NCBI GenBank assembly: GCA_009691245.1
Contig: SHUM01000039.1
Span: 1-34,179 of the forward strand
From: Acidobacteriota bacterium
Lineage (GTDB): Bacteria; Acidobacteriota; Terriglobia; 2-12-FULL-54-10
Reading direction: 5' to 3'
Length of the DNA: 34,179 nt
Below are positions 1-34,179 of this stretch, one piece after another (the stretch's first letter is position 1; every line of letters starts with the position of its first letter). The notes under the pieces are model-generated. The model searched no databases. It was given only the letters and a program-made list of their open reading frames with translations, and was not told the DNA's origin. The translations under genes and the position numbers were made by a program.

Positions 1-68
1 GCCACCGCCACTTCAACCTGCCGCAACACCGTTACGATCTGCTCTGGTTTGTACCTCTGCATCGGCAT
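1..68 (-). CDS. IS3-type transposase OrfA, N-terminal end only (runs off the window)
   Basis: Read on the minus strand from an ATG at 68, the first 22 residues are MPMQRYKPEQIVTVLRQVEV followed by AV. The basic start followed by KPEQIVxxLRQVEV is the classic opening of the helix-turn-helix OrfA protein of IS3-family insertion sequences (HTH_Tnp_1), which binds the element ends. A GGGAGG ribosome binding site lies about 8 nt upstream of the ATG. Only the start is inside the window, so OrfB, the left end of the element and its integrity cannot be judged. The family call rests on a short stretch and could equally be a related stand-alone HTH transposase. Confidence 0.6.
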   Translation of the reverse strand, partial: MPMQRYKPEQIVTVLRQVEVAV

Positions 69-131
69 ATTCAAATACCTCCCTCATGAGATTCTCTCTC
101 ACTTCGGCTGGTATCGAAATCGCCGGGCAGG

Positions 132-251
132 TCAGGATCGCGGCCGCGAGGCTCGGCTAGCGGTTCCGATCTTCAGCAGCAGCACCGTGCCGGCCGGCAG
201 CAGCGTTGCGGAGTTGGCGATGAGCATGGGGGCGGAGCCGATCAGCAGGGC
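132..251 (-). pseudogene. SemiSWEET (MtN3-like) sugar transporter, C-terminal remnant
   Basis: A minus-strand frame of 39 codons ending in TGA at 134-132 encodes a hydrophobic helix beginning ALLIGSAPMLIANSATLL and continuing through PAGTVLLLKI. This matches the last transmembrane helix of bacterial SemiSWEET proteins, where a G-x-x-P-x-x-x-AN-x-x-T core precedes a helix ending in LKL/LKI. The frame is closed by TAG immediately upstream at 254-252, so the first two helices are missing and the fragment has no start codon. It lies just upstream of the partial IS3-type gene on the same strand, which suggests truncation by rearrangement. Similarity is judged from memory over about 30 residues. 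Confidence 0.5.
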
Positions 252-406
252 CTAACGTAAATTAGGACCTGAGTACTGTTCCCAACAGCTTGACAGCAGG
301 CTACCATTTCAATGTGAGGCATAACACCCGGTGGCCACCCGGCGGCAATGGCAATGTGCTTTCCGCCGATGGCCAGGGCGCACACAGTAGCTGGAGGCTT
401 TCCAAG

Positions 407-1702
407 ATGATGCTCAAAAAGAATGGCTGGCTTCGACGTGGATTGCTTACGGCAATGGCCGTGGGCGTGTTGACGCTGACCACCATGGCGCCCGTAGGCC
501 TGGCCCAGAATGGCAACGGCCGAGGACCATTCGACACGCCTCCGGGAAAGAGTGATGACGGCCCCGGAAACTCCGGCGGAAATGGCAATGGGAATGGGAA
601 CGAGAACAGCAACAAGAATGCCAACGGCAAGAAATCAGGTCGCGACAGCCTGAGCGTGGTGGCCAAGAACGCCACTGGAAGCGCGGGCACGATTACTCCC
701 ATGCTGCCAGATGATGAAGCGGCCAATTGGCGCTACGTGGCCTGCCTGCCCAACGCCACGTCCATCAACGAAACCTTCCCCATCGAGTTCAAGTTGACCA
801 ATGAGAATGACCATGCTGGTGATTCCGTGGATGTCGATCTGGACGCGTCCGGGCGATTGGCCGACAAAGTGGCTGTCCCTTCCGTTTTTCCAATTCAGGA
901 CAACGGCAACGTAGCGCTGAAGAATATCGTGGTAACCGCGAATGATCTGGCGGACGGAGCTTACACGCTGAATGTTCACGTGAGGGCCACTCCGCAGCGC
1001 AGCGTGGAAGTTTCGCAGCGGATGATTCACATTCACCTGCTCGTCGGCAAGGCATGCAGCGGCGATACGGAGGAGTCAACCGAATCCCGTCCGCCCGCGC
1101 CGTCGCAGCCTCCCAGCAACCCGCAACCGCCCGCCGGCGGAGCTCTGGTGAACACCGTGCCCGCCGCTGCAGGCACCGGCTTCTTCACGGATGGCGACTT
1201 CAATCTTCTGGAAAACTGCTCCGGCGCGGACGTGAGCGCGAACATGGGCGGGACGTTTGCCATCGTCGCCCGCGCGCAAAGCAGCGTGATCTCATCGACC
1301 AATCCCGGCACCTTCTACTTGAATTGGATCTGGGACAACACGGGCGGTGAGAAGAACGTATCCATCGAACTCAGCGCGGTCAATCTGATGGCGCGCGGCG
1401 CCAATGCGGTTCATGCGGCGCAGTTCGATGCCAACGGCTTCGTGAAAAATGAAGACAACTTCGATCTTGTCAATGAAGACGGCAAGCCCTGCGGTCCCGA
1501 TGGACCGTGCATGGTGAAAGTCGCCGCCGGCAAGAAGTTGTGGGTGAACTGGCACCTGACCTTTGCGGGTAAAGGTCAATCCGCCGCGACCATCAGCAAG
1601 ACCTGCGGTGAAGGCCTGCCCATCTCCGCAACCGCCACGTTGAAGGAAGGCGCGAACACTTTGAGCACCACCACGGTGAACGCCAAAGGCTTCGTGAAGT
1701 AA
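407..1702 (+). CDS. Secreted Asn/Gly-rich hypothetical protein
   Basis: This 431-residue protein is not one I recognise. The start chosen is the ATG pair at 407/410, preceded by GGAGG at 393-397; the frame is open further upstream, but that stretch lacks a ribosome site. Residues 1-34 form a Sec signal peptide: a basic MMLKKNGWLRR, a hydrophobic core, and a likely cut after GLAQ. Next comes a low-complexity linker rich in Asn, Gly and Lys (roughly residues 35-75). A first folded region contains a Cys and beta-rich sequence, then a Pro-rich spacer (PPAPSQPPSNPQPP), then a second beta-rich region with four or more Cys residues. The architecture suggests an exported multidomain surface or extracellular protein with possible disulfides. 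It stands alone and is followed by a strong terminator. Confidence 0.8.
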   Translation: MMLKKNGWLRRGLLTAMAVGVLTLTTMAPVGLAQNGNGRGPFDTPPGKSDDGPGNSGGNGNGNGNENSNKNANGKKSGRDSLSVVAKNATGSAGTITPMLPDDEAANWRYVACLPNATSINETFPIEFKLTNENDHAGDSVDVDLDASGRLADKVAVPSVFPIQDNGNVALKNIVVTANDLADGAYTLNVHVRATPQRSVEVSQRMIHIHLLVGKACSGDTEESTESRPPAPSQPPSNPQPPAGGALVNTVPAAAGTGFFTDGDFNLLENCSGADVSANMGGTFAIVARAQSSVISSTNPGTFYLNWIWDNTGGEKNVSIELSAVNLMARGANAVHAAQFDANGFVKNEDNFDLVNEDGKPCGPDGPCMVKVAAGKKLWVNWHLTFAGKGQSAATISKTCGEGLPISATATLKEGANTLSTTTVNAKGFVK

Positions 1703-1723
1703 TTTCATCCCAGCATTCCAGAG

Positions 1724-1762
1724 CGCCCCGTCGAACAGCATCGGCGGGGCGTTTGCTTTTTT
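1724..1762 (+). terminator. Rho-independent terminator of the secreted protein gene
   Basis: An 11-bp stem, CGCCCCGTCGA at 1724-1734 paired with TCGGCGGGGCG at 1741-1751 (one T-G wobble), closes a 6-nt loop and runs into TTTGCTTTTTT. It begins 21 nt after the stop codon at 1702. Confidence 0.88.
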
Positions 1763-1938
1763 GTCCTGTTCCCGCAGTGAAGCTATCCAGGTCGAAGCAA
1801 GCCGATCCAGCCTGTGCAACCGAGCCGATGGCCCACAAAAACTCTTGTGCATCGGCGCAAGACCTTGGATAATAGCCTAGCTATTTCCGGACGAGCCTGC
1901 GTGCCGTGCCCGGCGATGGAGTTCATGCAACACGCACT

Positions 1939-2044
1939 GGTAGCCACGGTGAGCGCCGTTCTTACCGTGGGGTTTTAGCGCAAGGCTGGATTTATAGATC
2001 AGCACCTAAAGCCCGCGGTGAACAGCTCATTCACCGTGGCTACC
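1939..2044. repeat. 14-bp inverted repeat with nested hairpins upstream of acs
   Basis: GGTAGCCACGGTGA at 1939-1952 is exactly complementary to TCACCGTGGCTACC at 2031-2044. Each arm can also fold locally: CCACGGT pairs with ACCGTGG within 1943-1970, and CGGTGAA pairs with TTCACCG within 2015-2037. Two alternative folds therefore exist, one large cruciform or two small hairpins. The 321-nt gap 1763-2083 holds this element and the acs ribosome site, and I see no gene in it. The element could be a dispersed REP/BIME-like repeat or a leader structure affecting acs; the sequence alone does not decide. Confidence 0.6.
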
Positions 2045-2083
2045 CAAGCCCGCGCCGCGATTTCATAGGAGACAACGATCATC

Positions 2084-4072
2084 ATGGCCGACGAGAAGAA
2101 TCCGCAAGCAAGCACTGGTAACACCATCGAGGCGCTCTATCTGGAAGACCGCAAGTTCGCGCCGCCCGCCGAGTTCCGCAAGAACGCCGTGCTCTCTGAC
2201 GAAGGCATCTATGACCGTGCCGCGCGCGATCCCGAGGCCTTCTGGGCCGAGCAGGCTGAGCGCGTCCACTGGTTCAAGAAGTGGGATAAAGTCCGCGAGT
2301 GGAATGCCCCGTGGGTGAAGTGGTTCCTCGGCGGCAAGACCAATGTCGCCTACAACTGCCTTGACCGGCACCTCTCGACCGACCGGCGCAACAAGGCCGC
2401 GCTCATCTGGGAGGGCGAGCCGGGCGATGAGCGCGTGCTCACCTACAACGATCTGCATCGCGAGGTCTCAAAGTTCTCAAACGTCCTGAAGTCGCTCGGC
2501 GTGCGCAAGGGCGACCGCGTGGCCATTTACATGCCGATGATTCCTGAGCTGGCCATCGCCATGCTGGCCTGCACGCGCATCGGCGCGCCGCACACCATCG
2601 TCTTCGGCGGCTTCTCGCCGGAGTCACTTCGCGACCGCATCAACGACGCGCAGGCCAACGTGGTCATCACCTCGGACGGCGGCTGGCGGCGCGGCACGAT
2701 CCTGCCGCTCAAGAAAAATGTTGATGAGGCCATCGCCGAATGCCCGTCGATAAAGGCTTGCGTGGTGGTCGAGCGCATCGGCGCGGCCGCCAACATTACC
2801 ATGAATGAAGGCCGCGACCACTGGTGGCACGAGTTGATGAAGACCGCGTCGCAAGTCTGTCCCGCCGAGGAGATGGACGCGGAAGACCCACTCTACATTC
2901 TCTACACCAGCGGGACCACGGCGAAGCCCAAGGGTATTCTGCATACCACCGGCGGCTATCTCGTGGGAGTGACTTCCACGTTCCAGTGGGTCTTCGATTA
3001 TCGCGACAACGACATCTTCTTCTGCACCGCCGACATCGGTTGGGTAACGGGGCACAGCTACATCGTCTATGGGCCGCTCTCGAACGGCGCGACGTCGCTG
3101 ATGTACGAAGGCTCGCCCGACTGGCCCAACAAGGATCGCTTCTGGGCCATCATCGAAAAGTATCGCGTTAACATTTTTTACACCGCGCCGACGGCCATCC
3201 GCAGCTTCATGGGCTGGGGTCTCGAGTATCCACGAAAGCACGATTTGACAAGCCTCCGGTTGATCGGCAGCGTCGGCGAGCCGATCAATCCCGAGGCCTG
3301 GATGTGGTATCACGAGCACATCGGCGGCGGGCGCTGTCCGGTGATCGACACCTGGTGGCAGACCGAAACCGGATCGATTCTCATCTCGCCGCTCCCCGGC
3401 ATTACGACGACGAAACCTGGCTCAGCGACGCGACCACTGCCCGGAATTGAGGCAGATATTTTCGACGAGAATGGCAACTCCGTGCCGCTCGGCGGCGGCG
3501 GATATCTGGTGCTGAAAGCGCCGTGGCCCTCCATCGCGCGCACCATCTATGGCGACGCGGATCGCTACGCGAAGACTTACTTCAGCCGCTACAGCCCAGA
3601 TATCTACTTCACCGGCGACGGCGCCAAGCGCGACAAGGACGGCTACTATTGGCTCATGGGTCGCGTCGATGACGTGATGAACGTCTCGGGCCATCGCATC
3701 TCGACGACCGAAGTCGAGAGCGCGCTGGTAAATCATCCGTCAGTGGCCGAGGCCGCGGTGGTGGGCAAAGCCCATTCAATAAAGGGGCAGGCGGTTGTGG
3801 CCTTCGTTACGCTGAAGTCCGATGGCGCCAACATGGAGCCAGCCGAGAAGGTCGCCGAGCTGAAGCAGCACGTGGCCCACAAGATCGGAGCGCTGGCCCG
3901 GCCCGAGGAGATATACCTGACCGCCGAACTGCCCAAGACGCGTAGCGGCAAGATCATGCGCCGCCTGTTGCGCGACATCGCCGAAGGCCGCGCCATGGGC
4001 GACACCACCACGCTCGCCGACCCCGGCGTGGTCGCCCGCCTGCGCGACAAGTACGAGGCGGCGGAACAGTAG
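2084..4072 (+). CDS. acs: Acetyl-CoA synthetase (AMP-forming)
   Basis: The 662-residue length matches bacterial Acs. The enzyme activates acetate with ATP to acetyl-AMP and then forms acetyl-CoA in the cytosol. The N-terminal ACAS_N region precedes the AMP-binding core: P-loop [11 protein letters not shown] at about 274-284, WWQTETG at 424-430 (the Trp at the start of this motif narrows the acyl pocket to acetate in characterised enzymes), and [20 protein letters not shown] at 508-527. The C-terminal domain carries [11 protein letters not shown] with the catalytic Lys at 623, the residue acetylated by Pat-type enzymes in other bacteria. The start is ATG 2084, with AGGAG about 12 nt upstream. 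It is monocistronic here, convergent with the trmJ-like gene, and preceded by an inverted repeat. Confidence 0.97.
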
Positions 4073-4169
4073 GGGAAAAGCGGGAGACAGAAAGCAGGAG
4101 ATAGAAGTCAGGAGCCGACGATCCACTAGGATTGGGCTGACGGTAAAAATCATCGTAATAACTCCCACT

Positions 4170-4195
4170 CGCCGCCGGAAATCTCCCCGGCGGCG
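4170..4195. terminator. GC-rich hairpin between convergent acs and trmJ-like genes
   Basis: CGCCGCCGG at 4170-4178 pairs perfectly with CCGGCGGCG at 4187-4195 across an 8-nt loop. It lies about 100 nt after the acs stop and about 85 nt past the end of the oppositely oriented trmJ-like gene. There is no clean T-tract on either side, so it may act as a weak or Rho-assisted terminator or simply protect the acs 3' end. Confidence 0.45.
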
Positions 4196-4279
4196 TTCGT
4201 GCAACCGGATCAGAAATCCCGCCACGGGGAGCCCAAAATAATCGAACTGAACAAGAATAAATAGCGAATATAAAACGAA

Positions 4280-5581
4280 TTAAGAATCTGCGGTTTTGAC
4301 CAAAGAATCGGCTGAGACCAAAGTGCACACTTTAACGGTTTTTGCGGTTCGGACAACTTTGACCAACGCCAGGATCAGGGAGACGTCGCGCTCCGTCAGC
4401 GGTAGTCGATTTATCATTTGATGCAGATTTCTTTGTCTTGTACTAAGCTTATCGAATTCCACAAGTATTTCACTTGACGAAGACTTTGGCTCTGTTAGCG
4501 AGAAGAGCTGTTGCATCAAGGCCCGAACCTGCCTGGCTGAAGCCGCACGGTTGGATTTATCCGCCGCTTCCGCTAATTTCGCAGATCCCAATAATTTGGT
4601 AAGTTTGGGCTTTCCTGAGTTTCTGGTCGAAGTGGATTCTTTGGATCGGGAATTGACTTCTGACGAGACATCTGATTCGACAGCCGAGCCTAGATGGGGC
4701 TGTGCCTCGGCCCCGGTTGCCACGCCCGACTCCGCCGCCAAGCTCTCCTCTGCCAATTTCCTGTTCCCCAACTTTTCAGATGCCGAGTCTGCTATCTCCC
4801 CGGCCATCTCTCCGGCCAAAACCCCGCTGCGGGAGAGTTCGTAACAGACCACGGCGACGGCCTGCCCCAGATTCATCGACGGCAGCGCGGCCACGGTGGG
4901 GATGCGCAACAAATGTTGGCAGCGCGCCAGATGGTCGTTGGTCAGTCCGCGCTTCTCGGAGCCGAACAGAATGGCGACCCGATCGCGGATCAGAGCAGGG
5001 ATTGGGGATTGGGGGTTAGGGGTTTGGGAAGGCAAGCGCGAGATTCGAGAATCGAGAGTCGAGAATCGGGACGCGGCTCGCCCGCTTTGGGAGGTCGCGA
5101 GGCGCGCCGGCAGATCATTCAGGTCGATCACCTGCGACGCGTCCAGCGGCGTGCCGCTGCGGGGCGAGGCCGCGCTACCAGCAGCGGCGGGATCGGCCAG
5201 CACACCCGCGCGACGGTCGAGCGAACTGGTTCCCAGCACCCAGTTGCAGTCGCCGATAGCCTCGTCGAGCGCCGCATAGCATCGCGCATCTCCCAGCCAT
5301 CCACGCGCCGACCCGCGCGGCCCATGCGGCGTCTCGCGATCCTTGTCCTTCTCGATCGCCTCGGCCCAGGCCTGCGCATGTACGCCAACGACTGCAATAT
5401 CGCCCAACCCAAAATTGCGCGCCGCCCGCGCCGCCGCCAGAATGTTCAGCGGGTTGCGCGGCTGGACCAAAACTATGCGCACGGCCAAGCCGCGCGGCGG
5501 CACGATGCGCTCGCTCACGGCGCGCGGGGACATGCGGCGCACGGGTAGCGTGGGCGGCGGCACGATGCGCACAGGAGTCAT
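4280..5581 (-). CDS. trmJ: TrmJ/SpoU-type RNA 2'-O-methyltransferase with repeat-derived insert and long Ser-rich linker
   Basis: This 433-residue protein has the SPOUT fold of TrmJ, which uses S-adenosylmethionine to methylate the 2'-OH of tRNA position 32. After an unusual Pro/Arg-rich N-terminus, the domain begins at about residue 34 with VRIVLVQPRNPLNILAAARA. It ends with the trefoil-knot motifs ILFGSEKRGLTNDHL (204-218) and IPTVAALPSMNLGQAVAV (227-244). Between these halves, residues about 160-198 are a Ser/Arg/Pro-rich insert encoded by G-runs and a 7-bp tandem repeat. A Ser/Glu/Lys-rich linker (about 255-345) separates the knot from a helical C-terminal part (about 348-415) like the TrmJ tail. 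Family members are usually about 240-260 residues. Whether the substrate is tRNA or rRNA is inferred. The start ATG at 5581 leaves an extended N-terminus; GTG codon 34, just before RIVLVQPRN, is an alternative. Confidence 0.85.
   Translation of the reverse strand: MTPVRIVPPPTLPVRRMSPRAVSERIVPPRGLAVRIVLVQPRNPLNILAAARAARNFGLGDIAVVGVHAQAWAEAIEKDKDRETPHGPRGSARGWLGDARCYAALDEAIGDCNWVLGTSSLDRRAGVLADPAAAGSAASPRSGTPLDASQVIDLNDLPARLATSQSGRAASRFSTLDSRISRLPSQTPNPQSPIPALIRDRVAILFGSEKRGLTNDHLARCQHLLRIPTVAALPSMNLGQAVAVVCYELSRSGVLAGEMAGEIADSASEKLGNRKLAEESLAAESGVATGAEAQPHLGSAVESDVSSEVNSRSKESTSTRNSGKPKLTKLLGSAKLAEAADKSNRAASARQVRALMQQLFSLTEPKSSSSEILVEFDKLSTRQRNLHQMINRLPLTERDVSLILALVKVVRTAKTVKVCTLVSADSLVKTADS
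4998..5072. repeat. G-run tract plus 7-bp tandem repeat inside the trmJ-like gene
   Basis: On the plus strand, five runs of three to five G at 4998-5000, 5004-5007, 5011-5015, 5019-5022 and 5026-5028 fit a G-quadruplex pattern. They are followed at 5038-5072 by five heptamers: GCGAGAT, TCGAGAA, TCGAGAG, TCGAGAA, TCGGGAC. The tract lies within the coding frame on the minus strand and encodes the low-complexity insert. A 7-bp unit is not a multiple of three, so a change in copy number would shift the reading frame. Confidence 0.75.
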
Positions 5582-5610
5582 TGTTGAATTGTAGCAGCCG
5601 CGCGGCGAGT

Positions 5611-5654
5611 GGAGCAGGCATTCCCGCCTGCGCTACCTAAAACATGCGCTACCT
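5611..5654. repeat. Small hairpin and direct repeat upstream of the trmJ-like gene
   Basis: GCAGGC at 5614-5619 pairs with GCCTGC at 5626-5631. The decamer TGCGCTACCT occurs twice, at 5629-5638 and 5645-5654. It lies between the trmJ-like start and the left end of the IS701-type element, and looks like an intergenic repeat fragment of unknown role. Confidence 0.4.
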
Positions 5655-5659
5655 GCTAG

Positions 5660-6620
5660 TAATACTAGGTTAAGTACCATTGCGTTGCACCGTTGAGTCT
5701 GGCACTGTCGGCGCATGAAGCCGAACGCATTGAAAGCCCTGGATGGTCGCCTGGGACGGTTCCTGGAAGACTTGATCGAGCCGATGGGGCGCAGCGAGCG
5801 GCGTCATTGGGCGCGGGTTTATCTGGAAGGGTTGTTGCTGGACGGGGAGCGCAAGTCGATTGAGCCGATGGCGGAGCGCGTGGCCGGCGCGGACGTGCAG
5901 GCGCTGCGCCAGTTCGTGGGGCAGAGCCCTTGGGAGGTCACCGAAATCGAGCGGCGTTTGGCGCTGAAGGTGGTCGACCTGCTGAGCGAGCCGGAGGTTT
6001 GGATCATTGATGAGACGGCGTTTCCCAAAGCGGGCGAGCATTCGGTGGGGGTGGGCCGACAGTACCGCAGGACTTGGGCACGCTGGTCGGCCAGCTCCCG
6101 AGTTCGGCCTGGCGCATGGTGGAATGGCGTCAGGGAAGCCGGGGCCGGCAACGTTCGCGCTTCGCGCGCCTGCGCGTTTGGGCGGCGCACGGCTGGCGGA
6201 AACAGGAACACCCGGATCGTGTGGCCGAGTGGCTGTTGGTGGAATGGCCCATGGAATCGCCCGCGCCCACCAAATACTGGCTGGCACAGCTCGGCGCGCA
6301 GCCGGGCGGACTCAGGCGGCTGGTGCGCATCGCCAAGGCCCGCTGGCGGGTTGAGTTGGATTACCGCGAGTTGAAGGAGGAACTGGGACTGGATCATTAC
6401 GAGGGCCGTCAATGGCTGGGCTGGCATCATCATGTCTGCCTGGTGAACATCGCCTATGCGTTTCTTCGCTCAGAGCAGGCCCGCGTCAAAAAAAACTTCT
6501 GGTGTGACCTTGCCGATGGTGAGGAAGAGCCTGCAAGTCGTCCTCATTAGGCTCCTCGGTCGTTGCCCTTGGCGCCAGTCCCCATTCGACGACCCGTTGT
6601 ATCCCTTAACCTAAGTATTA
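5660..6620 (+). mobile_element. IS701-family element, 961 bp, internally deleted, with CTAG target duplication
   Basis: The left end reads TAATACTAGGTTAAG from 5660. The right end, read inward, is TAATACTTAGGTTAAG from 6620, so the terminal repeats match over about 15 bp with a single inserted T. CTAG flanks both ends (5656-5659 and 6621-6624), the target duplication expected for IS701-type elements, which prefer YTAR sites. Full-length members are about 1.4 kb, and the missing part corresponds to the middle of the transposase. The element sits between the trmJ-like gene and mutS2. Its right CTAG abuts the mutS2 stop codon at 6625-6627, so insertion spared that gene. The intact ends and duplication argue for a single clean transposition event. 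Confidence 0.85.
5715..6550 (+). pseudogene. IS701-type DDE transposase, internally deleted and out of frame
   Basis: The N-terminal part (5715 to about 6065) encodes MKPNALKALDGRLGRFLEDL and runs to WIIDETAFPKAGEHSVGVGR, which holds the first catalytic Asp. The frame then shifts: the C-terminal part, beginning near 6071 in the +2 frame, reads LGTLVGQLPSSAWRMVEWRQ and continues through ARWRVELDYRELKEELGLDH with the catalytic Glu, ending at TAG 6548-6550. In full-length relatives roughly 130-150 residues lie between GVGRQY and the LPSSAWR motif, including the second catalytic Asp. That block is absent, so the protein should be inactive and the element could move only if served in trans by an intact relative. 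Confidence 0.85.
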
Positions 6621-6624
6621 CTAG

Positions 6625-9249
6625 TTACTGTTTCAACTCCACGATGGTGGCTCCGGTGCCGCCTTCGTTGGGTGGGGCGGGGGAAAACTTTTCCACCTGC
6701 GGGTGCGTCGCGAACATCTCGGCCAGCGCGCGCTTCAGGATGCCCATGCCGTGGCCGTGTACGACGCGCACGCGCGTCAGTTGGGCGAGCAATGCGTTGT
6801 CCAGAAATTTGTCGACACGGCGGACGGCATCGTCCGCTGTCTCGCCGATCACGTTGATCTCGGCGGATGAACCCTGCGCGGCGTTTTCCATGCGCACGCG
6901 GATGCCGGCGCCGCCGCTCCCGCCAGTATGGCTCCCAGCATGGCTCAATGCCGGCTTGCTATTGCTTGAGCTAGTCGAGGAGGCGACGGACGCGGCGGGA
7001 ATTACTTCGGAGACATCATCAAATGACACCTTCATGCGCAGCGATCCGATCTCCACTTCCAACCCGTTGTCGCTTTTCGCGCGAACGATTCCAGTTTTAT
7101 TGAAGCTCTTCAGGTGAACGCGGTCGCCCACTCCGGCCTGGCGCGGCGTGAGGGCGGGCAGCGGCAGGGCAGCAAGAGCGGTGGCGGCGGGACCGACAAC
7201 CGCTTGCTCGGGGGCGCTGGCTTCGGCGTCGGTGCCGGTACCGCTCAGGTGGCTGACCCAACTCTGGCGCAGATCGTCCTGCGCCTGCTCCTTGAATTGC
7301 GACGCGACTTTCGCGGCCTTCTTCGCAGTATCGGCGGACTTGCCGGAGCGCGGAGCGCCAGCGCCAGCCAACGCCGCAATCTCTTTCAGCTTCTGCTCGG
7401 CGCGCTCGTGCAGCTCGCGCGTGAGCGTCTCCAACTGGCCCTCCCACGCGGCGGCGCGCTCGGCCTCGCGCTGGCGCTGCGTCTCGGCCCAGATGCGTTC
7501 GCGCTCGCTTTGCTCCGACGTTCGCTGTTCGAGATCCGCGCGCAGGCGTGTGGCCGCTTCGGAGTCCTCCTGCAAGCGGGCGAGAAAGCGCTCGACATCA
7601 TGATGCGCTGTTGTCAATGCTTGGCGCGCGCGCGCCAGAACATCGGCGGGCAGGCCTAATCGTTGCGCAGTAGCCAGTCCGCTAGAGCTGCCGGGACGGC
7701 CCAACTCCAGCTTGTAAGTGGGCGCGAGCGTCTCTTCGTTGAAGCCCATGCTGCCGCTCTGCAGACCGTCGCTACTGGCCGCGTAGGCCTTCAGCGCCAT
7801 GTGGTGCGTGGAAGTAACGGCGAAGACGCCCAGCGCGCGGAAGCGTTCCATCACCGCGACAGCCAGCGCGCCGCCTTCTTCCGGGTCAGTCGCTCCGCCG
7901 AGTTCGTCGAGCAGGATCAGCGACGCAGGGGTTACCGATTCCAGCATCGACTTGATGTTTAACAGGTGTGAGGAGAAGGTGCTGAGATTCTCCGAGATGG
8001 ATTGCGCGTCGCCAATGTCGGCGAGGACCCGATCGAAGAACGGCAGTTCGGCGCGCTCGGCGGGGACGGGGAGACCGGACAAAGCCATCAGCGCCAGCAG
8101 CCCGGCGGTCTTCATGGCCACCGTCTTGCCGCCGGTGTTGGGGCCGCTGATCACCAACATGCGGCTGTTCTCACCAAGCACAAGAGTCAGGGGAATGACG
8201 GATGACTGCTTCTCTGCTCCCTGACCGCGCAGCAGCGATTCCAGCAAAGGGTGGCGCGCGGCCTGCAGCACCAGGCGGGGCGCGGCGTCCTTTTCGCAGA
8301 ATTGCGGAATCACGCAATGATAGTCAGCCGCAAATCGCGCCGAAGCGAAGGCGTGATCCAACCGCGCGAGTATGGCGGAGGTCTCGGTTATTTCCGCGGC
8401 GCGGGCGTGGAAGGACGCGGTGATCTCGCGCAGGATGCGGTGCACCTCGCGCGCTTCCTCTTCCTTCAAACGCACCAGATCGTTGTTGGCGTCGATGGTT
8501 TCGAGCGGCTCCACGTAAAGCGTCTGGCCGCTGGAACTCGACCCATGCACCACGCCGCGCAACTGACTTTTCTTCTGCGCGCGCAGCGGCACGACGAAGC
8601 GGTCGCCGCGCACGGTGATGATCTCGTCCTGCGCGGACTCTTCGCCGGAGACCTGCCTCAGCAAATTACGGAGAGAGGAAAGAATCAAGCGGCGTTGTTT
8701 GTCGATCTCCTGGCGGATGCGCGCCAACTGCGCGCTGGCACGGTCATCCAGATCGCCCGAGGGCAGCAGCTTGCCGGACCACTGGCGGACCAGCGGCTCG
8801 AAGTCGCCGATGCGATCGCCTACGCTGGCGAGCAACGGAAACTTGCGCCGCGCCTGCACCAGCGCCGCGCGAATCGCTACGGCGACTTCCAGCAGACGAA
8901 GCAGTGAGATAATCTGCGGAATCTCCAGCGCCGCGCCTTCCACTCCGATGCGCTGGAGAATTTCCTCGGGAGCGTCGATGCCGCCGAACGAGATGGATTG
9001 GAGATTTGCGGAGTCGCTCTGCGCCGGTCGAATGCCAGACTGGGAGCGCGCGGACTGTGTAGGGCCGGAGAGTTCGCGGCGGTAAGCCATTGCTTCAGCG
9101 GCGAGCTTGAGCCGGCTTTCCACTGCATTCGCGTCCCCACCCGGAGTCAGGTCGAGGATGGACTTGCGTCCCAGCGGACAACCGGCGTAGCCCGCCACCA
9201 GCGACAGCAGTTCGTGATACTCAAGTATTTCCAGCGCGGAGGTAGACAT
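6625..9249 (-). CDS. mutS2: MutS2 family ATPase/endonuclease with Smr domain
   Basis: This 874-residue protein has full MutS2 architecture: an N-terminal clamp/lever region, an ABC-type ATPase with Walker A GPNTGGKT (369-376) and Walker B LLDELGGATDPEEGG (446-460), a long Glu/Gln/Arg-rich coiled coil (about 545-660), a KOW-like segment (about 703-750), an Ala/Ser-rich linker, and a C-terminal Smr domain (about 796-874) with the nuclease-type HGHGMG at 831-836. MutS2 is not a mismatch-repair protein: it limits homologous recombination and, in Bacillus, acts on collided ribosomes. An insert at about 62-85 (Ser/Gln-rich) looks lineage-specific. ATG 9249 has only a weak AAGAAAA upstream. The stop codon touches the target duplication of the IS701-type element. 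Confidence 0.95.
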   Translation of the reverse strand: MSTSALEILEYHELLSLVAGYAGCPLGRKSILDLTPGGDANAVESRLKLAAEAMAYRRELSGPTQSARSQSGIRPAQSDSANLQSISFGGIDAPEEILQRIGVEGAALEIPQIISLLRLLEVAVAIRAALVQARRKFPLLASVGDRIGDFEPLVRQWSGKLLPSGDLDDRASAQLARIRQEIDKQRRLILSSLRNLLRQVSGEESAQDEIITVRGDRFVVPLRAQKKSQLRGVVHGSSSSGQTLYVEPLETIDANNDLVRLKEEEAREVHRILREITASFHARAAEITETSAILARLDHAFASARFAADYHCVIPQFCEKDAAPRLVLQAARHPLLESLLRGQGAEKQSSVIPLTLVLGENSRMLVISGPNTGGKTVAMKTAGLLALMALSGLPVPAERAELPFFDRVLADIGDAQSISENLSTFSSHLLNIKSMLESVTPASLILLDELGGATDPEEGGALAVAVMERFRALGVFAVTSTHHMALKAYAASSDGLQSGSMGFNEETLAPTYKLELGRPGSSSGLATAQRLGLPADVLARARQALTTAHHDVERFLARLQEDSEAATRLRADLEQRTSEQSERERIWAETQRQREAERAAAWEGQLETLTRELHERAEQKLKEIAALAGAGAPRSGKSADTAKKAAKVASQFKEQAQDDLRQSWVSHLSGTGTDAEASAPEQAVVGPAATALAALPLPALTPRQAGVGDRVHLKSFNKTGIVRAKSDNGLEVEIGSLRMKVSFDDVSEVIPAASVASSTSSSNSKPALSHAGSHTGGSGGAGIRVRMENAAQGSSAEINVIGETADDAVRRVDKFLDNALLAQLTRVRVVHGHGMGILKRALAEMFATHPQVEKFSPAPPNEGGTGATIVELKQ

Positions 9250-9283
9250 TTTTCTTAGTCAACAAAATCCAACTGCTTGCCAG

Positions 9284-9397
9284 CCTGAGCGGCCTGTCCC
9301 TATTTATCGGGAAGCGTAGGACTTGCTTTTTCAGCTTCCGAATGGAAACCAAAAGCAGATCCTTCGCTTCCCGATAAATCGGGACAAGCCGCTCAGG
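9284..9397. repeat. Family A intergenic hairpin, copy A1 (43-nt arms with nested palindrome)
   Basis: The arms 9284-9326 and 9355-9397 are complementary at 38 of 43 positions, and pairing extends inward through GCTTTT/AAAAGC. The right arm, read inward, is the family A unit (ATCCTGAGCGG then AGCGAAGGATCTGC) split by a 20-nt insert whose core TCCCGATTTATCGGGA is itself a perfect palindrome. The left arm carries a diverged copy of the same insert at the same place. It lies 72 nt past the VWA gene stop and 35 nt upstream of the mutS2 start. Confidence 0.85.
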
Positions 9398-9469
9398 ATG
9401 ACAGTCTAAATTATAAGGGTGACAGCCTAAATGACGATGGCAGTATAGAAATAAATTACCAATGAGCCG

Positions 9470-10453
9470 CTAGGGCTTGCTGGCGACGACCGGAGCGCTG
9501 GTGGACGTAACCGCGGTGGCGCCGGGAACGGTGGCGAAGTAGCCGCGGCGGGCACGCAACCTCAATCCTTTGCGCTTCGGCATGGTGATCTCAATTTCAT
9601 GATACTTGCCGTCGCGCGGCGTGGTGGGAACAAAGGACAAGGCGTACTGGCTGCGCAACTCCGTGGCGATGGAGTAGAACGCATCGTCCAAGTCTTCCCA
9701 AGTAGCTGGCTGGAAATAGCGTCCGCCGGTTTCATCGGCAAACTCCTGCAACACTTTATCGCCGGGCAGCTTCACGCCTCGGACATTGGTCGAAATGCTG
9801 TAGACAATGACCTCGGCGCGTTGCGCGCTCTCCATGGTCTGGGCGCGGCTGAAGCGGCTTTGGTTGTCCTCGCCATCGCTGAGCAACACCAGCGCGCGAC
9901 GGAAATTGCTGGAGGGCGGCGCTTCCACGAGCAGGCGGTCGCGCGTGGCGTAGTAAATGGCGTCATAGAGCGCCGTGCCGCCGCCGGCGCGCAACTGGCC
10001 TACCGCGGTATTTAATTTGTCGAGATCGTCGGTGAAGTCCTGCAGCAGTTCGGCCATGCTGTCAAAACTCCCCAGCAGCGCTTTGTCGCGGCCACGCACC
10101 AACAGCGAAGAGAAAAAGTCGATGGAAGCCTTCTGCTCAAACTCCAGGCGGTCGCGGATGCTGTTGCTGGTATCCACCAGCAGGCCCAGGCGGAGAGGCA
10201 CGTCGGTTTCGCGGGCGAGATTCTTAATTGTCTGCTTGACCCCATTCTCAGAAACCTGAAAATCTTCGAGCGTCAGGTCGGTTATTAGACGGTTCTTGTT
10301 ATCCGTCACGATGAATGGGACGGAGACCTCTTCCACCAGTACGCGAATCGGCACGTCGTCAGGCGAATCGGCGGGCGAATCGGCCGGCTGCTGGGTGCGC
10401 GCGGGAGTCAGCAAGACGGATAAGACAATCAGGCTTATGAGAAAACGATGCAT
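9470..10453 (-). CDS. Secreted VWFA-domain protein of the acidobacterial type
   Basis: This 327-residue protein starts with a signal peptide (MHRFLISLIVLSVLLTPART, likely cut near residue 20). A short beta-rich segment follows (VLVEEVSVPFIVTDNKNRLI to about residue 80, containing DLTLEDFQVSENG), then a von Willebrand A domain. The metal-ion-dependent adhesion site is complete: D94-T-S96-N-S98, Thr160 in RAGGGTALYD, and Asp193 in LSDGED. This arrangement is the VWFA-related family greatly expanded in Acidobacteriota; its function is unknown and presumably involves protein binding outside the cytoplasm. A C-terminal beta segment ends in an Ala/Ser/Thr/Val tail. There is no obvious ribosome site before ATG 10453. 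Confidence 0.9.
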   Translation of the reverse strand: MHRFLISLIVLSVLLTPARTQQPADSPADSPDDVPIRVLVEEVSVPFIVTDNKNRLITDLTLEDFQVSENGVKQTIKNLARETDVPLRLGLLVDTSNSIRDRLEFEQKASIDFFSSLLVRGRDKALLGSFDSMAELLQDFTDDLDKLNTAVGQLRAGGGTALYDAIYYATRDRLLVEAPPSSNFRRALVLLSDGEDNQSRFSRAQTMESAQRAEVIVYSISTNVRGVKLPGDKVLQEFADETGGRYFQPATWEDLDDAFYSIATELRSQYALSFVPTTPRDGKYHEIEITMPKRKGLRLRARRGYFATVPGATAVTSTSAPVVASKP

Positions 10454-10611
10454 ATTTAAGTTGTCCAGAACGGTCTAGATTGCAGGATCATGTTAATGAT
10501 CGCCTTCGCCGCCCGGACTGTCAAGCGGCCTGTAAGTGGCCCTGTAGGTACCCGCGACCTCCTCTGGTGATCGGCGCGAGCGCGGTATGCTAAACTGCCC
10601 ATTGGCCTTGG

Positions 10612-11007
10612 TTGGAAGCTAGATTGTCGCTCGGAGTGAGAGGATTGGGCTTCATTGCCTATCAGGAGTTGGTGGAAGATAGTTCCCCGCCGGGCGTCCG
10701 TATTTTCATGGAATGCCAGCAGCAAGATAGCTCCATCAGTTACAGCTATGCGGTGAATGTGGTGTTCTCACCGGGCAAGCTTGGCTGTGCGCTATCGGGT
10801 GTGGACGACATCCTGGCCCTCAAGAAATTCTACAAACTAGTCTTCAGTCTGGAGGAACGCGCGCGGGAGCGCGGCCATGACTGGAAAGTGGTGTTTGAGA
10901 GCAAGGATTCGCTGCTGGAACATTTGGGCTATACCCGTAACGCTCGCCTGCTTGGCGCGGACGCGCATTTGCAGCGCCGTCCGGCGACGGACGTGGCAGC
11001 AAGTTAA
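10612..11007 (+). CDS. Conserved-looking hypothetical protein upstream of rfbB
   Basis: The frame encodes up to 131 residues and does not resemble a family I know. The sequence alternates beta-like stretches (GVRIFMECQQQ, YSYAVNVVFSPG) with a helical segment ILALKKFYKLVFSLEERARE, and has an Arg/Ala-rich tail, so it looks like a small cytosolic alpha/beta protein without signal or membrane helix. The start is uncertain: TTG 10612 is the longest option, and GTG 10636 or a later codon is possible; none has a good ribosome site. A TATGCT -10-like hexamer lies at 10586-10591. It ends 21 nt before rfbB and is probably co-transcribed with it. Confidence 0.65.
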   Translation: MEARLSLGVRGLGFIAYQELVEDSSPPGVRIFMECQQQDSSISYSYAVNVVFSPGKLGCALSGVDDILALKKFYKLVFSLEERARERGHDWKVVFESKDSLLEHLGYTRNARLLGADAHLQRRPATDVAAS

Positions 11008-11028
11008 TCTCATCGGACCAGGATTCCC

Positions 11029-12051
11029 ATGAAACTAATCGTTACCGGCGGAGCCGGATTCATCGGCTCGAACTTCATTCGTTATTGGCTGGGGCAGCAC
11101 CCCGACGACCGCATCATCAACATCGACAAGCTCACCTACGCGGGCAATCCCGCCAACCTGGAGGGCCTGGGCAACCGCCACGAGCTGGTCCCGCTGGACA
11201 TCTGCTCGCCCGCCATGGAGGAGCACCTGCGCGGCGCGGAGATGGTGATCCACTTCGCCGCCGAGTCGCACGTGGACCGCAGCATTGACTCAGCCGAGGA
11301 GTTCATCCGCAGCAACGTGCTGGGCACCGAGCGACTGCTCTGCGCGGCACGCAAACAAAAAGTCAGCCGGTTTGTGCATGTCTCAACGGATGAAGTCTAT
11401 GGCGCGCTGGGCGCGACGGGCGAGTTCACTGAAGACACGCCGCTGGCGCCCAACAGTCCGTACGCGGCAAGCAAAGCTGGCTCGGACCTGATCGCTCGGT
11501 CCTACTTTCACACGTACGGCTTCCCCGTGGTTATCACGCGCGCCTGCAATAACTACGGACCGTATCAATATCCCGAGAAGTTCGTTCCGCTGATGACCAC
11601 CAACGCGCTGGAAGACAAACGCGTGCCGGTATACGGCGAGGGCACGCAGGTCCGCGAGTGGATACACGTGGAAGACCACTGCCGTGCCATCGAGGCCGTG
11701 GCACTGCGTGGGCGAGCGGGCGAAGCTTATAACATCGGCAGCGGGCACCGGCAATCGAATCTCGAAAGCGTGAAGATGATTCTCGCGCTGCTCGGCAAGC
11801 CGGAGTCGCTCATCGAATACGTCGCCGACCGCCCCGGCCACGACTTCCGCTACGCGCTCGATTGCAGCAAACTACGCGGCGAACTCGGCTGGGAGCCGAG
11901 GCACGATTGGACGAAGGGTCTACAGCAGACGGTTGAGTGGTACCGCCAGAATCAAGCGTGGGTGGAAAGCGTGAAGAGCCAAAGCTTCCGCCAATACTAT
12001 GCGCAGATGTACGAGGCGCGCGACCAGTTCGTGCAGCAAGCGAAGGCTTAG
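11029..12051 (+). CDS. rfbB: dTDP-glucose 4,6-dehydratase
   Basis: This 340-residue member of the extended short-chain dehydrogenase family is the second enzyme of dTDP-L-rhamnose and related sugar synthesis, turning dTDP-glucose into dTDP-4-keto-6-deoxyglucose. The NAD-binding GGAGFIG is at 7-13. The catalytic T-D-E (120-122) occurs in the diagnostic VSTDEVYG, Tyr145 and Lys149 form the YxxxK pair in PYAASKAGSD, and the family signature NNYGPYQYPEKF is at 174-185. The start ATG 11029 has an AGGA site. Partners rfbA, rfbC and rfbD are not in the window, so the final sugar is unknown. It lies immediately downstream of a small unknown gene. Confidence 0.95.
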   Translation: MKLIVTGGAGFIGSNFIRYWLGQHPDDRIINIDKLTYAGNPANLEGLGNRHELVPLDICSPAMEEHLRGAEMVIHFAAESHVDRSIDSAEEFIRSNVLGTERLLCAARKQKVSRFVHVSTDEVYGALGATGEFTEDTPLAPNSPYAASKAGSDLIARSYFHTYGFPVVITRACNNYGPYQYPEKFVPLMTTNALEDKRVPVYGEGTQVREWIHVEDHCRAIEAVALRGRAGEAYNIGSGHRQSNLESVKMILALLGKPESLIEYVADRPGHDFRYALDCSKLRGELGWEPRHDWTKGLQQTVEWYRQNQAWVESVKSQSFRQYYAQMYEARDQFVQQAKA

Positions 12052-12063
12052 TCGCCGCTTTGG

Positions 12064-12069
12064 TATAAT
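12064..12069 (+). promoter_or_regulatory. Extended -10 promoter (TGGTATAAT) for a near-leaderless mRNA
   Basis: TGGTATAAT at 12061-12069 is a consensus extended -10 element. It ends 8 nt before the ATG at 12078, so transcription would be expected to begin at about 12075-12077. No Shine-Dalgarno sequence fits between, and no good -35 hexamer is visible. Confidence 0.65.
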
Positions 12070-12077
12070 CAACGCAG

Positions 12078-13700
12078 ATGAAAACTTTACTCACCCTCAT
12101 CGCCACGACACTGTTGTACGCCACCCTGGGCTGGTCCCAGGTGGAAGTTGCCGTTGTCCTTCCGTTTGACAACGAATCCCCTGACGCCAAGCTCGACTGG
12201 GTGAGCGAAAGCTTCGTGGAAGTCCTCTCCACGCACCTGAACACCTCGCGGCTGCTGGCAGTGGATCGGCGCGAGCGGGCCACCGCGTTTGACACGCTGG
12301 GAATTCCCTCGGCGCGCATTCTGAGCAACGCCACCATCTACAAGGTCGCCGAGATATTGGACACCGACCGGGTGGTGCTGGGTTCTTTCAAGTATGAGGA
12401 TGGACTTCTCTCGGCTTCCGCGCAGGTCTTAACCATGACCGGACCTACTCTCAGCAAATCGTTTGCTGAACAAGGGCCGCTCGCCAGTCTTCTGGAGATT
12501 CAAACCGCGCTGGCCTGGCAGATACAAAAACACCTGCAACCCGAATATCCCTACTCGAAAGAGGAGTATATTGCCGATCGCGGCAGCCTGGGCAACATCA
12601 AGCTGGAAGCCTTTGAGAACTATATCCGCGGCCTGATGGCCAAGGATCGTGTCCCGCAGATTCAGCTCTTCCGCACCGCCGACCGTATCGATCCACGATT
12701 CACCAAGCCGGCATTCGAGTTGGGACTGTTGTACTTCCACGACCGCGACTATCCGACCAGCATCCTTTGGCTGGCCAAGCTGCGCCGTTCGGACCCGGAC
12801 TATCTCGAGGCCAATTACTTTCTGGGTCTCGCCTATCTCTATCAGGGACAATACGAGCGCTCCGCGGCGGCGTTTCGCGTGGTGGAAACCAACTTGCCCC
12901 TCAACGAGGTCTATAACAATCTGGGTATCGCACTGGCGCGGCGCGATCAGCCTGGAGCGATTCAATATTTTGAGAAGGCGCATCTGAGCGATCCCGCGGA
13001 CGCGGACTACCAATTAAATCTAGGCTTTGCGTATTGGAAACGCGGCGAGTGTGCCAGCGCGGTGGAGCACCTTGGCCCGTCCGTCGACAAACTCAATTTG
13101 GCCGCAGGCCGTGCTATCTACGCCGATTGCCTGAAACAGCTGGGCCGCGAGGCGGAAGCTAACGCCGAGTTGAGTCGTCTGCCCGCGACCTATAACGTGG
13201 CTGAAACGTCCCGGCTGGCCAATCTGGAGCGTCCCAAGGACAAACATGACGCCGTCAGCTTCCGCCAGCTCACGCGATTGATGCAGATACAGGAAGAACT
13301 CCAGCACTCGAAGTTTTCCACCGGGGTCCATGCCGAATTGCATTTCAAAAAAGCGATGGAGGATGCCGTCAGCGGACTCGAGCAGGAAGCGATCGAGCAA
13401 CTCCACAGCGTGCTCGACTACGATCCGCAGGACAGCCGCGCCTATCGCGAACTGGCCCGCATTCATCTGAAGGCCATACGCCTGGATGACGCGGCGCGCG
13501 CGGCGGGGCGGGCTTTGCAATGGAATAAGTCGGCGGAGAACTATATTTTGTTAGCGCAGATTCAGATTCAGCAGGGCCACAAGCCCGAGGCGATGGCCTC
13601 CGCTGAAGCAGCGCTTGGTCTGGACCCCTCGAGCCGAGTGGCCAGCGAGATGGTGTCCACTTTGCAGGCCGAGACGGGTACGTCCACGTCAAATCGCTAG
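12078..13700 (+). CDS. Exported TPR protein with N-terminal CsgG/FlgO-like domain
   Basis: This 540-residue protein has a signal peptide (MKTLLTLIATTLLYATLGWS). Residues about 21-155 resemble the FlgO/CsgG-type fold seen in lipoprotein and periplasmic assembly factors: VAVVLPFDNESPDAKLDWVS, then a helix, LLAVDRRER, and AEILDTDRVVLGSFKYEDG. From about residue 175 to the end are helical tetratricopeptide-like repeats, for example PAFELGLLYFHDRDYPTSIL, EANYFLGLAYLYQGQYERSA, EVYNNLGIALARRDQPGAIQ and AYRELARIHLKAIRLDDAAR. It is likely a periplasmic protein-interaction scaffold. A near-leaderless start follows the -10 element at 12064. The downstream NfeD gene begins 14 nt after the stop. Confidence 0.85.
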   Translation: MKTLLTLIATTLLYATLGWSQVEVAVVLPFDNESPDAKLDWVSESFVEVLSTHLNTSRLLAVDRRERATAFDTLGIPSARILSNATIYKVAEILDTDRVVLGSFKYEDGLLSASAQVLTMTGPTLSKSFAEQGPLASLLEIQTALAWQIQKHLQPEYPYSKEEYIADRGSLGNIKLEAFENYIRGLMAKDRVPQIQLFRTADRIDPRFTKPAFELGLLYFHDRDYPTSILWLAKLRRSDPDYLEANYFLGLAYLYQGQYERSAAAFRVVETNLPLNEVYNNLGIALARRDQPGAIQYFEKAHLSDPADADYQLNLGFAYWKRGECASAVEHLGPSVDKLNLAAGRAIYADCLKQLGREAEANAELSRLPATYNVAETSRLANLERPKDKHDAVSFRQLTRLMQIQEELQHSKFSTGVHAELHFKKAMEDAVSGLEQEAIEQLHSVLDYDPQDSRAYRELARIHLKAIRLDDAARAAGRALQWNKSAENYILLAQIQIQQGHKPEAMASAEAALGLDPSSRVASEMVSTLQAETGTSTSNR

Positions 13701-13731
13701 TTGTATGTAGTAAAATGTGGTTGTATGTAGT
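13700..13731 (+). repeat. 12-bp direct repeat at the nfeD start
   Basis: GTTGTATGTAGT occurs at 13700-13711 and again at 13720-13731, exactly 20 bp apart, spanning the first candidate ATG (13715) and lying just before the second (13739). It may be a regulator site on one DNA face or a slippage duplication. Confidence 0.6.
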
Positions 13732-15109
13732 CGTGCTTATGAATTTTAGCCACCTCCAATTACATCTGCTCCGCACCGCACTTTTAACTACGTGTGTCGT
13801 CCTACCGCGTTTAACCTGGGCACAGGAGGCGAATCCATCGCCAGTAACCGTCCCGGTGCCGCGCGTGGTCGAGATTCTGATCGACGGTGTCATCCACTCC
13901 GTCTCCGCCGAATTTGTGCAGGCGGGCATGGAGCTGGCCGAGGAGCGAAACGCCGCGCTGATTCTGATTCAGATCAGCACGCCCGGGGGGCTGGACACCT
14001 CCATGCGTCAGATCATCGAGCGCATAATCGCCAGTCGCATTCCGGTCGCAGTTTACGTTGCGCCGGCTGGTAAGCGCGCCGCCTCTGCCGGCTACTACAT
14101 CCTGCTCTCCGCCGATATTGCCGCCATGACTCCGGGAACCAACACCGGCGCGGCCCATCCGGTCCTGCTCGGCGGGCAGATGGACGAGACCATGAAGGAA
14201 AAAGTGGGCAACGATGCCGCCTCCTACCTGCGCAGCATCGCGGGCAAACGCAATCGCAACCCGAAACTAGCAGAGACCGGCGTCATCGATAGCAAGTCGT
14301 TCACCGAGCAGGAAGCGCTCGACGGCAAGTTGATTGACCTCATCGTCGCCAATCGCGACGAACTGCTCGCGAAACTCGATGGTCGTCAGGTCACGCGCTT
14401 TGATGGAACGCAGGTTACGCTGGAACTATCCGGCGCAATTGTTGAGCGCTATGATCCATCATTCCGTCAGGTGTTTCTGTCGCGGATACTGGACCCCAAC
14501 ATCGCCTTCCTACTGCTGATCCTCGGCGTGCTGGGCCTCTACGTTGAGTTCTCCAATCCCGGCGTGATCCTTCCCGGCGTGGCGGGAGGAATCTCCCTGA
14601 TCCTGGGCCTGTTCGCTCTCTCCCTGCTGCCGGTGAACTGGGCCGGTGCCGCGCTCATTTTCCTGGCGATGGCCTTATTCATACTTGAGGCCAAGTTCAC
14701 TTCCGGCGGCGTACTTGGCGCCGGAGGCGTGCTGGCCATGATCCTGGGCGCTCTGATGCTGATCGACACGCGCCTGCCCGGCGGCTCTGTTACACTTCCG
14801 GTAGCGATCGCCGTGGCACTGCCTTTTGGCGGCATTACCATATTTCTGCTGCGCCTGGTGGTGCGGGCCCGTCAGGGAAAAATCGCCACGGGCGAGACGG
14901 GCATGGTCGGCGAGATTGGCCGCGTGGAAGTGGCGCTGGCAGCCGAAAGCACGCTTGCCGGCGCTCCGAAAGGCAAAGTGTTCGTTCACGGCGAGCTATG
15001 GGATGCAGTCAGCGGTGAAAACATTTCAGTGGGCACGACGGTGCGCGTAAAATCCGTCAACGGCTTGACGCTCGAAGTGGAACCGACCGACCCACAACGG
15101 CGCAGTTGA
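13715..15109 (+). CDS. NfeD-family membrane serine protease (ClpP-like domain plus NfeD OB domain)
   Basis: This 464-residue protein is the long form of NfeD. After a signal sequence (start 13715, or 13739 giving MNFSHLQLHLLRTALL), residues about 50-225 are a ClpP-class protease domain. The nucleophile Ser124 lies in KRAASAGYY, preceded by the oxyanion-loop motif STPGGLD (88-94); Lys161 or Lys163 is the likely general base, by comparison with the archaeal 1510-N protease that cleaves stomatin. Four to five membrane helices span about 262-385 (AFLLLILGVLGLY, ISLILGLFALSLLP, AGAALIFLAMALFIL and others). A C-terminal OB-like beta domain (about 392-458) ends with SVNGLTLEVEP. The slipin gene next door is its typical partner, supporting a role in membrane-protein quality control or lipid-domain organisation. 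Confidence 0.92.
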   Translation: MWLYVVVLMNFSHLQLHLLRTALLTTCVVLPRLTWAQEANPSPVTVPVPRVVEILIDGVIHSVSAEFVQAGMELAEERNAALILIQISTPGGLDTSMRQIIERIIASRIPVAVYVAPAGKRAASAGYYILLSADIAAMTPGTNTGAAHPVLLGGQMDETMKEKVGNDAASYLRSIAGKRNRNPKLAETGVIDSKSFTEQEALDGKLIDLIVANRDELLAKLDGRQVTRFDGTQVTLELSGAIVERYDPSFRQVFLSRILDPNIAFLLLILGVLGLYVEFSNPGVILPGVAGGISLILGLFALSLLPVNWAGAALIFLAMALFILEAKFTSGGVLGAGGVLAMILGALMLIDTRLPGGSVTLPVAIAVALPFGGITIFLLRLVVRARQGKIATGETGMVGEIGRVEVALAAESTLAGAPKGKVFVHGELWDAVSGENISVGTTVRVKSVNGLTLEVEPTDPQRRS

Positions 15110-15163
15110 ATTTGTCCGGCACCAATCATTCGCATTCAGTTGGCAGCTCGAAAGGAGCACTTC

Positions 15164-15937
15164 ATGGGACTACCTTTTTCAATGGGCACGATTATTTTTC
15201 TCATTGTCGCCATCTACCTGATTTCTTCGGTAAAGATTCTTAATGAGTACGAGCGTGGAGTCATCTTCCGCCTGGGCCGCCTGTTGGCCCACGATAAAGG
15301 GCCGGGAGTCATTTTCGTATTCGCGCCCATTGATCGTATCGTGCGCATTTCGCTGCGCATGATCACCATGGAGGTCCCGCCGCAGGAGACCATCACGCGC
15401 GACAACGTCAGCGTAAAGGTCAACGCTGTGGTCTACTTCCGCGTGCTGGACGCCAACAAGGCCGTGGTTGAGGTGGAGAATTATCTTTACGCCACGGGTC
15501 AGTTGGCCCAGACCACGCTGCGCAGCGTCATCGGCGAAGTAGAACTCGACGATCTGCTCAGCCAGCGTGAGAATCTCAACGAGCGCTTACAGACCATTCT
15601 CGATCAGCACACCGCGCCCTGGGGCGTGAAGGTTTCCAAGGTGGAAGTGAAGCAGGTGGAGATCCCCGAGCAGATGGTCCGCGCCATCTCCAAGCAGGCC
15701 GAGGCCGAGCGCGAAAAGCGCGCCAAAATCATTCACGCCGAGGGCGAACTGGGCGCTTCCATCAAATTGAGCGAAGCCGCCGCGGTCCTCGCCAAGGAGC
15801 CGACTGCGATCCAACTGCGCTACCTGCAGACGCTGACCGAGATCGGTGTCGAAAAGAATACCACCGTAGTCTTCCCCATCCCCATTGATATATTCTCAAG
15901 GTTGACGGGAGTGAAGGACAGCGGTAAATCCAGTTAG
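15164..15937 (+). CDS. Slipin (bacterial stomatin/prohibitin, SPFH family)
   Basis: The start is ATG 15164, preceded by AAAGGAG with 6-7 nt spacing, giving 257 residues. An N-terminal hydrophobic helix (about residues 5-23, [20 protein letters not shown]) anchors it. The SPFH domain follows, with the slipin hallmark [14 protein letters not shown], then [20 protein letters not shown] and [20 protein letters not shown]. The helical tail, rich in Ala/Glu/Lys ([20 protein letters not shown]), mediates oligomerisation. Slipins scaffold membrane microdomains, and in archaea the stomatin C-terminus is a substrate of the NfeD protease. It lies 54 nt downstream of the NfeD gene on the same strand, a conserved gene pair. 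Confidence 0.95.
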
Positions 15938-15990
15938 CAATCAACCCCGCCCGCTCACCACCCGGAAGCGCAAATTTGCATAGGAGATTA

Positions 15991-16605
15991 ATGGCAATGG
16001 CTCAAAACCCATCCAGGCAGGTCGAGTTGGTCCTTGAAAACCGACAAGTGATGGGAGTCTTTCTGGTGATGGCGGTGCTTTGTGGCATCTTCTTCGCCTT
16101 GGGATTTGTGGTGGGCAGGAATACCATGACGGGCGGCGAGACGATCGTTGAAGTGGTGGATGACAGCATCCCACCGGGAGAAAAACCGAGCGCGTTGCCA
16201 TCGCCCACTTACATTCCGCGCTCCCAGCAGACCGTCGTGGCCGGCGAAGCCGCCAGCGGAGCGTCTGCTGAGGCCGACTTGAGCTTCTACAACAACGTCG
16301 AGACCAATGCCCCAGACGGCCCCGGCGAAACCGCGGCGGAGCAAGACCAAAGCGCTGCCAGCGCGCCCCCAGTCGGCCCTCCCCCCAATGGCATCATTGT
16401 CCAGGTGTCGGCGCTCACTCGACGCGAGGACGCCGAGAGTCTCCTGACCTTGCTCAAGGAGAAGCAACTCCCCGTGCTGGTTACCACCAGCAGCAACGAT
16501 ACACTATTCCACGTAGTCATCGGACCATACAAAACCGACAAGGAAGCTGAGCAGGCCAAGCAGGCGCTGGAGAAGGACGGGTTTCGCCCGTTTATCCGGC
16601 GGTAA
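15991..16605 (+). CDS. Single-pass membrane protein with C-terminal SPOR domain
   Basis: ATG 15991 has AGGAG at 15982-15986; ATG 15997 has better spacing and is an equal candidate. The protein of about 204 residues has a short cytoplasmic N-terminus, one transmembrane helix (VMGVFLVMAVLCGIFFALGF, about 20-40), a disordered Ser/Pro/Ala/Glu-rich linker, and a SPOR domain of about 72 residues starting GIIVQVSALTRREDAESLLT and ending GFRPFIRR. SPOR domains bind peptidoglycan stripped of stem peptides at division sites, so a role at the septum or in wall remodelling is likely; this is inferred from the family. It follows the slipin gene by 53 nt and ends the plus-strand run. Confidence 0.9.
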   Translation: MAMAQNPSRQVELVLENRQVMGVFLVMAVLCGIFFALGFVVGRNTMTGGETIVEVVDDSIPPGEKPSALPSPTYIPRSQQTVVAGEAASGASAEADLSFYNNVETNAPDGPGETAAEQDQSAASAPPVGPPPNGIIVQVSALTRREDAESLLTLLKEKQLPVLVTTSSNDTLFHVVIGPYKTDKEAEQAKQALEKDGFRPFIRR

Positions 16606-16619
16606 AGCCTTAACCCGAA

Positions 16620-16646
16620 CCGCTCCCTCCCGGTTGCGGCTTGGTT
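16620..16646. repeat. Decayed half-copy of the family B hairpin unit
   Basis: The 27 nt beginning CCGCTCCCTCCCGGTTGCGG match one arm of the family B hairpins (CCGCTCCCTCACGGTCGCGG and so on) with four differences. No complementary arm is present. It lies between the SPOR gene stop and the bidirectional terminator at 16658. Confidence 0.6.
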
Positions 16647-16657
16647 GAGAAAAATCA

Positions 16658-16696
16658 AAAGCCGCGCGATCCCGGAAACGGGGATCGCGCGGCTTT
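16658..16696. terminator. Bidirectional terminator between the SPOR gene and coaE
   Basis: AAAGCCGCGCGATCCC at 16658-16673 pairs perfectly with GGGATCGCGCGGCTTT at 16681-16696 around a 7-nt loop. On the minus strand the stem runs into TTTTGATTTTT, a good Rho-independent signal for coaE. On the plus strand the T-run is short. Position between convergent genes fits termination of both. Confidence 0.9.
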
Positions 16697-16727
16697 AACA
16701 TTTATGGAGTCGGTGAATACGATGCCG

Positions 16728-17354
16728 TTATAAAGCGGCCTTGGCCTGTTGCGCTGCCAGTGTTTGTAAGGCTTTGAATACTTCATTCACATTGCGTTCC
16801 GTGTCTTCCAGCGACCCGGTCGTATCAATAACGAAATCGGCCATCGCCTTCTTCTCATCGCCGGGCATCTGCGCGGCCATGCGGCGGCGGATATCTTCCT
16901 CAGAAATCGGCGCGCGGGTCCGATACCGCTCGATCTGCTGTTCGGGCTTGCACCAGACGACAATGATCTTATCGAAACGGCGATGCTGGCCGGCTTCGAA
17001 CAGAACAGCCGACTCGACCAGCACCACGGCCTCGTGATTTTTGGTCCGCTGTAACTGAATTTGCCGGTCAATCTCGCGTAGCACGGGAGCATGCACGATG
17101 GCATTCAGGTGCTTGAGCTTGTCGAGATCATTGAAAACAATGCCGGCCAGCTTGGCGCGATCCAGCTTACCGCCGGCGTCCACCACATCGGGTCCGAACC
17201 CGCTGACGATACGGTCATAGACCACTGTCCCGGGCTGCATCATGCTGCGGCCAATCTCATCCGAGTTGATGGTCGTCCCGCCCAGCTTGGCGAAGATCGC
17301 CGCCGCTGTCGACTTGCCGCTGCCAATTCCGCCTGTCAATCCTGCCGAGATCAT
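16728..17354 (-). CDS. coaE: Dephospho-CoA kinase
   Basis: This 208-residue protein is the usual CoaE size and catalyses the last step of coenzyme A synthesis, phosphorylating the ribose 3'-OH of dephospho-CoA with ATP. The P-loop GGIGSGKST is at 8-16. The CoA-domain motifs include TTINSDEIGR (substrate Asp), LNAIVHAPV, and VVLVESAVLFEAG, where the family more often has PLL in place of AVL. The lid/C-terminal motif is RRRMAAQMPGDEKKAMADFV, followed by VIDTTGSLEDTERNV. ATG 17354 lies downstream of an AT-rich spacer. It is probably monocistronic, with its terminator at 16658-16696. Confidence 0.96.
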   Translation of the reverse strand: MISAGLTGGIGSGKSTAAAIFAKLGGTTINSDEIGRSMMQPGTVVYDRIVSGFGPDVVDAGGKLDRAKLAGIVFNDLDKLKHLNAIVHAPVLREIDRQIQLQRTKNHEAVVLVESAVLFEAGQHRRFDKIIVVWCKPEQQIERYRTRAPISEEDIRRRMAAQMPGDEKKAMADFVIDTTGSLEDTERNVNEVFKALQTLAAQQAKAAL

Positions 17355-17445
17355 CCTGCCTCCAATTGAAAATCGAATAATAGTAAAAATAATTATAACA
17401 GAAATTTATGCAGTCTGGTAATAGAGTTCGTTGGGAGGTCGCGTG

Positions 17446-17526
17446 ACAGAGCCGCGACCGTGAGGGAGCGGTGGCAGGAAGTGGGTGGCCTCTCAAGCCA
17501 CCGCTCCCTCACGGTCGCGGCTCTGT
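17446..17526. repeat. Family B intergenic hairpin, copy B1 (perfect 30-bp arms)
   Basis: The arm 17446-17475, beginning ACAGAGCCGCGACCGTGAGG, is perfectly complementary to 17497-17526 across a 21-nt spacer. It begins 10 nt after the TonB-receptor stop (read on the minus strand). It is strong enough to act as a 3'-end stabiliser or terminator although no T-tract follows. The remainder of the spacer, 17355-17445, is AT-rich near coaE. Confidence 0.92.
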
Positions 17527-17536
17527 TAGATCGCCT

Positions 17537-20500
17537 TCAGAAGGAAAGCCGCAACGCGAACTGTATCTGGCGAGCCGTAGTCGCCGGACTAACGTAGCGA
17601 CCCAGGCCGGGATTATACCCGCGACCGGTGAAGACAATCATGCTGCTGGCCGTCGGCGTGCGATAGTTTACGTGGTTGGCCAAGTTGAAAAACTCCGTGC
17701 GAAACTGTAGTTTCCGCGTGCCACCGAGCGAGAAATCGCGCTGCAGAGATACATCCACATTCACCAATGACGGACCGTAAACAGTTCCCCGCCCGACGTT
17801 GCCGATGGTGCCCGGCTCGGGAATGCTGAACGCGCAGGGATCAAAAAACTTATCGGGTTCCACTAGAGGCGCGCCCGGCTCCAGGAGAGTCTCTCCCGTG
17901 ATGGGGTCCTTGCAACCGATGGAAGTGGCGCTGCGAGGGTTGTTACTTTGCCCCGGAACCAGATTGGGCCGCGTCGCCGCGAACAGATAATCGCCTCGCC
18001 GGAAATTGATACGCACCGTGGTAGGCACGGAGGTACGGAAGCTGAAGATGCCGCCCAGCCGCCAGCCGCCGAATAATTTTCCGGCAACTGGAGCGAATCC
18101 GCTGCCGCCATTGCTTTCCGGGACGCTGTAAAAGAAGCTGGTCGAGACGCGCTGGCGGTTGTCGAAGTCCGACGGTCCCCGGTCCAGCTTGCGGTCCAGC
18201 CCATACTGCTGCGCGCTGGCGCTGGTGCCGATATTCGACGCATCGTCGATCGTCTTTGAAAGCGTATAGCTCAGGCGCACGTTCATGGCGCGCGTCAACC
18301 GGGTGTCGGCGGTCAGCAGGAAGGAGTTGTAGAAAGACTGCGCGTCGCTGTTCATCAGGTTGATGCCGCTGCGAAACGCCGGATTTGTGTATTGCGGCGT
18401 GGGATTGGGACAATTCGTCGTCTGGCCCGCCGCCCCGCAGGGGAATAACAGGGTGCCGTCCGGACGCTTGACAGGCGGGGGAAATAGATTCGTCTCATAG
18501 TTGCGCCAGATATGGTTGCCGCGTGCGCCGACATATCCGGCCTGCACGGTGGTCTGCATGGGCAGGCGGCGCTGCAGAGAAAACTCGTAGCGCATCACGC
18601 GCGGCGTGGTGAAATCGCGATAGGCCAGCGCCTGCGCCTGCTGCGGCTGGCTCGTTGACGACGCCAGCACACCGGCGACCGCGCTGGGAAACGTAGCGCG
18701 GGCGTCAAAATTGGGATTGACTGCGATGCGATAAAATGGCGCCATGTTTTTCTGCGTATCCACGGCGTAGCCGAGCTGCTCGTCGTAATAAATCCCGATG
18801 CCCGCGCTGATGCTGGTGACGTCGCTGGTGTTGCGCCCGCCGCCGGGCGACCAGGCCACGCCGATGCGCGGCGAAATGTTGCCAAGTGAAGGGTTGTGAT
18901 CGAGCAGAGGCCCAACCACCATCTGCGTGCCGGTCAGAATGTCATCCAGAAACGAGGTGCGCCCTAGCCGGTCATGAATCAGCGTGGCAAACTCATAGCG
19001 CAGTCCCAGGTTGAACATCAGGCCGGGGCGGACGCGGTACTCATCCTGAGCATAAAAGCCGAGCAGCGTCTGGCGCCAGGCCTTGGTATTGTCCGAGCCG
19101 GGCAGCGCGACGGTTACGGAGGTGCCCTCTGGCCCGCCTTGCAGAAAACTGTCGAGACTGTTGAACGACCAGATGCCGGACTTGTTGGCGCTCGAGGTTA
19201 CGTCCCAGCGGTAGCGGTGCAGCTCCGCGCCGAGCTTCAGCCCGTGCGCTCCGCGCTGCACAATCACGTCGCCGGAATATTGGAAGCTGTTCATCTTGTT
19301 CGTCTCCGGCGCGGTGAACAGCGGGCCGAAGGTAACCGTGCCGGGAATATTCAATTGTCCAAACTGCGGCGCTTCGGGCAAAAAATATCGCGAAGCCGGA
19401 ATATTGATCTCTGGCGAGGTGGTGCTGGTGGTCTGGTCGGTGGGACGCGTGTAGCCCAGCCGGAAAGACGCCACCAACCGCGTGCTGAAAATGTGGCTGC
19501 CCACCAGCGTGGCATACTGTTGCCGGGTCTTGACCCTGCTGCCGAATGCGTATATCCCGCCCCCACGTATGCTGCGGGCATCATCAAATGAGTAGCGTGC
19601 GAATAGCGCGGTGCGGTCGGAAAGCGCGTGATCCACGCGCAGCGTGAAGAACTGCTCATCGGTCGGCAGATACTGCGGCGAAAGATTCTGCGCCAGCCCG
19701 CCGCCCAGCCGCCCACCATCGAACTCCAAGTTAGGCAACGGCATCAGGTCCAGATACGGCCGAATCGCGGGGAAAACGCCAAATGTGCGGATCGCCGCGC
19801 CGGAAGCGTTGGTGATGATGCCCTGCCGCGCGTTGGAGTCGATGAAGGTGTCGAGTTGATTCTCGGTAAGGCGGTCGAGCATGGCCTCGAAACTGCCCAT
19901 GATGAACGTCTTGTCCTTGCGCAGCGGCCCGGTGGCGGTGAAACCGAATTGATTGCGCTTGAAGGGCGGCGGGTGGGTTCCATCGAAGAAGCTGCGCGCA
20001 TCCAGCTTGCTGTTGCGCAGATACTCAAACAGGCTCACGTGTACTTCATTCGAGCCCGAGCGCGTTACGGAGTTCAACACGCCGCCGCTGCCGCGACCGT
20101 ATTCAGACGAGAACGTGGTGGCGAACACCATCACCTGCAACACAGAGTCGGTGCCGAGTTGCACGCCGGCTGCGCTGCGCGGCGATCGGTTCCCGGTGTC
20201 CATGATGTTGGTGCCGTCGAGCAAGAAGCTGTTCGATGAGGCTCGCCCGCCGTTCACATTCAAGTTTCCGCCGCCGATGCCGCGCGAACCCGACCCCGCT
20301 GAAGGGTCGCTGACACCCGCTTCCAGCGTAGCGAGTTGCGAGTAGCTGCGGCCGTTCAGTGGCAGTCCCACCAGCAGGCTTTCGTTAATCAGGCTGCCGC
20401 CGGCGCGCGGCGCGGTGGCGGCAGCTTGGCTCATTGACGTTGCAGGAGTTGTCTGCAAAGGCCGCGCAGGGCCAGACGGCGCATTCGTCTGCTGCGCAAA

Positions 20501-20605
20501 TCCTCGCACTCCCATCACTGCGACAACTAAGATGGCCACGATGAAACTTAGAGGAACGGCGCGTGCCTCCTCATAAAGAAATTTGCTTCGAAGGGAATAC
20601 TTCAT
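17537..20605 (-). CDS. Oar-like TonB-dependent outer-membrane receptor
   Basis: The start ATG 20605 has GGAAGGA about 10 nt upstream; the frame is open for 54 more codons upstream, but that stretch lacks a signal or ribosome site. The protein is 1022 residues. A signal peptide (PLSFIVAILVVAVMGVRGFA) is followed by a Pro/Ala/Thr-rich stretch and the plug, with the Oar-type motifs LLVGLPLNGRSYSQLATLEA, NVNGGRASSNSFLLDGTNIM and FSSEYGRGSGGVLNSVTRSG. The rest is a beta barrel ending in a terminal Phe (QIQFALRLSF), needed for BAM-dependent insertion. Oar relatives usually carry an N-terminal carboxypeptidase-regulatory-like beta domain; none is visible here. The substrate is unknown, and these proteins are multiplied in acidobacteria. 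A cohesin-like protein gene lies just upstream on the same strand. Confidence 0.93.
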   Translation of the reverse strand: MKYSLRSKFLYEEARAVPLSFIVAILVVAVMGVRGFAQQTNAPSGPARPLQTTPATSMSQAAATAPRAGGSLINESLLVGLPLNGRSYSQLATLEAGVSDPSAGSGSRGIGGGNLNVNGGRASSNSFLLDGTNIMDTGNRSPRSAAGVQLGTDSVLQVMVFATTFSSEYGRGSGGVLNSVTRSGSNEVHVSLFEYLRNSKLDARSFFDGTHPPPFKRNQFGFTATGPLRKDKTFIMGSFEAMLDRLTENQLDTFIDSNARQGIITNASGAAIRTFGVFPAIRPYLDLMPLPNLEFDGGRLGGGLAQNLSPQYLPTDEQFFTLRVDHALSDRTALFARYSFDDARSIRGGGIYAFGSRVKTRQQYATLVGSHIFSTRLVASFRLGYTRPTDQTTSTTSPEINIPASRYFLPEAPQFGQLNIPGTVTFGPLFTAPETNKMNSFQYSGDVIVQRGAHGLKLGAELHRYRWDVTSSANKSGIWSFNSLDSFLQGGPEGTSVTVALPGSDNTKAWRQTLLGFYAQDEYRVRPGLMFNLGLRYEFATLIHDRLGRTSFLDDILTGTQMVVGPLLDHNPSLGNISPRIGVAWSPGGGRNTSDVTSISAGIGIYYDEQLGYAVDTQKNMAPFYRIAVNPNFDARATFPSAVAGVLASSTSQPQQAQALAYRDFTTPRVMRYEFSLQRRLPMQTTVQAGYVGARGNHIWRNYETNLFPPPVKRPDGTLLFPCGAAGQTTNCPNPTPQYTNPAFRSGINLMNSDAQSFYNSFLLTADTRLTRAMNVRLSYTLSKTIDDASNIGTSASAQQYGLDRKLDRGPSDFDNRQRVSTSFFYSVPESNGGSGFAPVAGKLFGGWRLGGIFSFRTSVPTTVRINFRRGDYLFAATRPNLVPGQSNNPRSATSIGCKDPITGETLLEPGAPLVEPDKFFDPCAFSIPEPGTIGNVGRGTVYGPSLVNVDVSLQRDFSLGGTRKLQFRTEFFNLANHVNYRTPTASSMIVFTGRGYNPGLGRYVSPATTARQIQFALRLSF

Positions 20606-20680
20606 CACTATGAATCCTTCCGCTGGAGAGAGTCGCGGGAAACGTTCTGATTCTATATCGTGGCTGGCATAAAACGAAAG

Positions 20681-20720
20681 ATGCGATTCCTCACCGCCGT
20701 TGGGCGTGAAGGAATCGCAT
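20681..20720 (-). terminator. Imperfect hairpin downstream of the cohesin-like gene
   Basis: ATGCGATTCCT at 20681-20691 pairs with AGGAATCGCAT at 20710-20720, continued by CGCC/GGCG near the loop. On the minus strand it is followed by CTTTCGTTTTATG. It sits 54 nt after the cohesin-like stop and before the TonB receptor start, so it may separate the two transcripts or attenuate read-through. Confidence 0.6.
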
Positions 20721-20774
20721 GAAATCATCGAGTCCAGTTTCGTTGATCCGCACCGTGCCGCGGCCAAACGCCGA

Positions 20775-21323
20775 TTAATGAGTAAAGAAGAAGCAGCCGA
20801 TGACCGGAATTTCTTCGTCCATGTTGAACAGCGTTACGTTGCCGTCATCGCCTTTGGCCAATTCAACGGGGCTGCCGTCAGCGCCTTTGGCGGAGGAGTC
20901 CAGCATCGCCAGTTTTACTTCGCCCTTCTTGGCGTCCTTGGCAACACGAAACTTCACGTAGGCCACAATGCCCGGCTTGATTACCGTTTTGCCGACGACG
21001 CTGACTTCCACCACTCCGAGCGTCTTATCGGACTTGTCATCGGCGACCGTGGTCTTTACCTCGGCCTCCGCCAGCTCGGCGGCCAGCGCGCGCTCGACGG
21101 ACTCGTACGCCAGCGTATCTTTCGGAAAGCTGACGTGCAGCAGCAGACTATTGGCCTGCGCGCCCTCGGACCCCGAAAAGGTTACCGGGATGTCAATCAC
21201 GTCCGTTGGTTTCGCGGATGCAAACCCCATATTGATGCGCGTGGTCTCCTGCGCGCGGACTACACCAGCCATGCCCAGAACGACGGCCAGCATGACCACC
21301 AGGGAGTTTCTGCTCATTCTCAT
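20775..21323 (-). CDS. Exported protein with cohesin-like domain
   Basis: The start ATG 21323 has AAGGAG 8 nt upstream, giving 182 residues. The signal peptide MRMSRNSLVVMLAVVLGMAG ends near VRAQ. The remainder is a single beta-sandwich resembling cohesin/BACON-type modules. A typical order of strands is visible: DVIDIPVTFSGSEG, ANSLLLHVSFPKDTLAYESV, TLGVVEVSVVGKTVIKPGIV and AYVKFRVAKDAKKGEVKLAM. The C-terminus ends in GCFFFTH with one Cys. Cohesin modules bind dockerins in cellulosomes, but in many bacteria stand-alone copies have no known partner. Its neighbour is a TonB receptor on the same strand, so it may be periplasmic or surface exposed. Confidence 0.8.
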   Translation of the reverse strand: MRMSRNSLVVMLAVVLGMAGVVRAQETTRINMGFASAKPTDVIDIPVTFSGSEGAQANSLLLHVSFPKDTLAYESVERALAAELAEAEVKTTVADDKSDKTLGVVEVSVVGKTVIKPGIVAYVKFRVAKDAKKGEVKLAMLDSSAKGADGSPVELAKGDDGNVTLFNMDEEIPVIGCFFFTH

Positions 21324-21440
21324 CACTTCGTTCTCCTTCGGTGCAACCTGCAATAGTAAGATGTAATACTCCAAACATCCGCAGATTATATGATGCATAA
21401 CGGAACTGGCCCGTTATCTCCACTATACTCCATCTGTCGT

Positions 21441-21466
21441 CAGGGCATGGCAAATGCCATGCCCTG
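21441..21466. terminator. Perfect 12-bp hairpin after the amidohydrolase gene
   Basis: CAGGGCATGGCA at 21441-21452 is perfectly complementary to TGCCATGCCCTG at 21455-21466 with only AA between, so the last pairs probably open to form the loop. It begins 29 nt past the amidohydrolase stop. There is no T-tract, so it is more a 3'-end hairpin than a classical terminator. Confidence 0.55.
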
Positions 21467-21495
21467 AAACAGATACGGCCTAATGCAAAAAGATA

Positions 21496-23436
21496 CTAAC
21501 CGCCACCGGAGCGAACCGCGGCGGTCTTGCGCTTGCCAACCAAGTTCTTATATGTGGTTACCTGCGCGCCTGCCGGACGGTAGTTGTATTCGGCGGCGAA
21601 GTTGCTGTGGACGAAGACCGGCTTGCCGTCAAACACGGTTAGCTGCGGCTGGATGGTGCTGACCTCCTCCTCAGGGATGGTCATGTAGTCCTTGTCGAGT
21701 ACCACCAAATCCGCCAGCTTGCCGGGCTGGATCATCCCGAACTGATCGGGCCGCAGCACGTACTCAGCGGCCCAACTGGTAATCATGCGCAGCGCGGTGG
21801 CGCGATCGACGCGCTCGTTCGGTCCCCAGACGCGGCCTTTCGAGTCCTTGCGCGTCAGCATCACTTCCATGTCATCCCACAGGTACGAGTTGGTGTCCGA
21901 CTCAAAGACCACGCGCGCGCCCGCGGCCAGCAGGCTCTTCACCGGGCTGATCCAGTTGTGGGCCAAATCCTCGCCGTACGCGTCGGCCTTCGCCTGGCCC
22001 TCTTCCACCGAACGGGCCACGTAGCAACTGAACCACACGCCCAATTGCGCGGCGCGCTTGAAGTCTTTAGGGTTCACCTGATCGCAGTGATCCACGGCCC
22101 ACAGCTTGGTGGCGTCCTTGCCGTACTGCTTCTGAATCTGCTCGACCAGGTTGAAGATCAGGCGGTGCGACTTGTCGCCGGCCACATGCGTGTTGCCGAA
22201 GCGCACGCCGTACTTGCCAGCGTTCAGCGTCCAGTTCTGGTAGTAATTGCTCTTGATGTTGGCGGCCTTGTTCACCGAACCCATCGCGCCACGATACTCG
22301 ATGTCATAGTGGCACTGACCCGACGGGAACCAGCTATCGATCACGCCGTAGGCCGCCTTGCGCTTCTGATCGGTGCAGGCGCGCGTGGTAACACCGTCCA
22401 CCGCCGTTGGCCCGATAGCGGTGATCCAAATTTTGTCCGTGCCGGAGTTAATCTTCTTGGCGAGCGCGGGCATCTCCTTCGCGAAATTCTGCACCGCGCC
22501 AAAATCTTCAATCGTCCCATAGCCTACGCGCATGGTCAGCTCGTTGCGCGCGGCCAAATATTCATAAGCGTGCAGCGCGTCCTGCGGCATGCGCGATGAC
22601 ACCGTGGTCAGGCCCATCGAATTCAGTTCCTGCATGTCCGGCTTGTACAGACCGGCCAGCACCGCCGCCTCGCGGTTGTAGGAATAGGGCAGCGCGAGAC
22701 GGCTCGCCGGCGGCTCCAGATGTCCCGTGGGAATGCCCGCCTGATTGATCCAGTAACGGCCGTTTTCCTTAATCATCGCTCCATGCATCTTGTTCAGGAT
22801 GTCCCAACCCTTGGTGTTCACCATTACGCCCATGAAATCCGGAATGCCCACGGAGAGGATGACCGGGTTGTTGGGTGTAACTTTGTCGACGTCGAAACGC
22901 GTGAGGTCGTCGAACATGATCTTGGCCTGCGCCACCGTGCCGCCGGAGATGAACGCCAACTGGTTGGCGAAGTAGATCCAATCGCCGGGCTTGAATTTTT
23001 CCTTGTCCATGATGCCCTTGATCTGATTGAGCACGTCGTCCTTGCTGCGCACGCCGCGCCAGTCCACCGGAAAGCGCTTCAGTTGCGCCGCCGTCATGGT
23101 GCCGCCGTAGGCGTTCTCGGCATAGCTATACATGTGGCGGTGCGTGTCGACGAAGCCTGGGATTACCGTGCGCCCCTTCAGATCAAGCGTGGTGGTGTTC
23201 GCCGCTTTCAGCTTCAGCACGTCGGCGTCCGTGCCCACAGCCACGATGCGCTGTCCGCGAATGGCCACCGCCTGCGCGATGGAGAAGTTATTGTCCACCG
23301 TCAGCACCTTGCCGTTGTGCAGGATCAGGTCCGCCGTCTGCCCTTGAGCGCGCAAGGCGGCGGGCAATGGGAATGCGGTTAGAACGATGGCGGCAAAAAG
23401 AATGCGGTGCGGGAATCTGGGCCCTAAATATCTCAT
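21496..23436 (-). CDS. Secreted YtcJ-type amidohydrolase
   Basis: This 646-residue protein starts at ATG 23436 with GGGAGGA 7 nt upstream. A signal peptide (ILFAAIVLTAFPLPAALRAQ) is followed by the small beta domain of composite amidohydrolases: ADLILHNGKVLTVDNNFSIA and AVAIRGQRIVAVG. The metal-site motif VIPGFVDTHRHMYSY (91-105; H99 and H101 expected as metal ligands) opens the TIM barrel. Later parts include TAIGPTAVDG, AVDHCDQVNP, and VVFESDTN with a probable catalytic Asp. The C-terminal PGKLADLVVLDKDYMTIPEE returns to the beta domain. The family (YtcJ, amidohydrolase 3) hydrolyses C-N bonds in various small molecules; the substrate is unknown. Export to the periplasm is notable but common in acidobacteria. 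Confidence 0.92.
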   Translation of the reverse strand: MRYLGPRFPHRILFAAIVLTAFPLPAALRAQGQTADLILHNGKVLTVDNNFSIAQAVAIRGQRIVAVGTDADVLKLKAANTTTLDLKGRTVIPGFVDTHRHMYSYAENAYGGTMTAAQLKRFPVDWRGVRSKDDVLNQIKGIMDKEKFKPGDWIYFANQLAFISGGTVAQAKIMFDDLTRFDVDKVTPNNPVILSVGIPDFMGVMVNTKGWDILNKMHGAMIKENGRYWINQAGIPTGHLEPPASRLALPYSYNREAAVLAGLYKPDMQELNSMGLTTVSSRMPQDALHAYEYLAARNELTMRVGYGTIEDFGAVQNFAKEMPALAKKINSGTDKIWITAIGPTAVDGVTTRACTDQKRKAAYGVIDSWFPSGQCHYDIEYRGAMGSVNKAANIKSNYYQNWTLNAGKYGVRFGNTHVAGDKSHRLIFNLVEQIQKQYGKDATKLWAVDHCDQVNPKDFKRAAQLGVWFSCYVARSVEEGQAKADAYGEDLAHNWISPVKSLLAAGARVVFESDTNSYLWDDMEVMLTRKDSKGRVWGPNERVDRATALRMITSWAAEYVLRPDQFGMIQPGKLADLVVLDKDYMTIPEEEVSTIQPQLTVFDGKPVFVHSNFAAEYNYRPAGAQVTTYKNLVGKRKTAAVRSGGG

Positions 23437-23452
23437 CTGAGGTCCTCCCTGA

Positions 23453-23458
23453 ATTATA
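23453..23458 (-). promoter_or_regulatory. -10 element of the amidohydrolase gene
   Basis: Read on the minus strand, TATAAT (23458-23453) lies just upstream of the GGGAGGA ribosome site and ATG 23436, predicting a leader of about 10 nt. No convincing -35 hexamer is present at 16-18 nt. Confidence 0.55.
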
Positions 23459-23578
23459 GAAAACCACTTTCGGACCTAATCGTATAGCGCTGCGAGTCGT
23501 TCGGTCTGGCAACCCGTCCGGCCTATTATACTCGCGGGCGAATTTGCTGGAAGTACGAAATCATGCGCCACGCCCAGT

Positions 23579-23662
23579 CGTCATTCAGAGCGCAGCGAGG
23601 AACCTGCTTTGTTTCCACCGGACACCGCAAAAAACAGGTTCCTCGCTGCGCTCGGAATGACG
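23579..23662. repeat. Family A intergenic hairpin, copy A2 (28-nt arms)
   Basis: The arms 23579-23606 (starting CGTCATTCAGAGCGCAGCGA) and 23635-23662 are complementary at 27 of 28 positions, with a 28-nt loop. The unit is a diverged version of A3 (GTCATCCTGAGCGGAGCGAA), differing at about six positions, and the changes are matched between arms except one. It starts 5 nt after the stop codon of the ligase fusion gene on the minus strand. Confidence 0.88.
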
Positions 23663-23667
23663 ACGGT

Positions 23668-26295
23668 TTAGGAGGGTGCAGAAGGATGTCCAGCGTCGGC
23701 AACCATTGCGCGCAATGACTCCGCGATGGCTTCCGGCTCATCCTGAGCGCCAAACCGCGCGGGTTCCACCATCGTTACAACAATCTCGCCGCGCGCGGCG
23801 CGCCTGCGTCCGGACATTCTCAGTTCGTAGAGACCAGCAATTTTCATCGGCACGACGGGAATGCCCAGCGACGCAGCCAGCACACCGATGCCGCCGCGAA
23901 ACGGCCCCACCGCGCCGTCGCGCGTCAACTGGCCCTCAGGGAAAATCATGATGGACCAGCCCCGGTCCACCAGCTCGCCCATGAACTCGAAGCTGCCGCG
24001 CACGCCGGATTGCTTCGGCAACGGAAGGACGTGAAAGATCGTTGTGAGCAAGAAATAGGCGATGGGATGAAAAACTTTGTGGGACAGGTTGCTTCCCAGC
24101 GGAGGCTGGCGCATATCTCGCAGCCGCTCGCCCACCATGGCGATGGCCATCTTGCGGCGCAGCTGCGCGGGCAGCGCCGCCAACAGGAACGCGGCGTCGA
24201 TCTCTGTCTGATGATTCGCCACCACCAGCAGGGGAGATTTCACGCCGCGCAATTTCTCGCGGCCCTTTGCGCGTGGATAGCCGAGCAACAGCATGGCGGG
24301 CATGACCAGAGTCCACCACGCAATCTCGCGCGCGGCGGCCACCGCCCAATGGCGGGGCCAGCGTGCATAAGGATATGAATTTGCGACAGCGGCGGAACGC
24401 TGCAATAATTTTTCGAGTTCCCCCACCGTCGTTGCGTTGCTGAACGCCACCTCATTCACATCCATCTGGAAGCGGTCTTCCATTTCACTAAGTAGCTCGA
24501 CGCGATCAATCGAAGTAAGCCTCAAGTCCTCTTCCAGTCTCGTGCCCGATGAGATGCCCGCGTCCGCCGCAGGGGAATGAGGCGCCACGCGGCGCAAAAT
24601 CGCGTCGAGCGGGCTGGCTTCCCGTGACAACGATTCCTTGCCCGCTGGCTCTGCCCCGCGCGCCTCGCCGACACTTGCCTGCAACTTCTCACGGATCAGA
24701 TTCAAGAGTGGCTTGCCGGTCGAAGTTCTCGGCAGATCGTCATGCGGCCACGTCATCCAATAGCGCAACCGCTGATATTCAGCCAGACGGGTGTTGGCCC
24801 GCTCAATAATTTTCGCCGCCGCAGATTTGTCGCCCCCTGCGCCAGCTTGCAGAATGAGTGCCGCGCACGCCTCTTCCTGTCCACTCACGGCTCCGTCTAC
24901 AACCACACCCACCACCACGCAGTCGCGCACCTCCGGCTGGGCGCGCAGCGCCGTTTCGATGTCTTCGGGATAAACGTTCATCCCCGCCGCCGTTACCAAA
25001 ACATTCTTTTTGCGGCCCTTGAAGTAGAGATTCCCTTCTCTGTCGATCTCGCCGACATCGCCCGTGCGGAACCATCCCTGCTCGTCAGTAAGCGGCTGGA
25101 GTTTTTCGCTGTTCCAGTAACCAGCGGCGACATTCTCGCCGCGCACCAGTATCTCGCCCGTCTCGTCGAGGATCATCTCGCGCCCCGGAAGTGATTTGCC
25201 GATGAAGTCCTCTCCCTTGCCCAAGGCCCCGCCAAACGGATGCCGCAGGCTGACCAGCGACGCGGTCTCGGTCAATCCATAACCTTGCATGACGAGAACC
25301 CCCAGCCTGCCCCAGAAAGTTTCCGTTGCGCGCGAGAGTGCGGCGCCGCCGGAGAGGACCGCCCAGAATTTCCATCCGAATTGGCGGTGGATACGGCGGA
25401 AGCGCCACCAACGCCACCAGAAACGCTCTTGTTCCGCCGCCACTAAATCGTGCTGAAATCGCATTGCGCTACCGCTCGCTTCTTCGTCTCGCTCGATCTT
25501 GTTCCGCATGGAATCGAGCAGTCGCGGCACCGCCACCAGAACGCTCACGCGCTCACGCCGCGCCGCGCGAATCATCTCCGATGGATTCAGCGTGTCCAGA
25601 AAAATGACCGTCGCGCCCAACAGTTGCGGCACGAACAGACCCATGAACTGCCCAAAGACGTGGCTCAACGGCAGCATCTCCAGAAAACGCAGCGGATGCA
25701 CCCAGCGTTCATACTTGCGATATTTGGCGATTTCGCGTTCCAGCGGTTCGATGTTGGCGAGCAGATTGCCGTGCGTGAGCGCCACGCCCTTGGGCTCGGC
25801 GGTCGAGCCGGAAGTAAAAATGATCTGCGCCAAATCCGCGCGCGCGATGCTGGAGGAGGGCAGCGGGTCGGCCGAGTGGCGGGAGAGCATCTGATGGAAA
25901 TTATCAAACGGGAGTGTGCGTCCTGCAAATTCCGCCGTGCTGAATGCGAATGACAGATCGGCATCCACCACCAGCAACTGCGCGCTCACCTGCCGCGCCA
26001 CTGTACTCGCAAACTCAGGTGTCGCCGCACGATCCATCGGAACGACAACTGCGCCGCGATAGAGGGTGCCCCAAAATGCAGCAACCCACTCGGCGGAGTT
26101 GCCACCCCAGAACAGCACGCGGTTGCCGCAACCGACGCCGCGCGCCTCCAGCTCGCGCGCAAACCGCCGCGCTGAATCCATGAGTTGGGCGTAGCTCCAG
26201 CGCTCGGTGCGATACCCGCGCCTATGCACGATGGCGCAGTCGCCGGCATACTGAACCGACTCGTCGAGATACTCCGTCAAGGATTGGCGCGGCAT
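23668..26295 (-). CDS. Fusion: acyl-CoA/ACP ligase, acyl carrier domain, 1-acyl-glycerophosphate-type acyltransferase
   Basis: This 875-residue protein has three domains. Residues about 1-535 are an AMP-forming fatty acyl ligase: P-loop IIFTSGSTAEPKG (158-170), QGYGLTETAS (337-346), GWFRTGDVGEID (407-418), and the catalytic Lys in LPRTSTGKPL (527). Residues about 562-632 resemble an acyl carrier domain, with Ser595 in LRLTSIDRVELL; the residue before the phosphopantetheine Ser is Thr rather than the usual Asp. Residues about 645-870 are a PlsC-type acyltransferase with two hydrophobic stretches, motif I NHQTEID (H695, D700) and motif III FPEGQ in place of the common FPEGT. The order is the reverse of E. 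coli Aas and includes a carrier domain, suggesting activation, tethering and transfer of fatty acids to a lysophospholipid or other acceptor in one chain. ATG 26295 has AAGGA about 12 nt upstream. Confidence 0.9.
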   Translation of the reverse strand: MPRQSLTEYLDESVQYAGDCAIVHRRGYRTERWSYAQLMDSARRFARELEARGVGCGNRVLFWGGNSAEWVAAFWGTLYRGAVVVPMDRAATPEFASTVARQVSAQLLVVDADLSFAFSTAEFAGRTLPFDNFHQMLSRHSADPLPSSSIARADLAQIIFTSGSTAEPKGVALTHGNLLANIEPLEREIAKYRKYERWVHPLRFLEMLPLSHVFGQFMGLFVPQLLGATVIFLDTLNPSEMIRAARRERVSVLVAVPRLLDSMRNKIERDEEASGSAMRFQHDLVAAEQERFWWRWWRFRRIHRQFGWKFWAVLSGGAALSRATETFWGRLGVLVMQGYGLTETASLVSLRHPFGGALGKGEDFIGKSLPGREMILDETGEILVRGENVAAGYWNSEKLQPLTDEQGWFRTGDVGEIDREGNLYFKGRKKNVLVTAAGMNVYPEDIETALRAQPEVRDCVVVGVVVDGAVSGQEEACAALILQAGAGGDKSAAAKIIERANTRLAEYQRLRYWMTWPHDDLPRTSTGKPLLNLIREKLQASVGEARGAEPAGKESLSREASPLDAILRRVAPHSPAADAGISSGTRLEEDLRLTSIDRVELLSEMEDRFQMDVNEVAFSNATTVGELEKLLQRSAAVANSYPYARWPRHWAVAAAREIAWWTLVMPAMLLLGYPRAKGREKLRGVKSPLLVVANHQTEIDAAFLLAALPAQLRRKMAIAMVGERLRDMRQPPLGSNLSHKVFHPIAYFLLTTIFHVLPLPKQSGVRGSFEFMGELVDRGWSIMIFPEGQLTRDGAVGPFRGGIGVLAASLGIPVVPMKIAGLYELRMSGRRRAARGEIVVTMVEPARFGAQDEPEAIAESLRAMVADAGHPSAPS

Positions 26296-26409
26296 GCGAA
26301 CCTGATCCTTCGCTAAGCGAGAAAATTCTGCGGTCGATGCCTATTGTAGATGGGATTAATGAAAGCGGACAGTGGGGAACAGGACAGTTTTGGGAAGTAT
26401 CACAACGCC

Positions 26410-26495
26410 AACAGAGCCGCGACCGTTAGGGAGCGGTAACCTCCGACGATTCCCACGGTCAAGCGTGTCCGCTCCCTAACGGTCGCGGCTCTGTT
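26410..26495. repeat. Family B intergenic hairpin, copy B2 (perfect 27-bp arms)
   Basis: The arm 26410-26436, starting AACAGAGCCGCGACCGTTAG, is perfectly complementary to 26469-26495 with a 32-nt spacer. It starts 11 nt after the leuB stop. Compared with B1 the unit has T for G at one position (GTTAGGG versus GTGAGGG), and both arms carry the change. Confidence 0.92.
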
Positions 26496-26506
26496 CACGC
26501 AAAAAC

Positions 26507-27565
26507 TTACAGCGCTGCAACCACAGCGGCACCCACCTGTGTAGTGGTTGCTTCGCCCTTCAAATCGCGCGTGCGTACTCCGCTGTTTAGCGACTGGGAC
26601 ACGGCCGCCTCCACGGCGGCGGCTTCCTTCTCCAGACCGAAGCTGTGGCGCAACATCATCGCGGAGGAAAGTATCGTGCCATAGGGATTGGCGATGCCCT
26701 TGCCCGCAATGTCCGGCGCGGAGCCATGCACCGGCTCGTACAGGCCCGTGCGCTCACCGAGCGACGCCGAGGGCAACATGCCGATCGACCCAGTCAGCAC
26801 GGCGGCTTCATCGCTGAGGATGTCACCGAACAGATTCTCTGTTACCACCACATCGAAGTGCGTGGGCTTGGTGATGATCAGCATGGCGCAGGAATCAACG
26901 AGTTGGTGCTCCAGCTTCACATCGGGAAATTCGCGCGTGCCGAGTTCGGTAACCACTTCGCGCCAGAGCTGCGAAGTGTCGAGCACGTTGGCCTTGTCCA
27001 CGCTGGTGAGCAGCTTGCGACGCCCTTGCGCCAGCTTAAAGCCCCAGCGCGCGATGCGCTCGATCTCACTACGCGAATAGACCATCGTATTGGTGCCGAC
27101 AGGCTCAGGTCCGCTGCGATCCACACCGCGCGGCGTGCCGTAGTAGATGCCGCCAGTCAGCTCGCGGACGATGATCAGATCGGTTCCGCTTACTACCTCC
27201 TGCCTGAGCGGGGACATGGTTTCCAGCGCCTTGTAGCAGAGCGCCGGGCGGATGTTGGCGAACACCGCCAATTCCTTCCGTACGCGCAGGAGCCCCTTCT
27301 CGGGCCGCTTCTCCGGCGCGACCGTATCGAAGTCAGGATGCCCCACCGCGCCCATCAGCACGGCCCCGGCGGCCTTGGCCATGGTCAGCGTCTCGGGCGG
27401 CAGCGGATCGCCGGTCGCGCGGATGGCCGCCGCGCCGAAGATCCCCGACTGCATCTCCAACTCATGCCCAAATTTCTTCCCCACCGCCTCCAGCACGGCA
27501 GTCGCTTGATCAATCACTTCCGGCCCAATGCCATCGCCTGGCAACAACGCAATACGCAGCTTCAC
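26507..27565 (-). CDS. leuB: 3-Isopropylmalate dehydrogenase
   Basis: This 352-residue enzyme oxidises and decarboxylates 3-isopropylmalate in leucine synthesis, using NAD and a divalent metal in the cytosol. Family motifs: LLPGDGIGPEV at the start, LLRVRKELAVFANIRP (substrate Arg94, Arg96? region and Arg106), IIVRELTGGIYYG (Arg134, Tyr141), Lys191 in SVDKANVLD, and the metal Asp residues 248 and 252 in LFGDILSDEA, followed by GSIGMLPSASLG. The start is GTG 27565 with GAGGAG upstream. The vapC stop lies only 21 nt before this start, with no room for a separate standard promoter, so leuB is probably read from the toxin-antitoxin transcript or an internal promoter. A large hairpin follows its stop. 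Confidence 0.96.
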   Translation of the reverse strand: MKLRIALLPGDGIGPEVIDQATAVLEAVGKKFGHELEMQSGIFGAAAIRATGDPLPPETLTMAKAAGAVLMGAVGHPDFDTVAPEKRPEKGLLRVRKELAVFANIRPALCYKALETMSPLRQEVVSGTDLIIVRELTGGIYYGTPRGVDRSGPEPVGTNTMVYSRSEIERIARWGFKLAQGRRKLLTSVDKANVLDTSQLWREVVTELGTREFPDVKLEHQLVDSCAMLIITKPTHFDVVVTENLFGDILSDEAAVLTGSIGMLPSASLGERTGLYEPVHGSAPDIAGKGIANPYGTILSSAMMLRHSFGLEKEAAAVEAAVSQSLNSGVRTRDLKGEATTTQVGAAVVAAL

Positions 27566-27586
27566 GTTTCGAATCTCCTCAAGGTT

Positions 27587-28006
27587 TTATGATAAATTCC
27601 GGTTCACAATCAATGGTACGCCTGTCAATCCAAGATGGCGGTCAGTAGACCAGCAGATGGAAATACGGCGTTCCTTCATAATATAGAGCCCCACCGCATC
27701 TGCCAATGTAAGGTTTTGATCGGCAAATCGGCGCAGCATTTTTACACCACCGGCATGTTCCGCACTGCCGACTGCTATCGGATGCAACAGCTTGAAATCT
27801 TCGACCATCGCCAGAAACTGCAAGGCTCGCGTACGGTCATAACGGCGCAGAAACCAGCCATGCCCTTCAGCGATCACCAGGGTACTCGTAACCATCGCGG
27901 GAGGGTCTGCAAAGAGCCTGTGGAAAAGGGGATGATGCGAGTCTGAACGGTCAAGAAATGCAATCAACGCGGAGGTGTCCACGTAGACTTCAGTCTTTAT
28001 GGCCAT
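27587..28006 (-). CDS. vapC: VapC-type PIN-domain toxin (module 1)
   Basis: This 139-residue PIN-domain protein is a predicted Mg-dependent ribonuclease that cleaves tRNA or rRNA when freed from its antitoxin. The four acidic residues are present: Asp10 in VYVDTSALIAFLDRSD, Glu47 in STLVIAEGHGW, Asp103 in LTLADAVGLY and Asp122 in CWSTDRHLG. The ATG at 28006 overlaps the end of the antitoxin gene by 17 nt, the usual translational coupling. All catalytic positions are intact, so it is likely functional or only recently inactive. leuB begins 21 nt downstream on the same strand. Confidence 0.9.
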   Translation of the reverse strand: MAIKTEVYVDTSALIAFLDRSDSHHPLFHRLFADPPAMVTSTLVIAEGHGWFLRRYDRTRALQFLAMVEDFKLLHPIAVGSAEHAGGVKMLRRFADQNLTLADAVGLYIMKERRISICWSTDRHLGLTGVPLIVNRNLS

Positions 28007-28214
28007 AGATCACTTCATCAATGTTCTGCGATGAGTTCTGGTCTCCCGATTCGACCATTCCGGAATAGCGCATCCACGGCTTGTCGGACGACACCGGGAG
28101 GGCTGGCCTTAGTGAGCGCCGCACCAGTTCGGCTAGGGAAAGGCCCAGCCGTCGAGCTTCCCGCTTGGCTGCTGCGTACTCATCGGTGGACAAGCTGATC
28201 TGTGTCCGTATCAT
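27990..28214 (-). CDS. vapB: RHH-type antitoxin of VapC module 1
   Basis: This 74-residue protein has a ribbon-helix-helix N-terminus: the beta strand MIRTQISLSTDEY followed by helices in AAAKREARRLGLSLAELVRR. The acidic, less ordered C-terminal tail (MVESGDQNSSQNIDEVIYGH) is the part expected to wrap the toxin active site. It would both neutralise VapC and repress its own promoter. A 7-bp palindrome immediately precedes the ATG, and there is no Shine-Dalgarno sequence, so translation may begin on a leaderless message. Confidence 0.88.
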   Translation of the reverse strand: MIRTQISLSTDEYAAAKREARRLGLSLAELVRRSLRPALPVSSDKPWMRYSGMVESGDQNSSQNIDEVIYGHKD

Positions 28215-28241
28215 GATAACAATATACCACGAACTGTTATC
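28215..28241 (-). promoter_or_regulatory. Operator-like palindrome of vapBC module 1
   Basis: GATAACA at 28215-28221 and TGTTATC at 28235-28241 form a perfect 7-bp inverted repeat with a 13-nt centre. It directly abuts the vapB ATG and encloses TATATT (minus strand 28226-28221), a possible -10. This is where an RHH antitoxin would be expected to bind for autoregulation. Confidence 0.7.
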
Positions 28242-28274
28242 AAGAGGAGGTCCGCAGGAATTTCAGGGGCGAAT

Positions 28275-28655
28275 TCATAGCTTATGCGTGCCGCTGACCT
28301 TGCTGAGTTCGCGGTCGAACGTGCCCAGGGGCAGATGACCGGCCTTGTGCGCCAGTTCCACCAGCAGGCAATCGGAGAAGCCCGGCACGGGGCGCTTGCG
28401 AAAGCTGGCCAGCGCCGCGGCCACCACTTCGGAGTCCTGAATCGTCAGGTCGCGGTGTTTCAAAAGCAGCTCTACGGCGCGGGCGATCTCCGCTGCACTA
28501 AGTTCATAGATGGAGGATAAGACCCACATGGTTTCGGCGAGGGCGAGGTGGGACACCCATGCGCCTGCCTCCACAAAGCGGTCGGCGGCGGCTGTTTGCA
28601 GCGGATCGTCGCGCAACAGCAACCGCACCAGCACATTCGTGTCAATTGCTTTCAT
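28275..28655 (-). CDS. vapC: PIN-domain toxin of the AbrB-VapC module (module 2)
   Basis: The start ATG 28655 overlaps the antitoxin stop in an ATGA; the frame is open upstream, but that is antitoxin-coding sequence. The 126-residue PIN domain has Asp5 in AIDTNVLVRLLLRDD, Glu41 in LALAETMWVL, Asp95 in GFSDCLLVELAHKAG and Asp114 in LGTFDRELSK, the full acidic set for a Mg-dependent ribonuclease. The C-terminus is short (SKVSGTHKL). The phrase AIDTNVLVRLLLRDDPLQ and the AbrB-type partner are typical of one VapC subclass distinct from module 1. Confidence 0.9.
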   Translation of the reverse strand: MKAIDTNVLVRLLLRDDPLQTAAADRFVEAGAWVSHLALAETMWVLSSIYELSAAEIARAVELLLKHRDLTIQDSEVVAAALASFRKRPVPGFSDCLLVELAHKAGHLPLGTFDRELSKVSGTHKL

Positions 28656-28918
28656 GGGCGGCGCGCATGGCGCTTCCGTATATATCGCGTGATGCCCGCC
28701 TTCAACTCCGCCATGCTCCGTGCGCGAGGTGGTCCCTTGGGGAAAAGCATCTGGTGAATTTCCTGCGAGCTGTAGCGTCCGGCACGGCGCACGACGATCT
28801 TTCGCCCCGCCGCTTCCCACTCAATCACCGATCCCGGACCCACGCCGAGCTTGCGGCGCACCTCCGCTGGAATGGAAATCTGCCCTTGGGCCGTCAGTCT
28901 GGATCGAGCAATGGTCAT
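28652..28918 (-). CDS. vapB: AbrB/SpoVT-domain antitoxin of module 2
   Basis: This 88-residue protein has a swapped-hairpin AbrB DNA-binding domain at residues 5-45: SRLTAQGQISIPAEVRRKLG, then VGPGSVIEWEAAGRKIVVRR. A helical, basic tail (SMAELKAGITRYIRKRHARR) follows and probably contacts the toxin. It overlaps the toxin gene by 4 nt. The ATG at 28918 lacks a ribosome site and lies just below a -10-like TAATAT/TATATT and a palindrome, again suggesting a leaderless start and self-repression. Confidence 0.9.
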   Translation of the reverse strand: MTIARSRLTAQGQISIPAEVRRKLGVGPGSVIEWEAAGRKIVVRRAGRYSSQEIHQMLFPKGPPRARSMAELKAGITRYIRKRHARRP

Positions 28919-28921
28919 ATC

Positions 28922-28940
28922 AATATATTACCACGGTAAT
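28922..28940 (-). promoter_or_regulatory. Promoter and operator-like palindrome of AbrB-VapC module 2
   Basis: ATTACC at 28927-28932 and GGTAAT at 28935-28940 form a 6-2-6 palindrome just upstream of the antitoxin ATG. It adjoins the AT-rich hexamers TAATAT (28930-28925) and TATATT (28927-28922) on the minus strand. The arrangement fits AbrB-type autorepression. Confidence 0.6.
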
Positions 28941-28973
28941 GCATCTTTACAAACGCCAAGAAAAGGCCTTCGC

Positions 28974-30632
28974 TCAGCGGCAGGTGAAGTTACTTTGCAC
29001 CCAGTTGGCGCGATCATTCTCGCCACCCTGCGGGCCGGTGTAGACGGCGCGTTGCGGGTAGGCGCATATCTTGCGTTCATTTTCCACCGAGCCGTTTGCG
29101 CGGCGCCGTGAAGCCACCAGGTGGTCCGGCGCGAGGCCCTTCTCCACCCAATCGACAACGGGGGCCAGACGATCCCAGTTATCCGGGCCGGAGCCGCCCG
29201 CGCAGTGGTCCATGCCGGGAATCATGAACAGGCGGGCGCGCGCGCGCGCGGCGGCGGCATCGCCGTTGAAGGTGGTCGCCACGACTTCCTTGTAGTAGTC
29301 CAGCGTCGGTTCAGCTGAGATCAGCGCGTCGCCCCAGCCGTGGTAGATCACCAGCTTGCCGTTACGTTTGATAAGAAACTCCGTCAGGTTCGCATCGGTG
29401 GCATCGAGGTTGGAGGAAACCTGCGCGCCCTTGCCGTCTGTCCAGTCGTCTGGATTGAATTCCCACCACGCGTACTCCGGCGGATTTTTCGTCTTGTCAG
29501 GAATGTGCGTTAGGTCCGTGAGGCTGGGCGGCGCAACGCCGGGGTCTTTTCCGTAGAACATATAGTTCATGCGGTCGGCGGTCAGCGCGAGAGCAGAAGG
29601 CGCAAACTGATTCCCCGCGAACGGCAGAAGATGCCTGGACCAGCCGAACTCGGAACCGAGCGCTCGGCCTTTGAAAATAATCTTACCCTTGCTGTCCGCC
29701 GCGCCGGCGTAGAGGTTCTTGATGGTCTCGATCTGCCGCGTGGTGAAGCAGGCGTCGCCGTTGATGTCGCCCGCGCACATCTGCGCGGCCAGATCCATTG
29801 CCGGATCAAACTTGCAGACCAGCGGGTCGTCGACAACGCGGTCGGTGATGCCATCCAGCGCGTCGCACTTGGCGAGCACGGCTTGTTCGAGCAATCCCAG
29901 TTTCGTCAGGCTCTCCGGCTTGCCGTCACCATCTTTGTCAAACGCCAGGTCGCCGGCAAATTGGTCGCCGTATACCCGCTTCAACGCCTCGATGCGCGAG
30001 ACCGCCGAGGACTGATAGTAAATGGCGGGCGCTCCGGCGACCATGCCGTCGAAGTCGTGCGGATAACGCTGGGCTTCCATCAGCGCCTGCCGGCCGCCTT
30101 GCGAGCAGCCCTCGAAATAGGCATAGCGCGGGTCGCTCCCGTAGTAGGCTTTCACCAGCGACTTGGCTGCGCTAATGGTTACATGCACGGCGCGATAACC
30201 GAAGTCGATCTCCGCCTGCGGATTGTTGTAGGCGAACACCGCGCCCGGCTCGGAGGCGGAGTCGTGCCCCGTGTTGCTGTTGGCCACCGCATAGCCCTGC
30301 GCCACGCGATGGTCGGCGAAGTCCAGGTCACCGTCGGTGCCACCGTCGCCCCACATCAGAAATTTATTGTTCCAATTTTCCGGCAGCGGCAGTTGCACGT
30401 GATAGTGAATCGCCGGCGAGATCAGCCCGCGCACATAGCAGTAGCGCGGCGTCGCGCCGCTGGCTTCCTTAATCTGCGCCGAAAGAATCGTCAGCGCCGG
30501 ATGATTCACCAGGTTGCGGCACGCCGCGTCTTTATCCCTCGCGCTGGTGGAACCGTTTTGCGCGGACGCACTGCTGCCAGCCAGCAGCAAGGCAGCCAGA
30601 ATAATCCGTGAGGAGTATGGGACGCGATTCAT
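28974..30632 (-). CDS. Secreted tannase/feruloyl-esterase family hydrolase
   Basis: ATG 30632 has AAAGGAA 8 nt upstream and opens a signal peptide ([15 protein letters not shown]); an upstream in-frame ATG lacks this context. The mature part of this 552-residue protein is a tannase-family alpha/beta hydrolase that would cleave esters of phenolic acids outside the cytoplasm. The CS-D-HC catalytic arrangement is visible: Cys176-Ser177 in YFEGCSQGGRQALME, Asp435 in YHGWGDALISAEP, and His476-Cys477 in IPGMDHCAGGSGPDNWD. An EF-hand-like calcium loop (DKDGDGKPE, about 232-240) sits in the lid region. A 15-nt alternating GC tract (29236-29250) encodes part of the Ala/Arg run near 460-468. It lies between orphan antitoxins and two toxin-antitoxin modules. 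Confidence 0.92.
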   Translation of the reverse strand: MNRVPYSSRIILAALLLAGSSASAQNGSTSARDKDAACRNLVNHPALTILSAQIKEASGATPRYCYVRGLISPAIHYHVQLPLPENWNNKFLMWGDGGTDGDLDFADHRVAQGYAVANSNTGHDSASEPGAVFAYNNPQAEIDFGYRAVHVTISAAKSLVKAYYGSDPRYAYFEGCSQGGRQALMEAQRYPHDFDGMVAGAPAIYYQSSAVSRIEALKRVYGDQFAGDLAFDKDGDGKPESLTKLGLLEQAVLAKCDALDGITDRVVDDPLVCKFDPAMDLAAQMCAGDINGDACFTTRQIETIKNLYAGAADSKGKIIFKGRALGSEFGWSRHLLPFAGNQFAPSALALTADRMNYMFYGKDPGVAPPSLTDLTHIPDKTKNPPEYAWWEFNPDDWTDGKGAQVSSNLDATDANLTEFLIKRNGKLVIYHGWGDALISAEPTLDYYKEVVATTFNGDAAAARARARLFMIPGMDHCAGGSGPDNWDRLAPVVDWVEKGLAPDHLVASRRRANGSVENERKICAYPQRAVYTGPQGGENDRANWVQSNFTCR

Positions 30633-30672
30633 TTCCGATATTCCTTTCAGTACGTGAATTGAACTCACTTAC

Positions 30673-30753
30673 TGTCATCCTGAGCGGAGCGAAGGATCTG
30701 CTTTCGCTGGCAATCTGAGAAACAGCATATCCTTCGCTCCGCTCAGGATGACA
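30673..30753. repeat. Family A intergenic hairpin, copy A3 (perfect 25-bp arms)
   Basis: TGTCATCCTGAGCGGAGCGA at the start of arm 30673-30697 is perfectly matched by arm 30729-30753. The unit extends as GGATCTGC on the left. This uninterrupted copy shows the basic unit into which the A1 insert was placed. It lies 35 nt after the stop of the 64-residue antitoxin-like gene and about 40 nt upstream of the tannase start, overlapping where the tannase promoter would be expected. Confidence 0.92.
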
Positions 30754-30788
30754 ATCGAAAGTAAATTCATTTTTTAAGGAACACAGGG

Positions 30789-30983
30789 TCAGCGGGATTG
30801 CACCAGATTGAGCCGCTGTATGGCTTCGCCGTGGGGAATACCTTGGCCCGCATCCAACTCCGCCAATCCCGCCTCGACTTTGGCTAGAAAGATGATTCGC
30901 TCAATCGCGTCGTCGTAAGTGGCGTCCGGCGGCAGGTTCCCCATTGCCTCAATGATTCGGTCGCGTGTTGTTTGAATTTGCAT
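30789..30983 (-). CDS. Small antitoxin-like protein without a toxin partner
   Basis: The start is ATG 30983 with AAGGAAC 7 nt upstream, giving 64 residues; the frame is open further upstream, but that overlaps the preceding relic. The sequence (MQIQTTRDRIIEAMGNLPPD, then DDAIERIIFLAKVEAGLAEL and GQGIPHGEAIQRL) has the pattern of small RelB/ParD-like antitoxins: a helix with a LP-DAT-DD turn, an acidic helix, then a G-x-x-x-H-E-A segment. Such genes are normally followed at once by a RelE/ParE toxin; here only the A3 hairpin follows. It may be an orphan or an unrelated small regulator. Confidence 0.7.
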   Translation of the reverse strand: MQIQTTRDRIIEAMGNLPPDATYDDAIERIIFLAKVEAGLAELDAGQGIPHGEAIQRLNLVQSR

Positions 30984-31015
30984 ACAAGTTCCTTGACCAT
31001 GCCACGCTGCCGAAA

Positions 31016-31243
31016 TCAAATCCCGGCAAAAAGTTCTTCCCGCACTGCTTCCCAGGGGATCAATTCCCCCGCTCCCATATCGACCTCGGCCACCTGACAC
31101 GCAATTTCCAGCGACCAGGCGGCTTGCACGTCGGCCTCCGGAGCGGGGTCAAGGGTCTCAACCAATAAGCCCGCCAGCGTGGCTCAATCCCGCTCCGGCA
31201 GCTTAGTCGCTTCGTGGAAGATTTCATTAAGATTGTTCGGCAT
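31016..31243 (-). pseudogene. Addiction-module antitoxin with an in-frame TGA
   Basis: From ATG 31243 the frame encodes MPNNLNEIFHEATKLPERD, then TGA at 31186-31184. It continues in the same frame as ATLAGLLVETLDPAPEADVQ, AAWSLEIACQVAEVDMGAGE and LIPWEAVREELFAGI, to a TGA at 31018-31016. The reconstructed 75-codon product has the plan of the addiction-module component family (LP-x-x-x-R-x-x-LA-x-x-L-x-x-SLD, acidic helix, then IPWEEVR). One premature stop in an otherwise clean frame implies a recent loss. It starts 26 nt after the leuA stop and ends 32 nt before the next antitoxin-like gene; no toxin accompanies it. Confidence 0.8.
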
Positions 31244-31269
31244 GACTTAAATTCGCCTCCGACTTTAAC

Positions 31270-32511
31270 TCACACCCCGGCGGGGAGGGATTGCTCGTGG
31301 TGCTGCATGAGCCGGATCAGGTCATCTTCCACGACGACTTTCTTGCGATCGGCGAGGTCGCTGAAACGGCGATAGATGTCGTTGATCTGACCCGCCTCGA
31401 TGCGATAGCCGAGTCCTTCCAAGCGGCTTAAGAGCGCGTGGCGACCGGAGTGCTTGCCCAGCACCAGCATATTGGTGGGCACGCCGACCGATTGCGGCGT
31501 CATGATCTCATACGTCAGCGCGTTCTTCAGCACGCCGTCCTGATGGATGCCTGCCTCGTGCGCAAACGCGTTGCGGCCCACGATGGCCTTGTTTGGTTGC
31601 ACCGGCACGCCGATGATCTCGCTGAGCAACTGGCTGGTCGGAAAGAGCAGTTCCGTATTGATGCCGTTGGTGTAGGGCATCAGATCGTGGCGCACGCGCA
31701 GCGCCATCACCACTTCTTCAAGCGCGGCGTTGCCAGCCCGCTCGCCGATGCCGTTGATGGTGCATTCGATCTGCCGCGCGCCCGCCTCCACCGCGGCCAA
31801 TGAATTGGCGACGGCCAGGCCCAGATCATCGTGGCAATGCACGCTCAGGATAGGACCCTCGCCCACTGCCCGCCGCACCAGCGCGGTGATCTCGGCGTAC
31901 TCGCGCGGCGCGGTGTAGCCGACGGTGTCAGGAATGTTCAGCGTGGTCGCGCCGGCTTCCACGGCGGTCTTGAAGGCCTCGCACAGAAACGCGCGGTCGG
32001 TGCGCGTCGAGTCCTCGCAGGAAAACTCGACGTCTTCCACCAGTTTGCGCGCCAGACGCACCGCGTTGCCGATGCGCTCCAGAGCCTCGCTGCGAGTGAT
32101 CTTCAACTTATGTTCCAGATGAATGTCGGAGGTGGCCAGAAAAACGTGGATGCGCGCACGGCTGGCGGGCTCCAGCGCCTCGGCGGAGCGTTCGATATCG
32201 GCCTGGGCGCAACGCGCCAGCGCAGCGATGGTGATTTTATTCCCAGCCTGCTGGGCGACCTGGCGCACGGCCTCGAAGTCTCCCGTGGAGGCGATGGGGA
32301 AGCCGGCTTCCAGAATGTCCACGCCCAGATCTTCAAGCTGGCGGGCCATGCGCAGTTTTTCCGGAGTGTTCATGCTGCAGCCTGGCGATTGCTCGCCGTC
32401 GCGCAACGTGGTGTCGAAGATGCGCACTCGATTGCCTGGAGTGGATGAAGCGTTGCCGGCTTTTACGTTGCCAATATTGCTTTCGACGTTTCCGACGTTA
32501 TCCTCGGGCAC
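31270..32511 (-). CDS. leuA: 2-Isopropylmalate synthase, short form lacking the regulatory domain
   Basis: This 413-residue protein condenses acetyl-CoA with 2-oxoisovalerate, the first committed step of leucine synthesis. GTG 32511 has a strong AGGAGGAC site. After a Gly/Asn/Val-rich leader ([20 protein letters not shown]) the TIM barrel starts with [16 protein letters not shown] (29-44). It includes metal ligands His225 and His227 in [11 protein letters not shown], Asn261 in [13 protein letters not shown], and subdomain motifs [17 protein letters not shown] and [10 protein letters not shown]. The protein stops at [16 protein letters not shown]. Typical LeuA proteins are about 510-520 residues and end with a LeuA dimer domain of about 130 residues that binds leucine, which is absent here. 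It could be a feedback-resistant form or a related condensing enzyme; the motifs favour LeuA. A LysR gene is divergent. Confidence 0.92.
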
Positions 32512-32579
32512 TCAAGTCCTCCTGCCGTCTCCGCAGCGACCGCTCCCGCGCCCGCCGTTCAGGACAGAATTCCACCTGA

Positions 32580-32609
32580 ATTATAACAAACCCGCCCAAC
32601 CCAAAACAA
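32580..32609 (-). promoter_or_regulatory. leuA: Predicted leuA promoter
   Basis: On the minus strand TATAAT (32585-32580) is preceded at 18 nt by TTGTTT (32609-32604), a fair sigma-70-type pair. The -10 lies about 70 nt upstream of the leuA GTG, leaving room for a leader. Confidence 0.55.
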
Positions 32610-32611
32610 AC

Positions 32612-32634
32612 TTATAATTAGAAATTGATTATAA
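32612..32634. promoter_or_regulatory. AT-rich palindrome between leuA and the LysR gene
   Basis: TTATAAT at 32612-32618 and ATTATAA at 32628-32634 form a perfect inverted repeat with 9 nt between, containing the T-N11-A pattern of LysR-type sites. It sits immediately upstream of the predicted leuA -35 and about 95 nt upstream of the LysR start. Confidence 0.6.
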
Positions 32635-32728
32635 ATTCTGTTAATATGACCCGAGGCCGCTCCCGCGGACGTGCCCGCGGGTCTTCTGTACGTAAGGCAG
32701 CTTGATCGGCGGGGCATAAAGAACTCTC

Positions 32729-33613
32729 ATGGAACTTTCGCAGCTCGGCATATTTCTGACCGTGGCCACCGAGAAGAGCTTCTCGCGCGCCGCCCGGCGG
32801 TTGCATCGCACCCAGCCTGCGATCAGTCTGGCCGTGCAGCGGCTGGAGGCCGAGCTGGGCGAAAAACTGCTCGACCGTTCTCTCAAAGATGGCACGCTCA
32901 CCGACGCCGGCCGCGTAGTCTTCGAGTACGCGCAGAAGTTTGACAGTATGCGCCGCGAGATGGCCAACGCGCTCACCGAGCTGCGCAATCAGTACACCGG
33001 CAAGCTCATCATCGGCGCGAACGAAAGCGGCGCTCTCTATCTGCTCACGCATATCGAGAAGTTCCACGCGCTCTACCCCGGCGTGAAGGTGGAGGTGCGC
33101 CGCGCGCTGTCGCGCAATATCCCCAACGAGGTGAGCGACAACACGCTGGAACTGGGCGTGGTCAGCTACCGGCCCGGCGACAAGAACCTCAACTCGATTG
33201 TCATCTATCAGGACGCGGTCGCCTTCATCGTCCACCCGGAGCATCGCTTCGCCAAGCGTAAGCAGGTGTCGATCCGCGACCTGGGCACCGAGACGATCAT
33301 CGCGCACAACATCGCCTCGCCCTACCGTCAGCTGGTGCTGGACGCCTTCCAGCGCCACCGCGTCCCACTGAACATGGACATCGAGATGCCCACGGTCGAA
33401 ACCATCAAGAAGCTGGTGCAATCGAAGATGGGCGTGGCCTTCGTCCCGCGCATGTGCGTGCAACCCGAGATCGCCGCCGGCCTGCTGGTAACCATCCCCA
33501 TGAAGGAACTGCAAGTCGCCCGCAAGATTCACCTGGTCTATCCCTCGCACCGCCACCTCTCGCACGCCGCCCGCGCCTTCCTCGAGCTGGTCAAAACTTC
33601 CGCCGAAGCTTAG
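32729..33613 (+). CDS. LysR-type transcriptional regulator, divergent from leuA
   Basis: This 294-residue protein has the typical LysR layout. The winged HTH at residues 1-60 includes LGIFLTVATEKSFSRAARRL and HRTQPAISLAVQRLEAELGE. A linker helix runs to about residue 90, and a two-lobed effector domain follows, starting GKLIIGANESGALYLLTHIE. Late motifs such as KLVQSKMGVAFVPRMCV are usual for the family. It would bind DNA as a tetramer and respond to a small effector, here unknown. The spacer to leuA is 217 nt and contains a LysR-like palindrome, so regulation of leuA and of itself is plausible but inferred. The ribosome site is weak. Confidence 0.93.
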   Translation: MELSQLGIFLTVATEKSFSRAARRLHRTQPAISLAVQRLEAELGEKLLDRSLKDGTLTDAGRVVFEYAQKFDSMRREMANALTELRNQYTGKLIIGANESGALYLLTHIEKFHALYPGVKVEVRRALSRNIPNEVSDNTLELGVVSYRPGDKNLNSIVIYQDAVAFIVHPEHRFAKRKQVSIRDLGTETIIAHNIASPYRQLVLDAFQRHRVPLNMDIEMPTVETIKKLVQSKMGVAFVPRMCVQPEIAAGLLVTIPMKELQVARKIHLVYPSHRHLSHAARAFLELVKTSAEA

Positions 33614-34001
33614 ACCGAAGAGTAGACCCAAAGCGTAAAAACTCCAGCTTCCCCAGAATGACTTTCCCGCCGCGGACTGCTCCGCGACTGCACCATTTTC
33701 GGGCACAATTCCACAACCAATTTCACGCGCCAACCTGCCCACATACGCAGCCCAGCCACAACTATCCACGTTCACAGTTATTGCGGCCCTGACCAACCTT
33801 GCGGTCGTATCGCGCACTCCAGACGGCCCTCACTCAGCCCACCCCCTGCCCCACCAAAGCTTGCAGTCTTTGCGGGATCCTCGGCAGCGGAATTCGCGGT
33901 CCTTCTCGCGTCCGCGTCTCTCGCAAAAATTTTGGTTGCCCGGGGTGGTTCCGGGTAAATTAGATATATACTGGCAACCTCCGGCAGGCAAATTCACCCG
34001 G
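33614..34001. other. Intergenic stretch with no recognised feature
   Basis: This 388-nt stretch after the LysR stop has C-rich composition on the plus strand at 33700-33870 and no ribosome site, strong hairpin or convincing coding frame. An open plus-strand frame passes through its right part into the next entry but resembles no protein. It may be decayed coding sequence. Confidence 0.5.
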
Positions 34002-34179
34002 ATGCCGTCCCGGCCCCGCAAGGGCCAGGCACAGGCCATACTCAACAAATTCTTGAGCCGCCTGAAGACGTTCATGAACCAACATCCCCAGGTTGAGATT
34101 CTAGTCCTGCGGCGCCGCGGCTTCGAGATCGGCGCGATGATCGAACAGGGCACCGCCGACTTCGGCTACCTTCCGCTGG
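34002..34179 (+). CDS. Partial open frame faintly like a LysR effector-binding domain
   Basis: From ATG 34002 the plus-strand frame is open to the window edge. It reads MPSRPRKGQAQAILNKFLSR, then LKTFMNQHPQVEILVLRRRG and FEIGAMIEQGTADFGYLPL. The pattern of a helix, HPQVEI-x-x, then a helix and G-x-A-D-x-G-x is that of the first half of a LysR-type effector domain. No HTH is found upstream, so if the resemblance is real this would be a 5'-truncated gene or a small relative. There is no ribosome site, and the start is arbitrary because the frame is open upstream. Confidence 0.35.
   Translation, partial: MPSRPRKGQAQAILNKFLSRLKTFMNQHPQVEILVLRRRGFEIGAMIEQGTADFGYLPL

Follow-up and report, generated by a model that had tools for sequence, protein, structure and literature searches.

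A 20-nt palindromic tip at the apex of REP-like hairpins in an acidobacterial genus and in Bacteroidota, usually in one arm of a pair

Among the described repeats, the CGTC-tagged REP superfamily (PMC3733652) is closest to the hairpins considered here, which we call family A. Both have an unpaired C/TGTC tag and, apparently, a stem that opens with A-T, both form inverted dimers with a spacer, and in both no transposase gene is linked and the loops vary in sequence. The CGTC-tagged REPs have loops of 4-5 nt, stems of 8-9 bp and a CCA-like tail, whereas family A has a GNA loop closed by GC, a GA/GA mismatch in the stem and the tail CTGC. Di Nocera and colleagues (2013, PMC3733652) list five phyla for the superfamily, Acidobacteria not being among them. 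In 29 distinct family A arms, GTC of the tag is invariant and its first base is T or C, and the stem consists of five outer pairs and two inner GC pairs with the GA/GA mismatch between them; the first pair is formed in 19 of the 29 arms and the second in all. The terminal tag and, at nine Y1-transposase loci, the lack of a linked transposase are found in family A as well, but its loop is GNA in the structure as drawn, or a tip that is 20 nt longer, and neither the 4-5-nt loop nor the CCA-like tail is present. We describe family A as REP-like; it resembles the CGTC-tagged REPs without sharing their loop and tail features.

The enterobacterial REPs or palindromic units (GTAG-3) also join arms of differing loop length, with self-complementary long loops (PMC3733652), but their tag and stem are different, and unequal loops are the rule for all of their dimers, whereas equal plain loops are the rule in family A and only inserted tips are unequal. 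RAYT-mobilised REPINs (PMC3116915) are likewise short inverted pairs that occur in many copies and have hairpin-folding arms. However, a RAYT gene is flanked by a matching REP, while no family A arm was found within about 1 kb of any of nine Y1-transposase (Y1_Tnp) loci sampled across two species; one Y1_Tnp locus that was checked by a family model is of the IS200 type. As no transposase is tied to the repeat at these nine loci, the label REPIN was rejected for family A. The insertion sequences IS1397, ISKpn1 and IS621 (PMC1525189) also insert into REP hairpins, but they are full insertion sequences, whereas the module described below has 20 nt and no gene. A literature search with the sequences returned nothing on these repeats.

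The plain family A arm, TGTCATYCYGAGCGNAGCGARGRATCTGC, was counted by pattern matches allowing up to 3 mismatches, which gave 213 arms in the genome under study (3.43 Mb in 96 contigs) and 196 in a sister genome, with 1 match of the reversed-pattern control in each of the two. Family A arms are present in 31 of 61 relatives and are far commoner in the genus of the locus analysed here. Close neighbours have the +/- order in 42 of 43 cases, with arm starts mostly 50-69 nt apart, and roughly a hundred such REP-like inverted pairs with TGTCAT...CTGC arms are dispersed in the genome. Sampled stretches held 17 pairs, a number from which no unbiased density follows as the stretches were not picked blindly; the arm scan of a 400-kb sample used a strict pattern.

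Drawn as DNA, the arm is an imperfect hairpin that runs through ATYCY, the GA/GA mismatch and GC up to a GNA loop and returns through GC and the complement; the loop and the two central G-C pairs are those of our own drawing. GC-GNA-GC is an unusually stable DNA mini-hairpin. According to this model a single arm can fold alone, and the two arms of an element can also pair together; we infer that the arms fold as single-strand hairpins in the cell. The stem is supported by covariation in plain arms, with 21 cells changed on both sides compared to a mean of 8.0 in shuffled data; none of 500 shuffles reached 21, and slid controls gave 0 or 1. Within plain pairs the loop base is concordant in 37 of 42 cases (16 expected) and the stem type in 34 of 42 (14 expected), in a set that is selected because it includes only pairs with an exact pattern match in both arms.

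The window, by which we mean the whole analysed stretch of 34,179 nucleotides, holds three family A hairpins, A1, A2 and A3 (Table 1). A1 is flanked by a VWA-domain gene and a MutS2-like gene, both of which are read in one direction. An Rfam search of the window matched no family.

Table 1. Positions of the family A elements, the parts of A1 and the adjacent genes in the window
Feature	Position	Strand	Remark
A1, two-armed hairpin	9278-9403		
A1 5' arm, family A unit with palindromic tip	9278..9330	+	6 differences relative to the G001 contig 89 insert arm
A1 5' tip module, 20 nt, CCTGTCCCTATTTATCGGGA	9293..9312	+	core 9297-9312, TCCCTATTTATCGGGA, one mismatch
A1 spacer separating the arms	9331..9350	n/a	
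A1 3' arm, family A unit with palindromic tip	9351..9403	-	1 difference relative to the G001 contig 89 insert arm
A1 3' tip module, 20 nt, CTTGTCCCGATTTATCGGGA	9369..9388	-	core 9369-9384, exact
MutS2-like gene (MutS domain V, Smr)	6625..9249	-	A1 starts 28 nt upstream of its start codon
von Willebrand factor A-domain (VWA) gene	9470..10453	-	A1 lies 66 nt past its stop codon
A2, plain two-armed family A element	23577..23664		loop base C in both arms
A3, plain two-armed family A element	30673..30753		loop base G in both arms

A first, sequence-only reading had placed A1 at 9284-9397, limits that clip its arms, which measure 53 nt each, are 87% complementary and have 20 nt between them. At the apex of each arm stands CYTGTCCCGATTTATCGGGA, with one mismatch within the 5' core. 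The core, TCCCGAT-TT-ATCGGGA, is a 7-bp inverted repeat that is directional because of its TT centre; in the 5' arm its CCCG reads CCCT. The nested palindrome that had been noticed in both arms is therefore there in both, at one position and in inverse order, but the 5' copy is not an exact palindrome. Compared with A3, both arms have 20 additional nt between GAGCGG and AGCG, at the identical place and in inverse order, so that the view of A1 as the A3 unit split by 20 nt is right about the extra length, but it fits A3 only since the loop base N is G there. In the plain partner arms of one-armed insert elements N is A, C or T, and comparison of insert and plain arms thus allows that a 21-nt tip may have replaced the loop base. 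Predicted DNA folding pairs the A1 arms with each other over their full length, insert included, and folds the 3' arm on its own into a hairpin that is lengthened by the tip. The contig of the sister species stops 80 bp before A1, at the position corresponding to 9198, which prevented polarising A1; no family A arm was found in 5.6 kb around the corresponding genes of genome G005.

The window also contains a second hairpin family, ACAGAGCCGCGACCGTNAGGGAGCGGT, with perfectly complementary arms at both 17446-17527 and 26410-26495 and as a lone arm at 16619-16647, and the spacers of several family A pairs (in the stretches L029, L022 and L025) share a stretch like CTGACGCGCGCGGCTCTGTGACG that resembles part of it. 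A separate imperfect inverted repeat of 37 nt (73%) is found at 1939-2044, with the arms CACGGTGAGCG and TCACCGTGGCTACC.

The core has 7 matches in the 3.43-Mb genome when at most one mismatch is allowed, always within a family A arm, compared to 0 for the reversed-pattern control, and this is not chance. In a search of 101 genomes for TGTCCCGATTTATCGGGAAGCG (at most 2 mismatches) only two, both of the genus of A1, contained it. These two species have seven insert-bearing elements each, a total of 14 that includes G000:C25 and, with a one-base deletion, G000:C26, which were added to the pattern matches. Position and orientation of the insert in the arm are constant in all 14. Nine elements are two-armed (A1; C15, C25, C26 and C91 of G000; C10, C25, C82 and C112 of G001) and five are solo arms (C5:79110 and C5:59106 of G000; C89, C114 and C157 of G001). 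Single-arm forms, whose existence the sequence-only reading had left to be checked, do exist and prevail (13 of the 14 elements, 8 of the nine two-armed ones), A1 being the only element with the insert in both arms; they are as common as an argument against that reading would have them, but their position is never random. In G000:C91 and G000:C26 a palindromic tip of another kind is present on the partner arm, and both arms of one more element, in the sampled stretch L188, have tips that are unusual and unequal. About 3-4% of the arms in A1's own genome bear the tip (8 of about 220). One solo tip-bearing arm is orthologous in both species (L028 and L039), which makes the tip older than their split, and the occurrence of the module on three stem types, TCCT/AGGA, TTCC/GGAA and TTCT/AGAA, indicates that tip and stem have recombined.

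Family A apices also carry another palindromic tip type, e.g. GTCCGGCGCCTTTTGCCGGGC or GGGCCGACGCATTTGGTCGGCCC (L168, L008, L147), which occurs in the genus of A1 and in one genome belonging to its family. L007 and L188:9272-9370 have tips that seem to be duplicated internally (GAGGAGCGNAGCGACGAAG), and the solo insert arm at about 1484-1536 of L037 (G001:C114) ends in GAAGGATGACA, which gives the impression that two arms had been joined by their outer ends around the tip.

Outside the genus of A1, a scan of 84,980 species genomes for TGTCCCGATNNATCGGGAAGCG returned three Bacteroidota assemblies, with matches mostly in Flavobacteriales M30B41, and one match in Pseudovibrio that looks like chance. 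The host repeat in M30B41 differs from family A and has a six-base stem, a GAAA loop and a GATG tag; a strict stem search, in 128 kb that were selected for containing the insert, found 11 plain GAAA hairpins and 7 in which a tip of the CYTGTCCCGA type, e.g. GARACYTGTCCCGATTYATCGGGAA, replaces GAAA. In assembly G619, of the same phylum, a GTCATTCCCACT/AGTGGGAATC repeat bears the module at its apex and is paired with a plain arm, and in the Bacteroidales assembly Zod it is found among AGCGAAGCGA repeats with varying junctions; the remaining Bacteroidota matches lie outside recognised hairpins. The first pattern demanded AAGCG at the right, and the shared flank on that side stems partly from this selection, but a search without AAGCG recovered the identical apex position in M30B41. 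In samples of the two phyla, the 20-mer is present in 1 of 396 Acidobacteriota genomes, the other 395 lacking it, and in 4 of 395 genomes of Bacteroidota. The viral contigs and the phage and plasmid records searched gave no match to the module, and thus no phage or plasmid carrier was seen. Judged by these sequences, the 20-mer looks like a transferable hairpin-tip module that occupies the apex of unrelated REP hairpins in two phyla, and we favour a putative origin of the tip of A1's genus in Bacteroidota, or a common source with them.

We lean towards the explanation that the module is an apex tip which entered the genus once or a few times and spread between repeats by copying, usually into one arm, A1 being doubled. 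The nested palindrome would then be an apex module that replaces or enlarges the hairpin loop and so lengthens the arm's own hairpin. As a ready-made tip of 20 nt it would have reached arms of three stem types via copying between dispersed repeats with matching stems flanking the tip, by gene conversion or template switching, and normally into one arm per pair. Such copying through matching stems would account for the fixed position, the orientation and the three stem types. That the tip moves as a unit is suggested by its anatomy, its fixed place and orientation, the one-arm rule, the stem covariation and the presence of the module in other REP families; the spread by copying and the horizontal transfer of the module are both what we infer from these data, and no enzyme or recombination pathway for the spread was identified. 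A1 is best regarded as a rare exception whose two arms both came to carry the tip, whether through an old event of arm-to-arm copying or because the second arm acquired it independently. It is a possibility that doubles like A1 are rare because long perfect hairpins are removed. We are more doubtful about the stronger proposal that the 20-nt palindromic module is a mobile hairpin-apex cassette, which requires no gene of its own, is set specifically into the loops of unrelated REPs and has moved between Bacteroidota and Acidobacteriota.

For the doubling in A1, a quasipalindrome correction has a reasonable though less than even chance of being right. The module would have been in one arm, and template switching during replication would have copied it inversely into the other, as such switching could do (PMC7202029, PMC8604942) and as is known to make imperfect inverted repeats more perfect (PMC7202029, PMC8604942, PMC8794818). 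The concordance of plain pairs in loop base and stem type fits this well and keeps arm-to-arm copying, one of the two routes offered by the sequence-only reading, a live option for A1, and a double is not frequent under random assortment: with six tip arms among 90-146 two-armed elements, numbers that are estimates, at least one double has a probability of about 0.05-0.08 in A1's own genome. However, correction makes arms alike, and those of A1 differ at 7 of 53 positions, two of which fall within the 21-nt tip, and none of their departures from the common tip is found in both arms. Outside the tip, 5 of 27 positions differ between them, compared to 1-7 of 27 in the one-armed elements, and six other insert arms are nearer to the 3' arm than its own partner is, the nearest (1 of 53) being in the other species. 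The expectation that arms are more alike within than between copies hence holds for plain elements but not for A1. As, in addition, 8 of the 9 two-armed insert elements were left uncorrected, any correction in A1 would have been old; the arms bear no sign of recent homogenisation.

Only slightly less credit is given to the alternative that each arm acquired the common tip separately. Tip-bearing arms are frequent enough that the double probability just given, to which the sister genome with its four tip arms adds 0.04, makes such an event uncommon yet not implausible, and the earlier statement that two independent insertions are unlikely is borne out only weakly. Indeed, the two elements with two different palindromic tips indicate that the arms of one element can gain tips separately, and each A1 arm departs independently from the common tip. 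Chance alone would nevertheless produce this outcome less commonly, and the usual arm concordance of plain pairs speaks against it. Old arm-to-arm copying and separate acquisitions are about equally open as the origin of the double.

It seems unlikely that a larger insertion sequence directed at REP loops, in the manner in which IS1397, ISKpn1 and IS621 target REPs, left the 20-mer behind as a scar or an end-to-end remnant. REP-targeting insertion sequences are known (PMC1525189), and an inverted repeat at a fixed apex site in unrelated REPs would suit a targeting enzyme, but a full element was not seen and neither species has a half-site of the module, the TCGGGAAGCGARGRA sites in both being the known arms together with G000:C26, and two one-mismatch sites without the module. 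Convergence has an equally low standing: TCCCGATTTATCGGGA would be a stable hairpin with repeated origins at loop positions, and the similar 14-mer CCCGATTTATCGGG indeed also terminates the unrelated Yfr1 RNA of Prochlorococcus (PMC2190773). The common stretch, however, extends over 20 nt with the CYTG prefix included (CYTGTCCCGATNNATCGGGA being the apex sequence), and the 20-mer is confined to the few genomes given above for the samples of both phyla while being multi-copy in the genus of A1 and in M30B41. Least probable is an ancestral unit that already carried the insert when its inversion and duplication took place, as had also been suggested from the sequence, with one-armed forms being losses, which fits the identical position and orientation in both arms but predicts many doubles, whereas A1 is the single double among 9 two-armed insert elements, the own genome has about 213 plain arms, relatives commonly have arms too while the insert occurs, among 101 relatives, in the genus of A1 alone, and the partner arms are ordinary plain arms or have other tips.

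REP dimers often join unequal elements, which has been described as being without obvious explanation, although unequal loops are known and protection from SbcCD has been proposed (PMC3733652). The finding of an identical tip in unrelated REP families of two phyla, apical and usually in one arm, suggests that loops are exchangeable as units. The tip thereby provides a marker for counting, among closely related strains, how often tips are exchanged, corrected from arm to arm or lost.
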